From: Cyclobacteriaceae bacterium
GTDB taxonomy: Bacteria; Bacteroidota; Bacteroidia; Cytophagales; Cyclobacteriaceae
Direction: 5' to 3'
Assembly: GCA_019638395.1 (NCBI GenBank)
Contig: JAHBTX010000003.1
Coordinates: 1-64,000, forward strand
Length of the DNA: 64,000 bases
Shown here: one piece after another, positions 1-64,000 of the stretch
Layout: each line of letters starts with the position of its first letter
Position numbering within the stretch: the first letter of the stretch is position 1
Notes under the pieces: generated by a model
What the model was told of the DNA's origin: nothing
Seen by the model: only the letters and a program-made list of their open reading frames with translations
Database searches by the model: none
Translations under genes and position numbers: made by a program

Positions 1-51
1 CCGTGACCAAACTACATTTTGAAACATAAACTTTAAATTAACACCAAACCC

Positions 52-81
52 CCACATTGCATAAACATTTTGTTGTAGGCT
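52..81 (-). repeat. attC-like site, right half only (site of cassette 3)
   Basis: The core TGTTGTAGGC lies at 71-80, and the arm CCACATTGCATAAACA just left of it resembles the arm of the complete sites at 1614-1748 and 2216-2350. The partner arm would lie beyond the window. The sequence GTTGTAGGC plus GGCGCT here repeats, inverted, at the other end of the same cassette (1605-1623), and the stop codon of the adjoining gene lies eight bases inside the core. Confidence 0.55.
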
Positions 82-87
82 GGGCGC

Positions 88-1035
88 TTACCTGCTCTTA
101 ATTAATCTCTCTTTAGAAATCTTTTTACTTCCTTTTTTAATGTCCATATTCTCGGCACAAATTATATATTCAATAATAAGGTCTGTTGGTCCTTTTTTTT
201 CCTCAAATATTCCTGTTATACAATCAACGTTAAGTGTCGATTTAGGGAAAACCACAATATCTTGACCACCTGAATAGTTCAAATCATAATGAATATTATT
301 TTTTATGCTGATTAGTCCAGTTCTTCTGTTCCCATTTATTCCTTCGATTCCATAGGGAGATTGAGAGTACGGATTACTAAGTGTCAGTCCGATATATGGA
401 AACTTTGCAATAGTATTACTTTTGTTAACTATTGAAAATAGTATTTCAAATCTTAACATTCCGTCCCCTTGCCAGTCAACAGACTCGATTTTACTTATTT
501 GCAAATCTAAGGTTGGTCTTCTAGTTCTAGAAAACATATCAACTATATCAAAATGTTCTGCACGATAGAAACTGTCTCCACTTCTTTTGTAGTAATATTT
601 GTCAGCGAAATTGGCGATATGAGGACTGTTCTCGCTTTCGGGAATTATTGTTACTATATATCCTTTATCTACTGAAGATTCAATTTTCTTGCTCCTTACA
701 CCTTTGATGATTGGGGTTACAGCTTGTCCCTCAAGTCTGTTTAGTTTATTTAAGAAAGAGTTTAGTTGAGTTATTGGAGACAATTTGTTGGCGCAATCAA
801 TTCCGTCTTTGTTTGGTGATGCATTGACACCCCAAATTATGAGGCCGCCACTTGAATTTGCAAAGCCTGATAAGCATTTGGAAAAATTTCTTTTATCAAA
901 ATCTCTAGTCTCCTCTTTTTCATGCGGATGCACTACAGTCTTGAATTCGATATGTAAATTCTCCTCTTGTCGTTCCTTGATAAGATTTTCAATTCCTTCT
1001 TTATTTATTTGATTGAAATATTCAGTCAAGTCCAT
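88..1035 (-). CDS. AlbA_2 / Schlafen-like ATP- or nucleic-acid-binding domain protein (cassette gene)
   Basis: The 315-residue protein has, at residues 25-75, the pattern of the AlbA_2 (Schlafen AlbA-like) domain: an E-x-x-x-E-F-K start ('ENLHIEFKTV'), a cysteine/alanine helix, and 'FANSSGGLIIWGV'. A second part of the fold, ending 'YYYKRSGDSFYRA' near residues 147-160, closes the domain. The remaining C-terminal half is all-beta in appearance and I do not recognise it. AlbA_2 proteins are reported as putative DNA-binding regulators and as parts of phage-defence or nuclease systems, but nothing here fixes the role. It is the second gene of a two-gene cassette, seven bases downstream of the lipoprotein gene, and its stop codon sits next to the cassette's 3' recombination site. 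Start ATG at 1035. The gene is AT-rich relative to the chromosomal genes further right, as usual for cassette cargo. Confidence 0.75.
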   Translation of the reverse strand: MDLTEYFNQINKEGIENLIKERQEENLHIEFKTVVHPHEKEETRDFDKRNFSKCLSGFANSSGGLIIWGVNASPNKDGIDCANKLSPITQLNSFLNKLNRLEGQAVTPIIKGVRSKKIESSVDKGYIVTIIPESENSPHIANFADKYYYKRSGDSFYRAEHFDIVDMFSRTRRPTLDLQISKIESVDWQGDGMLRFEILFSIVNKSNTIAKFPYIGLTLSNPYSQSPYGIEGINGNRRTGLISIKNNIHYDLNYSGGQDIVVFPKSTLNVDCITGIFEEKKGPTDLIIEYIICAENMDIKKGSKKISKERLIKSR

Positions 1036-1042
1036 TCCTAAT

Positions 1043-1591
1043 TTATTTTTTTATAAATGCTGTCTTTGTCCAATTACCTTGCTGTGGAAACATTGATAAA
1101 GCAAAGGGTAACATGTATGTTCCAGGTAGATAGATATTATTAGTTGAACCTTCACTAATGCAATCAGCTGACCAAATTGGAATCTGTGATTTAGGACTAT
1201 AAGAATTTATTATTATGTTCCTTTTATACACCGTTGCCGAATAAGCCCTTTGTTGAGGCACATACTTTCCAGATTTTGGCTCATAAACTGTAATAGTCCT
1301 AGAGCCTGTTTCTTGTCCTGATTCCATACCAAACTTAACTTCAAAAATGAAGTCAGCACTGTCTATACTAGTTTCCTTCCAGGCCTTTTTTGAAAATTCC
1401 GTTTTGATTATGTTCAACAGGTTTGCTTCCATCAGTTTGTCAACTTGCAATGAGTCTGTCCTTAATGCATACTTTGCAAAACTCATAGAATCAAGTTTTA
1501 GATTTGGATCTTTTAGCGTTGAGACTTGATAAACAATCTTTGAACAGGATGTTGCTGTGAGAACTACGATTAGTAAAGTATAATATTTCAT
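1043..1591 (-). CDS. lipoprotein, DUF4136-like (cassette gene)
   Basis: The 182-residue product begins with a short hydrophobic signal segment ending in a lipobox-like 'TATSC' (Cys16), so it is probably lipid-anchored. The body ('LDSMSFAKYALRT', 'LLNIIKTEFSKKAWKETSIDSADFIFEVKF', then beta strands) resembles DUF4136-type lipoproteins, in which a conserved 'ADFxV' strand follows a helix. The assignment is by appearance only and the function is unknown. It is the first gene of cassette 3; the ATG at 1591 follows the recombination core by about 30 bases, and the downstream AlbA_2 gene follows after seven bases, so the two are probably co-transcribed from outside the cassette. Confidence 0.65.
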   Translation of the reverse strand: MKYYTLLIVVLTATSCSKIVYQVSTLKDPNLKLDSMSFAKYALRTDSLQVDKLMEANLLNIIKTEFSKKAWKETSIDSADFIFEVKFGMESGQETGSRTITVYEPKSGKYVPQQRAYSATVYKRNIIINSYSPKSQIPIWSADCISEGSTNNIYLPGTYMLPFALSMFPQQGNWTKTAFIKK

Positions 1592-1613
1592 AACTTATTT
1601 ATTTTAGCGCCTT

Positions 1614-1748
1614 GCCTACAACGTTTGTGTTTCTGCAGTGGTGCCTTTTCGAAGCCGCGTCCTGTCCCACGAAACTAAACGTTGAACGAAGATAAAACTT
1701 TAAACCAACCCGTCACGGCACCATTGCAGAAACATTTTGTTGTGGGAC
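1614..1748 (-). repeat. attC-like recombination site (between cassettes 2 and 3)
   Basis: The 135-bp site is bounded by GCCTACAACG (1614-1623) and GTTGTGGGAC (1739-1748). Inside it, TGTTTCTGCAGTGGTGCC can pair with GGCACCATTGCAGAAACA over 18 positions with one G-T wobble, leaving a central part of roughly 70 bases. The site differs from 2216-2350 at only about ten positions, all in the centre or just beside the cores. The size and long imperfect palindrome resemble attC sites; the core GTTGTRG deviates from GTTRRRY at the fifth base. Confidence 0.8.
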
Positions 1749-1751
1749 GTT

Positions 1752-2207
1752 TTAAATTCCACCCGTCTTTGTATTGAAATATTTAAACTTGTTTTTATCA
1801 CAGTCGAACTTGAATTGAACCGTCACCCAGTTTGAAAGTCCAAGGTTAATGCCTTTCCTTTTTCCTTTGTACTCTCCGAAATAAGGTGTGATGTTTATTT
1901 CAATCAAATCGTCTTTTGTCCGCGCGGGAAATATTTTAACGTGTCTTATTTTATTACCGTTCTTTTCATAAATCTCTTTTTGATTTTCCCAGGTAATTAT
2001 TGTCACCGATCGTTGTCCCACTAGTCGGGGTAATTTGTCGGTTATTCCGTTATTGTACTCAACGTATATCTCTTTTTCGTCTGGCATGTATGTGTCCAAG
2101 TAGTCGTTGTAGGATATAAGCGCTTGATAGTAAAGACTGGTCGAGTCGACCTGTCCAAAGCAGTCAACGTTCCACGTCAGCAATAATATTAGTAGTCCGT
2201 ATTTCAT
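1752..2207 (-). CDS. small secreted protein of unknown function (cassette gene)
   Basis: The ATG at 2207 gives a 151-residue protein with a signal peptide ('MKYGLLILLLTWNVDCFGQ'), followed by a mixed, polar domain ('YYQALISYNDYLDTYMPDEK', 'GQRSVTIITWENQKEIYEKN'). A GTG at 2222 extends the frame by five residues, but it lies inside the recombination core, so the ATG is preferred. I do not recognise the family. The protein is probably periplasmic or surface exposed. It is the only gene of cassette 2 (about 1622-2224), which leaves almost no non-coding DNA apart from the recombination site. Confidence 0.65.
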   Translation of the reverse strand: MKYGLLILLLTWNVDCFGQVDSTSLYYQALISYNDYLDTYMPDEKEIYVEYNNGITDKLPRLVGQRSVTIITWENQKEIYEKNGNKIRHVKIFPARTKDDLIEINITPYFGEYKGKRKGINLGLSNWVTVQFKFDCDKNKFKYFNTKTGGI

Positions 2208-2215
2208 TTTAAAAT

Positions 2216-2350
2216 GCCCCACAACGTTTGTGTTTCTGCAGTGGTGCCTTTTCGAAGCCGCGTCCTATCCCACGAAACCAAACCTTGAACGAAGATAAAA
2301 CTTAATACCAACTCGTCACGGCACCATTGCAGAAACATGCTGTTGTGGCC
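2216..2350 (-). repeat. attC-like recombination site (between cassettes 1 and 2)
   Basis: The site is bounded by GCCCCACAACG (2216-2226) and TGTTGTGGCC (2341-2350). The inner arms TGTTTCTGCAGTGGTGCC (2231-2248) and GGCACCATTGCAGAAACA (2320-2337) pair over 18 positions with one wobble. It has the same 135-bp length as the site at 1614-1748 and about 92% identity to it. The outermost bases next to each core differ between the two sites in the way the cassette-end rule predicts. Confidence 0.8.
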
Positions 2351-2465
2351 AGTTGGGTTTCGTCCGTCATCATCAGTCACTCTCCTATGATTTTGTCGGT
2401 CGTTAAATTTGTTGTCAGCGTGTTGTCAAAGAAACCCAATTCATTTATATTTTATTGAAGTCCAA

Positions 2466-3053
2466 TTAAAACCGATAACCTAATCCGAGTCGTATAGTGT
2501 TTCGTTTTCCATCATATATATCCAAGGCGAAGTCATTAATCTGTGGCAATAAACCATGAGAATATCGAAATTCAGATATTATTCTTTTGGTTAGTTCGTA
2601 TTGCATACCCATTTCAACTGAAACACCAAAATTATTGAAATCATAGATTTCATCGTCATTGTTTAAAACAAAGTCCAATTTTGGTCCAGCGGTAAGAAAT
2701 ATCTTTTTATGAATTAGATATTTTAAACGGAGCGGAATCTCAATGAAATGGTAGTCGTCCGTGAAAGAAAAAAGAATCTCATTTTCAAATCTCCATTTTT
2801 TATTTAACTCATTTTCAATAAAGAATGATACGTATAATTCAAGTCCAATGAACCCTGTTGCTGTCCCATCTAATTCCTTTCCATTTATTACACTTCTATT
2901 TAACCCTGCCTTAAGTCCGAAAGGCGTCAACTTTTTTTCATTTTGAGCTGTCACGGTTAAGTTAATTGACATCAATAAAATGAAAGTCGAAATTATCCTC
3001 AGTAGCGGAAAATGTCTCGGGTTATGAATGCGTCTCCTGTCAATTGTTCTCAT
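2466..3053 (-). CDS. outer-membrane beta-barrel protein, PorT-like (cassette gene)
   Basis: The protein has about 195 residues from the ATG at 3053; an in-frame TTG nine bases upstream is less likely. An N-terminal charged stretch and hydrophobic segment ('LLRIISTFILLMSINLTVTAQ') form a signal peptide ending in the 'xAQ' typical of Bacteroidota. Alternating hydrophobic strands follow ('PFGLKAGLNRSVI', 'GFIGLELYVSFFIE', 'IPLRLKYLIHKKIFLTAGPK', 'NTIRLGLGYRF'), and the protein ends in aromatic Phe, as outer-membrane barrels do. It fits the outer-membrane protein beta-barrel (PorT/OMP_b-brl_2) type. It is the sole gene of cassette 1, nearest the recombinase. About 115 non-coding bases (2351-2465) lie between its stop and the recombination site; I see no gene there. 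Function unknown. Confidence 0.7.
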   Translation of the reverse strand: MRTIDRRRIHNPRHFPLLRIISTFILLMSINLTVTAQNEKKLTPFGLKAGLNRSVINGKELDGTATGFIGLELYVSFFIENELNKKWRFENEILFSFTDDYHFIEIPLRLKYLIHKKIFLTAGPKLDFVLNNDDEIYDFNNFGVSVEMGMQYELTKRIISEFRYSHGLLPQINDFALDIYDGKRNTIRLGLGYRF

Positions 3054-3097
3054 TTTTATCAATTTACAACGTCACTGTCCACGGAGCCAACCCAATT

Positions 3098-3140
3098 GGC
3101 CACAACGCTTGGCTATAAGCGACAGAGTCGCTTATACGCC
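3098..3140 (-). other. attI-like junction with a hairpin over the recombinase stop codon
   Basis: The core GGCCACAACG (3098-3107) adjoins a strong hairpin: GGCTATAAGCGAC (3111-3123), loop AGA, then GTCGCTTATA-C-GCC (3127-3140). Thirteen pairs form with a single bulged C. The TAA stop of the recombinase (3132-3134) lies inside the right arm. There is no T-tract, so it is not an ordinary terminator. By position it is the platform next to which the newest cassette is found. A second ACAACG core (3066-3071) lies 36 bases away. Confidence 0.5.
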
Positions 3141-4247
3141 CTTATTGGAATCTAAGATAAGCCCTTGCGTTAAATAATCCAACGGACTTGTAAGTTTATC
3201 AAACCCCCGTTTTGTTATATGCGCGTATCGTTCTGTGGTACGGCTGCTCTCATGGCCTAGCAAGGTCTGGATGTAGCGTAAATCGGTACCTCGCTCCAAC
3301 AAATGGGTGGCAAAACTATGCCGAAGCGTGTGTGCGCTTACCCGCCTTGTTATTCCGGCTATTTTACAATACCGATGAATAAAACAGTTAACACTTCTTG
3401 ATGAATAGCGATTGCCATCAGGGCCTTCGAATAACCATACTTTGGGTTGGTATAATGCCAGGTAATGCTTCAGGTAGTCAAGAGCGAGTCGGCTTAGCAG
3501 TGTAATCCTATCTTTGCGTCCTTTGCCGCTGCGTATATAAATTATCATGCGGTATTCGTCCACATCTTTCCATGTCAGGTTAAGTAATTCACTTATACGC
3601 AAACCGGCCGAATACAACAAAAACATAATGCACCGGTGCTTTATGTTAGTGCTTGCCCACAAAAGCTTTTGCATTTCCTCTTCCGATAGCACCTCGGGCA
3701 AAATCTTGTCCTTGGCGGGTCTGTCGGTATAATAGATCGTGCGCTCGCCTTTATGCAATTGTTCCAGGTAAAATTTTATCGCATTAATTGCAGTGTTTTG
3801 GGTTGATACCGATACTTGCCGTTCTTCAACCAGGTACATCATATAAGCGTCAATCGTTTCACGGCTAATGTCTGTTATTTGTTTTGGATGGATATAGGCC
3901 ATAAACAATCGCATCTGGCTTTCATAGTTTTTAATTGTGCTTTCGCTGTAGCGAAGCCTAACCAGGCACTCGCGGTAGCCTTCAGGTAAAGGTATCTGTT
4001 CCGGGGTGGTTTTGGGCTGTACGTTGTTAAATAATTGCGGCATGCGTACCAGGTCAACTTCCGATAGCATTTGGAATAATAAATCCAGTGTGGCAGGTGC
4101 GTAAGGCACATACCAACAACCATGCGTTTTACTGTATTTTCGATTCGGGAAACTTCGTACCAACGCGTTAGCCTGCGCATTCAAATTTCGAATTGCAATA
4201 CAATATGTATCGCGATGCCATAAAGGAGAAAGTTCAATACTTTTCAT
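3132..4247 (-). CDS. tyrosine recombinase of the cassette array
   Basis: The 371-residue enzyme carries the full tyrosine recombinase set: Arg217 ('SAGLRISELL'), Lys242 ('GKGRKDR'), His306 and Arg309 ('HTLRH'), His332 ('LLGHESS') and the nucleophile Tyr341 ('TERYAH'). A SAM-like core-binding domain covers about residues 85-165. An extra N-terminal domain of about 60 residues ('ALVRSFPNRKYSKTHGCWYV') precedes it. Between the Lys and the H-x-x-R block I see no long insertion like that used by IntI integrases to bind attC, so the protein reads as a XerC/D-like member. The association with cassettes shown here, not the protein alone, suggests integron-type activity. The gene reads into the array, and its stop lies within the attI-like hairpin. 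ATG at 4247 was chosen as the first start. Confidence 0.85.
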   Translation of the reverse strand: MKSIELSPLWHRDTYCIAIRNLNAQANALVRSFPNRKYSKTHGCWYVPYAPATLDLLFQMLSEVDLVRMPQLFNNVQPKTTPEQIPLPEGYRECLVRLRYSESTIKNYESQMRLFMAYIHPKQITDISRETIDAYMMYLVEERQVSVSTQNTAINAIKFYLEQLHKGERTIYYTDRPAKDKILPEVLSEEEMQKLLWASTNIKHRCIMFLLYSAGLRISELLNLTWKDVDEYRMIIYIRSGKGRKDRITLLSRLALDYLKHYLALYQPKVWLFEGPDGNRYSSRSVNCFIHRYCKIAGITRRVSAHTLRHSFATHLLERGTDLRYIQTLLGHESSRTTERYAHITKRGFDKLTSPLDYLTQGLILDSNKGV

Positions 4248-4291
4248 GGTGCAATAATGAAAAGCAAAAAGAGTATTAGTCGTATATTAAC

Positions 4292-4321
4292 CGTTTATAA
4301 TCGTTTATAATCGGATATAAT
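4292..4321 (-). promoter_or_regulatory. three tandem 10-bp repeats upstream of the recombinase
   Basis: CGTTTATAAT occurs twice head to tail (4292-4301, 4302-4311), followed by CGGATATAAT (4312-4321). The period is one helical turn and the block lies 45-74 bases upstream of the recombinase ATG. A flanking AACCGT (4289-4294) and ACGGTT (4330-4335) form a loose inverted pair. This would suit a repeated regulator- or recombinase-binding site, but no experiment or known motif supports a specific protein. Confidence 0.4.
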
Positions 4322-4339
4322 TATCGGAGACGGTTATTT

Positions 4340-5116
4340 TTAGCCCTTATCTGCTTTGCGGATATATAACACATAAGCCAATGTAACGAAAGCAATAGAA
4401 TAACCGATCGCCAATCCATGAATGTCAGGTATCTCCTGAGTCAACCCACCCTGGCTCGTAAGCTGATCAAAAGCCGGATACAAGTATGGTAGTAGATAAG
4501 AGTATTCCCAGCTAAGCACCAAGGTACTTAGTAACCAAAGAAATATACCTGCACCCACTGGCACCAAAAAATTTTTGAACTGAATGCTTAAAAAGAATTG
4601 CAAGGCCACAATGGGCATACAACCGATAAATATTTTAAGATTATAATGCATAAGATCGCCCCACGGCACTGCTGTTTTTGGAAAAGGTACTTCACTAAAT
4701 AAAATGGGTGGTACGTAAGCCGACAAATAAACAAACAGATTAAACAACAGAAACAGTTGTGTCAACATAGTAAGTTGTACGGCAAACTTCGAAACGAAAA
4801 TAGTAGTTAAGGTCTGCGGACTGGTATGTACCTGTTTCCAGGTGTTATTTTTAAATTCTAATTGTGCAAGCAAACTGGTAGCTAACACAATGCCCAGGGG
4901 TAACAACATAAACGACATTGGTTGCCAGCATTGGTTCCAGTACATTTTCCAAAACGTTTCGGCTGCATATTGCACCGGTAACTTATCGCGGTTTTTAATA
5001 GCAATAAGTAAAGTAATTACAGGTGTAAATACTGCACCTATAAACACCAACCAAACCGATAGGCTTCCTTTTTTCTTTATCCACTCACTTTTAAAGGCAG
5101 GTATAATGGCTATCAT
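4340..5116 (-). CDS. ABC-2 type transporter permease
   Basis: The 258-residue protein has about six hydrophobic segments, including 'LVFIGAVFTPVITLLIAI', 'SFMLLPLGIVLATSLLA' and 'AIGYSIAFVTLAYVLYI', separated by short loops, and starts with 'AFKSEWIKKKGSLSVWL', a layout common in ABC-2 permeases of the lantibiotic-immunity/bacitracin-efflux class. Its gene follows the ATPase gene after 12 bases, so together they should form one exporter in the cytoplasmic membrane. The substrate cannot be inferred. The stop lies about 90 bases upstream of the recombinase start. Confidence 0.8.
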   Translation of the reverse strand: MIAIIPAFKSEWIKKKGSLSVWLVFIGAVFTPVITLLIAIKNRDKLPVQYAAETFWKMYWNQCWQPMSFMLLPLGIVLATSLLAQLEFKNNTWKQVHTSPQTLTTIFVSKFAVQLTMLTQLFLLFNLFVYLSAYVPPILFSEVPFPKTAVPWGDLMHYNLKIFIGCMPIVALQFFLSIQFKNFLVPVGAGIFLWLLSTLVLSWEYSYLLPYLYPAFDQLTSQGGLTQEIPDIHGLAIGYSIAFVTLAYVLYIRKADKG

Positions 5117-5128
5117 ATTCTGTTTCTG

Positions 5129-6037
5129 TTAAGCAGGTTGTTTAATCATTTCCATAAATACTGTTTCAAGATCGTTTTGGCGGGGAGCCATGCAATACAC
5201 GTTTATCGATTCAAGCACCAACATGCGGTTAATGCCTGCTAATTGCTCGCGCGAAAGCGCAGGTAATTCAAGATTCCCGTTTATTAGCTGTGTGGTAATT
5301 CCTTCGCGCGAAAGCAAAATGTGAGCACGATCATTATCACTTGTATCAAGCATAACGGCTGCCTGTTGCTGCAGTTTCATCAATGCCGGCAGCTGGCCCT
5401 GAAACATTAATTTCCCTTTATTAATAACCCCTACATCGGTAACTAATTTTTCAATTTCGGCCAATAAATGGCTGGATACAATAATGGTAATACCGTGCTG
5501 TTGATTCAGAGTACGCAGCAATTCGCGCATTTCTATTATACCATTCGGGTCAAGTCCATTGGTGGGTTCGTCTAACACCAATAACATAGGTTCGTGCAAA
5601 AGCGCTACGGCAATGCCGAGGCGTTGTTTCATCCCTAACGAAAACTTGCTCACCTTTTTAGAGCCGGTATGAAGGCCTACCAGTTTTAGTACCTCGTGCA
5701 GGCGTGGCGTGGAAACGCTGTAGATGGGCTGCCATACTCTCAGGTTTTCAAGAGCGCTTAAATGGCCATACAGCGAAGGTGATTCAATAAGCGAACCTGT
5801 CTTCTTTAAAATCTCAACCCTATTGGATGCAAGCGATTTTTGTAAAACAGCAACTTCACCTGCTTGTTTGCGCAATAATCCAAGTATAAGTTTTAGCGTA
5901 GTAGTTTTACCAGCACCATTCGGCCCCAAAAAACCATATATACTTTGAGCGGGCACATTCAGATTTATATTATTAACAACAATTTCACTTCCGAAACGAT
6001 GCGTGAGGTTTTGGGTTTCAACCAGAAAATTTGCCAT
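5129..6037 (-). CDS. ABC transporter ATP-binding protein
   Basis: The 302-residue ATPase has Walker A 'GPNGAGKT' (residues 38-45), an LSGGQ-type signature 'FSLGMKQRL' (about 133-141), Walker B 'LLVLDEPTNGLDPNG' and the switch histidine in 'IIVSSHLL'. The C-terminal 80 residues are a small extra domain, as in BcrA/CcmA-like exporters. It energises export through the adjacent permease. The ATG at 6037 is the natural start ('MANFLVETQNLTHRFG'). Confidence 0.9.
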   Translation of the reverse strand: MANFLVETQNLTHRFGSEIVVNNINLNVPAQSIYGFLGPNGAGKTTTLKLILGLLRKQAGEVAVLQKSLASNRVEILKKTGSLIESPSLYGHLSALENLRVWQPIYSVSTPRLHEVLKLVGLHTGSKKVSKFSLGMKQRLGIAVALLHEPMLLVLDEPTNGLDPNGIIEMRELLRTLNQQHGITIIVSSHLLAEIEKLVTDVGVINKGKLMFQGQLPALMKLQQQAAVMLDTSDNDRAHILLSREGITTQLINGNLELPALSREQLAGINRMLVLESINVYCMAPRQNDLETVFMEMIKQPA

Positions 6038-6180
6038 GCAGGTTTTGTTTGAGGCATGACGTTAAGCAACAGCAGATGTTACACACAATGTTAAAATACC
6101 TTATACACAACCGATTATTGGTTTGGAATTTAAATTGAGCCACAAACAAGCGCAACATGAATATGGGTGTACCCTCAAAC

Positions 6181-6211
6181 AAAAAAAACGGGGCCCGTAC
6201 AACAGACCCCG
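6181..6211 (-). terminator. rho-independent terminator of recQ
   Basis: Read on the minus strand, CGGGGTC (6211-6205) pairs with GGCCCCG (6195-6189) with one G-T pair, and eight T residues follow (6188-6181). It lies 25 bases beyond the recQ stop. Confidence 0.85.
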
Positions 6212-6235
6212 CAGAGATAAATTCTATTTCTAAAA

Positions 6236-8431
6236 TTAATTCGCGTATTCGCTCAAAAACTTCACGCGCATTAGTCGCAGATTATCTTCGGTAAAATCCG
6301 TATCTTCATTTTTTAGTGCATCTACAGCATCTTCAATACTGTCCGTCTCCGATTCTAAAAAATAATCGTATATCTGTTGTTGTTTATCTTCATCTAAAAC
6401 AGAATCGATGTAATAATCCAGGTTTAACTTGGTGCCGGAATAACAGATATTTTCAATCTCAGTCAATAGCTCATCGAAGGTAATGCTTTTCGACTCGGCA
6501 ATTTCGTCTAACTCTACTTTTCGGTCAATTTGTTGAATAATGAAAATTTTAATTTTTGATTTGTTAACAGACGATTTCACTACGATATCTGAAGCTGTTT
6601 CGATGTCGTTTTCGTCCACATAAGTTTGAATTAAATCCAGAAACTCTTTTCCAAACTTATTTACTTTACCCATGCCCACACCGTTTACCGATGCCAATTC
6701 TTCTTTGGTAGTAGGGTAGGTGGTTGCCATTTCTTCCAATGACGGATCCTGGAAGATTACATACGGTGGCAAGTCTTTTTCTTTGGCAACTTTTTTACGC
6801 AGTGCCTTCAGCATTTCAAACAACTTTTCGTCATACGATTTGTTGCTGGCTGCCGGCCGTTCTATCGATTCTTCTTCATCGCCTTCGGTTGTAAAATCAT
6901 GGTCGCGGGCTAATTCTATCGGATGGGGTTTCTTTAAGAAGTTATGTCCTTTGGTGGTAATTTTTAGTACCCCAATGTTTTCAATATCTTTTTCAAGGTA
7001 CTGGTAAATAAGTGCCTGGCGGATTACCGATTTCCAGAAGTCGGCATCTTGTAAATCGCCCTTTCCATAAACAGCCAGACTAAAATGGCCGTAACTTTTT
7101 ACGTATTCATCTTCAGTGCCTCGTATTACATTTACCAGGTGGCTTAATGTAAAACGTTCGTTGGTTTGTTTAGCGGCTTGCAAGGCAAGTGTTACATACT
7201 CGGTTCCGTCAAAGCGCTCGCGTGGGTTGGTGCAGTTATCGCACATGCCGCAATTGGCTTCGGTATATTCTTCACCAAAGTAGTGCAGCAGTTGTTTGCG
7301 CCTGCACACGGGGCTTTCGGCATAAAACTCCATCTCTTGCAAAAGCACCCGTGCATTTTCACGCTCCTGCACGGCTTTGTCTTTATTAAATTTTTCGAGT
7401 TTGTTCAGGTCGTTGTGGCTGTAAAACATCAGGCAATGTCCTTCTAAGCCATCGCGGCCACTGCGGCCGGTTTCCTGGTAATAGCCCTCCAGCGATTTGG
7501 GTACATCGTAATGTACTACAAACCGCACATCGGGTTTATCTATCCCCATTCCAAAGGCAATGGTAGCAACTATTATGTCAACCTCTTCATTTAAAAAGTC
7601 GTCCTGATTTTTCATGCGCACGTCCGGATCTAACCCGGCATGGTACGGTGCAGCTTTAAAACCATTTACGTTAATCAGTTGTGCAATCTCCTCTACTTTT
7701 TTCCGGCTCAGGCAATAGATAATGCCCGACTTACCTTTGTGTTCTTTTAAAAATCGAATGAGTTGTTTCTTGGTTTCTTTTTTGGGGCGTACTTCGTAAA
7801 ATAAATTTTTTCGGTTAAAGGAAGAGATAAACACATCGGCCTCTTCCATTTGCAGGTTCTTCTGTATATCCAACTGCACCTTGGGTGTGGCAGTAGCCGT
7901 AAGCGCAATCACGTTCATATCGCCCAATTGCGCAATCATAGTTTTTATTTTGCGATACTCCGGCCTGAAATCGTGCCCCCATTCCGAGATACAGTGAGCT
8001 TCGTCAATAGCCACAAACGAAACTTTTACTTTTTGCAGAAACTCAATATTTTCTTCTTTGTTGAGCGATTCGGGTGCTACATATAAAAGTTTTACAAGGC
8101 CCGATACACAGTCTTTCTTAAGTCTTGTAATTTCGCCTTTGCTAAGTGTGGAGTTAAGAAAACGTGCATGAATACCGTAGGCATTAAGTTGATCTACCTG
8201 ATTTTTCATTAACGCTATAAGGGGTGAGATAACAATTGCTAAACCATCTTTAACCATGGCCGGCAATTGGTAACACAACGACTTACCTGCACCCGTAGGC
8301 ATAATTACGAAAGTATTTCGCCCACCCAGTATGTTTTTAATTACTGCTTCCTGGTTGCCCCGAAAATTTCCGTATCCGAATATTTCCTTGAGTTTTGCCT
8401 TCAATTCACTTTTCTCTTCTGCCACTAACAT
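6236..8431 (-). CDS. recQ: ATP-dependent DNA helicase RecQ
   Basis: The 731-residue protein is a 3'-5' SF2 helicase of recombination repair. Visible features in order are 'GYGNFRGNQEAVI' (motif 0), Walker A 'MPTGAGKS' (44-51), DEAH box 'AIDEAHCISEWGHDFRP' (from 141), 'ALTATA', helicase motifs V/VI ('ATIAFGMGIDKPDVRFV', 'YQETGRSGRDG'), the RecQ zinc-binding cysteines ('CRRKQLLHYFG', 'CGMCDNC'), a winged-helix region and an HRDC domain (about 530-610). An acidic C-terminal tail of about 120 residues extends beyond the HRDC domain; such tails occur in Bacteroidota RecQ. It is divergent from kdsD. ATG at 8431 is chosen; the first residues are poorly conserved. Confidence 0.95.
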   Translation of the reverse strand: MLVAEEKSELKAKLKEIFGYGNFRGNQEAVIKNILGGRNTFVIMPTGAGKSLCYQLPAMVKDGLAIVISPLIALMKNQVDQLNAYGIHARFLNSTLSKGEITRLKKDCVSGLVKLLYVAPESLNKEENIEFLQKVKVSFVAIDEAHCISEWGHDFRPEYRKIKTMIAQLGDMNVIALTATATPKVQLDIQKNLQMEEADVFISSFNRKNLFYEVRPKKETKKQLIRFLKEHKGKSGIIYCLSRKKVEEIAQLINVNGFKAAPYHAGLDPDVRMKNQDDFLNEEVDIIVATIAFGMGIDKPDVRFVVHYDVPKSLEGYYQETGRSGRDGLEGHCLMFYSHNDLNKLEKFNKDKAVQERENARVLLQEMEFYAESPVCRRKQLLHYFGEEYTEANCGMCDNCTNPRERFDGTEYVTLALQAAKQTNERFTLSHLVNVIRGTEDEYVKSYGHFSLAVYGKGDLQDADFWKSVIRQALIYQYLEKDIENIGVLKITTKGHNFLKKPHPIELARDHDFTTEGDEEESIERPAASNKSYDEKLFEMLKALRKKVAKEKDLPPYVIFQDPSLEEMATTYPTTKEELASVNGVGMGKVNKFGKEFLDLIQTYVDENDIETASDIVVKSSVNKSKIKIFIIQQIDRKVELDEIAESKSITFDELLTEIENICYSGTKLNLDYYIDSVLDEDKQQQIYDYFLESETDSIEDAVDALKNEDTDFTEDNLRLMRVKFLSEYAN

Positions 8432-8459
8432 GGTATCGCTTATAAAATTTTGATTTACT

Positions 8460-8467
8460 TATCTTTG
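8460..8467 (+). promoter_or_regulatory. candidate -7 element of the kdsD promoter
   Basis: TATCTTTG fits the Bacteroidota -7 consensus TAnnTTTG and lies 24 bases upstream of the kdsD start. I do not find a TTTG at the matching -33 position, so the promoter is only partly supported. Confidence 0.45.
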
Positions 8468-8491
8468 AACTTTCGTTAACTGTTTCAACCA

Positions 8492-9460
8492 TTGAATATA
8501 ACAAAAAATATTTCACAAATCGCTAAAGCTGTACTAATAAATGAGGCTAAGGCAGTAGAAAATCTTACTAATTATATCGACAACGATTTCGAGGCGTGCG
8601 TAAGGGAAATCATTCAATGTAAGGGCCGGGTTGTCCTAACGGGCATTGGTAAAAGTGCAATCATCGCCAGTAAAATAGTAGCCACCCTTAACTCAACGGG
8701 TACTCCGGCTTTGTTTATGCACGCTGCCGATGCCATCCATGGAGATCTGGGTATGATTCAAACCAACGACATTGTTATTTGCCTTTCCAAGAGTGGAAAT
8801 ACCCCCGAAATAAAGGTGTTGGTTCCTTTGCTAAAGCGAAGAGGTTCTAAATTGGTTGCGCTGGTAAGTAATAAAAACTCTTACCTGGCTCAGCATGCCG
8901 ATTATGTTTTAAATGCCACTATTGGCGAAGAGGCTTGCCCCAATAACCTGGCCCCCACTACCAGTACCACTGCACACCTGGCCATGGGCGATGCCCTGGC
9001 CATTTGCTTACTGGAACTACGCGATTTTTCGAGCGAAGATTTTGCCCAATACCATCCGGGTGGTGCATTGGGTAAACAACTTTATCTTAAAGTAGAAGAT
9101 GTAATTTCCAACAATCAACTTCCGCGGGTTAAACCCGATACGCTGTTGCGCGATGTGATTATCGAAATTTCATCTAAGCGATTAGGTGCAACGGCTGTTG
9201 TAAACGATGCGTCTGATCTGATCGGAATTATTACCGATGGCGACTTACGAAGGATGCTGCAAAAAGAAAGTAATATTGCAACAATAAAAGCAGCTGATAT
9301 TATGACGCGCACGCCTAAAACTATTGATAAAACTGAGTTTGCGGTAAAGGCTTTGCAGATGATGCAGGAAAACAGCATTTCGCAATTGGTGGTAGTACAT
9401 GGCAAGCAGGTAGCAGGTTTTATTCACCTGCACGATTTATTAAAAGAAGGAATTGTATAA
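8492..9460 (+). CDS. kdsD: D-arabinose 5-phosphate isomerase, KdsD/KpsF family
   Basis: The 322-residue enzyme interconverts ribulose 5-phosphate and arabinose 5-phosphate, the first step towards the KDO sugar of lipopolysaccharide. The SIS domain (about 35-180) shows 'TGIGKSAIIASKIVATL', 'SKSGNTPEI' and the family block 'ACPNNLAPTTSTT'; two CBS motifs follow (about 205-320, 'GIITDGDLRRML'). The frame has a TAA at 8477-8479 and no ATG until about residue 74, so TTG at 8492 is the likely start. manC follows after 22 bases, so the pair probably form one operon supplying sugars for surface glycans. Confidence 0.9.
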   Translation: MNITKNISQIAKAVLINEAKAVENLTNYIDNDFEACVREIIQCKGRVVLTGIGKSAIIASKIVATLNSTGTPALFMHAADAIHGDLGMIQTNDIVICLSKSGNTPEIKVLVPLLKRRGSKLVALVSNKNSYLAQHADYVLNATIGEEACPNNLAPTTSTTAHLAMGDALAICLLELRDFSSEDFAQYHPGGALGKQLYLKVEDVISNNQLPRVKPDTLLRDVIIEISSKRLGATAVVNDASDLIGIITDGDLRRMLQKESNIATIKAADIMTRTPKTIDKTEFAVKALQMMQENSISQLVVVHGKQVAGFIHLHDLLKEGIV

Positions 9461-9482
9461 TTAAAAATATCCCAGCGGGATT

Positions 9483-10559
9483 ATGAATAAAAATCTTTAC
9501 GTAGTGCTGATGGCCGGGGGTGTAGGCACCCGTTTTTGGCCGTATAGCCGCAACAGCAGGCCCAAACAATTTTTAGATGTATTGGGAACCGGAAAAACGT
9601 TGTTGCAATCAAGTTACGAGCGGTTTTTGCCGCTATGTCCACCTGAAAATATTTTGGTTGTTACCAACGAAGAACACGAGGCCATTACACGGCAACAACT
9701 ACCGGGGCTTGCACCGCACCAGGTGCTTACCGAACCTATGCGCAAAAACACAGCTCCGTGTATTGCCTTTGCCAGCCACAAAATCAACAAATTAAATCCC
9801 CATGCAGTGGTAGTGGTTAGCCCTTCCGATCATTTGATACTGAACGAAGCCGATTTTCAACAAACCATTTTAAAGTGTTTGGAAAAAGCACAAGATCAGG
9901 ACAAACTTATTACACTGGGAATTAAACCCACACGCCCCGAAACCGGCTATGGATACATTCAATACCTGGATGGCAAACATGCGCTGAAGAAAGTAAAAAC
10001 CTTTACTGAAAAACCCGAATTAGCATTGGCCAAAACTTTTTTACAAAGTGGCGACTTTCTGTGGAATGCCGGAATTTTTGTGTGGGGAGTGAAAGCAATA
10101 CTACAGGCATTTCAAAAACATTTGTCCGAAATGTCAGAAGTTTTTGATGAAGCCTCGTTGCAGTTTAATACACCATCTGAAAAAGAAGCGCTGCAGAGCG
10201 CGTACGCTCAAACCAAAAATATTTCCATCGATTATGGCATCATGGAAAAGGCCGACAATGTGTATGTGTGGCTTAGTAATTTTGCGTGGTCCGACTTGGG
10301 CTCTTGGAATTCGCTATACGATAACTCTGTTAAAGACGAAAACAACAACGCTATAAGTGGTGAAGCGCTTATTTACGAAACACGCAATAGCGTAATAAAA
10401 GGCCCGAAAGATAAATTGATTGTGGCACAGGGGCTAAACGGCTACCTGATTGGTGCATTCGATAACGTATTTATTGTGTGCGAAAAGGAAAAAGAGGAAT
10501 TATTCCGCAGGTTTGTTAACGATTTAAAAGCAAAAAGTAACGGCAACGATTATCTGTAG
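9483..10559 (+). CDS. manC: mannose-1-phosphate guanylyltransferase
   Basis: The enzyme makes GDP-mannose from mannose 1-phosphate and GTP in the cytoplasm. The nucleotidyltransferase signature 'MAGGVGTRFWPYSRNSRPKQ' starts at residue 10, followed by 'EPMRKNTAPCIAFA', 'SPSDHLI' and 'FTEKP...FLWNAGIFVW'. At 358 residues it is the short monofunctional form without the phosphomannose isomerase domain of the roughly 470-residue enzymes. It is probably co-transcribed with kdsD. The convergent rlmB lies 40 bases away, where AATAGC-N7-GCTATT could form a weak hairpin without a T-tract. Confidence 0.93.
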   Translation: MNKNLYVVLMAGGVGTRFWPYSRNSRPKQFLDVLGTGKTLLQSSYERFLPLCPPENILVVTNEEHEAITRQQLPGLAPHQVLTEPMRKNTAPCIAFASHKINKLNPHAVVVVSPSDHLILNEADFQQTILKCLEKAQDQDKLITLGIKPTRPETGYGYIQYLDGKHALKKVKTFTEKPELALAKTFLQSGDFLWNAGIFVWGVKAILQAFQKHLSEMSEVFDEASLQFNTPSEKEALQSAYAQTKNISIDYGIMEKADNVYVWLSNFAWSDLGSWNSLYDNSVKDENNNAISGEALIYETRNSVIKGPKDKLIVAQGLNGYLIGAFDNVFIVCEKEKEELFRRFVNDLKAKSNGNDYL

Positions 10560-10599
10560 CATGTAAATAGCTTATCGCGCTATTGTGTGGATGTGATCT

Positions 10600-11340
10600 C
10601 TAAGGCTTTCGCTTTTGCCGAACTGCCTCATAAATTGAAATGCCTGCAGCCACCGAAACATTGAGCGAACTTATTTTTCCACTCATCGGGATTTTAGCCA
10701 GTCGGTCGGCATCTTTTAGCAACTGAGGCGAAATGCCGTCTTCTTCTGAACCAACCATCAACGCAAGTGGTGTGTTCAGATCCATATCGTACAACAGATC
10801 GCTGGCTTTTTCGGTACAGGCAATAATCTGAATTCCATTCTCTTTTAAAAACCGAATCGCCCTCTTTATATCTTTTTCCCGGCATACCGGCAAATGACTC
10901 AACGCCCCGGCCGAAGTTTTCATAGCATCGCCTGTAATAGGTGCATTGCCGCTATCGCCCATAACAATGGCATCAAGCCCGGCACACTCGGCCGTGCGCG
11001 CCAATGCACCAAAGTTGCGTACATCGGTTACCCGATCTACAATTAAGAGAAACGGCTCGCGTCCTTCCTGGTAAGCTTTATCTATTATTCCTTCCAGGTT
11101 AGCATAACTTACTGTTGCCAACAAGCAAATTACACCCTGGTGATTTTTTGTTGAAAGCCGGTTGAGCTTTGCCTGCGGCACAAACGTAAACGGAACACCT
11201 TTGCTTTTGGCTACCTGAATCAATTCTTTGATCAGATCATTATTCAAACCAGCCTGTACAAAAACTTTTTCAATTTCGCGCCCTGCACGAATGGCTTCCA
11301 TTACAGCCCGGGTTCCAAAAATCATTTCCGATTTGTCCAT
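10600..11340 (-). CDS. rlmB: 23S rRNA 2'-O-methyltransferase, RlmB/TrmH (SpoU) family
   Basis: The 246-residue protein has an N-terminal substrate-binding domain ('IFGTRAVMEAIRAGREIEKV', residues 7-26) and a SPOUT methyltransferase domain with the three SpoU motifs: 'DRVTDVRNFGALARTAECAG', 'LALMVGSEEDGIS' and 'IPMSGKISSLNVSVAAGI'. Members methylate G2251 of 23S rRNA; some relatives act on tRNA, so the target is inferred from overall length and the N-terminal domain. The start at 11340 is the family start ('MDKSEMIFGTRAV'). Confidence 0.88.
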   Translation of the reverse strand: MDKSEMIFGTRAVMEAIRAGREIEKVFVQAGLNNDLIKELIQVAKSKGVPFTFVPQAKLNRLSTKNHQGVICLLATVSYANLEGIIDKAYQEGREPFLLIVDRVTDVRNFGALARTAECAGLDAIVMGDSGNAPITGDAMKTSAGALSHLPVCREKDIKRAIRFLKENGIQIIACTEKASDLLYDMDLNTPLALMVGSEEDGISPQLLKDADRLAKIPMSGKISSLNVSVAAGISIYEAVRQKRKP

Positions 11341-11378
11341 GAAAAAAATTTAGGCAAAGGTATCATTTTGTAGCACTG

Positions 11379-12548
11379 TTAAAACCGGCTCTTTCGCCAC
11401 AGGTCAATGGTGCTAAACCAGGTTTCAGAAAAGCGCTTGTCGCGCAGCAGCACATAGTGGTGGGGATCATACACGCTGCCCCGCTTTACAAATGTAAACC
11501 GGGTGCGTGAGCTTTTGTAATACCAGGTTTCGGTTCCATCATTCACACTTACTTCATCGGGCAAACCAAAAATAAGATAAACCATGCCTTTATCTGTTTT
11601 CCAACCGTGCTTGTACGATGTAAAATAAATATTAGCCAACTCCACTCTTCTGAAATAACTGCGCATAAAATTTTTAGCCCGATCGCGATCGCCCGTTATA
11701 TCCAATATTATTTTATCAAACTTTGCTTTGTCGGTGCCGGCTCGCATCAACTCAGTATATTCTTCGCCTGTGGTAACATATAATAAGGGTTGCGCCAAAT
11801 CGGTAATTGATGAGAACTTCGGATAGATATCGTTAACGCCCAAATAGGCAAAGCCTTCAGCTGCATTGGTATCGCGCTGAATTAAATACACACCTTGTTT
11901 TTGTGGTGCAAAGGTTGCCCCTGCAGCCAACCGAAAAGTAGAATCATAAAACATAAACCGATCAGTGGCTTCAGCTTGTTCGGCAAATGGCGGTGCGGCC
12001 GGCTTAAAGTCGTTGTAATAAACCGATACAAACAAGGGCGTGGAGCCTTCTGGTTTTACCTGATAGGAATTTTTTATAGCAATAAACTTGCTGTTGACTT
12101 TATTATTAACATTTTCCAGCCACCCGATTTGCGGGTATTTCGGATCAATCTGCCGAAAGTAGGTCCACGTGGTTTTACTTTCTGTATTGGTTACCTTTAC
12201 TACCAGCAGCCACGCTGTGGCGGAGGGCGAAAATATCCAGCTACCTTGTTTTTGTTTTTCGGTTTCGGAAATAATTGTGGGCGATTCTGTGAGCAGGTTT
12301 CCATCGCGCTGGGTGTACGTTTCTCTGCGTTCCCACACAATGGAGTATTTCGATATAGGTTGTTGCCGGGCATCGATGGTATAATCTACCACAACCCGAT
12401 CGGTTAAACGGGCAATAGAAAAGGTTACAGCAATTTCAGCATCGGGGTTGTACCACTCTCTGAAGTTTAAACCGGTAATAGGCTGTGTAAGTGCAATAAC
12501 AGGTGCTAAAAAAAACAGGTATAAAAAAAGTTTCTTCATCTCGCTCAT
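11379..12548 (-). CDS. GWxTD domain-containing secreted protein
   Basis: The 389-residue protein has a signal peptide ('KLFLYLFFLAPVIALTQP') and, in its last 120 residues, the GWxTD block: 'FMRSYFRRVELANIYF', 'HGWKTDKGMVYLIFGLPDEV', 'TETWYY'. This domain is common in Bacteroidota and Acidobacteriota, usually at the end of exported proteins, and its function is not established. Its stop is 38 bases from the rlmB start on the same strand, so the two may be co-transcribed. ATG at 12548 or 12539 ('MKKLFLYL') are both possible. Confidence 0.85.
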   Translation of the reverse strand: MSEMKKLFLYLFFLAPVIALTQPITGLNFREWYNPDAEIAVTFSIARLTDRVVVDYTIDARQQPISKYSIVWERRETYTQRDGNLLTESPTIISETEKQKQGSWIFSPSATAWLLVVKVTNTESKTTWTYFRQIDPKYPQIGWLENVNNKVNSKFIAIKNSYQVKPEGSTPLFVSVYYNDFKPAAPPFAEQAEATDRFMFYDSTFRLAAGATFAPQKQGVYLIQRDTNAAEGFAYLGVNDIYPKFSSITDLAQPLLYVTTGEEYTELMRAGTDKAKFDKIILDITGDRDRAKNFMRSYFRRVELANIYFTSYKHGWKTDKGMVYLIFGLPDEVSVNDGTETWYYKSSRTRFTFVKRGSVYDPHHYVLLRDKRFSETWFSTIDLWRKSRF

Positions 12549-12625
12549 ACTTAAAAACTACTTACTGATTTAGTAAACAACTTGTTTCGTGTTAAAGTTA
12601 AAACGATAATTCTGATAGATTACGT

Positions 12626-12633
12626 TATTTTTG
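12626..12633 (+). promoter_or_regulatory. candidate -7 element
   Basis: TATTTTTG fits TAnnTTTG and lies 17 bases upstream of the methyltransferase start at 12651. No convincing -33 TTTG is seen. Confidence 0.4.
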
Positions 12634-12650
12634 CACCATATTTTTTTTGA

Positions 12651-13427
12651 ATGGCCTCGGTTTATACTACTGAAATAACATCTGAATCTATTCCTTCCGA
12701 TAATCCAATTCACCAACGCTTATTAAAAGCCTATGTGTTGGCTCCGCAATTTGTTTCGGGTAACCTGCTTGAAGTAGGTTGTGGCGAAGGTCGTGGTATT
12801 GATTGGCTGTTACCGGTAGTAAAGCACTATACCGCTATTGATAAGATTGCCCCGGTAATTGCCGGGTTGAAAAAAAAATATCCGCATGCGGTATTTCACA
12901 GTGGCAATATTCCACCGCTCTCGGTTTTTGCTGATAACAGTTTTGATTCGGTGGTGAGTTTTCAGGTAATTGAACACATTGAAGACGATAGCCTGTTTTT
13001 AAAAGAAATACATCGGGTGTTAAAGCCTGGCGGAGTTGCCTTGCTAACTACACCCAATCGTCCGCTTTCGCTTTCGCGGAATCCCTGGCATGTGCGCGAA
13101 TATACGGCCGGTGAATTAACACAATTAGCTAAAAAGTACTTTCAGGATGTAACCATGAAAGGCATTGGTGGAAACGCCAGTGTGTTGGAGTATTATGAAC
13201 GTAATAAAAAATCAGTTGCGCGGCTGATGCGTTGGGATGTGTTTAACTTGCAGTACCGGTTGCCGGCATCGTGGTTGCGGGTTCCTTACGAGTTTATGAA
13301 CCGACTCAATCGTAATAAGTTAAAGCATGCATCAGACGAACTGGTGGCCCGTATTCGCCACGAAGATTATTTATTAGTAGATGATACAACTACTGCGCTG
13401 GATTTGTTTTTAATAGTTCGAAAATAA
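12651..13427 (+). CDS. class I SAM-dependent methyltransferase
   Basis: The 258-residue protein has the SAM-binding glycine loop 'LLEVGCGEGRGIDWL' (about residues 40-54), an acidic post-II residue 'YTAIDKIAP', motif IV 'SFDSVVSFQVIEHIED' and 'EIHRVLKPGGVALLTTPN', which place it in the Methyltransf_11/UbiE-like group. The substrate is unknown. The gene stands alone with a GWxTD gene diverging from it and a DUF2723 gene converging on it; the 169 bases after it (13428-13596) hold no gene or strong hairpin that I can see. Confidence 0.85.
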   Translation: MASVYTTEITSESIPSDNPIHQRLLKAYVLAPQFVSGNLLEVGCGEGRGIDWLLPVVKHYTAIDKIAPVIAGLKKKYPHAVFHSGNIPPLSVFADNSFDSVVSFQVIEHIEDDSLFLKEIHRVLKPGGVALLTTPNRPLSLSRNPWHVREYTAGELTQLAKKYFQDVTMKGIGGNASVLEYYERNKKSVARLMRWDVFNLQYRLPASWLRVPYEFMNRLNRNKLKHASDELVARIRHEDYLLVDDTTTALDLFLIVRK

Positions 13428-13596
13428 TCTCACCCACTGCACCGCTTCAAAAGGCTACCGTTAGGAAACAATCTTTTCATTTTGCTCCGAAGCAGCAGCC
13501 TGCTAATAGAAGTTAAGGTCTGTTTAAATAAGATGGCCCAGCAAGAGCCACCTTCTATGTAAATTGTATCTCATATAGAGCGGAACAAAGTTCAAA

Positions 13597-16584
13597 TCAA
13601 TAATCTCCTCTATCTGCAGCACCACCAATTTGTAAGCGAGCCAGCAAACTGTTAAAGGCATCTTCATACTTTTTGCCCAACTCCATGTCTCCGTTTTCGT
13701 ACAGCGTTTGTTGCAGCGAATTAAGAATAAAAATATTTCTACGTAGCTCCTGTGTTAAGCCATAGTTTTCAGTAATCAGGTAATCGGCCATTTCCAGGGC
13801 CCGGTCGCCCAACAGGTTAGCAATTTCAGTTGCTTTTTCTTTTTGCCCAACCTGGAATAATAAATCTACCGTAGTAGCGGTGGTATGATCGTATGGAATT
13901 ACACGGTCGGGCATTTTGGTAAGCGAAAATTCCAATACAGTATTGGCTTTCTCCATTTGGCTTTCATCTATTAAGGCTTCGGCAAGCGAGTTGAGAGCGC
14001 TGCGGTGGTTTAATACAAAATTGCGATAATCTTCGCTGTAATAAACCTTTTCGTTATCCAATTCGCGGTAACGGAATTTGTTAATCATGTTATCAAAAGT
14101 CTTGTCGGTATCTACCAGGTACTCCCGATCGTTGCGTGGATTACGAACCGGTAAAATCCGATAGGCGTTACCTTCTTGCACTGCGTACGGACTTAAATCT
14201 ATGTTAATCTGCGAAAGCGATGTTTGGTTAAGATAAATGGGCCGTTCCCAGTTGTTGGTTACCAAAAAATCCAGAATAGCAAGATCTTTTTTCTCCAACG
14301 TGTTCTTCAATAATCTGATCTGCATCTGATCTACGAGCAGACTATCCAATCGTTTTGGAATAATGCCGCGTGCACGCAAGTCTTCTTTATCGATGTTGAG
14401 TGTAAATATCCGGCTGGGTACCAGGTTGCGATCATCATCGCGTAACTGTGCATAGTCTTTTGAAAGTAGCGTAATAAACTCTTTCGCATCAATGCTTTTT
14501 AATTTGAAGTCGGCATACATCAGGTAATCGTTCGGGCCACCCTGGCGATATTGATGTTTTGTGAGTGTGTAAGGTATTGGCTCTGATTCGTATGCCTTGC
14601 GCATGGTTTGTTCAATGTACCAATCGGTATTGTAATAACTCAAAACCACTGCACGCATGTCGGTGCGGTTGCCTTCTACTTCCTGTGCATACCAAAGCGG
14701 GAAGGTATCGTTATCACCACCGGTATAAATAACTGCTTGCGGATCGCACGAGTTAAGGTAGTTGTGGGCCGAATCAACAGAGAAGTACCGGTTAGAGCGG
14801 TTGTGATCGTCCCAGCCTTCGGCAGCCATTATAGCGGGTGCTGTTAAACCGATTAGCGAGGCAGTAATGGCCGCTATTCTTCCATTTTTTATAAACGATG
14901 AAAACAATTCGTATAAACCAATTACAGCAAATCCTATCCAGAAGGCATAAGCATAATACGAACCGGCATAAATGTAATCGCGCTCGCGGGGCTCAGTAGG
15001 TGGGGAGTTCAGGTACACCACGATTGCTACACCCAGCATTACGAACAGCAGTGCCACTACCGAGAAGTTTTTAGTGTCTTTTACAAATTGGAAAAACATA
15101 CCAATCAGTCCCAATACAAAAGGAATCATAAAAAAATTATTGCGGCCTTTGTTGTTTGCCAATGCTGCCGGTACATCTTTGGCTGCTCCTATCGGGCTTA
15201 ACCAATCGGCACCTTGCTCATCGCTTTCTCTGCCGGCAAAATTCCACATGAAGTAGCGCATGTACATGGTACCAATCTGGTGTTGAAACATAAAGCCCAG
15301 GTTTTGAGCAAACGTAGGTTGTGCAATCTGCTCTTTGCCTTGTGCATCTTTATAGGTTCGTAAACCCATTACATTTTTATAGGCTTGTGCCTGATCGGAA
15401 CTCCACGCGCGCGGCAAAATTGTTTGCGAACCAGGCTCATATACGTATGAGAATTTGCGGTCGCTGATTTCGTACTTGTCTTTGCCTTTGGTATAGATGG
15501 GGGCACCATATTTAATATCGATGGGGCGGCCAGTAAAGTAGGCTCCGTACAAAAGTGGTCGGCTACCGTACTGTTCGCGTTTCAGGTAGCGTATAAAACT
15601 CATTACATCTTTGGGCGCATTTTCGTTAATAAGGGTATCGTAGTTAGAACGAATCAGCACCGTTGTGTAAGAAGCATAACCAATTAAGATAAATGCGGTG
15701 GCTAATAAAAATGTATTTAATACCACGCGACCTTGTTTTTGGGTAGTATATATTCCGTATGCCAACCCACCAATTAACAATAAGAAAAAGATGAGCGCTC
15801 CCGAGCCAAAGAATAACCCTAGGGTGTTTACAAAAAATACTTCGAAATGGCCGGCTATGGTAGGAAGGCCGGGCACTATAAAATCGTTGATAAATAAAAC
15901 CAGCCCCCCGCTTATGGCCAGGGCAGCAATTACACCCCAAACGGTGGTTTTAAATTTTTTGAAATAATAGATAAGACCTAGTGCCGGCAAGGCTACCAGG
16001 TTTAACAAGTGCACTCCTATTGAAAGCCCAACCATGTAGGCCATTAGCAACAACCAGCGATTAGCTTTGCTTTCGTCCTCAATCACATCCCACTTTAAAA
16101 TACCCCATACCACAAATGCAGTAAAGAACGATGACATGGCATACACTTCGGCCTCTACAGCCGAGAACCAGAACGAATCGGAGAAGGTGTAAGCCAACGA
16201 ACCAACCAAACCGGCACCCATCAATACCCAAATATTAGTGCCTGAAATTTCGGCATCGTTTTTCAGAGCCATCATTTTACGTCCAAACAAGGTTATTGAC
16301 CAGAATAAAAACAGAATAGTAAATGCACTGGCCAGTACACTCATAAAGTTGATCCAGTAAGCAACTTTGGTAACATCGCCTAAGGCCAAAAAAGAAAACA
16401 CGCGGCCCATTAGCAGAAACAACGGTGCCCCAGGTGGGTGTGGCACCTGAAGTTTATACGAAACGGCAATAAACTCCCCGCAATCCCAATAACTGGCGGT
16501 TTCTTCCATGGTTAGCCAATAGGTAAGCAAGGCCGCGCCAAACACAAACCAACCCGTAATGTTATTTGCCTTCTGAAAATTCAT
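13597..16584 (-). CDS. DUF2723 (TMEM260-like) membrane protein, putative O-mannosyltransferase
   Basis: The 995-residue polytopic membrane protein starts with the DUF2723 hallmark: 'ASYWDCGEFIAVSYKLQVPH' then 'PPGAPLF' (about residues 29-56), followed by some twelve transmembrane segments to about residue 590. The rest is soluble ('YTGGDNDTFPLWYAQEVEG' and helical, TPR-like repeats near the C-terminus). The family is related in fold to GT-C glycosyltransferases, and human TMEM260 is an O-mannosyltransferase; whether the bacterial proteins do the same is inference. A TATTTTCG element on the minus strand (16624-16617) could be its -7 box. Confidence 0.88.
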   Translation of the reverse strand: MNFQKANNITGWFVFGAALLTYWLTMEETASYWDCGEFIAVSYKLQVPHPPGAPLFLLMGRVFSFLALGDVTKVAYWINFMSVLASAFTILFLFWSITLFGRKMMALKNDAEISGTNIWVLMGAGLVGSLAYTFSDSFWFSAVEAEVYAMSSFFTAFVVWGILKWDVIEDESKANRWLLLMAYMVGLSIGVHLLNLVALPALGLIYYFKKFKTTVWGVIAALAISGGLVLFINDFIVPGLPTIAGHFEVFFVNTLGLFFGSGALIFFLLLIGGLAYGIYTTQKQGRVVLNTFLLATAFILIGYASYTTVLIRSNYDTLINENAPKDVMSFIRYLKREQYGSRPLLYGAYFTGRPIDIKYGAPIYTKGKDKYEISDRKFSYVYEPGSQTILPRAWSSDQAQAYKNVMGLRTYKDAQGKEQIAQPTFAQNLGFMFQHQIGTMYMRYFMWNFAGRESDEQGADWLSPIGAAKDVPAALANNKGRNNFFMIPFVLGLIGMFFQFVKDTKNFSVVALLFVMLGVAIVVYLNSPPTEPRERDYIYAGSYYAYAFWIGFAVIGLYELFSSFIKNGRIAAITASLIGLTAPAIMAAEGWDDHNRSNRYFSVDSAHNYLNSCDPQAVIYTGGDNDTFPLWYAQEVEGNRTDMRAVVLSYYNTDWYIEQTMRKAYESEPIPYTLTKHQYRQGGPNDYLMYADFKLKSIDAKEFITLLSKDYAQLRDDDRNLVPSRIFTLNIDKEDLRARGIIPKRLDSLLVDQMQIRLLKNTLEKKDLAILDFLVTNNWERPIYLNQTSLSQINIDLSPYAVQEGNAYRILPVRNPRNDREYLVDTDKTFDNMINKFRYRELDNEKVYYSEDYRNFVLNHRSALNSLAEALIDESQMEKANTVLEFSLTKMPDRVIPYDHTTATTVDLLFQVGQKEKATEIANLLGDRALEMADYLITENYGLTQELRRNIFILNSLQQTLYENGDMELGKKYEDAFNSLLARLQIGGAADRGDY

Positions 16585-16629
16585 AGTACTTATGTTCTTG
16601 TTGGAAATTGAAAGGGCGAAAATAGTAAT

Positions 16630-16732
16630 ATTTAGGTATTAGGCATTAGGAAATTAGGTATTGGGTATCAGGCATTGGGCCTTATTTAGAATAGTATTCC
16701 AAATACCAAATCCCCAATTCCTGATACCCCAA
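16630..16732. repeat. low-complexity direct repeats and long imperfect palindrome
   Basis: Short units of the type TAGGTATT/TAGGCATT follow each other from about 16633 to 16680. TTGGGTATCAGGCATTGGG (16661-16679) is then matched, inverted, by CCCCAATTCCTGATACCCCAA-type sequence at 16712-16732. The structure fills the gap between two genes transcribed on the minus strand. It looks like degenerate intergenic repeat DNA, or possibly a transcript end structure. Confidence 0.6.
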
Positions 16733-16734
16733 GC

Positions 16735-17367
16735 CTATTTATACACAATAATGTAAAACACCAGCCACAAGGCGAAAATGAGTATGTAAGAAGTAGAAAC
16801 GATCCACCAGGCCGATTGTTTTTCGCGCCTTGCAAAATGATGTACTCCGTTTACCAGAATAAATACGTACCCGATTTCGAACAGACTAAGCGCGCGCAAC
16901 GGGTACGCATATCGTTTATCAATTGTTTCATAATCGGCAACCTGCATCAGCGAAAGCGGGTAAAATGCTTTTACCTCGGCCCAGGAGGGGTCGGTATCTA
17001 CAAACATGAACCAACCTATTTTAACCAACTCGGCCAACAAAAAAATAAACTCGGCCGCCATTACCACACTCCAGCATTGGGTAAACGTTATGCGAAACCC
17101 AAATGTGAAGCACCCCACCCAAATTATAAATCCGATTACCGTAAACTTCCACAGATAAACAATGGGAATTGAAAAAAATTGTAGTGCGCTGATAGCGCGC
17201 AAAATCATGCCTTCGGGGCGATCTTGCAGAAACTCAAAGGCTGCGGTTTCGTTTTCTATGAAATCTTTCTTTACATAAAGCAACAATACCGAAAGCAGGC
17301 ACAGGGTGATGAAGGTTAGTTTTTTATCGGAGGTGAAGAGCGAAATTTGCGATTCTGTTTCAGACAT
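16735..17367 (-). CDS. hypothetical integral membrane protein
   Basis: The ATG at 17367 ('MSETESQISLF') gives 210 residues. Longer readings would run into the divergent TPR gene and are unlikely. About five transmembrane segments are visible ('LTFITLCLLSVLLLYV', 'FFSIPIVYLWKFTVIGFII', 'WSVVMAAEFIFLLAELVKIG', 'LFEIGYVFILVNGVHHF', 'IVSTSYILIFALWLVFYI'). The general layout recalls YIP1-type small membrane proteins, but I cannot assign a family. It is divergent from the TPR gene with only 41 bases between starts; TACTTTCG in that gap may be its -7 element. Confidence 0.7.
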   Translation of the reverse strand: MSETESQISLFTSDKKLTFITLCLLSVLLLYVKKDFIENETAAFEFLQDRPEGMILRAISALQFFSIPIVYLWKFTVIGFIIWVGCFTFGFRITFTQCWSVVMAAEFIFLLAELVKIGWFMFVDTDPSWAEVKAFYPLSLMQVADYETIDKRYAYPLRALSLFEIGYVFILVNGVHHFARREKQSAWWIVSTSYILIFALWLVFYIIVYK

Positions 17368-17408
17368 AAGGATGCGAAAGTAAAGATTTTGTTTATTTGA
17401 ATTTGAAA

Positions 17409-18629
17409 ATGAGGGTTCAGAACTTTTTGAATACACAATGGAAGGCGTTAGCGGTGGTTGCCTTAACCTTATTCTATATTTCGGCCACTGCACAGCCTAC
17501 AGCTGCTAAGAAAGACACCACCATTATTCTGATTTCCGACATTACCATGCAAATTGAAATAAGCCAGGCGCTAAACGATTTGTACAACTTTAAGTTTGAA
17601 AAAGCCGAGCAGCAATTCCGGTGGTTTAAACAAAAATACAAGTGGCACCCATTGCCTTATTTTTTATTAGGACTGAGTGAGTGGTGGAAGATTATGCCCA
17701 ACACCAAAGCCACTACTTACGATGAACAGTTTCTGGCTTATATGGACAGCACCATTATGGTGGGTGAAAATTTGTATAAAAAATATCCCCAGTATAAAAT
17801 CGAATCGGCTTTTTTCCTGGCAGCCGCACATGGATTTAAAGGCCGGTTGTATTCGGACGAAGAGCGTAAAAGTTGGCGCAAGGCCGCGGTGGAGGGAAAG
17901 TCGGCACTCAACTACATGGAAGTATGCCGCGAAATGGATCATCTTAGTCCGGAGTTATTATTTGGCGATGCGCTATATAATTACTTTTCAGTTTGGGTTC
18001 CGGAAAACTATCCGGCACTTAAACCGTTGCTTTGGTTTTTCCGCAAAGGCGATAAGAAACTGGGTCTACAACAACTACGCGAGGTTTCGTACAATGCATT
18101 CTATACACGCACAGAAGCCATGGTGTGGCTCATGCGTATTTCCAATAGTTACGAGAACGATCAGGTGCGGGCATTTCAGATTGCCGAGTATCTCTACACT
18201 ACCTATCCTGATAATCCCTATTTCCACCGCTACTATGCACGCATGTTATATGCCCGAGGCCAATATGTTTTGTTAGAGAAACAGGCCACACAAATTCTGG
18301 ATCGGATTGACAGTGCTCAAGTAGGCTACGAAGCCACTAGTGGCCGGTATGCTGCATTTTTTCTGGGCCAGATGTATGAGTTTCAGCACAAGCTGGATGA
18401 ATCGAAAAAATATTATGAGTTGGCTGTAAAGTTTGCCGAAGAGGTAGGCGCTACTGAATCGGGGTATTATTTATTTTCACTTATTGCTCTTGGCGAGATA
18501 AACCAAAAGCAAGGCAACAAGGCTGAGGCGAAACGTTATTTCACGGAAGTAAAAAAACGGTCGGGTCGGAAAGACGAAGCCTACAAAGACGCTAAAAAGC
18601 GATTGAAAAACCTGGAGAAGGGCGACTGA
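17409..18629 (+). CDS. secreted tetratricopeptide-repeat protein
   Basis: The ATG at 17409 ('MRVQNFLNTQWKALAVVALT') is preferred to a TTG 12 bases earlier. The 406-residue product has a signal peptide ending near 'ISATAQ', then helical pairs: 'ALNDLYNFKFEKAEQQFRWF', 'AFQIAEYLYTTYPDNPYFH', 'AFFLGQMYEFQHKLDESKKY', 'ALGEINQKQGNKAEAKRYF'. These are TPR-like units, strongest in the last 150 residues. It is probably a periplasmic scaffold; partner unknown. Confidence 0.75.
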   Translation: MRVQNFLNTQWKALAVVALTLFYISATAQPTAAKKDTTIILISDITMQIEISQALNDLYNFKFEKAEQQFRWFKQKYKWHPLPYFLLGLSEWWKIMPNTKATTYDEQFLAYMDSTIMVGENLYKKYPQYKIESAFFLAAAHGFKGRLYSDEERKSWRKAAVEGKSALNYMEVCREMDHLSPELLFGDALYNYFSVWVPENYPALKPLLWFFRKGDKKLGLQQLREVSYNAFYTRTEAMVWLMRISNSYENDQVRAFQIAEYLYTTYPDNPYFHRYYARMLYARGQYVLLEKQATQILDRIDSAQVGYEATSGRYAAFFLGQMYEFQHKLDESKKYYELAVKFAEEVGATESGYYLFSLIALGEINQKQGNKAEAKRYFTEVKKRSGRKDEAYKDAKKRLKNLEKGD

Positions 18630-18666
18630 GTTTTTATGTACCTTCGTGTGAAATAACTTTTTATCT

Positions 18667-19995
18667 GTGGAGTTACGCGACCTGATTGTTACACCGCTGC
18701 TGCTGATAGTAGTTTATGTGGTAGCGTATTTTGTAAGGCCATATGTTACAGATTCTCTTACCACACGATACTACTTTCCGGCACTCACCTTTAAAATTAT
18801 CGGTGCTATAGCTTTGGGTTTGATCTATCAATTCTATTATGATGGTGGCGACACCTATAGTTATCACACGCATGGCAGCCGGCATATCTGGGAAGCTTTT
18901 ATGGATTCACCCGTGCGGGGTATCAAGTTGTTATGGGGCAATGAAAGCCAGGTTGACATTTACAAATACTCCTCGCGAATTTATTTTTTTAATGACGACC
19001 AGAGTTATTTTTTAATTCGAGTAGCTGCCCTGTTTGATCTGCTTACATTCTCTTCCTATTCTGCCACTGCAGTTTTTTTTGCATTGCTTTCATTTACTGG
19101 TATGTGGATGTTTTTTTTAACCTTCTACTCCCGCTATCCGCACTTGCACCGTGGTCTGGCAGCAGCTGCATTTTTTTTACCCTCAGTTTTTTTTTGGGGC
19201 TCAGGCATATTAAAAGATACGCTTACAATTGCTAGCCTTGGTGTGGCCACCTATTGCTTTTACCGCCTGCTGTTGGTTCGTAAATTTTCACTCCGGTTGT
19301 TACTGGCCTTAATTATTTCGCTGATAGTAATATTCAGTGTTAAGAAATTTATTCTGCAGGCATTTTTTCCGGCTGTTTTGGTGTGGGTTGTGGCACATAA
19401 CTTTTCAGCAATAAAATCTTTTGCTTTAAAAATTATACTGGTACCGGTGGCAGCAATATCAGTGGCGGCCGGAGCTTATTATATGGTTGTTAAAGTAGGC
19501 GAAGATGATGAACGGTACGCAGTTGGGAAGTTGGCCAGAACAGCCAAGGTTACCGCTTACGACATCCGGTATTGGAGTGGCCGGCACGCAGGTTCGGGAT
19601 ATGCCTTAGGTGAGTTAGATGGTACGTTTGGTTCTATGATCCGGTTGGCGCCACAAGCTATCAACGTTTCTTTATTCCGGCCTTACCTATGGGAAGTAAG
19701 AAACCCGTTGATGTTTATTTCGGCTCTCGAGAGCTTTGCCTTTCTGGTGTTTACCGTGTATGTATTGTTTTGTGTAGGTGCCCGAATTCGCATGGCGCTT
19801 GGCAATCCGGATGTAATCTTTGGGCTGGTGTTCGCGCTTTCATTTGCGTTTGCAGTGGGCGTATCCACTTTTAATTTTGGTACGCTGGTGCGATATAAAA
19901 TTCCGCTGCTTCCATTTTACCTCATGGCCCTCGTTATTATGTTGAATTACCGAAACAAACCAACAAATGTAGCCGCGTTGGAGCGCACCGAATAA
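18667..19995 (+). CDS. polytopic membrane protein of the polysaccharide locus
   Basis: The 442-residue protein has about ten transmembrane segments, with a large loop at residues 45-110 ('YYDGGDTYSYHTHGSRHIWE') and another at 280-330. It begins with GTG at 18667. The layout, with a conserved-looking acidic/His loop after the second membrane helix, resembles integral membrane glycosyltransferases or glycan polymerases, but no diagnostic motif confirms this. It opens the surface-glycan region, and its last 49 bases overlap the convergent glycosyltransferase gene. Confidence 0.65.
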   Translation: MELRDLIVTPLLLIVVYVVAYFVRPYVTDSLTTRYYFPALTFKIIGAIALGLIYQFYYDGGDTYSYHTHGSRHIWEAFMDSPVRGIKLLWGNESQVDIYKYSSRIYFFNDDQSYFLIRVAALFDLLTFSSYSATAVFFALLSFTGMWMFFLTFYSRYPHLHRGLAAAAFFLPSVFFWGSGILKDTLTIASLGVATYCFYRLLLVRKFSLRLLLALIISLIVIFSVKKFILQAFFPAVLVWVVAHNFSAIKSFALKIILVPVAAISVAAGAYYMVVKVGEDDERYAVGKLARTAKVTAYDIRYWSGRHAGSGYALGELDGTFGSMIRLAPQAINVSLFRPYLWEVRNPLMFISALESFAFLVFTVYVLFCVGARIRMALGNPDVIFGLVFALSFAFAVGVSTFNFGTLVRYKIPLLPFYLMALVIMLNYRNKPTNVAALERTE

Positions 19996-21032
19996 TGTTG
20001 CTCTACGGTAACACGTCCTTTTGTGCCCATTGTTTTCCGAAGAGTTGAATCGCTGATAAGTTTACGCAAGGCTGTAAGCCAATCTTCAGCAGTTGTACAA
20101 ACAAATCCGTTGGTACCATGCAATACAATGATTGTATTTACCCCCACAGGCGATACAACAGCCGGAATTCCAAGGGCCAGGTATTGAAGCGCTTTAAACC
20201 CGCATTTACCTTTTGACCAGGCACCATCTGTTAAGGGCATTATACCAATGTCAATCTGAAGCAAGTCTGCTATTTCGGTGTCTTTATTCCACGCAACAAA
20301 CTCCACTAATTTCAAATCTAAAGCTGGTGGTTTATCGGCAATTACACGTAGGGTGAGTTCTGGAAATTCTTCCTGCAATTGTGTGAATACCGGCCGCAAT
20401 TCATTGAGGTACTTGAGTGTGGAGTGCGATCCCGTCCAGCCAATGCAAAGACCAGTTTTATTTTTTGATGGATACAGGGCGGGATTGTGAAGTGTTTCAG
20501 TATCAATGGTAGTAGGGTTATACACTACCTGGTTATTCCACTTCGCTGCAAAGGTGCCGAGGTAATTATTACCAACACTTACTTTATAACTCCACCTGCA
20601 AATGCGTTTCACTTTTCCGTGGCCCTTTAAAAAAGCAACTCCACGGTTAACGTGGCTTGTGTTGGGTATCCAGATGGCATCATCAAAATCGTAAATTATT
20701 TTTTTTTGCAAAAGTTTCGATATAATCCATTCAAAAACCGGTGGCCCCAACGGGGCAGCCTCGCGGTGAATAAAAACGTAATGATACGCAGGGAGTGTAA
20801 AGAGCTGCCACCACCGTAAGCAAAACCCGCGACTGAGTGCCAGTAGCTTTTTGAAATAATTGCTAGGTTCGTACAATACCTGCCAACCACCAACAGAAAG
20901 AAATGGAGCTATAGTAACCTGAAATCCAGATGCCTGAAGAATTTCAAAATATTGTTCGAACCGGAACCGCTGCGAGGGCGAGTGGCCAATGGGGTATGGA
21001 CAAAGAAATATAATTTTAGATCCTGAATTCAT
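19947..21032 (-). CDS. glycosyltransferase, family 4-like
   Basis: The 361-residue protein has an N-terminal 'FLCPYPIGHSPSQRFRFEQY' typical of GT-B enzymes acting with sugar nucleotides, 'YDFDDAIWIP', 'IGWTGSHSTLKYL', and the C-terminal half of the GT4 motif ('DIGIMPLTDGAWSKGKCGFK', 'QYLALGIPAVVSPVGVN'). It probably adds a sugar to the surface polysaccharide. It is on the strand opposite to the rest of the locus, and its 3' end overlaps the preceding membrane protein gene by 49 bases. Confidence 0.85.
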   Translation of the reverse strand: MNSGSKIIFLCPYPIGHSPSQRFRFEQYFEILQASGFQVTIAPFLSVGGWQVLYEPSNYFKKLLALSRGFCLRWWQLFTLPAYHYVFIHREAAPLGPPVFEWIISKLLQKKIIYDFDDAIWIPNTSHVNRGVAFLKGHGKVKRICRWSYKVSVGNNYLGTFAAKWNNQVVYNPTTIDTETLHNPALYPSKNKTGLCIGWTGSHSTLKYLNELRPVFTQLQEEFPELTLRVIADKPPALDLKLVEFVAWNKDTEIADLLQIDIGIMPLTDGAWSKGKCGFKALQYLALGIPAVVSPVGVNTIIVLHGTNGFVCTTAEDWLTALRKLISDSTLRKTMGTKGRVTVEQHYSVRSNAATFVGLFR

Positions 21033-21088
21033 CTTCTCAACTTCTGAACAGCGTATTTTTGTCTATCGTACACCATTAGTTAGATATT

Positions 21089-22004
21089 ATGAAGGAGAGC
21101 TTTTTATATAGATTTTTTTACCAAGCCACGTGCAATATGTGTGGCTCAACTTCCTCGGCTCATAAAATCCTTGGTAAGCGTCTCAATCAAATCACAAGGC
21201 AAAAATCCTAAAAATAAAATTGGTATTGCTACAACTATTGTTCAATGTAAGCAATGCGGATTAATATTTTCTAACCCACAGCCAATACCGGAAAACATAT
21301 CAGATCATTATGGTGTGCCCCCAGAAGAATATTGGAAAGCAGATTACTTTAAAATCGATGGACATTATTTTAAAACAGAAATTAATACATTAAAGAGCCT
21401 CTATAATTTTAAAGAGGGCGATAAGGCTTTGGATATTGGTGCTGGATTGGGTAAGTGCATGATAGCACTTCAAAGAGCTGGTTATGATGTTTACGGATTT
21501 GAACCCTCAAAACCTTTTTATGAACGTGCAATAAGTAAAATGGGTATTGCGAGCGATAAGCTCCAGAATACGATGATTGAGGATGCAAATTACCCCAACA
21601 ATTTTTTCGACTTCATTACATTCGGTGCAGTTCTGGAGCACCTCTATGATCCATCTAGTTCAATTAAAAAAGCTTTCAAATGGCTTAAGCCAGGTGGTAT
21701 AATTCAGATTGAAGTTCCATCTTCAGATTGGTTAATTGCTAAAATCCTTAATACTTGTTACAAAGTACGGGGATTGGATTACGTGTCTAACCTAAGCCCC
21801 ATGCATGAACCATTTCACTTATTCGAATTCTCCCTTAAATCTTTTCAGCTTCATAGTGTTGTTAATCAATATGAAATAGTTTTTCATGAATATTATGTGG
21901 CTCAAACCTTTATGCCTAAAGTTTTAGACTTTGTCTTAGTGCCTATAATGAGGCTCACCAATAAAGGGATGCAATTGTGCGTTTGGCTGCAAAAAAAAGA
22001 GTGA
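21089..22004 (+). pseudogene. zinc-ribbon SAM methyltransferase, frameshifted
   Basis: A frame starting with ATG at 21089 encodes 'ATCNMCGSTSSAHKILGKRL' plus NQ, then needs to jump one base: skipping the A at 21191 restores 'SQGKNPKNKIGIATTIVQCK' and the rest of the protein (about 305 residues in total). The join rebuilds a zinc ribbon from two C-x-x-C pairs ('CNMC' before, 'CKQC' after), followed by a Methyltransf_23-type domain ('ALDIGAGLGKCMIALQRAGY', 'FDFITFGAVLEHLYDP', 'WLKPGGIIQIEVPS'). Without the jump, a GTG at 21141 could start a 287-residue protein lacking the first zinc cysteines. The A run is only three long, so a homopolymer sequencing error is less likely but not excluded. This class often modifies sugars in polysaccharide loci. 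Confidence 0.75.
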
Positions 22005-22030
22005 GAATGGAAGTTGTGCTTTAAAAGTTA

Positions 22031-22053
22031 GGCTATGACGTTAGCCCTTTTTT
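22031..22053 (+). terminator. possible weak terminator
   Basis: GGCTA (22031-22035), loop TGACGT with one extra base, TAGCC (22042-22046), then C and six T residues. The five-pair stem is short. It lies between the frameshifted methyltransferase and the ABC exporter genes. Confidence 0.45.
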
Positions 22054-22084
22054 CTTCTAACTTGCAGCTTTATTTAGTCTAGCC

Positions 22085-22915
22085 TTGCAAGAAGTACATA
22101 CCTTTGAGATAAAACCCAGGAAAGCCTTTGCTTTTAACTTTAAGGAACTGGCAGCCCACAGCGAATTGCTTTATTTTTTTGCCTGGCGCGATATAAAAAT
22201 AAAGTATAAGCAAACCGTGCTTGGTTTTTTATGGGCCGTATTACAGCCGTTGCTGCTCATGCTTATATTCACTGTTTTTATAGGCAGGGCCTTGCAGGTT
22301 TCATCTGAAGGAATGGAGTATCCGGTGTTTGTCTATTCGGGTCTTGTATTGTGGTTGGTTTTTGCTTCGGGTGTTACCACGGCTGCCAATAGTATGGTTA
22401 GCAATGCTGCCATTATTAAAAAGATCTATTTCCCGCGCCTTATCATTCCAATCTCAGCAGTACTTGTGGCACTGTTCGACTTTGTGATGGCCTTTGCGAT
22501 TTTTATAGTAATCCTTTTCTTTTTTTCAACACCAGTAGATTTATTGAGGCTACTGTACAGTTGGCCATTAGCAATTCTACTAACCATTGTGGCTACGGCA
22601 GGGCCAGGTTGTTTGCTTGCTGCCTTAAATATCAAGTACCGCGATTTTCGCTACGTGGTTCCCTTTCTTATCCAGATACTACTTTTTGTTACACCGGTAA
22701 TTTATCCGGTGTCAGCCATTAGCCAGAATTGGTTAAAGTATGTGGTAGCTCTAAACCCTATGTACGCTGCTATTTCGGTATTCCGAATGCCACTGGCCGA
22801 AGCACCACCGGATTGGATTCTATTAATTATTAGTGTGGTGTCTGGTGTAGTATTGTTTCTTATTGGGTTGGCCTACTTCAGGCGCACCGAAAATTATTTT
22901 GCTGATATTGCCTGA
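22085..22915 (+). CDS. polysaccharide ABC exporter permease (Wzm/KpsM/TagG type)
   Basis: The 276-residue membrane protein has the ABC-2 polysaccharide export layout: 'LLYFFAWRDIKIKYKQTVLG' then 'FLWAVLQPLLLMLIFTVFIG' near residues 28-67, and five further membrane segments ending in 'SVVSGVVLFLIGLAYFRRTE'. It should move lipid-linked glycan across the cytoplasmic membrane with the ATPase encoded six bases downstream. No ATG is available near the conserved start; TTG at 22085 is the first start codon after a TAA at 22058 and is used here. Confidence 0.9.
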   Translation: MQEVHTFEIKPRKAFAFNFKELAAHSELLYFFAWRDIKIKYKQTVLGFLWAVLQPLLLMLIFTVFIGRALQVSSEGMEYPVFVYSGLVLWLVFASGVTTAANSMVSNAAIIKKIYFPRLIIPISAVLVALFDFVMAFAIFIVILFFFSTPVDLLRLLYSWPLAILLTIVATAGPGCLLAALNIKYRDFRYVVPFLIQILLFVTPVIYPVSAISQNWLKYVVALNPMYAAISVFRMPLAEAPPDWILLIISVVSGVVLFLIGLAYFRRTENYFADIA

Positions 22916-22921
22916 GTTGAT

Positions 22922-24160
22922 ATGTTACCCGCGCTGGAAGTAAAAGGAATCTCAAAGAAGTTTAACATTCGGCACGAAAGCCCATACCTGAGCTTGCGCG
23001 ATCGGGTAATGGATTTATTTAAACCTGCTCATACTTCGCACGAAGATTTTTGGGCTTTGCGCGATGTAAGTTTCGAAGTTAAACCTGGCGAATCGATTGG
23101 AATAATTGGTAAGAATGGTGCGGGTAAATCCACACTACTAAAAATACTTTCCAAAATTACACCCCCCACTCAGGGTAGTGTTATTGGTCGCGGTCGCATA
23201 GCCAGTTTACTGGAAGTGGGCACGGGGTTTCATCCGGAGTTAACAGGCCGGGAAAACATTTTTCTAAATGGCTCTATTCTGGGGATGAAGAGGCAGGAGA
23301 TTGCAGCTAAGTTTGATGCCATTGTAGACTTTGCCGGTACCGAACGCTTTCTGGATACTCCACTTAAACATTACAGTAGCGGTATGCAATTGCGATTGGC
23401 ATTTGCGGTGGCTGCCTTTTTGGAACCAGAGATTCTTGTAATTGATGAAGTGCTTGCTGTGGGCGATGCGGAGTTTCAAAAGAAGTGCATTGGTAAAATG
23501 GAAGATGTAAGCCGTAGTGGCCGCACTATCTTATTTGTAAGTCATAATATGGCGGCAGTACAAAGCCTTTGTACTACCTGCCTGTTATTGCAACGGGGTG
23601 AGCTAAAAGCAATGGGACCAAGTGCCGATGTGGTAACACAATACCTTACGTCATTGGATAGCCAGACGCTTGATGCGTCTGGTTATGTTGCGATTCATTC
23701 GGCTGAATCTGAAAAACCAATTCGTGCAATTGAAGTGTTATGCGATAACCAGCGGTCTGCAGTTGCATACATGGGGTGCGCATTGGAGATCCGGCTTTAC
23801 TTCAAAGCCAACGAATTTCTTACCACTCCGGTGTTGGGAATAATCATTAAGGACAATTACAGTACTCCACTTATAGGCGTTAATAATCGCCACTACAGTG
23901 GAAATTTTGAAACACCCCCTTTGAAGGAAGGATTTATTGCAATGAAAATACCCTATCTTAATTTGTTTGAAGGAACCTACCATGTAGATGTACACCTGGG
24001 TAATGAATTTAAAGACATTGAAGTTATACAAGACTGCTTTCAGTTTACCGTAGAACCATTATCGTTTTCAGGTTCGGGCGAGTTGCCACTAAAATCCCTT
24101 AACAGAATGTTCATGAAGGATATTACCTGGACACTAAATTCAACTAATCATGTGGCATAG
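22922..24160 (+). CDS. polysaccharide ABC exporter ATPase with C-terminal glycan-binding domain (Wzt type)
   Basis: The 412-residue protein has an ATPase domain with Walker A 'GKNGAGKST' (about residues 63-71), signature 'HYSSGMQLRLAFAV', Walker B 'PEILVIDEVLAVGD' and H-loop 'LFVSHNMAAV'. From about residue 250 a beta-rich Wzt_C-like domain follows ('SEKPIRAIEVLCDNQ', 'FKANEFLTTPVLGIIIKD', 'GTYHVDVHLGNEF'). In known O-antigen exporters this domain recognises the finished, end-modified chain. With methyltransferases next door, a terminal methyl or similar cap is a reasonable guess. The gene overlaps the next one by 11 bases. Confidence 0.9.
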   Translation: MLPALEVKGISKKFNIRHESPYLSLRDRVMDLFKPAHTSHEDFWALRDVSFEVKPGESIGIIGKNGAGKSTLLKILSKITPPTQGSVIGRGRIASLLEVGTGFHPELTGRENIFLNGSILGMKRQEIAAKFDAIVDFAGTERFLDTPLKHYSSGMQLRLAFAVAAFLEPEILVIDEVLAVGDAEFQKKCIGKMEDVSRSGRTILFVSHNMAAVQSLCTTCLLLQRGELKAMGPSADVVTQYLTSLDSQTLDASGYVAIHSAESEKPIRAIEVLCDNQRSAVAYMGCALEIRLYFKANEFLTTPVLGIIIKDNYSTPLIGVNNRHYSGNFETPPLKEGFIAMKIPYLNLFEGTYHVDVHLGNEFKDIEVIQDCFQFTVEPLSFSGSGELPLKSLNRMFMKDITWTLNSTNHVA

Positions 24161-24818
24161 CGTAGTCCGTAATGTAGCATTTCGGGTTTTGAAGTCTCGT
24201 GTTTTACCATACACGAAGTTTGAAGCGCAGACTGCCATACCCACACAAGCAGAAATTGGCAGCGCCAGCAAGATGTTGAAGCCTTACTATGATTATTACA
24301 TTGCCAATATTTCGAGAGCCGACATGGCCATGTCGCTCGAACTTGCAGTTTATGTGTATGCGTTATGCGAAAAGAAAGGATTTAAAACATTATTAGACCT
24401 GGGCAGTGGCTTTAGTTCATTCGTGTATCGGTTGTATGCGTCTAAGCATGAAGGCGTGCAGGTAGTATCGGTCGATGATGATGCACAATGGCTTGAAAAA
24501 ACCAGAATGTATTTACGCAGCCAGAATTTATCCGATGCACGGTTATTAACGCTTGAGCAATTTTTACAGGAACCAACAGCCAGGTTCGATTGTGTTTTGC
24601 ATGACCTTAACTTTGTAGAGGTGCGCATCAACTACCTGCAACACGTATTAGCAGCCACGGCAGACAAAGGGGTTTTAATTCTGGATGATGTACATAAGCC
24701 CGATTACCTTTATCAAGCTTTGGAAAAATTAAAAAAAGAATCAGTTACTATATATGATCTAAAGCCAGTAACACTTGATTCTTTTAACCGATTTGCATTA
24801 GCGGTATTAAGAGGTTAA
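24150..24818 (+). CDS. SAM-dependent methyltransferase-like protein of the glycan locus
   Basis: The 222-residue protein starts at ATG 24150, inside the end of the exporter ATPase gene. It shows a Rossmann methyltransferase pattern: 'FKTLLDLGSGFSSFVYRLYA' (about 73-92), 'VQVVSVDDDAQWLEKTRMYL' and 'FDCVLHDLNF' followed by 'GVLILDDVHKPDYL'. The DD pair and spacing resemble class I O-methyltransferases. The substrate is unknown; a role in modifying the exported glycan is inferred from the overlap with the exporter. Confidence 0.75.
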   Translation: MWHSVVRNVAFRVLKSRVLPYTKFEAQTAIPTQAEIGSASKMLKPYYDYYIANISRADMAMSLELAVYVYALCEKKGFKTLLDLGSGFSSFVYRLYASKHEGVQVVSVDDDAQWLEKTRMYLRSQNLSDARLLTLEQFLQEPTARFDCVLHDLNFVEVRINYLQHVLAATADKGVLILDDVHKPDYLYQALEKLKKESVTIYDLKPVTLDSFNRFALAVLRG

Positions 24819-24820
24819 GC

Positions 24821-25726
24821 ATGCAGCTAAGCATTATAATTCCTACTAAAGATCGGGCTTCGGTTTTTCAAAAAACCATAGCAGCAACTGTTCAGGCAAC
24901 GGCACATCTAGCTTGCCAGATTGTTGTGGTGAATGATTCAACGGAAAACATGCCAATCGTACCTGAAGCGGTTACGCTTATTCAAAATCCGGGGCACGGG
25001 GTTGCTTCGGCCCGGAATGCAGGAGCTAAATTAGCAAAAGCCCGGTTGTTACTTTTTTTGGATAACGATATTCTGATTTCAAAAGCCTCAATCGATCATA
25101 CATTGGCAACACATCAACAACTAGCTCATGCATGCATTAATCCGGATTGGGTGTATCCGGAGCAACTTCAGGAGCAACTTGCCAAAACTAGTTTCGGTCG
25201 TTTTTTGAAAACAAATAAAATGACCACGTTTGAAGGTTGGTATGGTGAAACCTGGAAATCAAATCAGTTGTTTCAATCCAAATCGGTAGCCAGTTTTCAT
25301 TTATCCATTTTGAAGGCAGACTTTGATCGGGTGGGGGGCTATACCGAAGGTTTTCCCCATGCTGGTTTTGAAGATTATGATTTTCCAAAACGTCTGAAGG
25401 CAGCCGGGCTAACTTTTTATATTGATAGCCGCATTCAAGTGCTGCACAATGAAGAAGATCGAATGGATGTTGATAATTGGCTAAACAATCAGCAGCGCAG
25501 AGCCGAAACCCGCAGGGTGGCCGTAAACATGGGCTATACCGAGTTAATACTTAATTATGCACCCTGGAAAGCCATCATGCTCCGGTTCATCAATCTATCA
25601 TACGCTTGTTGGCGTGCAGCTCTCGGGTTGCTTTCCGCTTTCAGGCTTGATTATATTTATATGAAGTGTATTTCGGTATTAGTGGCAGCCAGAATTTATA
25701 AGGGCTATAACCTGAATAAGTCATGA
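24821..25726 (+). CDS. glycosyltransferase family 2
   Basis: The 301-residue GT-A enzyme opens with 'LSIIIPTKDRASVFQKTIAA', has 'GVASARNAGAKLAKARLLLF' and the DxD-type metal site 'LDNDIL' (about residue 78), and 'GGYTEGFPHAGFEDYDFPKR' for acceptor/base binding, typical of the Glyco_tranf_2/GT2 'galactosyl' subgroup. It starts two bases after the previous stop and overlaps the next gene by four bases (ATGA), so expression is probably coupled. Confidence 0.88.
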   Translation: MQLSIIIPTKDRASVFQKTIAATVQATAHLACQIVVVNDSTENMPIVPEAVTLIQNPGHGVASARNAGAKLAKARLLLFLDNDILISKASIDHTLATHQQLAHACINPDWVYPEQLQEQLAKTSFGRFLKTNKMTTFEGWYGETWKSNQLFQSKSVASFHLSILKADFDRVGGYTEGFPHAGFEDYDFPKRLKAAGLTFYIDSRIQVLHNEEDRMDVDNWLNNQQRRAETRRVAVNMGYTELILNYAPWKAIMLRFINLSYACWRAALGLLSAFRLDYIYMKCISVLVAARIYKGYNLNKS

Positions 25727-26592
25727 ACATTACTGCCCGTGTTCGGGTCTTGAATTTTTTTCGGAATATTTTCCGGATTCCATTTTTGGAGCAGGCACTT
25801 GCAGGTTTAACGCAGGGTAAAAGTCCACAACATTTTTTCTCGCGGTTCGCACCCAATGCTTATCAATATGCACCGGGTACAATTCGTACGGTGCATCGCA
25901 ATGGTTTAACACTGCAGGTTGATGTGAGCGATTACGTAGGACATTTTTTATTTTTTGGGTTTAAGGATACAGCGCAGGATAACTTGTTTAAACTCTGCAA
26001 ACCTGGTTATCATGTTATTGATGTAGGAACCAACATCGGGTGGACGCTTTTAAATTTTGGTAGACTTACCCATACCGGAAGTGTAATTGGGTTTGAACCA
26101 GACCCATTCAATCACCAGGTCTGTAAAAAAAATCTCTCCTTAAATCCCTTAAGCAATATTCAACTTTTGCCGTTTGGGTTGGGCAATCAGGATAGTGAAG
26201 TGCAGATGGAGATTCGTACGCCAGGCAATAGAGGCGGAAACCGGATAGCACCAACAACAACTCACAATACGGTTGCGGTGCAGATCAGGCAGTTGGATTT
26301 GGTGGAGGAAGTTAAATTGCTTGGAGCAATTCATTTAATTAAGCTGGATGTAGAAGGTTATGAGTTGCATGTACTACGCGGGGCTATTAATTTATTGGCC
26401 AGGTATAAACCAACTTTATTTATTGAAGTTGATGATCATAATCTGAACGATCAGGGTGACTCCGCTCATTCGCTTATCATGTTTTTGGAAGAATTAGGAT
26501 ATACTTCAATACGGCATGCCGAGACCGGGCAGACCGTGGATCGAAATTTTGAGTTTGCCAATAGTCACTTTGATATAATCGCCCATGTGTAA
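25723..26592 (+). CDS. FkbM family methyltransferase
   Basis: The 289-residue protein has the FkbM SAM-binding pattern: 'YHVIDVGTNIGWTLLNFGRL' (about residues 91-110), 'GSVIGFEPDPFNHQVCKKNL', and the family hallmark 'IHLIKLDVEGYELHVLRGA' followed by 'PTLFIEVDDHN'. Members methylate hydroxyl groups of sugars or lipids. It is translationally coupled to both neighbours (ATGA at the start, TAATG at the end). Confidence 0.9.
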   Translation: MNITARVRVLNFFRNIFRIPFLEQALAGLTQGKSPQHFFSRFAPNAYQYAPGTIRTVHRNGLTLQVDVSDYVGHFLFFGFKDTAQDNLFKLCKPGYHVIDVGTNIGWTLLNFGRLTHTGSVIGFEPDPFNHQVCKKNLSLNPLSNIQLLPFGLGNQDSEVQMEIRTPGNRGGNRIAPTTTHNTVAVQIRQLDLVEEVKLLGAIHLIKLDVEGYELHVLRGAINLLARYKPTLFIEVDDHNLNDQGDSAHSLIMFLEELGYTSIRHAETGQTVDRNFEFANSHFDIIAHV

Positions 26593-27707
26593 TGAAAAAA
26601 ATGCGCATGGTCTATATTGTATCGAACGTTCAAAAATCAGTTGCATTTGAAACTACTGCGCTGGCTCTTAAACCCAAGTATGCCCTAACGTTTTTATTGC
26701 TAAACCCTGCTGGGTCTGAACTGCAGGATTTTTTGGAACAGAATGATATCCCGGTTAAGCATATTATTTATCGCGGAAAGCGCGACCTCGTGTTCGCCTT
26801 TTTTAAAGTATTCTTTTTCCTTTTGGTTAATCGGCCCCGGGTGGTACATGCTCACTTGTTCGATGCACAGCTGGTAGGATTATCAGCTGCGTGGTTAGCG
26901 GGTATTCGTATGCGTATTTATACCCGACACACCAGCAACTTTCATCACATCTATCATAAGAAAGGGATCAAGTACGACCGGTTGAGCAATCGATTGGCAA
27001 CACAGATTATTTCCATCAGTCAGGCAACAGATGTCACGCTGCTTCAATTGGAGAGCGTTCCGGCTTTCAAAGTGTTTAAAATTCCGCATGGATTTGATCT
27101 GAAACAGTTTGGTAATGTGCCGCAAAATCGGGTAGATGCAATGCGCGCAAAGTGGAAAATTCCGGTGCATCAACCCGTTATTGGAGTAGTAGCCCGGTTT
27201 ATTGAATGGAAAGGAATCCAATTTATTATTCCAGCTTTCAAAGCATTCCTGAAAGAATATCCGGATGCCTGTTTGGTTTTATGCAATGCTACCGGGCCGT
27301 ATAAGCATCATCTTGATTTGCTTTTGAAGGATGTGCCTGTTGCGAATAAGGTGATAGTTCCTTTTGAACCAGACATGGCCGCGCTTTATAAACTATTTGA
27401 TATTTACGTGCACACTCCGGTAAGCCCGCTGGTAGAGGCATTTGGACAAACTTACGTGGAGGCTTTGGCATCGGGAATTCCTTCTGTATTTACACAATCG
27501 GGTATTGCAGTTGAGTTTGTAACTCATAAAAAACATGCATGGGTAGTGGACTTTGAAAACACAGAATCTATCCTGATTGGATTGCGTGAGCTATGGAGAG
27601 ATAAGTCCCTGCGACACGAACTCGCGGAAAACGGTCGGCAAGTTGTAATTTCGCGATTCGGGATGCAGGATATGATTGACTCCTTGCACAAACTTTACAA
27701 TGCGTAG
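26592..27707 (+). CDS. glycosyltransferase family 4
   Basis: The 371-residue GT-B enzyme has 'VVHAHLFDAQLVGLSAAWLA' in the N-terminal domain, 'IPHGFDLKQFG', and the GT4 C-terminal pattern 'PVIGVVARFIEWKGIQFIIP' with 'SPLVEAFGQTYVEALASGIP' holding the E-x7-E motif that binds the nucleotide sugar. Its start shares a base with the previous stop, and its end overlaps the next GT2 gene by eight bases. Confidence 0.9.
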   Translation: MKKMRMVYIVSNVQKSVAFETTALALKPKYALTFLLLNPAGSELQDFLEQNDIPVKHIIYRGKRDLVFAFFKVFFFLLVNRPRVVHAHLFDAQLVGLSAAWLAGIRMRIYTRHTSNFHHIYHKKGIKYDRLSNRLATQIISISQATDVTLLQLESVPAFKVFKIPHGFDLKQFGNVPQNRVDAMRAKWKIPVHQPVIGVVARFIEWKGIQFIIPAFKAFLKEYPDACLVLCNATGPYKHHLDLLLKDVPVANKVIVPFEPDMAALYKLFDIYVHTPVSPLVEAFGQTYVEALASGIPSVFTQSGIAVEFVTHKKHAWVVDFENTESILIGLRELWRDKSLRHELAENGRQVVISRFGMQDMIDSLHKLYNA

Positions 27708-28584
27708 TCCATTTTTTAGTATAATAATTCCAACCTACAACCGGGCAGGTTTTATACTTAAAACGATTCAATCGGTTTTGGCGCAGCAATTTGAGGACTT
27801 CGAGGTTTTGATTGTAGATGATGGTAGCACAGATAATACAACTGAAGTTGTAAAGTCTGTTGCGGATAAGCGTGTTTTTTATTTTAAGAAAGAAAATGCT
27901 GAGAGAGCAGCCGCACGCAATTTTGGAATCAAAAACTCGAAGGGTGTATTCGTAAGCTTTCTTGATTCGGATGACATTTTATTGACTAATCACTTAGCAA
28001 CTGCATTCGATTTTATTCAAGCCAACAACCCTCTGGTATTTCACCAAGGGTACTTACTTCAAGATGCCGTAACCGGTAAAAAAAAATATCCACAACAAGT
28101 TGTAGATATCAATCAACAAATTTTGAGGGGTAATCTGCTGAGTTGTAATGGAGTCTTTGTTAAAAGCGAAATTGCACGGCAAAATCTTTTTAATGAAACG
28201 CGTTCATTATCTTCTTTGGAAGATTGGGAACTTTGGATTCGACTGGCAGCCCGATTTAAGTTTATGCACAACACACCAGTAACCTCGCTGGTTATAAACC
28301 ACGATTCCAGAAGTGTTTTTTCTGTTGACATAGAAAAGATAAAAACTAAGGCAAAGATTTTTGAAGACATTGTTAAGTCAGACACTGAGAACCAGCGTGT
28401 TTTTGGCGCACGTTTGAAACTCGTGTTTGCCAGTATTTCTACGTACGTAGCCTTGCACCTTGCTATGGCCCGCGCTCCCAAAAAAGAAATACGCCATTAC
28501 CTATGGCGCGGAATAACTCTTAATTCTGGTGAGATTTTGAAAAAACGGTTTTTGGTTATTTTGAAGTTTATCGTTGGATTATGA
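27700..28584 (+). CDS. glycosyltransferase family 2
   Basis: The ATG at 27700 ('MRSPFFSIIIPTYNRAGF') gives 294 residues and overlaps the previous stop by eight bases; a TTG 24 bases earlier is less likely. Motifs are 'VLIVDDGSTDNTTEVV' (first DDG), 'RAAARNFGIKNSKGVFVSFL' and 'DSDD' (metal site), and 'SSLEDWELWIRLA', the ED/ExW acceptor region. It is an inverting GT-A enzyme of the same locus and ends with a four-base ATGA overlap into the next gene. Confidence 0.9.
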   Translation: MRSPFFSIIIPTYNRAGFILKTIQSVLAQQFEDFEVLIVDDGSTDNTTEVVKSVADKRVFYFKKENAERAAARNFGIKNSKGVFVSFLDSDDILLTNHLATAFDFIQANNPLVFHQGYLLQDAVTGKKKYPQQVVDINQQILRGNLLSCNGVFVKSEIARQNLFNETRSLSSLEDWELWIRLAARFKFMHNTPVTSLVINHDSRSVFSVDIEKIKTKAKIFEDIVKSDTENQRVFGARLKLVFASISTYVALHLAMARAPKKEIRHYLWRGITLNSGEILKKRFLVILKFIVGL

Positions 28585-29795
28585 TAAGAAACAAGATTCT
28601 GGTGCTTACTTATTGGAGTTATCCGGACGCGCTTATTCAAACCTATACTTTGCCGTATCTTCGGATAATCCGGAAACTTGATTCTGTCGAATCCATTACT
28701 CTTGTAACATTAGAGAAGCATCGCGAAGTGTTGCAGGATTCGAATGCTAAAATCGCAACTACCTTGTATGCCGATAAAATCAACTGGAAACCATTCTATT
28801 ATCAGCCATTTGGCTTGCGTGGTTTATGGATGTGGATAAAAGCTGGTGTGCAGCTTTATCGGTTAATCAAAAAGGAAAGCATAAATGCCATCCATTGCTT
28901 TTGCACACCGCCGGGTGCCATTGGTTATGTGCTTTCAAAAATTACCGGCTGCAAATTAATTCTGGATAGTTACGAGCCCCACGCAGAGGCTATGGTAGAA
29001 AACGGAACCTGGAAGCGTAGTGGAGTTGCATTTAAATTATTATTTGCACTGGAAAGACTTCAAACGAAAAAGGCCGAAACGATTATTGCAACCACCACCG
29101 GAATGCATAAATATGCGCAGACCAAATTCGGTGTAACCATTCCAAAGTTTTATGTTAAGCCCGCATGTGTAGATTTGGATTTATTTTCTAAAACTATTCA
29201 AAAAGATGAAAAGCTGCTGAATGAACTTGAGTTAAATGGAAAAATTGTTTGTGTTTATGCCGGTAAGCTAGGTGGCATTTACTTGCGGGAAGAAGTTTTT
29301 GAGTTCTTTCAGGCTGCCGTAGAAAAGTGGGGCGATTTATTCAAGGTGTTGATGTTAACCAATCATACCAGACAAGAAATCGAAAAAGATTGTGCGTTGG
29401 TCAATCTAAACCCGGCAGTAATAATCACCCGGTTTGTACCTCATCACGAAGTGCCTCGCTACATGGCATTAGGAAACTTTGGAATTACACCCGTAAAACC
29501 AGTACCCACCAAAAAATACTGTACACCCATAAAAGATGGCGAATACTGGGCTCTTGGCTTACCGATAGTAATTCCTGCCAATATCTCGGATGATGCTGAT
29601 ATTATTTTGCGCCACGAAGCTGGTGCGGTACTAACCAAACTGACTAAATCTGAGTACGAACGGGCCTTATCAACAATCGATCTTCTCTTAAAACAGCCAG
29701 AGGATTTAACCCGTTCGCGAATCCGCAAGCTAGCCTCCACATACAGAAATTTTCAGATAGCAGAGCAAGTCTATAAATCAGTCTATTCGTACTGA
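28581..29795 (+). CDS. glycosyltransferase, GT4-like
   Basis: The 404-residue protein has an N-terminal GT-B domain ('LRIIRKLDSVESITLVTLEK', 'INAIHCFCTPPGAIGYVLSK'), a linker 'VKPACVDLDLF', and a C-terminal domain beginning 'GKIVCVYAGKLGGIYLREEV' with 'YWALGLPIVIPANISDDADI'. The E-x7-E motif is less clear than in the other GT4 enzyme here, so the family call is a little weaker. It is coupled to the preceding GT2 gene. Confidence 0.82.
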   Translation: MIRNKILVLTYWSYPDALIQTYTLPYLRIIRKLDSVESITLVTLEKHREVLQDSNAKIATTLYADKINWKPFYYQPFGLRGLWMWIKAGVQLYRLIKKESINAIHCFCTPPGAIGYVLSKITGCKLILDSYEPHAEAMVENGTWKRSGVAFKLLFALERLQTKKAETIIATTTGMHKYAQTKFGVTIPKFYVKPACVDLDLFSKTIQKDEKLLNELELNGKIVCVYAGKLGGIYLREEVFEFFQAAVEKWGDLFKVLMLTNHTRQEIEKDCALVNLNPAVIITRFVPHHEVPRYMALGNFGITPVKPVPTKKYCTPIKDGEYWALGLPIVIPANISDDADIILRHEAGAVLTKLTKSEYERALSTIDLLLKQPEDLTRSRIRKLASTYRNFQIAEQVYKSVYSY

Positions 29796-29800
29796 TTTGT

Positions 29801-29808
29801 TAATTTTG
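29801..29808 (+). promoter_or_regulatory. candidate internal -7 element
   Basis: TAATTTTG fits TAnnTTTG and lies 18 bases upstream of the SDR gene, where the tight gene overlaps of the operon stop. No matching -33 box is seen. Confidence 0.35.
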
Positions 29809-29825
29809 AGGCCTTTATTGATTTT

Positions 29826-30755
29826 ATGACCAAGATTCTAATTACCGGAGGTGCCGGATTTATCGGGAGTTCATTAGCTGAAAAATTATTGGCCAACCCA
29901 ACCTATTTTGTTGTACTGATTGATAACCTTTTGACAGGTGATATGCGAAAGGTACCGCGACAACCTAATTGTAAGTTTATAAAATGCGATGTAAACCATT
30001 ACCGCGACATTGCTGCTATCATGACTAGTTTTCAATTTGACTATGTTTTTCACTTTGCGGCTGTGGTTGGTGTAAAGCGTACGCTAGAAAATCCGGTGCA
30101 GGTTCTTAATGATTTGAGTGGAATAAAAAATATTCTGGAGCTAAGTAAGAACACAGGTGTAAAAAGAGTTTTCTTTTCCAGTTCATCCGAAGTTTATGGC
30201 GAACCGGTTGAACTTCCTCAAAATGAAGAAACCACACCGCTCAACTCCAGATTGCCGTATGCAGTAGTTAAAAATGTAGGCGAGGCGTTTTGTCGCTCTT
30301 ACCAACAAGAGTTTGGATTATCCTTTACCATCTTTCGGTTTTTTAATACTTACGGCCCGCGTCAAAGCACCGATTTTGTGATATCGAAGTTTATTAATGC
30401 AGCTCTTAATCATTCTCCCATCACTATCTATGGCAAAGGCTTACAAACCCGCACTTTTTGTTATATAGATGATAATGTGGACTGTATGATTAAAATTCTG
30501 GAACAGAACCTGATGGTAAACGATGTAATCAATATTGGAAACGACCAGGATTATACGGTTCTTCAATTAGCAAAGTTGATTATTGAACTAACAGGCTCTA
30601 AATCTGAAATAGTTTATTTACCCCCACTAAAAGAAGGCGATATGACACGCAGGCAACCCGATGCCTCCAAAATGAAAAGCATTTTGAATCGGGAGTTGTT
30701 AGCGTTGGAAGCGGGTATTTCAAAAATTTTAAAGGAGGAAAAATATTTTCTCTAA
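29826..30755 (+). CDS. NAD-dependent sugar-nucleotide epimerase/dehydratase (extended SDR)
   Basis: The 309-residue protein starts with the Rossmann motif 'ILITGGAGFIGSSLAEKLL' (G-x-x-G-x-x-G), has 'DYVFHFAAVVGV', the catalytic serine region 'VFFSSSSEVYGEP' and Y-x-x-x-K in 'RLPYAVVKNVGE', and 'FRFFNTYGPRQ' plus 'RTFCYIDDNV', as in UDP-glucuronate decarboxylase and UDP-glucose 4-epimerase-like enzymes. It should prepare a nucleotide sugar for the glycosyltransferases upstream. The exact product is not determinable. Confidence 0.88.
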   Translation: MTKILITGGAGFIGSSLAEKLLANPTYFVVLIDNLLTGDMRKVPRQPNCKFIKCDVNHYRDIAAIMTSFQFDYVFHFAAVVGVKRTLENPVQVLNDLSGIKNILELSKNTGVKRVFFSSSSEVYGEPVELPQNEETTPLNSRLPYAVVKNVGEAFCRSYQQEFGLSFTIFRFFNTYGPRQSTDFVISKFINAALNHSPITIYGKGLQTRTFCYIDDNVDCMIKILEQNLMVNDVINIGNDQDYTVLQLAKLIIELTGSKSEIVYLPPLKEGDMTRRQPDASKMKSILNRELLALEAGISKILKEEKYFL

Positions 30756-30761
30756 CAAGTA

Positions 30762-33700
30762 ATGAATTTGAGATTGATGTTGTTTGCGGGATTTACGTTA
30801 CTCTATTCCTTTGTGAGTGCGCAATGCCCCGTTAACAACTTTAACTTACCGGTAACAGCTTGTATAAACCAATCGATCCAACCTGAAAACCTGGCTGAGG
30901 CAGGTGAGTATTTATGGGATTTTTGTTCAGGTGACTTTAATAACGTGCCTGTTGCTAATCTGGGGTATACACTAAGCGCAGCCAACGGCCGACCGGATAT
31001 AGTTTTTGTGTTGGATGGATCGAAATGGTATGGGTTCGTAACCGGAACATATAGCAACTCCTTGTATCGCCTCGAGTTTTTGAATGGCGTTCATCAACCG
31101 CCAACACTGGTTCAGAACCTGGGTAATGTAGGCAATCTGCTCAATGGTCCAGGTCAGCTAAAAATTTTCAAAGAAGGAAATAATTGGTTTGGCTTAATTC
31201 ATAATACAACAAATGGAGAGTTGCTTAAACTTTCGTTTGGAGACAAACTTTCAAACACCATTTCAATAACAGTACTCGCTTCGGGGTTGGGATATATAAA
31301 TACCGGCATGGCCGTAGCTAAAGATGTTAACCATGGGTGGATTTGTATTCTCTCACAACCCGGAAATCATTTTACGATTCTGAGATTGGGTAACAGCCTT
31401 ACTTCCCCTTCCGCAGCCGACATTATTAATACAACAGAAGTTCCAAACCCGAATAGTTTAAGTAGCATTGATTTGATAAACGTGTGCGGCATGTGGCATG
31501 GCTTTGCTACCAATCTTGGTAATGGAAACGTATATCGTCTGGATTTTGGACCTTATCTTTTTTCGGCACCAGTCATCACACAAATTAATTCTCTGCCGGT
31601 AGCCAATCCCGGAACTTTAAGAGTAGTGAGAGAAGGAGAGGAATATTACTTTTTTGTAATTACGCTTGAAGGCACTTTGATCAAAGCAAAAATAGGAACG
31701 GATATTACAGCCATTCCAGAGGTTACCCCGGAAGGTACTCTGAATGGTGTATTACCTGCTAACTTATTTGGTTTGGGCCTAATCAAAGTTGATTCGCGTT
31801 GGACAATCGCAGTCATCAACCTGGCCAATGGTCAGGTTTACAACATTGCTTATCAACAGAACTGTCTTGCTAATCCTTTAACCTCAACCAGTGCTAATCC
31901 GATAATTAAGTACGAAGCGGCAGGTAATTACACAGTATCACTTGATGTAACAAATAACTTCGGTTCCTCGGTACAGGTAAGAGACCTCCAAGTGGTAGGA
32001 TTGATAGCTCCTGAGCCAATCATACAATCAAATGGTTTATGTGCAGCGCATCAGGTTGATTTTACAGTACAAAATCAAAGCAATATTACAGTATACTCCT
32101 GGAATTTTGGCGATGGCCAGAGTTCATCATTGGCAGAGCCGAATCACATTTATTCTAATGCTGGTACATATGAGGTATCGCTGCAAGTCACAGCCAGCAA
32201 TGGATGTTTGAATACATCGTCCACGGAGTTAATTATTTACAATGCACCCGTTGCAGAATTTGAGCTTCCTGCAAACAACCCGATTTGCAGCAATCAGGAG
32301 TATATATTTACCAACTCATCAAGTTATGATCTGAATAGCAATCCCGTTTGGGAATGGTACATCAATACCGAATCTGTTAGTAACCTTCAAAACCTGGTTA
32401 CAACTTTTAATGATAACAGTAATCGAGAGATTGTATTGCGGGCTTCAATTCCCGGCTGTGTTTCAGAGAAAACAGTTAATCTTTCAGCCATCCAAACAGG
32501 CCCCGCGTTTGATTTTACGGTTACCAATGGCTGCCAGCAAGAAACCATTAACTTAATCAATAATACAACAAGCCCTGTACTTGGATACACGTGGACATTT
32601 GGTGATGGCGGTTCCGCCACTGAAACCAATCCATCATATAGCTATTCTAATTTTGGGATTTATAACATAACTCTTTCTGCTAACAATGCCGCTGGCTGCT
32701 CAAATTCATTAACTAAATCAATCCAAATCTACTCCAAGCCAGCTGCCAACTTCTCCCTCGCACTTCCTCCGTTTTCTTGTAGCGGTGCAGCATCGCAGTT
32801 TACAGATTTAACACCTGCCCCAACAGATAGCAACATAACTTCGTGGAACTGGAACTTTGGCGACACGCAGAATAATACGGCTGCAATTAAAAATCCAACC
32901 CACATATATGCATCCGCAGGCGACTATTCCGTGAGTTTGAATGTAGCCACCAATTTTGGATGTTCAAGTGAAATCACAAAAACAATAACCATAGCGCAAA
33001 CGCCCACAGTAGATTTTACCAATACCGCATTGTGCTTGAATCAACCAGCAACATTTACACCAGCTCCAACAGCAGAAATAAAATCTTGGCTGTGGAGTAT
33101 GCAAAACCTAACCTATACTACACAGACTCCTGCACATGCATTTACAACAACAGGCAATCAAACCGTAACCCTGGCCGCCACAGGCAGTAACAATTGTGTG
33201 AGAATGGTTTCGAAAAGTCTTGTTGTTCCGGCTCCGGTAACAATAAATTTTTCGGATAACAGCACATGTGCAGGTAAGCCGGCCGAGTTTTCTGAAACTA
33301 CACTAACAGGAATTGATCCTGCTGTTAGTTGGAGTTGGGACTTTGCTGGTCAGGCATCGGCAACAACATCAACAGCTACACACATTTTTCCTTCAACAGG
33401 AAATTTTAATGTGCGCTTAAATTCAACACGACAATCCGGTTGTACGTATTCCCTTACGCGAAGCATTGCCATCAGCCAGGCACCGTTGGCTCAATTTTCA
33501 GTTTCGACAGAATCAGGTGGTGCTCCGCTACCGGTTGGATTTGTAAACACTTCAACCAATGCAACATCGTATCTCTGGAAATTTGGAGATGAAGACCAGA
33601 CCACCAGTACAGAATTTTCGCCTGTGTTCACCTATACAACATTAGGAACTTATCAGGCCGAATTGCAGGCAGCCAATGTAGTAGGGTGTACCGATAGCTT

Positions 33701-34289
33701 TATAAAAAATATTTATGTGGTAAATCCGCTAATTAATGCAGCCGTAACAAACCTGATGCTGGTTAGCAATAACGATGGCACGCAGGCCACCGTAACATTT
33801 GAAAACCGCAGCAATATAGTTTTGGTTAACCCCGAAATTGTTATTGATCTTGCCGGTAAAGCACAAATCAAAGAACGTGTAATCGGTGCATTTCTTCCGG
33901 GTCAGCAAGGCAACAAAACAATTAGTACACGAATTATCACTAACAATCTGCATTATATCTGTGCCGAAATTTTTGTGGCTGGCGATGCCAATAGTTTCGA
34001 TAACCGGGCCTGCAATAACCTGGGTAGCGAATTAGCGGTTGTGCCTCCTTATCCCAATCCGGCCGCTGATGAATTAACACTTGAGTGGATTCGCGGCAAT
34101 CGCAATGAAGTAACCGTACGGCTTACAAATGCACAAGGCCAATTGGTTATGGATAAAGTTTACTCCAATCTTTCTTTAGGTTTAAATCAATTGCTAATAA
34201 AGGTAGATGCACTTTTGCCAGGCCTGTACGTGGCCACTGTTTCCGATAGCGACAATACAGTAAGTTATCGGGTGTTAATTCAACATTAA
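30762..34289 (+). CDS. large PKD-repeat surface protein with type IX secretion sorting domain
   Basis: The 1175-residue protein has a signal peptide (residues 1-20), a repetitive beta-propeller-like region (about 50-370, with units such as 'GSKWYGFVTGTYSNSLYRLE' and 'GMWHGFATNLGNGNVYRLDF'), then about six PKD domains (about 375-985: 'SWNFGDGQSS', 'TWTFGDGGSAT', 'WNWNFGDTQNN', 'YLWKFGDEDQT' among others), and a C-terminal type A sorting domain ('PYPNPAADELTLEWI', 'LLPGLYVATVSDSDNTVSYR'). Known family logic: the tail sends it through the type IX secretion system and it is anchored or released at the surface. It lies six bases after the SDR gene, so it is linked to the glycan locus, possibly as a protein displayed with that glycan. 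Confidence 0.9.
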   Translation: MNLRLMLFAGFTLLYSFVSAQCPVNNFNLPVTACINQSIQPENLAEAGEYLWDFCSGDFNNVPVANLGYTLSAANGRPDIVFVLDGSKWYGFVTGTYSNSLYRLEFLNGVHQPPTLVQNLGNVGNLLNGPGQLKIFKEGNNWFGLIHNTTNGELLKLSFGDKLSNTISITVLASGLGYINTGMAVAKDVNHGWICILSQPGNHFTILRLGNSLTSPSAADIINTTEVPNPNSLSSIDLINVCGMWHGFATNLGNGNVYRLDFGPYLFSAPVITQINSLPVANPGTLRVVREGEEYYFFVITLEGTLIKAKIGTDITAIPEVTPEGTLNGVLPANLFGLGLIKVDSRWTIAVINLANGQVYNIAYQQNCLANPLTSTSANPIIKYEAAGNYTVSLDVTNNFGSSVQVRDLQVVGLIAPEPIIQSNGLCAAHQVDFTVQNQSNITVYSWNFGDGQSSSLAEPNHIYSNAGTYEVSLQVTASNGCLNTSSTELIIYNAPVAEFELPANNPICSNQEYIFTNSSSYDLNSNPVWEWYINTESVSNLQNLVTTFNDNSNREIVLRASIPGCVSEKTVNLSAIQTGPAFDFTVTNGCQQETINLINNTTSPVLGYTWTFGDGGSATETNPSYSYSNFGIYNITLSANNAAGCSNSLTKSIQIYSKPAANFSLALPPFSCSGAASQFTDLTPAPTDSNITSWNWNFGDTQNNTAAIKNPTHIYASAGDYSVSLNVATNFGCSSEITKTITIAQTPTVDFTNTALCLNQPATFTPAPTAEIKSWLWSMQNLTYTTQTPAHAFTTTGNQTVTLAATGSNNCVRMVSKSLVVPAPVTINFSDNSTCAGKPAEFSETTLTGIDPAVSWSWDFAGQASATTSTATHIFPSTGNFNVRLNSTRQSGCTYSLTRSIAISQAPLAQFSVSTESGGAPLPVGFVNTSTNATSYLWKFGDEDQTTSTEFSPVFTYTTLGTYQAELQAANVVGCTDSFIKNIYVVNPLINAAVTNLMLVSNNDGTQATVTFENRSNIVLVNPEIVIDLAGKAQIKERVIGAFLPGQQGNKTISTRIITNNLHYICAEIFVAGDANSFDNRACNNLGSELAVVPPYPNPAADELTLEWIRGNRNEVTVRLTNAQGQLVMDKVYSNLSLGLNQLLIKVDALLPGLYVATVSDSDNTVSYRVLIQH

Positions 34290-34342
34290 CTGAATTGAGA
34301 ATTTTCTATACCAAACTGTCCCAAACCAAAAATTTTCTTCTA

Positions 34343-34393
34343 ATTTTACCTATTAGTAAAATAAAAATCTACCTTTTCTTCTGATGAAGAAAA
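34343..34393 (+). promoter_or_regulatory. two palindromes upstream of the Lrp-family gene
   Basis: ATTTTAC (34343-34349) pairs with GTAAAAT (34356-34362), and TTTTCTTC (34374-34381) with GAAGAAAA (34386-34393) around TGAT. They lie 16-66 bases before the regulator start; a near-consensus -7 element TACCTTTT overlaps the second. Lrp/AsnC proteins commonly autoregulate, so these are candidate operators. Confidence 0.4.
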
Positions 34394-34408
34394 AAACACC
34401 TCACCTAC

Positions 34409-34876
34409 ATGAAAGCTAAATTAGATGCAACCGACCGCAGGATATTGGAAATTCTGCAGACAAACTCCAACATAACCAACGCCCAATTAGCGCAAGAAAT
34501 CGGGCTCTCACCTGCGCCTACTTTAGAGCGCGTGAAAAAACTGGAAAATTCCGGAATTATAAAAAGCTACCATGCTGTGGTGGACATGGCAAGCGTGGGG
34601 TTAGGTGTGTGCACGTTTGTTACTGTATCGTTAAAAGGGCATAATAAAGATAACATCGCCAAATTTATCAGTGCCATTCAAAAAATTGAAGAAGTGGTAG
34701 AATGCCACCATGTAACCGGCCAGGCCGATTTTATTTTAAAAGTGGTAGCCTCTGATATTCCAGCTTACCAAAACCTGATGTTGGAGAAAGTAAGTAACAT
34801 AGAAGTGGTAGATAACATGCAATCAACGGTAATACTTTCTACATTTAAAGACAGCAAGGTAGTTCCCTTACCATGA
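34409..34876 (+). CDS. Lrp/AsnC family transcriptional regulator
   Basis: The 155-residue protein has an N-terminal winged helix-turn-helix ('DRRILEILQTNSNITNAQLA' then 'QEIGLSPAPTLERVKKLENS') and the RAM/AsnC effector domain ('FVTVSLKGHNKDNIAKFISA', 'VECHHVTGQADFILKVVASD'). Members sense amino acids and form octameric rings on DNA. The regulated genes cannot be read directly, but the four-base overlap with a phosphoribosyltransferase and closeness to panB suggest a local role in nucleotide or branched-chain/pantothenate metabolism. Confidence 0.92.
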   Translation: MKAKLDATDRRILEILQTNSNITNAQLAQEIGLSPAPTLERVKKLENSGIIKSYHAVVDMASVGLGVCTFVTVSLKGHNKDNIAKFISAIQKIEEVVECHHVTGQADFILKVVASDIPAYQNLMLEKVSNIEVVDNMQSTVILSTFKDSKVVPLP

Positions 34877-35379
34877 GCGAAACACAACGAACTTTAATAC
34901 TCGATGCAGTTAATGTAAATCAAAAAATTAAGCGCATCGCCTACCAGATTTTTGAAAACAATATCAAAGAGAAAACATTGGTATTGGCCGGTATAGATGG
35001 CCAGGGTTACAGTTTTGCCAAATTGTTAGCGCGCGAATTAGAATCCATTGCACCCGTAGAAACAAAAGTTGTTAAAGTTAGGCTTGATAAATTAGCTCCC
35101 TTGCAAGGCATAGTTGAATTGGATTGCGAAGCAAAGGACATTAAAAAGAAGTGCATTGTTTTGGTTGACGATGTATTAAATACCGGCCGCACATTGGCTT
35201 TTGGTATGAAACCCTTTCTGGAAATAGAAGTAAAAAAACTGGAAGTAGCTGTGTTGGTAAACCGTAGCCATACGCAATTTCCCGTAACACCAACTTATAC
35301 CGGCTATGCACTAAGCACAACGTTAACCGATCATGTAGAGGTTGTGCTGGGCAAGCAGGCAGCGGTTTACCTTAAATAA
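34873..35379 (+). CDS. phosphoribosyltransferase, PyrR-like
   Basis: The 168-residue type I phosphoribosyltransferase has the PRPP-binding loop '[18 protein letters not shown]' (about residues 95-112) and the flexible-loop region '[11 protein letters not shown]'. It is similar in size and layout to PyrR/uracil phosphoribosyltransferases, which in some bacteria double as RNA-binding regulators; no anti-terminator sequence is evident here. It starts within the regulator's stop (ATGA) and the pair is probably co-translated. Confidence 0.85.
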
Positions 35380-35398
35380 AATTCAAACAACTAAGTTC

Positions 35399-36220
35399 GT
35401 GTCGGTACATAAAAAATCGGAAGTAAAAAAAATTACCACGCACCAGCTTCAGGAAATGAAAAACCGGGGCGAAAAAATTGCCATGCTCACTGCTTACGAT
35501 TACAGCATGGCCAAAATAATTGATAGTGCCGGCATTGATGTTATACTGGTGGGCGATTCGGCATCGAATGTAATGGCAGGTAACGAAACAACCTTGCCCA
35601 TTACACTTGATCAAATGATTTATCACGCCTCTTCGGTGGTTAAGGCTGTGAAGCGTGCGTTGGTAGTAGTAGATATTCCGTTTGGGCATTACCAGGGAAG
35701 CTCCGGTGAGGCCTTGCGTTCGGCTATTCGGATCATGAAAGAATCGGGGGGGCATGCCGTAAAACTTGAAGGCGGCAGCGAAGTGAAAGATTCAGTGCTT
35801 CGGATTTTAAGTGCGGGTGTGCCGGTAATGGGCCACCTGGGATTAACCCCACAGTCCATTTATAAGTTTGGAACATACACGGTACGTGCCCGGCAGGAAG
35901 CCGAAGCAAATAAACTTTTAGAAGATGCACTGCTGCTTCAGGAAAGCGGTTGCTTTGCTATTGTGCTCGAAAAAATTCCAGCCGAGCTGGCAAAAAAAGT
36001 TACAGATGCCCTTCAAATTCCGGTTATTGGTATTGGGGCTGGCCCCGATGTAGATGGCCAGGTATTGGTAATGCAGGATATGCTGGGAATTACAAACGAG
36101 TTTAAACCCCGGTTTCTGCGCAAGTATGCCGATCTGCATGCGGTTATTACCAATGCGGTAGGCCACTATGTGGATGATATAAAAGCCCGAGATTTCCCCA
36201 ATGCCGATGAGAAATATTAG
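35399..36220 (+). CDS. panB: 3-methyl-2-oxobutanoate hydroxymethyltransferase
   Basis: The enzyme makes ketopantoate, the first committed step to pantothenate and CoA. GTG at 35399 ('[20 protein letters not shown]') gives 273 residues, the usual length; upstream readings overlap the previous gene. Key blocks are '[20 protein letters not shown]', '[11 protein letters not shown]', the metal/substrate residues in '[10 protein letters not shown]', and '[11 protein letters not shown]...[16 protein letters not shown]'. It lies 19 bases after the phosphoribosyltransferase gene, so may belong to the Lrp operon. Confidence 0.95.
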
Positions 36221-36283
36221 TTACCGGATTTTTTATAATTTCAACCCTCGAAAATTCAAATCGTATCTTTTAAAACCAATACA

Positions 36284-37615
36284 ATGAGTGATCAGAAAAT
36301 AACCATCAGCAATGGCAAGCTTACCGTGCCCGATAACCCAACAATACCTTTTATTGAAGGCGATGGCACCGGTCCTGATATCTGGAAAGCTTCGCAACAT
36401 GTGCTGGACACTGCAGTAGCTAAAGCTTATGGTGGCAAACGCAAAATAAACTGGAAAGAAGTACTGGCCGGTGAGAAGTCTTTTAATCAGGTAGGCAATT
36501 GGTTGCCCGATGAAACATTAGATGCTTTCCGCGATTACCTGGTAGGTATTAAAGGTCCGCTCTCAACTCCCGTGGGTGGTGGTATGCGTTCTTTAAATGT
36601 AGCGTTGCGCCAGATTTTGGATTTATACGTATGCTTGCGACCAGTGCGGTGGTACAATGGTGTGCCTTCTCCGGTTAAAAATCCAGGCGCGGTAGATATG
36701 GTTATCTTCCGCGAAAACACGGAAGATATTTATGCCGGAATTGAATTTTCAGCCGGATCGCCAGAAGCACAGAAGGTATTAGACTTTTTAGCAAAAGAAT
36801 TTCCGAAAGAGTACAATAAGATCCGGTTCAATACCCAAGAGAAGTCCGAGACTTTCTGGAAATCAGTTGGTAACCCAAATGCTAAAACCGATGTAAACGT
36901 AGGTATTGGTATCAAACCGGTAAGCTGGAGCGGAAGTGTGCGCCTTATTCACAGCGCTATTTCTTATGCCATTAAGTTTAACCGCAAGTCGGTAACGTTG
37001 GTACATAAAGGTAACATCATGAAGTTTACCGAAGGTGCTTTTCGCGATTGGGGTTATACAATTGCGAAAGAATACTTTGGTGATAAAGTTTATACCTGGA
37101 ATGAGTGGGAAAAAACCAAAAAAGATAAAGGCGAAGATGCCGCCAATGCCGAACAGAAAGCAGCACTGGCCACAGGCAAGGTATTGATTAAAGATTCTAT
37201 TGCCGATATCACCCTGCAACAAGTACTTACCCGGCCCGATGATTTTTCGGTTATTGCCACGCTTAACTTAAATGGTGATTACCTGAGCGATGCCTTAGCT
37301 GCGCAAGTGGGGGGTATTGGTATTGCACCCGGTGCAAATATTAATTACATAACCGGTCATGCTATTTTTGAAGCCACACATGGTACTGCACCAAAGTATG
37401 CTGGTCAGGATAAAGTAAATCCGGGGTCGCTGATTCTATCAGGTGTAATGATGCTGGAATACATGGGCTGGCAGGAAGCTGCTGATCTGATTAACAAAGG
37501 TTTGGAGAAGGCAATTTCCTCCAAGCGTGTTACCTACGATTTCCACCGGCTGATGGAAGGAGCTACTCTACTAAAATGCTCGGAATTTGGAAATGAGATT
37601 GTGAAGCATTTTTAA
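36284..37615 (+). CDS. icd: isocitrate dehydrogenase (NADP-dependent type)
   Basis: The 443-residue enzyme of the TCA cycle has '[13 protein letters not shown]' near the start, substrate-binding '[20 protein letters not shown]' with the phosphorylatable-serine neighbourhood, '[14 protein letters not shown]', '[16 protein letters not shown]', and the cofactor region '[20 protein letters not shown]'. The last is followed by '[10 protein letters not shown]', typical of the E. coli-like NADP enzyme. The insertion '[20 protein letters not shown]' is longer than in E. coli but seen in relatives. A terminator follows directly. Confidence 0.93.
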
Positions 37616-37642
37616 GTTTATTAGCATCCAATAGAAAAGTTA

Positions 37643-37675
37643 AAGGCTGGCTTAAAAAGTCAGCCTTTTCTTTTT
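37643..37675 (+). terminator. rho-independent terminator of icd
   Basis: AAGGCTG (37643-37649) pairs with CAGCCTT (37661-37667), followed by a T-rich tract to 37675. It can also serve the convergent ATPase gene, whose stop is two bases away, because an A-rich stretch flanks the other side. Confidence 0.85.
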
Positions 37676-37676
37676 G

Positions 37677-38837
37677 TTAGTCTTGCGACAAAGCTTTAGC
37701 ACTGTTTTTCCAACCGATGTAATTGCCCGCAGTGGTTTTAATATCTTCATTGCCTCCATATACCACACTGAGATTCTCTGCTTGTCCACTTAATTTTTTC
37801 CAATAAATTAAGTTTGAAAAAAAACTGGCATTACGGGTTTGACCGGATTTTATTTCAATAGGAATAAGTCTATTCGCCTCTTCAATCAATAGATCTATTT
37901 CCTTTTGATCTTTGCTAAGCCAGTAAAAGGTGTTTGAATTTTTTCCAGCATTTAGCTTTCGTTTAATGAACTCATTGATGATAAAATTTTCAAACAAGCC
38001 TCCTTTCAAGTAATGCGATGTTAATTGCGATACATTTTCCAGGCCTAATAATGAGCATGCCACCCCGGTGTCATAAAAATAGAGTTTGGGTGATTTTATA
38101 AGTCGTTTATTATAATTTTTATGATGAGGTTGTAAAAAATGAATAATGTAACTCGCCTCCAATACAGAAAGCCAAGCTTTGGCAGTATTAGGACTTATGC
38201 CGGCATCACTTGCTATTGACTGGATGTTCAATACCTGCCCAATTCTGCCGGCACAAAGTTTAAGAAACATTGAAAAACTGTTCAGGTTCTCGATATTCTT
38301 TATTTGCCGAACATCCTTTTCGATATAAGTATTGATGTATGCCGGATAAAAATCCGCAGGCATTATTTGTTTATCGTATAAACGAGGATACCCTCCGTTA
38401 AACACGAAAGCCTCCCAGGTTTTGGGTTCATGCTTTGTTCCGCTTAATTCATCAACCGAAAACGGAAGAAGTTTTAGAATAGCCGTGCGCCCAGCAAGAC
38501 TCTGGTTTATTTTTTCTGAAAGTAAAAAATTCTGAGACCCAGATAGCACGATATGAATGTCCTTATCATCTACTATACCTTGTATGTAAGAAAACAATTC
38601 AGGTGTATTTTGTACCTCATCCAATACAACCCCATTTGGAAAGTTGCTAAGAAACCCACGTGGATCTTGCATTGCATTGGTGCGATTATCAATGTCTTCA
38701 AGGGTTATATAGGGCAAATCTTTGTAGATCGATTTGAGGAGAGTGGTTTTACCAGTCTGCCTTGGGCCGGTAAGTGATAATACAGGAAATTGCTTCCTCA
38801 GCGCAATAATTTTCTCAGAGAGATGACGTGTTATCAT
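37677..38837 (-). CDS. ATPase with DUF4143 domain
   Basis: The 386-residue protein has an AAA-like N-terminal part with Walker A 'LTGPRQTGKTTLL' (residues 22-34), Walker B 'VVLDEVQNTPEL' and sensor 'HIVLSGSQNFLL', followed by a winged-helix stretch ('LCAGRIGQVLNIQSIASDAG') and the DUF4143 C-terminal region with a nuclease-like 'WLSKDQKEIDLLIEEANRLI' and 'PIEIKSGQT' (a PD-(D/E)xK-like pattern D-x10-E-x-K). Such genes are widespread, often mobile or sporadic, and their function is not established. The promoter carries a perfect 13-bp palindrome. Confidence 0.88.
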   Translation of the reverse strand: MITRHLSEKIIALRKQFPVLSLTGPRQTGKTTLLKSIYKDLPYITLEDIDNRTNAMQDPRGFLSNFPNGVVLDEVQNTPELFSYIQGIVDDKDIHIVLSGSQNFLLSEKINQSLAGRTAILKLLPFSVDELSGTKHEPKTWEAFVFNGGYPRLYDKQIMPADFYPAYINTYIEKDVRQIKNIENLNSFSMFLKLCAGRIGQVLNIQSIASDAGISPNTAKAWLSVLEASYIIHFLQPHHKNYNKRLIKSPKLYFYDTGVACSLLGLENVSQLTSHYLKGGLFENFIINEFIKRKLNAGKNSNTFYWLSKDQKEIDLLIEEANRLIPIEIKSGQTRNASFFSNLIYWKKLSGQAENLSVVYGGNEDIKTTAGNYIGWKNSAKALSQD

Positions 38838-38844
38838 AAATTAT

Positions 38845-38883
38845 TTTAGACAAAAATAGATTTTAATTGCATTTTTGTCTAAA
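38845..38883 (-). promoter_or_regulatory. palindromic operator overlapping the DUF4143 ATPase promoter
   Basis: TTTAGACAAAAAT (38845-38857) and ATTTTTGTCTAAA (38871-38883) are perfect inverted copies 13 bases apart. The left arm contains, on the minus strand, TATTTTTG (38858-38851), a good -7 element 14 bases from the ATG. A protein bound to the palindrome would block transcription. Confidence 0.55.
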
Positions 38884-38977
38884 TTTTATCTATTTTTGAT
38901 TCATTTTCACCATTTTTTAATGATTTAAATTCTTGTCAAAATTTTTTAGGGAATGTGCTGCTTAGAGATTTGTTTTT

Positions 38978-41389
38978 TTAAAGCGAGAACGTAACCGAAA
39001 GTTTGACCGCGAAATTTTTTCGGGTTTCTGAAAAACTGTATGGCCCGTATCGGTAAAAAGCACCTGCACCGAATCCCCAATAAAATAGGTTCACATATTT
39101 AAATCGGAAAATGTTGTTAAGTGCTGCTCCACTTTCGATATAACCTTTCTCCATGGTGTTGAAAATAATTTCCTGATGGCTTGATGGTGTAGATAAACTA
39201 CCAACACCCATATTATGAAGAATAGAAAGCTCCGGGCGAAAATTTTTACTGCGTGTTCCGGTTAGCCGGCCAAAGTTGTGCGAAAGAAAAAGATACATGT
39301 ACCGATCTGAAACAAATTCATAAAGGCCCATGGTTTGAAAATAGTTTGGTACAATCAGGTTATTTAGGAATGAGTCTGTATTGGAGCCTCTTCCATTAAA
39401 CAAGAGTGAATAGGGGGCATCCCCGTGCAGTAAACCAGTGGAGAGTTTCCAGGTAGTTTGCCCAAAACCTTTTGTTCTGAATTGGTGATCGATGGCCAGT
39501 TCCGACTTAATAAAATCAAATGCGCCATTTAAGGTTTCGCTAAATGATTTTGAAATAGAAAAATTAACCTGTGGATAAGCAACGGTTGTTACCACAGCCG
39601 ATTGGCCAACCTGTACATAGCCTTCGCGGAAAGCATACCGCAACTGAAAGCCGGTTTCGAAGTTTGTAAAATCAGTGGGCTGTTCACCTATAGTTGAAAA
39701 CGCATAAGCGTACGCAGGTTTTATATTTTGTTGTTGGGCAAACAAAGCAACCTGAATAAACCGGAGCGGCCGTGCATGGAAATAGATTTTATATTGTTCA
39801 AGACTGTCCATTCTGGTTGTTAAATAGTTTCGGTAGCTCTGATTTCCGATTGTAACAGGTGGAGGTTTGATGAAATTTGTATTGCCAGGTTCGCGCACAT
39901 CGCGCTGATAAGATGCGCTCAGGAACAAATCTTTTTTCTTTGACAGATTTATCTGCATACCACCACCGTACTTCAATGCCTGGTCATTAAAACCATAGGC
40001 CACGTAACCATCCCATTGAAAAATTCGGGAAATGGTTTCACCAGTTTGTAACCCAAAGCCCACACGCAACCCTTCATATTTGTTTACCCGCAACAAGTGC
40101 TCCACTGGTAAATAGAATCGTCCCCACTTTAATTTTCCCGTAGCAAGCCCTTCCATTAAACTCATGGTACTGTTCATAAAACGCAGTTTGTTTCCAAGCG
40201 AATCGTAGAATTTGTAAGTGTTTTGCTCTTTTCTTTCTAATGTATCCTGGCGCTGCTGTTGCCAGAAGGGTTCATGCTGCTTATTGGCTCCGGGAGCGAA
40301 ATCGGTAGTTAGCAACCCAAAATTATTTTTGGAAATTTCAGCACCTATGGTAATATCGGTAATATAACTGCTGTGCGCATACTTTACGTTGCGGTTCTTT
40401 ATTTTGTATTCGGTTAAAAAAAACTCAGTATTGAGCTGGCGTGGAAACCAATGGCCATGAACAAAAGCATACTGTTGCTCAATCTGAATATTAATTAAGG
40501 CATGGTCATCGGCAGGTTGTGCCAGTACATTTTCGATAGCATATCCATTGGTGTTAATGTAAAGCTGACCTTTCAGACTTTCAAACGATCTTCCTGGCAG
40601 CGGTTCAAAAGAAATTACAAATGTAGTGTCGGCTCCTCGTAGCAAGGTATCCTCCAGTTGATAATCGTATCTGCCTATGCTACCCGGACTAATCGGGTTA
40701 AGAAAATCTTTTTCTAAAAGTGTAATGTGGTCTTTGTAAAAAGTAAACGGTTGAAAGTCGCTTGCCAGCACAGCGAAAAAAGGGTCTTTAACGCCCGACA
40801 TGCGATTACCAGTAATGGTTTCTTTGTTAAGGTTTGGCTTCACATATTTTCGTTCAGTAACCGTTTCGCTTACAAAAAAGTGACTGTTTTTTAAAAAGGT
40901 AACAAGTTGAGAAGTATCATTTTGATTCTCGCCAGCCAGCGTTGCATAAAATTTATGATAGGCTTTGTACTGAAATGATACCAGGTTTTCCGGATCGTTA
41001 ATTTTTCGATTAGCGGTTACCTTTCTTATTATTTTGTGAGCTGGATTTTCTCCGGCCAGAATGACAACACTTTCTAACTGAAGGGGAGCCTCTTTCAGTT
41101 TGATGAGTTGGTAAGTTTTTAGAAATTCTTCTGCCGAAAGAACAGTAGTGGTGTATCCTACATAACTTATTCTGATAGAGTTAGCAGGTTGAATGGATAG
41201 CACATATCTACCGTTTATATCTGTTACGGTTCCTTGTGTGGTACCAACCAGCGAAATGTTTACGAAAGGCAGTGGTTCACCGGAACGCTCATCTACCACT
41301 TTACCTTGTACAGTTTGAGAAAAGCAAGTAATCGTTATTCCGTAAAGGCCAATTGAAAGCAATAGAAAAATCTTGCCTGCCCAATTCAT
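38978..41389 (-). CDS. DUF5686 / carboxypeptidase-regulatory-like outer-membrane protein
   Basis: The 803-residue protein has a signal peptide (about residues 1-24), then a CarboxypepD_reg-like beta sandwich ('GKVVDERSGEPLPFVNISLV' then 'GTTQGTVTDINGRYVLSI', about 29-75), a linker, and a long DUF5686 region forming a predicted C-terminal beta barrel ('LYLFLSHNFGRLTG', 'GFGAGAFYRYGPYSF', ending 'LSVTFSL'). It is related in plan to TonB-dependent receptor accessories but has no plug domain. It probably resides in the outer membrane; role unknown. It lies nine bases after ribH. Confidence 0.85.
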   Translation of the reverse strand: MNWAGKIFLLLSIGLYGITITCFSQTVQGKVVDERSGEPLPFVNISLVGTTQGTVTDINGRYVLSIQPANSIRISYVGYTTTVLSAEEFLKTYQLIKLKEAPLQLESVVILAGENPAHKIIRKVTANRKINDPENLVSFQYKAYHKFYATLAGENQNDTSQLVTFLKNSHFFVSETVTERKYVKPNLNKETITGNRMSGVKDPFFAVLASDFQPFTFYKDHITLLEKDFLNPISPGSIGRYDYQLEDTLLRGADTTFVISFEPLPGRSFESLKGQLYINTNGYAIENVLAQPADDHALINIQIEQQYAFVHGHWFPRQLNTEFFLTEYKIKNRNVKYAHSSYITDITIGAEISKNNFGLLTTDFAPGANKQHEPFWQQQRQDTLERKEQNTYKFYDSLGNKLRFMNSTMSLMEGLATGKLKWGRFYLPVEHLLRVNKYEGLRVGFGLQTGETISRIFQWDGYVAYGFNDQALKYGGGMQINLSKKKDLFLSASYQRDVREPGNTNFIKPPPVTIGNQSYRNYLTTRMDSLEQYKIYFHARPLRFIQVALFAQQQNIKPAYAYAFSTIGEQPTDFTNFETGFQLRYAFREGYVQVGQSAVVTTVAYPQVNFSISKSFSETLNGAFDFIKSELAIDHQFRTKGFGQTTWKLSTGLLHGDAPYSLLFNGRGSNTDSFLNNLIVPNYFQTMGLYEFVSDRYMYLFLSHNFGRLTGTRSKNFRPELSILHNMGVGSLSTPSSHQEIIFNTMEKGYIESGAALNNIFRFKYVNLFYWGFGAGAFYRYGPYSFSETRKNFAVKLSVTFSL

Positions 41390-41398
41390 GTAACAAGC

Positions 41399-41872
41399 TT
41401 AAAACTCCAACATCTTAACCGCAGTAACAGCTGCCTCTTCACCTTTGTTGCCTAGTTTGCCACCGGCACGTTCCAAAGCTTGTTTTTTATTAAGTGTGGT
41501 AAGCACTCCAAAAATTACAGGCTTACGGGTTTTAATATTTACTTCTGTTATCCCATACGCCACGCTTTGGCAGATGTAATCGAAGTGTGGTGTATCACCC
41601 TGAATAACACAGCCGATACAGATTACTGCGTCAATATTTTTTTGTTCGGCCATCCAAAGCGCACCCAGCGTTAGCTCAAATGTGCCAGGTACATTTTTTC
41701 TGATTATCCCCGATTTTTTTACTCCCAGCTTTCGTAAGGCGTTATAGGCTCCCTCATAAAGTGGTTCGGTTATATCATCGTTCCATTCGGCCACTACAAT
41801 AGCAAATCTCTTTTTAGTTAAATCTATTTTGCTCTTCCCTGAAACTGATTTAAGTATGCCTGCCATAGTCAT
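41399..41872 (-). CDS. ribH: 6,7-dimethyl-8-ribityllumazine synthase
   Basis: The 157-residue riboflavin-pathway enzyme condenses ribityl-aminouracil with dihydroxybutanone phosphate. Visible are '[20 protein letters not shown]', '[16 protein letters not shown]', '[20 protein letters not shown]' with the catalytic His in 'DTPHFDYI', and '[20 protein letters not shown]'. ATG at 41872 overlaps the stop of the broken toxin gene by four bases. In this organism the gene appears to have been pushed apart from its probable former neighbour, the TPR gene, by the toxin-antitoxin insertion. Confidence 0.95.
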
Positions 41873-42172
41873 TTTCTTTCTTTAATTATCTGCGGATTTC
41901 TACTGGTGTGTAATACACCTAGAATTATTATCGTGGATTTTATTTTATCAAACTTGAAATAGATTAGGTATGGGAATCGGGTTGCATGTGAAGCCCTTAC
42001 ATTATTGAATCGAACTGCATAGTGAGAAGGGTGCGGAATTAATTTTATAGAATTTTTCAAGTATGCAGTCATAGAACTCGAAACCCAAATTCTCCTTTTG
42101 GTGGTTGTAGAACTGAATTGATTCTTCGATGTCTTGTTGTGCTTCCTGTGATATGATAAGCTTGAAGCTCAT
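41869..42172 (-). pseudogene. RelE/ParE-family toxin, frameshifted
   Basis: ATG at 42172 reads 'MSFKLIISQEAQQDIEESIQ' and on to 'KFYKINSAPFS', then would run to a stop soon after. Skipping one base (the C read at 42022) continues with 'YAVRFNNVRASHATRFPYLI' and 'YFKFDKIKSTIIILGVLHTS' plus 'RNPQ', the classical C-terminal half of a ParE/RelE toxin. Both halves are recognisable, so the gene is intact except for one inserted base. The start overlaps the antitoxin stop (ATGA) and the stop overlaps the ribH start. The toxin is probably inactive unless slippage or an assembly error is involved. Confidence 0.75.
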
Positions 42173-42393
42173 CGCATCTTTTCTATTCTTGATTTAAACT
42201 CTTCAAGTAAAATCCCACCAGATGGGTTCTTTTCATAGTTTTCTAATCTTTCTTGAATAAGCTCTTTATGCCATTCAGGAATTTCATACTCTAGCTTATC
42301 AGCCACAATCATTCCATACATAAGTTTCAAAAGTCTTTCATCGGCAATATCAATGTATGCGTGTAGATGTTTCCTTATTTCTAGTGTTTCCAT
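42169..42393 (-). CDS. antitoxin of the RelE/ParE module (addiction-module component)
   Basis: The 74-residue protein ('METLEIRKHLHAYIDIADER') has the addiction-module antitoxin pattern: helix 'ERLLKLMYGMIVADKLEYEI' followed by 'PEWHKELIQERLENYEKNPS' and 'EFKSRIEKMR'. Its gene is upstream of and overlaps the toxin gene by four bases, the usual order for this class. It remains intact although the toxin is frameshifted. It would normally neutralise the toxin and repress the operon. Confidence 0.8.
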   Translation of the reverse strand: METLEIRKHLHAYIDIADERLLKLMYGMIVADKLEYEIPEWHKELIQERLENYEKNPSGGILLEEFKSRIEKMR

Positions 42394-42424
42394 GAGGATG
42401 AAATTTTATCAAAAATAACAAAAT

Positions 42425-42449
42425 AAAAAAGGATCGCTTTTGGCGATCC
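42425..42449 (-). terminator. terminator after the TPR gene
   Basis: On the minus strand GGATCGC pairs with GCGATCC (42449-42431) around a five-base loop, followed by T residues (42430-42425). It is 25 bases beyond the TPR gene stop and precedes the antitoxin gene, so the latter needs its own promoter. Confidence 0.8.
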
Positions 42450-42473
42450 TTTTCCCGTGATTATGTTAAAAAC

Positions 42474-43160
42474 TTAAGAGTTCGTCTCCAACCTGGCCTT
42501 AAACTTTCTTGCATTCTGATATTCGCTTGATTCCCAGAATTCGTCAATAATAGTTTGATAGGCCGCCTTTGCTTTGTCGGCCTGGTTTAATTTTTCATAA
42601 GCCAATGCAGCTTTCATCAAATAGGTAGGCGTAAATTCTTTGTTGGGCTTATAGCCGGCTGCTTTGGTGTAGTATTTGGCTGCACTTTCAAAATTATTTT
42701 GTTCCATATAGGCATCGCCAATCAGGCTATAGGCTCTGGCTTGCACCAATAAATCATTAGCACTAAAATCTTCCAGGTGAAATATGGCTAATGGAAATTT
42801 ACCTTGTTTCAGGTAAATAACTCCCGCGTAATAATTGGCAAGATTGCCGGCCTTCGTGCCACTGTAGTCTTCTATAATTTGAAGAAACCCGAGGTTGTTT
42901 CCATCACCATTTAAGGCTTGTGCTAAACTGTCGGCTTCGAAGTAACGAATAGCCTGAAACATTTCGCCTTGAGCAAGATTATCCTGGCTGTTATTGTAAT
43001 AGCGGTATCCAAAATAACCACCAACAACCAGTATTATGGCTGCTACAATTCCAATTGCTACTTTAGGGTTATTCTCAAACCAGCCTTCAATACCAACCAG
43101 TTTTTCCTGAAGCACCTCTGCGTTTTCGAGAACGTCCTTTTTTTCTTCCTTCTTTGCCAT
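42474..43160 (-). CDS. membrane-anchored TPR protein
   Basis: The 228-residue protein begins with a charged stretch, a transmembrane helix ('VAIGIVAAIILVVGGYFGYR', about residues 34-53), and then periplasmic TPR-like pairs ('ANYYAGVIYLKQGKFPLAIF', 'AYSLIGDAYMEQNNFESAAK', 'ALAYEKLNQADKAKAAYQTI'). It resembles YfgM-type membrane-linked TPR proteins in layout, but no partner is identified. Confidence 0.8.
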   Translation of the reverse strand: MAKKEEKKDVLENAEVLQEKLVGIEGWFENNPKVAIGIVAAIILVVGGYFGYRYYNNSQDNLAQGEMFQAIRYFEADSLAQALNGDGNNLGFLQIIEDYSGTKAGNLANYYAGVIYLKQGKFPLAIFHLEDFSANDLLVQARAYSLIGDAYMEQNNFESAAKYYTKAAGYKPNKEFTPTYLMKAALAYEKLNQADKAKAAYQTIIDEFWESSEYQNARKFKARLETNS

Positions 43161-43170
43161 GATGTTATAT

Positions 43171-43214
43171 AAAAATAAAAAGTCCCGCTTCCGAATAGCT
43201 ATCGGGAGCGGGAC
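43171..43214 (-). terminator. rho-independent terminator of pdhA
   Basis: On the minus strand GTCCCGCT pairs with AGCGGGAC (43214-43182) with further inner pairs CCGA/TCGG, followed by five T residues and an AT-rich tail (43181-43171). Confidence 0.88.
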
Positions 43215-43253
43215 GCAAAACTAAGCATTCAGTGCTATTTAACAAAAGCCGGG

Positions 43254-44282
43254 TTAATCCATTATAAATGGATAGTCAGGCTCAAAATACACATCGGTAA
43301 GTGCTTCGGAGGCATCGGGGAATTTTGATTCTTCTGCAAATTTTACGCTTTCCTCTACTTGAGCAATAACCTTATCCTCAATAGCTTGCAGTTCTTTTTC
43401 TGAGGCAAGCTTTTTATCCAATATTGTTTGGCGCACTTGTTCTACCGGGTCGCGTTGCTTGTATTCTTCTACTTCTTCTTTGGTGCGGTATTTTTGCGGA
43501 TCGCTCATGGAGTGACCTTTATACCGGTAAGTGCGAAATTCCAGCAAGGTAGGGCCTTCGCCCGCGCGCGCGCGCTCAGCAGCCCGCTCAACGGCATCGT
43601 GCACTGCTTCCACGTTCATGCCATCAACTGGCTCAGATGGCATATCATATGCTTCGCCCAGTGTGTAAAGTTCATGTACGTTTGAAGTTCGCTCTACCGA
43701 GGTACCCATGGCATAGCCATTATTTTCAATAACAAATATCACCGGTAACTTCCACAACATAGCCAGGTTAAGGGCTTCGTGAAAAGCACCTTGTCTTACG
43801 GCACCATCGCCCATGTAACAAATACACAGGTTTCCGGTTTTATTGTATTTTTCTGCGAAAGCGATACCTGCTCCAAGCGGAACCTGTGCCCCTACAATGC
43901 CATGCCCTCCAATAAAATTATGCTCCTTATCAAAAATGTGCATGGAGCCGCCTTTGCCTTTGGTTATTCCGGTTTCTTTACCATACAACTCGGCCATAAT
44001 TGCATTTGGGCTTGTGCCTAATGCCAATGGATGGGCGTGGTCGCGATAGGCGGTTATGTATTTGTCGCCTTTACGAAGCGCAGAAACCGAACCGGCCGCA
44101 CAAGCTTCCTGGCCTATATATAAATGGCAGAAGCCCCGTATTTTTTGCATGCCGTAAAGCTGACCTGATTTTTCTTCGAACTTGCGCATCAACAACATGC
44201 TCTCAAACCAGAACATGTAGGTCTCTTTGGGATATGCATTCTTGTCTTTCTTAGTGCTGCTTTTAGCCTGGGCTGTTGCCAT
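43254..44282 (-). CDS. pdhA: pyruvate dehydrogenase E1 component, alpha subunit
   Basis: The ATG at 44282 ('MATAQAKSSTKKDKNAYPKE') gives 342 residues; the upstream extension of the open frame is not conserved-looking. The thiamine diphosphate motif spans 'GDGAVRQGAFHEALNLAMLW' to 'IENNGYAMGT', and the family loops 'YRDHAHPLALG', 'GKGGSMHIF' and 'EFRTYRYKGHSMSDPQKYR' are present. It works with a beta subunit not found in this window. A TTTG-N20-TATTTTCG promoter precedes it and a strong terminator follows it, so it is transcribed alone. Confidence 0.95.
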   Translation of the reverse strand: MATAQAKSSTKKDKNAYPKETYMFWFESMLLMRKFEEKSGQLYGMQKIRGFCHLYIGQEACAAGSVSALRKGDKYITAYRDHAHPLALGTSPNAIMAELYGKETGITKGKGGSMHIFDKEHNFIGGHGIVGAQVPLGAGIAFAEKYNKTGNLCICYMGDGAVRQGAFHEALNLAMLWKLPVIFVIENNGYAMGTSVERTSNVHELYTLGEAYDMPSEPVDGMNVEAVHDAVERAAERARAGEGPTLLEFRTYRYKGHSMSDPQKYRTKEEVEEYKQRDPVEQVRQTILDKKLASEKELQAIEDKVIAQVEESVKFAEESKFPDASEALTDVYFEPDYPFIMD

Positions 44283-44314
44283 AATTGCTAATTTTGATTC
44301 GTAAATGTGAGTTG

Positions 44315-44346
44315 CGAAAATACGCCACCGGGCGGCAATCGCCAAA
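44315..44346 (-). promoter_or_regulatory. pdhA promoter
   Basis: On the minus strand, TTTG (44346-44343) is followed after 20 bases by TATTTTCG (44322-44315), one mismatch from TAnnTTTG. It lies 33 bases upstream of the pdhA ATG. Confidence 0.55.
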
Positions 44347-44387
44347 TGACCGTTCGTATTTGCAAGCTATTTTATTGAATATTCGAA

Positions 44388-45503
44388 GTGTTTTTAAATA
44401 ATCTGCGCCTTTTTAATTTTAAGAATCATGCCGAAGTAAACCTGGCATTCAACTCCTCTGTGGTTTGTATTGTTGGTAGAAATGGATCGGGCAAAACAAA
44501 TGTGTTGGATGCCATCTACTACCTGTCTCTTACTAAAAGTGCCTTTAATTCTTTTGATGCTCAAAATATTAAACATGAAGAATCCGGTTTTTTTTTGAGG
44601 GGCAACTTTACAGTGCGCGAAAAACCAAAGGAAGTTGAGTGCCAAATGCAATTGGCAGGTAAAAAAACTTTACGTGAAGATGGACAGGATTATACCCGGT
44701 TTTCAGAGCATATTGGTAAATACCCGGTTGTATTAATCGCTCCGCAAGATATTGAACTGATTTGGGATGGTGCTGAACTAAGACGAAGATTTGTTGACGC
44801 GATTCTAAGCCAGGTGGACCGTGCTTATTTAGAAAACCTAATCGCCTACACACGCCAATTAAAGCAGCGGAATAGTTTGTTGAAAAATTTTTCCGATGGT
44901 GGCCAGGTAGATACTATATTATTGAGTAGTTACGATGTGAAATTGGTCGAAACCGGTGAATATATTTTTAATGCTCGTAAAAAATTTTGCGAAGAATTAG
45001 TAACGCGTGTGCAGCAACATTACAGTTATCTGGCCGCTACAGAGGCTGAACAGGCCGGAATTTCCTACAAGTCTGATCTTACCAGTTCGTTTTCGGCATT
45101 ATTGAAAAACACACTTCAACGTGATATAGCCCTGCAGCGAACTACCACTGGTATTCACCGCGATGATTTTGTATTCATGCTCAACCAATATGAATTAAGG
45201 CGCGAGGGCTCGCAAGGCCAGCAAAAATCTTTTTTGATAGCACTAAAACTGGCGGAGTTTGAAACGATTTATGCCCGACTTAATCTTAAACCAATCTTAT
45301 TGTTAGACGACATTTTTGATAAACTGGACGACCTGCGGATTCAAAGGCTTATATCAAAAGTTGCAGAAGGCTCTTTTGGGCAACTGTTTATAACCGATGC
45401 CCGCCCAGACCGTACTCAGTCCATACTTAGCCAGGCCGGCATCCGCACACAGGTATTTACATTGGAAAACGGTAACTTTACTTGCACATGGCTGGAAATT
45501 TAA
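44388..45503 (+). CDS. recF: DNA replication and repair protein RecF
   Basis: The 371-residue SMC-like ATPase loads RecA at gapped DNA. It has Walker A 'GRNGSGKT' (residues 30-37), the family block 'PQDIELIWDGAELRRRFVDA', the signature 'REGSQGQQKSFLIALKLAEF', and the Walker B 'PILLLDDIFDKLDDLRI' followed by 'FITDARPDRT'. GTG at 44388 ('MFLNNLRLFNFKNHAEVNL') is the family-consistent start. The 3' end overlaps the DUF721 gene by 16 bases, as in many Bacteroidota. Confidence 0.94.
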   Translation: MFLNNLRLFNFKNHAEVNLAFNSSVVCIVGRNGSGKTNVLDAIYYLSLTKSAFNSFDAQNIKHEESGFFLRGNFTVREKPKEVECQMQLAGKKTLREDGQDYTRFSEHIGKYPVVLIAPQDIELIWDGAELRRRFVDAILSQVDRAYLENLIAYTRQLKQRNSLLKNFSDGGQVDTILLSSYDVKLVETGEYIFNARKKFCEELVTRVQQHYSYLAATEAEQAGISYKSDLTSSFSALLKNTLQRDIALQRTTTGIHRDDFVFMLNQYELRREGSQGQQKSFLIALKLAEFETIYARLNLKPILLLDDIFDKLDDLRIQRLISKVAEGSFGQLFITDARPDRTQSILSQAGIRTQVFTLENGNFTCTWLEI

Positions 45504-45793
45504 AAAACGATGGAAATTCGGTACACATAGGGCAGGCTATACAAAAACTGCTTAAAAGTTACCACCTCAAATCGAAGTTTGATGAAACCAATCTGATTGC
45601 TTCGTGGGAGCGCCTTGTGGGAAAAGTGTTGGCCAAGCACACTAAAAAGCTCCATATCAGAAATAAAGTGCTCTTTGTTGAGCTAGACAGCCCCTCGTTG
45701 AAAAACGACCTGGTGTTACACAAATCTAAAATACTTGAAATTTTTAAGGCCGAATTTGGTGCCGACCTCCTAACCGATATAGTGGTTATGTAG
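45488..45793 (+). CDS. DUF721 (DciA-like) protein
   Basis: The ATG at 45488 gives 101 residues; a TTG six bases upstream is possible. It has a DUF721 core: 'IGQAIQKLLKSYHLKSKFDE' and 'ASWERLVGKVLAKHTKKLHI' then 'KVLFVELDSPSLKNDLVLHK'. DciA-type DUF721 proteins assist loading of the replicative helicase. Overlap with recF supports a link to replication and repair. The short length, without the extra C-terminal region, is common in Bacteroidota. Confidence 0.85.
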   Translation: MAGNLKNDGNSVHIGQAIQKLLKSYHLKSKFDETNLIASWERLVGKVLAKHTKKLHIRNKVLFVELDSPSLKNDLVLHKSKILEIFKAEFGADLLTDIVVM

Positions 45794-45837
45794 CGTACGG
45801 ATTCGTTAAACAAAACCCAATAATATAAAAGCAGGTG

Positions 45838-45868
45838 TTTGGCCAAACCGAAAAACCGTATAATTTTG
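45838..45868 (+). promoter_or_regulatory. promoter of the tRNA-Tyr/Gly/Thr (tuf) transcript
   Basis: TTTG (45838-45841), 19 bases, then TAATTTTG (45861-45868): an excellent match to the Bacteroidota housekeeping promoter TTTG-N19-TAnnTTTG. It lies 90 bases before the first tRNA. Confidence 0.75.
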
Positions 45869-45957
45869 CACTCCTAATTTTTTAGCGCAAGCAAAAGTTA
45901 GCAGTGGGAGAGCTATTTTGACGGTCTCCGATGTTCATTTAAAGTAAAAAAACAAAC

Positions 45958-46043
45958 GGGGAGATACTCAAGCGGCCAACGAGGACAGACTGTAAATCTG
46001 TTGACTTATGTCTTCACAGGTTCGAATCCTGTTCTCCCCACCA
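45958..46043 (+). tRNA. tRNA-Tyr (anticodon GTA)
   Basis: The acceptor GGGGAGA (45958-45964) pairs with TCTCCCC (46033-46039); the anticodon loop contains GTA; the variable arm is long, as expected for class II tRNA-Tyr; the T-arm GGTTCGAATCC is present, and CCA is encoded at the end. Confidence 0.95.
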
Positions 46044-46082
46044 ATTAATTTTGAATTTGAATTTTCAAATTCGGAATTAAAT

Positions 46083-46155
46083 GCGGGAGTAGCTCAGTTG
46101 GTAGAGCGATAGCCTTCCAAGCTATAGGTCGCGGGTTCGAGCCTCGTCTCCCGCT
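46083..46155 (+). tRNA. tRNA-Gly (anticodon TCC)
   Basis: The acceptor GCGGGAG pairs with CTCCCGC (46148-46154). The anticodon stem ATAGC/GCTAT encloses CTTCCAA, giving TCC. The T-loop GGTTCGAGCC is present. No CCA is encoded. Confidence 0.95.
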
Positions 46156-46161
46156 CAACCG

Positions 46162-46201
46162 GAGTTCAAAATTTAAATTCAATAATTTAGATTTTGAACT
46201 C
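46162..46201. repeat. perfect 11-bp inverted repeat between tRNA genes
   Basis: GAGTTCAAAAT (46162-46172) and ATTTTGAACTC (46191-46201) fill the spacer between tRNA-Gly and tRNA-Thr. The preceding tRNA spacer (about 46050-46080) holds a related GAATTTG/CAAATTC hairpin. They may be RNA processing structures. Confidence 0.6.
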
Positions 46202-46203
46202 AG

Positions 46204-46275
<72 letters not shown>

Positions 46276-46557
46276 CTTCACAAAATAGAACAATGAAGCT
46301 CTAAAAAATTAGGAGCTTGATGTAAAGAGTTGCAGGCGGCATCTCTGGAATTTAGATATTGAATATTGAATTTTGAATCTGTTTACCGGTGCGTAGCGAA
46401 CACCAAAAAAGCAATAACAGATTTAAGCAGCCATGTAAATGGCAATTCCTATCCGAAAGGCTTAAAATGTTTAGGGTGTCTCCGATAAGGAGAATAAGGG
46501 CTTAGTAACTTTTATTTAACTATTATACACTTTAAACTTTAACTGGGATTTTCAAAC
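46276..46557 (+). other. tRNA-Thr to tuf leader region
   Basis: This 282-base stretch holds no gene. It is AT-rich, with degenerate TTGAATATTGAA-type sequence near 46355-46378 and a short TCTCC/GGAGA hairpin near 46480. No TAnnTTTG promoter was found, so tuf may be read from the tRNA promoter. Confidence 0.4.
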
Positions 46558-47745
46558 ATGGCAAAAGAAACATTTGACCGCTCCAAACCGCACGTTAACA
46601 TTGGTACCATTGGTCACGTTGACCACGGCAAAACCACTTTAACGGCTGCAATTACAAAAGTATTGGCTACTAAAGGTCTCGCTGCCGAGCGCGACTTCTC
46701 GTCAATCGACAACGCTCCTGAAGAAAAAGAGCGTGGTATCACTATCAACACCTCTCACGTAGAGTATCAGACTGAAAACCGTCACTATGCACACGTTGAC
46801 TGTCCGGGTCACGCTGACTATGTAAAAAACATGGTTACGGGTGCTGCCCAGATGGACGGTGCTATCCTTGTAGTAGCAGCTACGGATGGCCCTATGCCAC
46901 AAACACGCGAGCACATCCTGCTTTCTCGCCAGGTTGGTGTACCGAGACTGGTTGTGTTTATGAATAAAGTTGACTTGGTGGACGACCCGGAATTGTTAGA
47001 CCTTGTTGAAATGGAAGTACGCGAGTTACTTTCAGCTTACGATTTCCCTGGCGATGAAATTCCGATTATCCGTGGTTCTGCCTTGGGTGGTTTGAATGGC
47101 GATGCCAAGTGGGTTGGGAAAATTGAAGAATTGATGAAGGCTGTGGATGAATACATTCCACTTCCGGTGCGTTTGATCGATAAAGACTTCCTTATGCCTG
47201 TTGAAGACGTATTCTCCATTACAGGTCGTGGTACTGTAGCTACCGGTCGTATCGAGCGTGGTATTATCAAAACTGGCGATCCGGTTCAGATTTTGGGTAT
47301 GGGTGCAGAAAACCTTACTTCTACCATTACCGGAGTAGAAATGTTCCGTAAAATTCTTGACAGAGGTGAGGCTGGTGATAACGTAGGTTTATTGTTACGT
47401 GGTATTGAAAAGGACCAGATCGCCCGCGGTATGGTAATTTGCAAACCAGGTACTGTAACACCTCACGCTAAATTCAAGGCCGAAGTTTATGTGCTTTCTA
47501 AAGAAGAAGGTGGCCGTCATACACCATTCTTTAACAAATACCGTCCGCAGTTCTACTTCCGCACTACGGATGTAACGGGCGAGTGTAAACTTCCTGCCGG
47601 TATCGAAATGGTTATGCCTGGCGATAACGTTACTATCGAAGTTGAACTGATCAATAAGATTGCGATGGAGAAAGGTCTTCGTTTCGCTATCCGCGAAGGT
47701 GGCCGTACGGTAGGTTCTGGTCAGGTTACTGAGATTTTAGACTAA
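46558..47745 (+). CDS. tuf: translation elongation factor Tu
   Basis: The 395-residue GTPase delivers aminoacyl-tRNA to the ribosome. It has G1 'GHVDHGKT' (19-26), switch I '[16 protein letters not shown]', G3 '[12 protein letters not shown]', G4 'MNKVDLVD' and G5 'GSALGG', and the full three-domain length. The C-terminal '[20 protein letters not shown]' is canonical. It follows the tRNA-Tyr/Gly/Thr cluster and ends in its own terminator, which separates it from the two unusual genes before tRNA-Trp. Confidence 0.98.
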
Positions 47746-47770
47746 GAAGTAATTTCTACAATTAAAATAA

Positions 47771-47806
47771 AATCGCTGCTCGTAAATGGGCAGCGATTTT
47801 TGTTTT
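47771..47806 (+). terminator. rho-independent terminator of tuf
   Basis: AATCGCTGC (47771-47779) pairs with GCAGCGATT (47790-47798), followed by a T-rich run. Confidence 0.88.
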
Positions 47807-47845
47807 TGAGAGATTTCAATGTTCATGTAAAGTTTTATGTGTGTT

Positions 47846-47876
47846 TTTGATTTTTTATGGGGGGGGGGTAATAGTT
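47846..47876 (+). promoter_or_regulatory. candidate phase-variable promoter containing a G10 tract
   Basis: Ten G residues (47859-47868) lie between TTTG (47846-47849) and TAATAGTT (47869-47876). The spacing is 19 bases, exactly as in the three canonical promoters of this window, although the -7 box matches only partly. The lipoprotein gene starts 34 bases downstream. Length change in the G tract would alter the spacing. Confidence 0.45.
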
Positions 47877-47910
47877 AAATTCACCAATCACAATAACTAA
47901 ACCCATACTT

Positions 47911-48933
47911 ATGAAAAACTCTAAAATTCAACTGTTACATCGCATTTTGATGTTGTCACTTTTGATCAGTAGCTGTTCGAATGAATTTGATTCGGGAGTT
48001 AACGTTGAAGATCAAAAGATTTTCATTCTTGGAGAAGATGTATTTGTAAACAAGGGGATGGTAAATTTCACATCAATTAACTCTTACAGAGACCTAATTG
48101 AAAATTCGGACTTTTCGAAAAAGGCAATAATCGTAAAAAGTATTGATGGGGTTCAGAACTATTCTTCCATGAAGAATCAATATTTTAAGTCAAAGATATC
48201 GAGTAATTCGAGAAGACTACATTCTTCAGAGGAAGAAATGGTCATTTCAAATGATTTTTTTACTACGCTTTTAAATGCTGAGGGTATGTTGACTATTGGA
48301 GAATATATAATCAAGATAAACTTAGGCGAGGGTATTTGCTTGGTTTTGCCCAAAGAACATGAAGATCAAATAGATGACCTGAAGGCAGAGAATACAAGCA
48401 ACGAGAATATTTTAGTTTTTTAAGTTTCAGACGATGTTTTGGATATGCTAGAAGCCGGAAGTTCAGGCACTATTAATGGAAGAACTTCTTTATTTTGTGG
48501 CGATAGGAGAGCAGATGGTAAGGAAAAGATTAAAGACGAAGAATACAGCGATGATACAGCAGAAGTTGACTATCAGGTGAAGGCTAAGCACGTTTATCAA
48601 GAAGCCGCAGTATATTTCTCCTTACTCACGGAGCTAAAACATATGAGCCGATTTCAATCGGCTGGTTCATTAACTCCTTGGGCACAGTCATCAACTGAAA
48701 TTTATGTTGAATATTACTTTAAATGGAAACAAAGATGCAGAGACGGAAATACTGAGGATCGTGGTTCTAAAGAAACCCTATGGGATAATAAATTGAACCA
48801 TAGGCCTTATGAGCGTACAAGAGGTTTGGCAAGGATTCAGATAGAGTCGAGGTATATCTATTTACAAAGAAATGTGAATACAGGTGGAGTAGATAAACAA
48901 CTTTCGATACCGACAATAATAGATGGTTATTGA
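47911..48933 (+). pseudogene. lipoprotein interrupted by an in-frame stop codon
   Basis: The gene encodes a signal peptide with lipobox-like 'LLISSC' (Cys near residue 22) and a 170-residue first part ending '...ENTSNENILVF', then TAA (48421-48423). The same frame continues without further stops for another 170 codons ('VSDDVLDMLEAGSSGTINGR' onwards, to 'SIPTIIDGY'). Nothing restarts translation at the break except an ATG 18 bases later. The second part looks like the missing C-terminal domain of the same protein, so the likely explanation is a nonsense mutation (for example TCA to TAA), or readthrough. I do not recognise the family with confidence. It follows a G10 tract and a terminator, and precedes a barrel protein gene. 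Confidence 0.7.
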
Positions 48934-48955
48934 GTAGAAGCAGATAAGTTATACA

Positions 48956-50404
48956 ATGATGAAATGGGTTATCATTTTGTTTCTGAATTTAATTTTTGGC
49001 CTGCTTGCAAATGGTCAAAGCAAAGTAAGCTTTGAAATTTCGGGAGGCCCTGCAAAAAATTGGATCCAAACATCTAATGCGCTTAGCTCGCTTAACAGTA
49101 AAATTGAAGCTGCTTCTCCCATTCAGTTTAACTTCAGTTTAAATAGTCTTTTCAGAACTTCGTCTCGGTGGCAGGTAGTCGCTGAGACGGAGTTTGCAAA
49201 AACTCCTTTCAATGTTATTGTTTATAGCCAAACCTCTACCGGGCTTACAACCGCCACTTCCGTAAAAAAGGTAAATCTTACTAATCTTAGACTAGGTACT
49301 CGATATGAGTTGAACAAGGATAGGGTAAGTTATTATGTACAACCTGCAATTGGTTTTGTAATTAGTTCAAATAGAAATAAAACGGATTCAGATTCAACCT
49401 CAGATCGGATAAGCATTGTACAAAGCATCAACCCGGTAGGATTTATTGCAAAGGCAGAAGCAGGAGTAAAAGTTTTTGCCGGAGAAAAAAATTATGTCCT
49501 TTTAGGGATCAGGCATCAGTTTGGTTTATCTCGCTTAGATAACCGCACTTTTAAGTTAAACACGGGTATGCCATTCGATCGGATTTCCATCACAAGCTCT
49601 GCTAGTTACAGTAGCTTGTTTCTTAGCTTGGGATTTACAGCCACAAAACCGCGAAAGAAAACAATTAACCGTGCCGATAATGAAAGAAAAAGTATTAGAA
49701 GTGGATTATTAGATATAAACGGGACATATGGATTTTTACAAGGCGGTTTAAGATTAAGAGAGATAGGCTTTCAATTTCCGAGCATTGCTCACTTGGGTTT
49801 TACTAATCTCTCTATAGGTCATAAAGTAAACAACTTTTATGGCGAATTGGGATTTGGGATCGTGAATATCAATTCAATATATCAGATCGATCATGATGGA
49901 CACGAAGCATTCATTTTGCACAGAGAACCCTCCACCATTCGATACATACCTGCAACTTTAAAATATTCTATTCCTATTTCAAGGCGGACAAAAAGTAGGG
50001 TTGGATTTTCTGCAACGGCCAATTACATTTTTTCTGGAGATTACTATTCGGGGGGTGGTGGCTCTGAAACTGGAAGTCGTACCATAAACGGGGTTACTTA
50101 TTCATTCACAGGCGACTATCAGGTTGAATCAGGCCTACAGCCGAGGAAGACCTTCTTTAATGCGGGGATTTATGCAGAAAGAGATGTTCTAAATGTGGGT
50201 TTTATAAATTTTAAGTTGTCAACCAACTTCGGTAGTGATGTACATCGCAGAATCAGGGCAAACTATAACATAGCCGGGGTTCAGTATTCAGTAACTTCGG
50301 AATCCCGACTTAACGGATTTTTTGCCGAATTTGGATTCCGAATGCCTTTTTCAGTAGTAAGCAAACGACAAAAGAAAGTTCAAAAATTGATATCTGAATT
50401 TTGA
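48956..50404 (+). CDS. outer-membrane beta-barrel protein
   Basis: The 482-residue protein has a signal peptide ('MKWVIILFLNLIFGLLANGQ') and repeated amphipathic strands ('LRLGTRYELNKDRVSYYVQP', 'NYVLLGIRHQFGLSRL', 'SSLFLSLGFTAT', 'LRLREIGFQFPSIAHLG', 'NGFFAEFGFRMPFSVV'). The middle linker 'KPRKKTINRADNERKSIRSG' divides two barrel-like halves of similar length, so it may hold two barrels or one large one. Start ATG 48956 or 48959. It follows the interrupted lipoprotein gene by 22 bases, and the two probably belong together. Both are absent from the usual tuf-trpT arrangement, so they look inserted. Confidence 0.7.
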   Translation: MMKWVIILFLNLIFGLLANGQSKVSFEISGGPAKNWIQTSNALSSLNSKIEAASPIQFNFSLNSLFRTSSRWQVVAETEFAKTPFNVIVYSQTSTGLTTATSVKKVNLTNLRLGTRYELNKDRVSYYVQPAIGFVISSNRNKTDSDSTSDRISIVQSINPVGFIAKAEAGVKVFAGEKNYVLLGIRHQFGLSRLDNRTFKLNTGMPFDRISITSSASYSSLFLSLGFTATKPRKKTINRADNERKSIRSGLLDINGTYGFLQGGLRLREIGFQFPSIAHLGFTNLSIGHKVNNFYGELGFGIVNINSIYQIDHDGHEAFILHREPSTIRYIPATLKYSIPISRRTKSRVGFSATANYIFSGDYYSGGGGSETGSRTINGVTYSFTGDYQVESGLQPRKTFFNAGIYAERDVLNVGFINFKLSTNFGSDVHRRIRANYNIAGVQYSVTSESRLNGFFAEFGFRMPFSVVSKRQKKVQKLISEF

Positions 50405-50524
50405 TCTGTACCATCGCCTTTTACATACCGGCTGTTCTAAGCGGGATTAATTCCTTAAGTTTAGGCTGTTAATAACCTGATAATCAGTATAAAAACTAAT
50501 ACTTTATTTTTCTCCTCGATCACT

Positions 50525-50555
50525 TTTGTTTTCTTTTACCCTTCTTCTACCTTTG
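50525..50555 (+). promoter_or_regulatory. promoter of tRNA-Trp-secE-nusG-rplKAJL-rpoBC
   Basis: TTTG (50525-50528), 19 bases, then TACCTTTG (50548-50555): canonical. The bases from the -7 box onwards, TACCTTTGCAGTCCTT, are identical to those of the rpsL promoter. Confidence 0.78.
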
Positions 50556-50608
50556 CAGTCCTTTTGAATTGGCGGTCTGGCTACAGCCTTTAGCGAAAGG
50601 TCTCGTAA

Positions 50609-50679
50609 ACGGGTGTAGTTCAAGGGTAGAATAGCGGTCTCCAAAACCGTTGATGGGAGTTCGAATCTCTCCACCCGTG
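50609..50679 (+). tRNA. tRNA-Trp (anticodon CCA)
   Basis: The acceptor ACGGGTG (50609-50615) pairs with CACCCGT (50672-50678). The anticodon arm GCGGT-CTCCAAA-ACCGT gives CCA, and the T-arm GAGTTCGAATCTC is present. It sits between tuf and secE as in many Bacteroidota. Confidence 0.93.
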
Positions 50680-50766
50680 CAAATAAGGGCAGGAGGGAAA
50701 ATTAAAAGGTTTTAAGCCACGGTCTTAAAACCAGAAAAGCAGGAAACCGTGAAAAAATTAAAATGG

Positions 50767-50958
50767 ATGGAAAAAGTTAAGAACTATATTCTGGAGTCCA
50801 TTGACGAAATCCGCAATAAGGTTTCGTGGCCAAAATTCAATGAATTGCAAAGCAGCGCCATTTTGGTGTTGGTTGCCTCGTTGATTTTTGCGGTAATAAT
50901 TGGTGTTATCGACCTCGGGTTCAATAATGCTTTGTCTTGGTTTTATCGCGAATTCTAA
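50767..50958 (+). CDS. secE: preprotein translocase subunit SecE
   Basis: ATG at 50767 gives a 63-residue protein, usual for Bacteroidota SecE; a GTG 18 bases upstream is possible. The SecE block 'ESIDEIRNKVSWPKFNEL' is followed by a single membrane helix 'SAILVLVASLIFAVIIGVID'. It clamps SecY in the protein-conducting channel. nusG follows after 11 bases. Confidence 0.92.
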   Translation: MEKVKNYILESIDEIRNKVSWPKFNELQSSAILVLVASLIFAVIIGVIDLGFNNALSWFYREF

Positions 50959-50969
50959 TCGGAGAACCC

Positions 50970-51530
50970 ATGGCGGAGTTAAAATGGTATGTATTACGTG
51001 TAATCAGCGGCCAGGAAAAGAAAGTAAAGTCTTATCTGGAAACTGAAATCGAACGGTCTAAGTTGGTGGATTTTATTCCACAAGTTCTTATACCGAGCGA
51101 AAAAGTGTATGAAATGCGCAATGGCAAGAAGCGGGTTCGCGAAAGAAATTTCTTTCCGGGCTATGTGTTGGTTTCGGCCGATCTTTCAAATGGCGAAGCA
51201 TACCACACGGTAAACAATATTCCCGGTGTGATTGGCTTTTTAGGAACCAATGGTTCAAGCGCCACATCGAAAGAACCGGTTGCACTTCGGCAGTCTGAAG
51301 TTAACCGAATTCTGGGTAAGGTAGATGAAGTGGATCAGTTTGAAGAAAAACTCGAAACACCGTTTATCAAAGGCGAATCGGTAAAAGTAATGGATGGTCC
51401 ATTCAGTGGTTTTACAGGTTCGGTAGAAGAAATTTTTGAAGACAAGAAGAAGCTCAATGTAATGGTGAAAATATTTGGAAGAAATACGCCTGTTGAGTTG
51501 AGTTATATGCAAGTAGAAAAAGTAGACTAG
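50970..51530 (+). CDS. nusG: transcription termination/antitermination protein NusG
   Basis: The ATG at 50970 ('[20 protein letters not shown]') gives 186 residues. The NGN domain contains '[20 protein letters not shown]' and 'IPGVIGFLG', and the C-terminal KOW motif '[20 protein letters not shown]' is clear. Without stops, the frame reaches back to 50937, but that would overlap secE. It couples RNA polymerase to the ribosome and Rho. Confidence 0.95.
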
Positions 51531-51537
51531 TAATACA

Positions 51538-51981
51538 ATGGCAAAGGAAGTAACCGGTTATTTGAAATTGCAGGTAAAAGGTGGTCAGGCAAACCCTGCA
51601 CCGCCAATTGGTCCGGCATTGGGTTCAAAAGGTTTGAACATCATGGACTTCTGCAAGCAGTTCAATGCACGTTCGCAAGATAAGCAAGGCCAGATTTTGC
51701 CTGTGCTTATTACAATTTATAACGACAAGTCTTTCGACTTCGTCATCAAAACTCCTCCGGCAGCAGTGTTAATCATGGAGGCAATAAAACTTCAAAAGGG
51801 TTCAAAAGAACCTAACCGTGCAAAGGTTGGTTCCATTAGCTGGGATCAGATTAAGAAAATAGCTGAATTGAAAATGCCCGATTTGAATGCATTTAAAGTT
51901 GATTCAGCTATGAAAATGATTGCTGGTACTGCACGCAGTATGGGAGTTACAGTAAGTGGCACCGCCCCTTGGGATAAATAA
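51538..51981 (+). CDS. rplK: 50S ribosomal protein L11
   Basis: The 147-residue protein has '[20 protein letters not shown]' at residues 10-29 and the rRNA-binding C-terminal domain '[20 protein letters not shown]'. It forms the GTPase-associated centre with the L10-L12 stalk and 23S rRNA. It starts eight bases after nusG. Confidence 0.97.
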
Positions 51982-51989
51982 GAATTACA

Positions 51990-52682
51990 ATGGCAAAGTT
52001 GACAAAAAACAGAAAGGCGGTACTCGCCAAGCATAATCTGGAGAAAGAGTATTCGCTGGAAGATGCAGCAAAGGTGTTGAAAGACATTACCTTCACCAAA
52101 TTTGATGCATCGGTGGATGTGGACATCCGCTTAGGTGTTGACCCTAAGAAATCAGATCAAATGGTGCGGGGTGTTGTTTCCTTGCCGCATGGTTTAGGAA
52201 AAACAGTACGCGTATTGGTATTGTGTACACCCGATAAGGCACAAGAAGCGAAAGATGCCGGTGCCGAGCACGTTGGTTTAGACGATTATATCCAAAAGGT
52301 AGAAGCCGGATGGACCGATATAGATGTAATTATTACCATGCCTACCGTTATGGCCAAGGTTGGTAAATTAGGTAAGGTACTGGGTCCTCGCGGCCTTATG
52401 CCTAACCCGAAGTCAGGAACAGTTACCCTGGAGGTTGGAAAAGCCGTGAAAGAGGTGAAAGCGGGTAAGGTTGACTTCAAAGTTGATAAACAAGGAATTA
52501 TTCACGCCAGTGTTGGTAAGGCTTCCTTCAGCGCAGACAAGATTAAAGAAAATGCTGCTGAACTTATTAACACAGTGGTTAAGTTAAAGCCGGCTTCATC
52601 GAAGGGTACATACATTCAAAGTATTTCCCTGTCTTCCACGATGAGCCCCGGAATAATGGTGGATAAGAATTCGGTTGTATAA
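51990..52682 (+). CDS. rplA: 50S ribosomal protein L1
   Basis: The 230-residue protein has the L1 signature '[20 protein letters not shown]' (about 129-148) and '[20 protein letters not shown]'. L1 forms the E-site stalk and can repress its own operon by binding the mRNA leader; no such leader hairpin is obvious in the eight-base gap after rplK. Confidence 0.97.
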
Positions 52683-52701
52683 GGTCTAAAAAACAAAAGC
52701 G

Positions 52702-53232
52702 ATGACCAGGGAAGAAAAAGGGCAAATTATTGAAGAATTGACTGAGAAATTTTCTCAGAACAATCACTTTTATATTACCGATGCTTCCGGTCTGACGGTT
52801 GCGCAAATTAATGCGTTTCGCAGACTGTGTTTCAATGCCGGTGTGGAGTACCGTGTTTACAAAAACACACTTATCCGCAAAGCATTGGAAAAGCAGCCCG
52901 GTAATTACACAGAACTATTCGGTACACTCAAGGGCTTTTCGGGCGTGTTGTTCTCGAAAGAGGTAGGCAATGCTCCGGCAAAAGTAATTGCAGAGTACAG
53001 AAAGAAATTGGAAGGCAAACCAGGTTTTAAAAGTGCCTCCATCGAATCCACTCTTTTTATTGGGGAGGAAAACCTGAAAACGCTGGTTGAGTTGAAATCC
53101 AAAAATGAACTCATTGGCGAAGTTATTTCCTTGCTGCAATCACCTGCTAAAAATGTATTGTCTGCTTTGTTAAGCGGCAAGCAAACTGTGGCAGGTCTTG
53201 TAAAGGCACTGGAAGAAAGAAAACAAAATTAA
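52702..53232 (+). CDS. rplJ: 50S ribosomal protein L10
   Basis: The 176-residue protein has the L10 N-terminal RNA-binding domain ('[20 protein letters not shown]', '[20 protein letters not shown]') and a C-terminal helix that binds L7/L12 dimers ('[20 protein letters not shown]'). It anchors the stalk. It starts 19 bases after rplA. Confidence 0.96.
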
Positions 53233-53260
53233 AAACAGAATCTTTAAACACTTACAAATC

Positions 53261-53638
53261 ATGGCTGACGTAAAATCTCTTGGCGATCAACTGGTAGAAC
53301 TTACCGTTAAAGAAGTAAATGAATTAGCTTCTTACCTGAAAGAAACTTATGGTATCGAACCTGCTGCTGCTGCTGTTGCGGTTGCTGCTGGTCCTGCTGC
53401 CGGTGGTGGTGCTGCCGCTGCTGAAAAAACCAATTTCGATGTAGTATTGAAGTCGGCAGGTGCTAACAAACTCCAAATCGTTAAGCTTGTAAAAGAGTTA
53501 ACAGGTCTTGGCTTAAAAGAAGCTAAAGATGTAGTGGATGGAGCTCCTAAAACTATCAAAGAAGGTTTACCTAAAGACGAGGCTGAAAACCTGAAGAAGC
53601 AATTGGTTGAGGCTGGTGCTGAAGTTGAATTGAAGTAA
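53261..53638 (+). CDS. rplL: 50S ribosomal protein L7/L12
   Basis: The 125-residue protein has an N-terminal dimerisation part, an alanine-rich flexible hinge ('[20 protein letters not shown]') and the conserved C-terminal domain '[20 protein letters not shown]' with '[20 protein letters not shown]'. It recruits translation factors. Confidence 0.97.
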
Positions 53639-53685
53639 TTCAATTCGGCTCTTGAGGACGAAGGGTACCGTCTGAGCGGAATTCA

Positions 53686-53717
53686 GGCCCCAGATCCATT
53701 GAATTGGAGCTGGGGTC
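53686..53717 (+). terminator. attenuator-like hairpin between rplL and rpoB
   Basis: GGCCCCAG (53686-53693) pairs with CTGGGGTC (53710-53717) with one G-T pair, and TCCA/TGGA extends it around the loop TTGAAT. Only a short T run follows, suiting partial termination or RNA processing as known at this junction in other bacteria. The 165-base gap holds no gene. Confidence 0.55.
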
Positions 53718-53803
53718 TTTCCCTATTTATAGCTGATAAGCTTTAGTACTCAATATGTAGTTAAATGGATTAGTCTAGTCCGGGAATTTAAACGAAACGT
53801 ACC

Positions 53804-56800
53804 TTGGCAAAGAAGACAACAGCAAATAACAGGATTGACTTCTCATCAATAGAGAAGGTTCTTGAATATCCTGATTTTCTTGATATTCAACTTCAATCCT
53901 TCAAAGATTTTTTGCAGATCGAAACACCTGCGGAAAAAAGACAAAACGAAGGGCTCTTTAAAGTATTTGCAGAGAACTTTCCAATCTCAGACTCGCGCGA
54001 AAACTTCGTGTTGGAGTTTGTAGATTATACCATCGATCCTCCTAAGTATAATGTGGATGAGTGCATCGACCGCGGATTAACATTTTCCGTGCCGTTGAAA
54101 GCAAAACTTCGTCTTACATGTAATGACGAGGACAATGAAGATTTTCAAACCATTGAGCAGGAAGTGTTTTTGGGTAACATCCCATACATGACCGAAAAAG
54201 GTTCGTTTGTAATTAATGGAGCTGAGCGTGTAATCGTATCGCAACTGCACCGTTCGCCAGGTGTGTTTTTTGCCATGAGTAAACACACCAACGGAACGAA
54301 GTTGTATTCTGCCCGCATTATCCCGTTCAAAGGCTCGTGGATTGAATTTGCTACCGATGTAAACGCGGTTATGTATGCATACATCGATCGTAAAAAGAAG
54401 TTTCCTGTAACCACGTTGCTGCGTGCAATTGGTTATGGTACCGATAAGGATATTCTCGATCTCTTTGGGCTTTCTGAAGAAATCGAGGCCAACAAAAATA
54501 CACTCAAGAAGACGGTTGGACGCAAGTTGGCTGCACGGGTATTAAAAACCTGGACAGAAGATTTTGTGGATGAAGATACTGGTGAAGTAGTTTCTATCGA
54601 CCGGAATGAAGTATTGCTGGAACGCGATCATGTTCTAAGTGCTGAAGATGTTGACGTAATCATCGAGTCCGGTGTGAAGTCAATCATCCTGCATCGCGAA
54701 GATGTAAACGTGGCCGATTACCACATCATCTTTAACACCCTTGCTAAAGATAATTCTAACTCTGAGAAAGAAGCGGTTGAACAAATCTACCGTCAGCTTA
54801 GGAATACCGAAGCACCCGATGAGCAAACTGCCCGCGATATTATTCAGAGCTTGTTCTTCAGCGAAAAGCGTTACGATTTAGGCGAAGTTGGTCGTTACAG
54901 AATCAACAAAAAATTAGGGCTTGATCTGAGTTTTGATCAACGCGTATTAACAACAGAAGATATTATTCTGATTGTGAAATACCTGATCGGCTTAATCAAC
55001 TCAAAAGCAGTTGTGGATGATATCGATCACCTGAGTAACAGACGTGTAAGAACGGTAGGCGAGCAATTATATTCTCAGTTTGGTGTAGGTCTTGCCCGTA
55101 TGGCCAGAACCATCAAAGAAAGAATGAACGTGCGTGATAACGAAGACTTTAAACCAGTTGATCTGATCAATGCTAGAACATTGTCATCAGTAATCAACTC
55201 GTTCTTTGGAACCAACCAGTTGTCTCAGTTCATGGATCAAACCAATCCGTTGGCTGAAATCACGCACAAGCGTAGAATGTCGGCACTAGGGCCTGGTGGT
55301 CTTTCGAGAGAACGTGCCGGTTTCGAAGTGCGAGATGTACACTATACCCACTATGGTCGCTTGTGTACTATCGAAACTCCGGAAGGTCCAAACATCGGTT
55401 TGATATCATCACTTTGCGTGCATGCAAAAGTGAATAAGATGGGCTTTATCGAAACTCCTTATCGCAAGGTAGAGAGCGGTAAAGTAAAAGGTAAGGAAGT
55501 AATCTTCCTGACAGCCGAAGAAGAAGATACGCACAACATCGCACAAGCGAATGTGAAAATAAAAACCAATGGCGAAATAGAAGATGAGCGTATCAAGGCT
55601 CGCTTCGAAGGTGATTTCCCGGTAGTGGAACCGAAAGATATCCGCTATATGGACATCGCTCCGAACCAGATCGTATCGATTGCTGCGTCTATGATTCCAT
55701 TCCTGGAACACGATGATGCAAACCGTGCGTTGATGGGTTCGAACATGCAACGCCAGGCCGTCCCGCTTATGCGTCCGGAAGCACCGATTGTAGGTACCGG
55801 CCTTGAAGGCAGAATAGCCATCGACTCACGTACTTTAATTCTGGCAGAAGGATCGGGTACTGTTGAGTTTGTAGATGCCAAGAAAGTAGTTGTTCGCTAC
55901 GAAGTATCGGAAGAGCAACAATTAGTTCGCTTTGATGATGAAGTTAAATCATATAGCCTGATCAAGTTTAGAAGAACCAACCAGGATACGTGTATCAACC
56001 TTACGCCACTTGTTAAAAAGGGCGACAAGGTTACAAAAGGGCAACCACTGTGTCAGGGTTATGGTACTGCCAATGGCGAATTAGCCTTAGGCCGTAACTT
56101 GTTAGTGGCTTATATGCCTTGGCAAGGATATAACTTTGAAGATGCAATTGTAATATCAGAGCGCGTAGTGCGCGATGATGTTTACACTTCCATTCACGTA
56201 GAAGAGTTTGAGTTGGAAGTACGCGATACCAAACGTGGCGAAGAAGAATTGACTTCTGAAATTCCAAACGTAAGTGAAGAAGCAGTTAAGCACTTAGATG
56301 AAAATGGTATTATTCGTGTAGGTGCCGAGGTGAAGGAAGGCGATATTCTGATTGGTAAGATTACTCCTAAAGGAGAAACGGATCCTACGCCAGAAGAAAA
56401 ACTATTGCGCGCCATCTTTGGCGATAAAGCCGGTGATGTGAAAGATGCTTCCATGAAAGCACCGCCATCATTAAAAGGTGTGGTAATTGATACCAAATTA
56501 TTCTCAAGACCTAAGCGCGATAAAGATGTGCGCAACAAGTCTAAGAAAGAGTTGGATGCATTGAAGAATCGTTACAGCAAAGAACTGTCAGAGCTGCGCG
56601 CTGAAATGATTAAGAAGTTAACCAGTTTGTTAACGGGTAAAACCAGCCAGGGTGTGAAGCACAAGTTTGGTGATGAATTAATCAGCAAGGGTGTGAAGTT
56701 CTCAGCCAAGGTTCTTGAAAGTAACCTCTTCCCGGATAAGAACATTTACCGCGATGAGAGTAACTACAATGTACCGGAAGAAGTGAATTTGATTGCTGAT

Positions 56801-57676
56801 GTCAGCCTTGAAAGCTGGACAACAGAAGATCATACGAACGACCTGGTATCGGAGTTGGTTAAAAACTACCTGAACAAACGTAACGTAATTTCGGGTGAGT
56901 TTAAACGCGAGCGCTTTACACTTGAAGTGGGAGATGAATTACCAGCAGGAATTGTTCAATTAGCTAAAGTTTATGTAGCAAAGAAACGTAAACTGAAAGT
57001 AGGAGATAAGATGGCCGGTCGCCACGGTAACAAGGGTGTGGTTGCGCGTATTGTTCGCGAAGAAGATATGCCATTCCTGGAAGACGGAACTCCGGTTGAT
57101 ATCTGTTTGAACCCGCTGGGTGTGCCATCGCGTATGAACCTTGGTCAGATTTACGAAACCGTGTTGGCATGGGCTGGTAAGAAGTTGGGTCGCAAGTATG
57201 CTACTCCGATTTTTGATGGAGCTTCAATAGAACAAGTTTCGTCCGAGTTGGCAGAAGCAGGCTTACCTGAATTTGGCCGCACGTACTTGTACGATGGTCT
57301 AACAGGTGAAAAGTTCGATCAACCCGTAACAGTAGGTATGGCTTACATGCTTAAACTGGGCCACTTGGTTGATGATAAGATGCATGCCCGTTCTATCGGA
57401 CCATACTCGCTTATTACACAGCAGCCGTTGGGCGGTAAGGCACAGTTTGGTGGACAGCGTTTTGGGGAAATGGAGGTTTGGGCGATTGAGGCCTTTGGCG
57501 CATCGCACATCCTGCAGGAAATCCTTACTATCAAGTCTGACGATGTGATTGGTCGTGCGAAAGCATACGAATCTATTGTGAAAGGTGAGAACATGAGGAA
57601 GCCTAATATCCCTGAATCTTTCAACGTGCTTGTTCACGAACTTCGCGGTCTTGCACTTGAGATTACGATGGATTAA
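53804..57676 (+). CDS. rpoB: RNA polymerase beta subunit
   Basis: The 1290-residue protein begins with TTG at 53804 ('[20 protein letters not shown]'); no suitable ATG is near. The rifampicin-binding region reads '[20 protein letters not shown]' then '[20 protein letters not shown]', matching the sensitive consensus, and '[20 protein letters not shown]' and '[20 protein letters not shown]' identify the conserved C-terminal blocks. It is the catalytic partner of RpoC. About 100 bases with a strong hairpin separate it from rpoC. Confidence 0.98.
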
Positions 57677-57687
57677 AAAGTTGATAG

Positions 57688-57725
57688 TCCTGAGCCCTTA
57701 GTACATAGTTACTAAGGACTCAGGA
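57688..57725. repeat. hairpin between rpoB and rpoC with degenerate ACTAA repeats
   Basis: TCCTGAG-C-CCTTAGTA pairs with TACTAAGG-A-CTCAGGA: fifteen pairs with one mismatch and loop CATAGT. There is no T-tract. From about 57739 to 57774 the bases repeat variants of ACTAATTACTAA up to the rpoC start. It may stabilise or process the rpoBC transcript. Confidence 0.6.
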
Positions 57726-57775
57726 TGTAGAACTGGTTACTAATAACTAATTACTAAAGACTAACTACTAATAAG

Positions 57776-60700
57776 ATGTCTTTCAGAAAAAATAAAAAGA
57801 TTAACAACGACTTCTCGAAGATCACCATCAGTTTAGCTTCTCCGGAATCTATTCTGGAAAGTTCGCACGGAGAAGTAACGCAGCCCGAAACCATTAACTA
57901 CCGTACCTACAAGCCGGAGATGGGTGGTTTGTTCTGCGAGCGCATTTTCGGTCCTGTAAAGGATTGGGAATGTCATTGCGGAAAGTACAAGCGCATTCGC
58001 TATAAAGGTATTATCTGCGATCGTTGTGGTGTAGAAGTTACCGAGAAGAAAGTAAGACGTGAGCGCATGGGCCACATTGAATTAGTGGTACCGGTAGCAC
58101 ACATCTGGTATTTCCGTTCTTTGCCAAACAAAATCGGGTATCTTCTTGGTCTCCCTACCAAGAAATTAGATCAGATCATTTACTACGAAAGATATGTAGT
58201 GATTCAACCTGGTGTGAAAGAAGAAGACGGTGTAAACCGTTTGGATTTCTTAACTGAAGAAGAATACCTAGACATCGTAGATAAATTGCCACGCGAAAAC
58301 CAATTGCTGGATGACAACGATCCGAAGAAGTTCATTGCCAAGATGGGCGCTGATGCTTTGGAGATGTTGCTTTCTCGCGTGAAGCTGGATGAACTTTCAT
58401 ACGAGCTTCGCCATCAGGCCGCAACCGATACTTCGCAACAACGTAAGGCTGAAGCCTTGAAGCGTTTGAAAGTGGTAGAGGCTTTCCGCGATGCAAACAC
58501 CCGTATTGAAAACCGTCCGGAATGGATGACCATTAAAATGGTTCCTGTAATTCCACCAGAGTTACGGCCATTAGTTCCATTGGATGGCGGTCGTTTCGCT
58601 ACCTCAGATTTGAATGACCTTTATAGACGTGTTATTATTCGTAACAACCGTCTGAAGCGTTTGATCGATATTAAAGCTCCCGAAGTTATTCTTCGTAACG
58701 AGAAGCGTATGCTTCAGGAAGCGGTTGATTCCTTGTTCGACAACTCACGTAAAGTGAATGCTGTTCGTTCAGACGGTAACCGCGCGTTGAAATCATTATC
58801 GGATATGCTGAAAGGTAAGCAAGGACGTTTCCGTCAGAACTTGCTGGGTAAACGTGTTGACTACTCAGGTCGTTCGGTAATTGTGGTTGGTCCTGAATTA
58901 AAACTGCACGAGTGCGGTTTGCCAAAAGATATGGCGGCTGAATTATTCAAGCCATTTATTATCCGCAAGCTTATTGAAAGAGGAATTGTGAAGACTGTTA
59001 AGTCTGCCAAGAAAATAGTGGATCGTAAAGATCCAGTAGTGTGGGATATTTTGGAGAACGTATTGAAAGGACATCCCGTTCTTTTGAACCGTGCCCCAAC
59101 ACTTCACAGACTTGGTATTCAGGCTTTCCAACCTAAATTGATTGAAGGAAAAGCGATTCAGTTGCACCCGTTAGTATGTACTGCATTTAACGCTGACTTT
59201 GACGGTGACCAGATGGCTGTACACGTGCCACTTGGCCAGGAAGCAATTCTGGAAGCATCATTATTGATGTTGTCTTCGCACAACATTTTGAACCCTGCTA
59301 ACGGAGCACCTATTACGGTACCTTCTCAGGACATGGTGTTGGGATTATATTACTTGACCAAAGGCCGCAAAGGCCAGTTAGGTGAAGGCAAGAAATTTTA
59401 TTCTGCAGAAGAAGTAATTATTGCATATAACGAAGGCAAACTCTCCAAGCATGCACTTATTAAAGTACGTGTAAGTACCCGCGATAAGAAGTCTGGTGAG
59501 TTGGAGACTAAAATGATTGAGACAGTAGCTGGTCGCGTAATTTTCAATCAGGTTGTACCAACGGAAGTTGGCTTTGTAGATGAACTTCTAACCAAGAAGA
59601 AGCTGCAAACTATTATTGCCGATGTATTCCGCGTGGCAGGTCAGGCTAAGACAGCTAAGTTCTTAGATGATATTAAAGAGTTAGGATTCCAGATGGCTTA
59701 CAAAGGTGGGTTGTCAATGGGTCTTGGCGATGTGAAAGTTCCTGCTGAGAAGAAGAAACTGGTGGAAGATGCCCAGAAAGAAGTTGATTCAGTTTGGAAC
59801 AACTACATGATGGGTCTTATTACTGATAATGAACGTTACAACCAGGTAATTGATATCTGGACTCGTACCAACACAATGCTTACTAACACGCTGATGAAGC
59901 AGTTGGAAGAAGATCAACAAGGGTTCAACTCTATCTACATGATGATGCACTCTGGTGCTCGTGGTTCGAGAGAGCAGATTCGCCAGTTGGGTGGTATGCG
60001 TGGTCTTATGGCCAAGCCTCAGAAAAACCTTGCCGGTTCAGTTGGATCAATTATTGAGAACCCGATTCTTTCCAACTTCCGTGAAGGATTGGACGTATTG
60101 GAGTACTTTATCTCTACTCACGGTGCGCGTAAAGGTCTTGCCGATACAGCTTTGAAAACTGCTGATGCTGGTTACTTAACCCGTAGGTTAGTGGATGTGG
60201 CGCAAGATCTTGTTATCACCGAAGAAGATTGCGGAACGCTACGTGGTTTACATGTAACAGCGTTGAAAGACAATGAAGATATCGTTGAACCATTGTCTGA
60301 AAGAATCTTAGGTCGCGTAACAGTGCATGATATTTATGATCCGATTTCCGAAGAGTTGATTTGTGCTGCCAACGAAGAGATTACTGATGAGATTGCTAAG
60401 AAGATAGAAGAGAGCAGTATTGAAGAAGTTGAGATTCGTTCAATCTTGACGTGCGAAACCAAAATTGGTGGTTGTGCAAAATGCTACGGCCGTAACCTGG
60501 CAACCGGTAAAATGGTGCAGGCAGGTGAAGCAGTAGGTGTTATTGCAGCACAATCAATTGGTGAGCCTGGTACGCAGCTTACACTTCGTACTTTCCACGT
60601 GGGCGGTACAGCATCTAACATTGCTACTGAAGCCAACATCAAAGCGAAGTTCTCCGGAACGATTGAGTTTGAAGGTATCCGTACGGTTGATACTACCGAT

Positions 60701-62065
60701 CGCGAAGATAATAAGGTAAAAGTAGTGATGGGGCGTACCGGTGAAATCAGAATTCTGGATGAAGAGAAGCGTGTGTTGATTACTAACAACGTTCCTTATG
60801 GTGCCTTCCTGAAAGTGAGAGACGGCCAGAAAGTTGAGAGAGGTGAGGAATTGTGTTACTGGGATCCATACAATGCAGTAATCCTTTCTGAGTTTGATGG
60901 CGAAATTGGATACGAAGCTATCATTGAAGGTATTACCTATAAAGAGGAGTCGGATGAACAAACAGGTCACCGCGAGAAAGTGATAACCGACACCCGCGAT
61001 AAAACGAAGAACCCGGCCATCATCGTGAATGGTAAGACTGAAACAAAAGGTTATAACATTCCGGTTGGTGCACACTTAGCGGTTGATGAAGGCGAAAAAA
61101 TCAAAGCAGGTCAGGTGCTTGCCAAGATTCCCCGCACCATGGGTAAGAGCCGCGATATTACCGGTGGTTTGCCTCGTGTAACTGAATTGTTCGAAGCCCG
61201 CAATCCTTCTAACCCGGCTGTGGTAAGTGAGATTGATGGTGTAGTAACGTATGGTGGTATTAAACGTGGTAACCGCGAAATCTTCATCGAATCAAAAGAT
61301 GGTGTGCAGAAGCGTTATTTAGTACCGTTGTCAAAACACATCCTCGTTCAAGATAACGACTTTGTGAAGGCAGGTCAACCATTGTCAGACGGAGCCATTA
61401 CCCCTTCTGATATCTTATCGATAAAAGGACCGACTGCGGTGCAGGAATACTTGGTGAATGAAATTCAGGAAGTATATCGTCTGCAAGGTGTGAAGATCAA
61501 CGATAAACACATCGAGTGTATCGTTAGCCAGATGATGCAGAAAGTGGAAATCATCGACTCTGGTGATACTACCTTCTTGCCTGGCGAGTATGTAGATAAG
61601 TTTGAATTCCGCGAAGAGAACGACCGCGTGTTGGATAAGAAAGTTGTTACAGATGCCGGTGATTCTCAGAAATTCAAAGTAGGCCAGATTATCAGCCCAC
61701 GCGAATTACGCGATGAGAATTCTGCCTTGAAGCGTAAAGACCAGAAGTTGGTTGAAGTGCGCGATGCATTATCAGCAGTTTCAAGACCAACCTTGCAAGG
61801 TATTACCCAGGCATCGTTGAAGACTGAAAGCTGGTTATCAGCTGCATCTTTCCAGGAAACTACCAAGGTTTTGAGCGAAGCGGCTATCCGTGGTAAGGCC
61901 GACCAATTAATGGGCTTGAAAGAGAACGTAATTGTTGGTCACTTGATTCCTGCTGGTACAGGACAGAGACGCCTCAACGATATGATTGTAAACTCGGAAG
62001 AAGAGTACCAGCGAATGGTGAGTGCTCCCGAGCGCAAATCAAAGGAGAGGGAATTGCAAGACTAA
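57776..62065 (+). CDS. rpoC: RNA polymerase beta' subunit
   Basis: The 1429-residue protein carries the zinc ribbon '[20 protein letters not shown]', the magnesium-binding catalytic motif '[18 protein letters not shown]', the second zinc site ('CGTLRGLH', '[15 protein letters not shown]') and trigger loop/bridge elements '[20 protein letters not shown]'. A roughly 200-residue insertion between the trigger-loop region and the C-terminus ('[20 protein letters not shown]' onwards) is typical of Bacteroidota. ATG at 57776. A strong terminator follows. Confidence 0.98.
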
Positions 62066-62088
62066 ATTGAATTACCAATAGCCTATTT

Positions 62089-62128
62089 ATCAATTAGCCG
62101 ATGGAAAACCATTGGCTAATTGATTTTA
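62089..62128 (+). terminator. rho-independent terminator of the rpoBC operon
   Basis: ATCAATTAGCC-G-ATGG (62089-62104) pairs with CCAT-T-GGCTAATTGAT (62109-62124): sixteen pairs with one G-T, loop AAAA, followed by TTTTAT. Confidence 0.8.
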
Positions 62129-62153
62129 TCGGCCGACCGAAAATTAAAATTTT

Positions 62154-62477
62154 ATGGCAGAGCAAAAGAACAACCCACCCCAGAATCAGATTAATATTGA
62201 GCTTTCCGAAGAAGTGGCGGAAGGAATCTATTCCAACCTGGCTATGATTGCCCACTCCAATAGCGAATTTGTAATTGATTTTATCCGGCTAATGCCCGGT
62301 GTGCCCAAGGCTCGGGTAAAATCAAGAATTATTATTACACCCGAACATGCCAAAAGACTTTTGGCAGCCCTAAAGGATAACATCAGCAAATACGAGGCTA
62401 CATTTGGCCCGATTAAACAAACCAACGATGCCCCTCAGTTTCCTATGAATTTTGGCGGTACGATGGGTGAGGCTTAG
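62154..62477 (+). CDS. DUF3467 protein
   Basis: The 107-residue protein has the DUF3467 core: 'INIELSEEVAEGIYSNLAMI' then 'AHSNSEFVIDFIRLMPGVPK' and 'IITPEHAKRLLAALKDNISK'. The family is nearly always found next to rpoC or ribosomal genes in Bacteroidota; its function is unknown. It stands between the rpoC terminator and the rpsL promoter, so it is probably expressed by readthrough or from its own weak promoter. Confidence 0.92.
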   Translation: MAEQKNNPPQNQINIELSEEVAEGIYSNLAMIAHSNSEFVIDFIRLMPGVPKARVKSRIIITPEHAKRLLAALKDNISKYEATFGPIKQTNDAPQFPMNFGGTMGEA

Positions 62478-62530
62478 TCCGAAAATAAGTGGATTTAGCC
62501 AAATAGATAGGAAAAATCTTAAGTAAGGGT

Positions 62531-62561
62531 TTTGCATCCTATCGTACTTTAAATACCTTTG
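62531..62561 (+). promoter_or_regulatory. promoter of rpsL-rpsG-fusA
   Basis: TTTG (62531-62534), 19 bases, then TACCTTTG (62554-62561): canonical. It is followed by CAGTCCTT, the same as in the tRNA-Trp promoter. Confidence 0.78.
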
Positions 62562-62599
62562 CAGTCCTTATTTTTTAAGGGTTATAAAACGAAATATAA

Positions 62600-63022
62600 A
62601 TGCCTACCATTCAGCAACTTGTAAGAAAAGGCAGAAAGAAATTGACTTTTAAGTCAAAGTCTCCAGCCCTCGATTCTTGCCCTCAGCGTAGGGGAGTTTG
62701 TACCCGTGTGTACACAACAACCCCAAAAAAACCGAATTCGGCCATGCGTAAAGTGGCCCGTGTACGCCTAACCAACCACAGGGAGGTGAACGCCTACATT
62801 CCGGGCGAGGGGCACAATCTTCAAGAACACTCTATTGTGTTAATCCGCGGAGGCCGGGTTAAAGATTTGCCGGGTGTTCGTTACCACATTGTAAGGGGTG
62901 CATTGGATACCTCAGGTGTAAACGGACGTCTGCAAAGCCGTTCTAAGTATGGTGCAAAACGCCCTAAAGCTGGTGCCGCAGCTTCTGCTGCCAAAGGTGC
63001 TCCTGCAAAAGGCAAAAAATAG
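62600..63022 (+). CDS. rpsL: 30S ribosomal protein S12
   Basis: The 140-residue protein contains '[20 protein letters not shown]' and '[20 protein letters not shown]', with lysines at the two usual streptomycin-resistance positions (wild-type). A C-terminal extension '[18 protein letters not shown]' of about 15 residues is Ala/Lys-rich. It is first in the str operon. Confidence 0.97.
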
Positions 63023-63032
63023 TAATTAGATT

Positions 63033-63503
63033 ATGAGAAAGGCTAAACCCAAGAAAAGATACCTGCTGCCCGATCCTAAGTTTGGTGACACACTGGTTAC
63101 CAAATTTGTGAACTACATGATGGAGCAAGGCAAGAAAAGTGTTGCATACAATATTTTCTACGATGCCATAGCGCAGGTGGAAAAGAAAACCGGTGGCGAA
63201 CCAGGGCTTGAAGTTTGGAAGCGCGCCATGAACAATGTGATGCCTTCTGTAGAAGTGAAGAGCCGTAGAGTTGGTGGAGCAACTTTTCAGGTGCCGGTAG
63301 AAATCAGACCAGAGCGTAAAATCAACTTAAGCATTAAGTGGCTGATTGATTATGCTCGCGCCCGTGGTGAAAAAACCATGATGGATAAATTGGCGGCAGA
63401 AATCATCGCAGCATCGAAAGGTGAAGGAGCGGCTATCAAAAAGAAAGATGATACGCACCGGATGGCAGAGGCGAACAAGGCGTTTTCACATTTCAGATTA
63501 TAA
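63033..63503 (+). CDS. rpsG: 30S ribosomal protein S7
   Basis: The 156-residue protein has '[20 protein letters not shown]', '[20 protein letters not shown]' and '[20 protein letters not shown]', the conserved ends of S7, which nucleates 30S head assembly. It starts ten bases after rpsL. Confidence 0.97.
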
Positions 63504-63509
63504 TCCTAC

Positions 63510-64000
63510 ATGGCAAGAGATCTTAAATACACCCGTAATATTGGTATTGCTGCGCACATTGATGCCGGCAAAACCACCACCACCGAACGTATTCTCTACT
63601 ATGCAGGTGTAAACCACAAAATTGGCGAGGTGCACGAAGGTGCCGCTACCATGGACTGGATGGCACAAGAGCAAGAGCGTGGTATTACCATTACCTCTGC
63701 AGCTACTACCGTGCATTGGAAATACCGCAATCAAGAGTACCACGTCAACATTATCGATACTCCTGGGCACGTTGACTTTACCGTAGAGGTAAACCGTTCC
63801 CTTCGTGTGTTAGATGGTTTGGTGTTTTTGTTCAGTTCTGTTGATGGCGTTGAACCACAATCAGAAACCAACTGGCGTTTGGCCGACAATTATAAAGTTG
63901 CCCGCATCGGATTTGTTAACAAAATGGACCGTTCAGGTGCTGACTTTTTGGGTGTTTGTAAACAGGTAAAAGAAAAATTAGGTAGCAAGGCGGTGGCATT
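63510..64000 (+). CDS. fusA: translation elongation factor G, 5' part (gene continues past the window)
   Basis: The frame starts with ATG at 63510, six bases after rpsG, and stays open to the window edge (163 codons). It shows '[20 protein letters not shown]' (G1), switch region '[16 protein letters not shown]', '[13 protein letters not shown]' (G3) and '[10 protein letters not shown]' (G4), the EF-G GTPase domain. The rest of the protein lies outside. Confidence 0.97.

What the first reader, a model, noticed from the sequence alone, without database searches (positions are those of the whole stretch)
1..4321. Integron-like cassette system with non-classical core and codirectional XerC/D-like recombinase
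A tyrosine recombinase gene is followed on the same strand by short gene cassettes separated by near-identical, foldable 135-bp sites. Gene spacing, orientation and site structure follow integron logic, but core sequence (GTTGTRG), enzyme type and gene orientation do not follow the classical IntI/attC pattern. Integrases read in the same direction as their cassettes are known from a few lineages such as spirochaetes; whether this Bacteroidota form is described I cannot tell.
Basis: partly seen in the sequence, partly recalled or inferred. Interest (0 to 1): 0.92.

Follow-up and report, generated by a model that had tools for sequence, protein, structure and literature searches.

The report
Integron with a different integrase
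This bacterium stores dozens of swappable genes between folded DNA sites beside a recombinase that is not the usual integron enzyme, and a number of relatives carry the same arrangement, so gene-collecting 'integrons' appear to exist in a form that searches for the known enzyme would miss.

Summary
Window 1-4247 is the head of a cassette array: recombinase, attI-like site, then cassettes ending in 130-nt folded sites. The array runs off the contig; the genome has 45 such sites at E<=1 on 11 contigs. In 125 cassettes the start is the reverse complement of the same cassette's end (111/125 perfect over four variable bases, against 13/125 for the neighbouring cassette's start), as in classical cassettes. 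Near-identical cassettes sit in different neighbourhoods, with identity ending at AAC|GTT. The stem is held by compensatory change. The recombinase lacks the IntI-specific insert and groups apart from 19 of 19 IntI. Homologues with downstream, codirectional arrays occur in Cytophagales, Flavobacteriales and Bacteroidales; the Bacteroidales plasmid arrays resemble rAID systems, already described as immunity-gene arrays. Most likely an integron-type system run by a non-IntI integrase: a new variant of a known kind. Catalysis and strand choice are inferred, not shown.

The parts
3132..4247 (-). tyrosine recombinase (371 aa): small N-terminal alpha/beta domain, core-binding domain, catalytic domain; putative catalytic residues R217 K242 H306 R309 H332 Y341
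   Evidence: Pfam PF00589 141.6 bits, PF13495 55.7 bits; NCBIfam XerA_Arch 208.7 bits (cut-off 220), integron integrase TIGR02249 182.6 bits (cut-off 265); these residues invariant in the 19 aligned sequences; model pLDDT 87.3. Residue roles are recalled family knowledge.
3100..3140 (-). attI-like site: palindrome with 10-bp arms (3114-3123 / 3127-3136) followed on the sense strand by GTTGTGG (3106-3100)
   Evidence: sequence; the GTT 25 nt past the recombinase stop matches the end of the first cassette at 14 of 15 positions; the like in 11 of 20 loci
2225..3105 (-). cassette 1: outer-membrane beta-barrel gene (3062-2466) plus its site
   Evidence: 26-nt inverted arms 3081-3106 / 2342-2367; Pfam OMP_b-brl
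2219..2348 (-). attC-like site 1 (complete, 130 nt)
   Evidence: covariance model hit 137.0 bits (a training sequence of the model); fold
1622..2224 (-). cassette 2: 156-aa ORF without Pfam or NCBIfam match (2222-1752) plus its site
1616..1745 (-). attC-like site 2 (complete, 130 nt)
   Evidence: covariance model hit 142.1 bits (a training sequence of the model); fold
1..1621 (-). cassette 3, cut by the contig end: DUF4136 gene (1591-1043) and Schlafen/AlbA_2-domain gene (1035-88)
   Evidence: its start (after site 2) is mirrored by the stretch just before the site at 1-78
1..78 (-). attC-like site 3, first 78 nt only (contig end)
   Evidence: covariance model hit 54.0 bits, cut off at 3'

Best explanation
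A chromosomal integron-type gene-capture system. Genes are carried as cassettes, each ending in a palindromic site. The adjacent Xer-like tyrosine recombinase recombines these sites with each other and with an attI-like site just downstream of its own gene. In the excised circle the site is rebuilt from the cassette's two ends: a hairpin stem of about 17 bp (L) and an outer stem of up to about 18 bp (R) made by the cassette's own start and end, with the exchange probably between the first base and TT of R|TT. New cassettes enter next to the recombinase, in its own direction of transcription. SHOWN here: anatomy, conserved pairing without conserved sequence, the cassette-own border rule, whole cassettes found in new places with sharp borders, repeated synteny with the recombinase, absence of the IntI insert. 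INFERRED: that this enzyme is the catalyst, that the substrate is a folded single strand (probably the bottom one), and that circles are the intermediate.
For: Border rule: variable bases 4-7 of the cassette start equal the reverse complement of the same cassette's end in 111 of 125, against 13 of 125 for the start next to that end; mean 12.58 of 21 positions against 6.97; 2000 re-pairings gave at most 7.19. Relocation: a 1-kb cassette 99.8% identical at about 2.78 and 3.83 Mb of one complete genome, a cassette with an identical 348-nt core twice in another array, and a 99.8% tandem pair; identity ends at AAC|GTT on both sides in the first and third pair, and on the 3' side in the second, whose 5' flank is a similar hairpin. 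Folded substrate: L stem 96.2% paired, 13 of 17 pairs with compensatory change, 0 of 500 shuffles as high; the R stem varies in sequence but pairs within each cassette, so recognition by structure is likelier than by sequence. Synteny: 11 of 17 relatives' recombinase loci, and the window, have sites, every one downstream on the recombinase's strand; in 80 named loci all 15 hits (in 8 loci) are placed so. A sequence-independent finder gives Rufibacter and Algibacter arrays that follow the rule. Rebuilt circle sites fold more stably on the bottom strand in 99 of 125, on the top in 25. At border position 11 start and end match in 0 of 125 (A against mostly G): a G-T wobble on the bottom strand, A-C on the top.
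Against: No circular junctions or recombination assay. Of 58 relatives 14 have sites but no recombinase at E<=1e-40 and 5 recombinase but no site (Fisher p 0.011, not corrected for kinship). 6 of 17 relatives' recombinase loci show no site: in four the contig ends within 520 nt downstream, but two long loci of G039 have none. 72 of 80 named loci have no hit with the model, though it was built from one genome. 10 of 125 cassettes break the border rule, 8 of them longer than 1.2 kb and perhaps holding missed sites. The genome has other Xer-like enzymes that could act. L-stem extrahelical bases, which set strand choice in classical sites (PMC2727003, passages), were not seen; there is a mismatch instead, and an R-stem bulge in 22 of 125. 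By fold the top match is IntI4, a near tie with XerA. One cassette pair shares gene and borders but not the hairpin, which simple capture does not explain.
Confidence: 0.85

Rival explanations
1. The cassettes are moved by another enzyme (host XerC/XerD or a true IntI supplied in trans), and the neighbouring recombinase is a bystander.
For: The genome has other Xer-like recombinases (36% and 27% identity), and 14 of 58 relatives have sites without a close homologue. Host Xer enzymes are known to use a folded phage site (PMC4792948, passage).
Against: IntI over cut-off was found in 57 of 198 genomes of the phylum, but none of these is of the own family or order, and the own genome has none; the recombinase-then-array order recurs in many lineages, on plasmids too; where both were seen, the enzyme stands at the head of the array.
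Confidence: 0.1
2. It is an ordinary IntI integron whose integrase has diverged or lost its insert.
For: A joint clade of this family and IntI is not rejected (p-AU 0.287); Foldseek ranks IntI4 first, narrowly; sites and borders behave classically: two class 1 cassettes also match start to end for 11-12 bp.
Against: 19 of 19 IntI form a clade (100) and the 28 family rows fall on the other side (99 against IntI and Xer; 11 distant homologues not counted); the family members aligned lack the insert; TIGR02249 below cut-off in the seven scored.
Confidence: 0.1
3. Homologous recombination between near-identical intergenic repeats, not site-specific recombination, built and shuffles the array.
For: Hairpins within a genome are similar (up to 94% to the query site); one shared cassette has a different hairpin.
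Against: It does not explain why each cassette's start mirrors its own end, nor borders at AAC|GTT between unrelated flanking hairpins (first and third pair).
Confidence: 0.04
4. Ordinary palindromic intergenic repeats without cassette function.
For: Palindromic intergenic repeats are common in bacteria (recalled).
Against: The 186 sites used lie on one strand per locus (41 loci, after four weak mirror hits were dropped), with codirectional genes between them and a recombinase at the head.
Confidence: 0.01

Closest known systems
Classical integrons (IntI, attI, attC)
   Same: attI beside the integrase, codirectional cassettes, palindromic sites with R and L stems, unpaired spacer and variable terminal part, GTTR box (PMC2727003 passages); cassette-own borders also in the two class 1 cassettes compared
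   Different: integrase lacks the IntI insert and lies outside the IntI clade; it reads with, not against, the cassettes; L stem without evident extrahelical bases; outer match to about 18 nt with a fixed interruption at positions 10-11, where the two class 1 examples run 11-12 nt uninterrupted
rAID systems of gut Bacteroidales (recombinase-associated acquired interbacterial defence)
   Same: predicted tyrosine recombinase, co-oriented short genes, conserved intergenic motifs (PMC12247911 passages); Bacteroidales plasmid arrays with Tdi1 and SUKH immunity genes are headed by homologues of the window enzyme (42-43% identity) and tend to follow the same border rule
   Different: the window genome's cargo is broad, not T6SS immunity; its sites are mostly 130-170 nt; in the Bacteroidales arrays the box mostly reads ATT
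Treponema integrons
   Same: integrase reads toward attI and with the cassettes (PMC3607928 passage)
   Different: their integrase is a true IntI
XerA / XerC / XerD recombinases
   Same: closest by sequence among solved structures (5hxy XerA, 125 bits)
   Different: act in chromosome-dimer resolution (PMC8371274 passage); this family has an extra N-terminal domain and heads cassette arrays
Xer-exploiting phages such as CTXphi
   Same: folded single-strand site without extrahelical bases, used by an enzyme without the I2 domain (PMC4792948 passage)
   Different: no cassettes, no own integrase

Membership tests
Integron (IntI type) | integrase of the IntI clade with the additional (I2) domain | tested here: not met
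   TIGR02249 182.6 bits under the cut-off 265; IntI4 has 66 aa where the window enzyme has 23; alignment with two IntI; separate clade
Integron (IntI type) | attI next to the integrase as entry point | tested here: inconclusive
   position and mirrored border in 11 of 20 loci; its use as entry point was not tested
Integron (IntI type) | cassettes: codirectional genes, each unit with its own site | tested here: met
   110 of 125, border rule 111 of 125
Integron (IntI type) | attC fold with R and L stems and unpaired spacer | tested here: met
Integron (IntI type) | extrahelical bases in the L stem that set strand choice | tested here: inconclusive
   none evident; A-C/G-T mismatch in the L stem and R-stem bulge in 22 of 125
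Integron (IntI type) | site-specific recombination by the integrase | not testable with these tools
   needs an assay
rAID system | tyrosine recombinase homologous to the rAID reference | tested here: inconclusive
   homologous to the recombinases that head rAID-type arrays on B. ovatus and P. distasonis plasmids; the reference BF9343_RS08045 itself was not fetched
[quoted passage not shown]
rAID system | cargo of orphan T6SS immunity genes | tested here: not met
   33 own-genome cassette ORFs matched 22 Pfam families, none of them an immunity family by name; part of the array only
Chromosome-dimer Xer | acts at dif with FtsK | not tested
   no dif search made

The most novel reading that the evidence does not exclude
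Integrons are not one IntI-based family. The class Bacteroidia carries a second, sequence-distinct class with an I2-less Xer-like integrase that recombines hairpins mimicking duplex DNA. It runs large chromosomal arrays with phage-defence cargo and plasmid arrays, rAID systems are its specialised gut members, and it may have delivered tet(X) to Acinetobacter.
Probability: 0.6. Interest if true: 0.92.

Novelty: new variant of a known kind. Interest (0 to 1): 0.85.

Why it matters
Integron surveys look for IntI; in the passages I saw, IntegronFinder 2.0 names one complete integron in Bacteroidetes proper, in Salinibacter. A class that lacks IntI would hide a pool of mobile genes, including defence and possibly resistance genes, from such surveys. 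It also makes a standing question testable: whether the I2 domain is needed for recombining folded sites, or whether a Xer-like enzyme suffices if the hairpin mimics duplex DNA. And it offers a mechanism by which rAID arrays could acquire immunity genes.

Tried and rejected
Ordinary repeats and homologous recombination were considered and rejected (see rivals). A scan with the fixed core found only 3 sites, each seen on both strands; structure-based searches replaced it. Two crude finders of classical attC sites near 20 IntI loci of other Bacteroidota found none or at most two per locus; they failed as a control and say nothing about those loci. A generic hairpin finder was noisy (76 candidate pairs: 17 with own match 4/4, 2 with same-site match) and failed on the short Bacteroidales sites; a finder of mirrored borders on five plasmid loci gave 7, 1, 3, 1, 1 against 2, 3, 0, 0, 0 in one shuffle each. 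The border test between gene gaps replaced these (I left out one IS110 gene of the Pontibacter array there). Rfam gave nothing over a gathering score in 1-12000. AU test of a joint IntI-plus-family clade: not rejected, so a sister relation is left open.

Rows dropped before counts: from the 94 and 104 model hits I left out 12 (six cut by a contig end, one internal fragment, one 225-nt hit, four weak hits that mirror a stronger hit on the other strand), leaving 186 in 41 loci; 'one strand per locus' holds after that. 125 cassettes are those with both boxes found and 100-8000 nt long. Of the 172 cassette ORFs the family searches used all 30 of the own genome plus 3 more of the window, and 124 of 142 from relatives; one search showed 25 of 40, 25 of 105 and 25 of 187 families. 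One row labelled IntI (L248_intI_7) grouped with Xer and was counted there; 11 distant homologues were in no group, and the family alone was not already a clade against them (holding it together was not rejected, p-AU 0.646).

Mistake: the query and the tenth row (L125) was the antisense frame of an IntI gene. One search was used only to reach two class 1 integron records, and that row was ignored.

Papers: passages only (find) for PMC9024848, PMC9668308, PMC2426708, PMC8138268, PMC8618304, PMC3607928, PMC7370490, PMC2727003, PMC4792948, PMC8352920, PMC12772301, PMC12247911, PMC8371274, PMC10470768; others seen only as search listings. Ross et al. 2019 (rAID) is not held and nothing of it was read. 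That I found no paper describing this class as an integron rests on searches of open-licence papers.
Full report
What is there. The window is the first 64 kb of a 958-kb contig of a 4.78-Mb draft genome. On the minus strand a 371-aa tyrosine recombinase (4247-3132) is followed, in its own direction, by an outer-membrane barrel gene, an unassigned ORF, and a pair of genes (DUF4136 and Schlafen/AlbA_2), with 130-nt palindromic sites between the units. The array runs off the contig. Its continuation is visible on other, mostly small contigs with the same sites and small genes: a covariance model built from 20 sites finds 45 in the genome at E<=1 on 11 contigs.

The sites. The inner stem of 17 pairs is 96.2% paired in 20 sites, with compensatory changes at 13 pairs; no shuffle of 500 and no slid version comes near. 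A frequent A-C mismatch on the sense strand (G-T on the other) interrupts it. Some sites carry an extra inner hairpin and are about 170 nt long.

The border rule. If cassettes move as circles, the box after a site belongs to the next cassette and should match that cassette's far end, not the site it touches. In 125 cassettes from the own genome and relatives this is what is seen: 111 of 125 perfect at positions 4-7 (own) against 13 of 125 (same site); own better in 114, worse in 6; re-pairing at random never reached the observed mean in 2000 tries. The match runs to about position 18, with a fixed interruption at 10-11: at position 11 the start has A in 124 of 125, the mirrored end mostly G, and none match. 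Two class 1 integron cassettes, used as a control, also match start to end, for 11 and 12 nt without interruption: the rule is classical, the interruption is the difference. In the B. ovatus and P. distasonis plasmid arrays the box mostly reads ATT where its mirror reads GTT, which suggests that the first base stays behind and the exchange lies between it and TT.

Movement. Three pairs of near-identical cassettes lie in different places. In two pairs identity ends at AAC|GTT on both sides; one of these lies about 1.05 Mb apart in a complete genome, the other is a tandem pair. In the third pair it ends there on the 3' side, while the 5' flank is a similar hairpin. A fourth pair, from two species, shares gene and borders at about 80% but has unrelated hairpins; this is unexplained.

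The strand. Rebuilt circle sites fold more stably on the bottom strand in 99 of 125, on the top in 25; in the array form the figures are 86 and 37. The circle form is more stable than the array form in 117 of 125, by 10 kcal/mol on average (bottom strand). Wobbles of the outer stem fall on the bottom strand 164 times and on the top 37 times, 103 of the 164 at position 11. This fits use of a folded bottom strand, as in classical integrons, and a bias toward insertion of circles; both are inferences.

The enzyme. It has the catalytic residues of the family, but scores below cut-off for the IntI model (182.6 of 265) and for the XerA model (208.7 of 220). Against IntI4 about 43 residues are missing between the second and third catalytic boxes; the homologues aligned have the same gap, and the model has no helix there. 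True IntI are common elsewhere in the phylum: over cut-off in 57 of 198 genomes sampled, of which one is of the own class and none of the own order or family. In the tree 28 family rows and 19 IntI are separate; a joint clade of the two is not rejected (p-AU 0.287). By fold the best match is nevertheless IntI4, narrowly ahead of XerA.

Distribution. In 58 relatives, 26 have both recombinase (E<=1e-40) and sites (E<=0.001), 5 recombinase only, 14 sites only, 13 neither; p 0.011 without correction for kinship. Of 17 relatives' recombinase loci looked at, 11 have sites downstream on the recombinase's strand; of the other 6, four end within 520 nt and two (both of G039) have none. Of 80 named loci brought in by the recombinase, 8 have model hits, 15 in all, every one downstream on the recombinase's strand: Arundinibacter, Aquiflexum, four Flavobacterium, Algibacter and a Bacteroidales MAG; 72 have none. 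A sequence-independent finder adds Rufibacter, with 57-nt sites, and a Flavobacteriaceae strain. Homologues head codirectional arrays on plasmids of Rufibacter, Pontibacter, Parabacteroides and Bacteroides. Across those four arrays adjacent gaps match by the border rule better than other gap pairs (score at least 8: 9 of 29 against 12 of 262; mean 5.28 against 1.40). The archaeal, firmicute and spirochaete homologues scanned showed no clear array.

attI. In 11 of 20 loci a GTT within 25-130 nt of the recombinase stop mirrors the end of the first detected cassette at 12 or more of 15 positions. In the window a palindrome with 10-bp arms lies just before it.

Cargo. Among 33 own-genome cassette ORFs: HepT-like and nucleotidyltransferase, Gp49-like, DUF3368 and UPF0175 (toxin-antitoxin families, a reading recalled), glyoxalase, outer-membrane proteins, an IS110 transposase, and a Zorya II set in one cassette (ZorA, ZorB in two ORFs, ZorE). 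Relatives' cassettes include methylases, NotI and MmeI proteins and candidate defence genes.

Relation to known systems. It works like an integron and meets the structural features tested except the IntI enzyme, with extrahelical bases and attI use left open, so I do not file it as an IntI integron. In Bacteroidales a like arrangement is known as rAID: tyrosine recombinase, co-oriented short genes, conserved intergenic motifs (passages of PMC12247911). The plasmid arrays with Tdi1, SUKH and PoNi-like immunity genes tie rAID to the window family, though the rAID reference enzyme was not tested. In the ten searches made I found no paper that describes this class as an integron; most subscription papers and the original rAID paper could not be read.

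Noticed in passing
L251 6070-8240 (FJ012881.1) and L252 2967-5117 (NZ_CP104735.1): A short homologue of the window recombinase ('TnpF'; 51% identical over query residues 113-359) lies directly before tet(X3) on plasmids of Acinetobacter and of an uncultured bacterium. Between them is a palindrome followed by GTT that looks like the attI of this family, and after tet(X3) a stretch like the first arm of a site; the border finder gave no clear mirrored border there. tet(X) may once have been a cassette of such an integron. Described only.
   Followed up: partly
L100 cassette and L227 cassette (G007, G026): Two species share a 1.9-kb cassette at about 80% including both borders, but with unrelated hairpins: hairpins may be exchanged apart from genes.
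   Followed up: partly
L044:5746-8606: Zorya II genes in one cassette between two sites; the ZorB match is split over two ORFs.
   Followed up: partly
one of 33 own-genome cassette ORFs; L255 10868-12223; L253 14677-15735: IS110-family transposases occur in or beside these arrays; relatives of IS110 that target integron sites are known (recalled).
   Followed up: no
L047 (contig C4, 10,367 bases): Sites at both ends of the contig and none detected between them: a very long cassette, an insertion or missed sites.
   Followed up: no
57 of 198 sampled genomes of the phylum: True IntI genes are common in other classes of the phylum; my crude finders saw almost no classical sites beside 20 of them, which may be a weakness of the finders.
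   Followed up: partly
L092, L218: Duplicate cassettes inside arrays (99.8% and 100% identical cores).
   Followed up: yes
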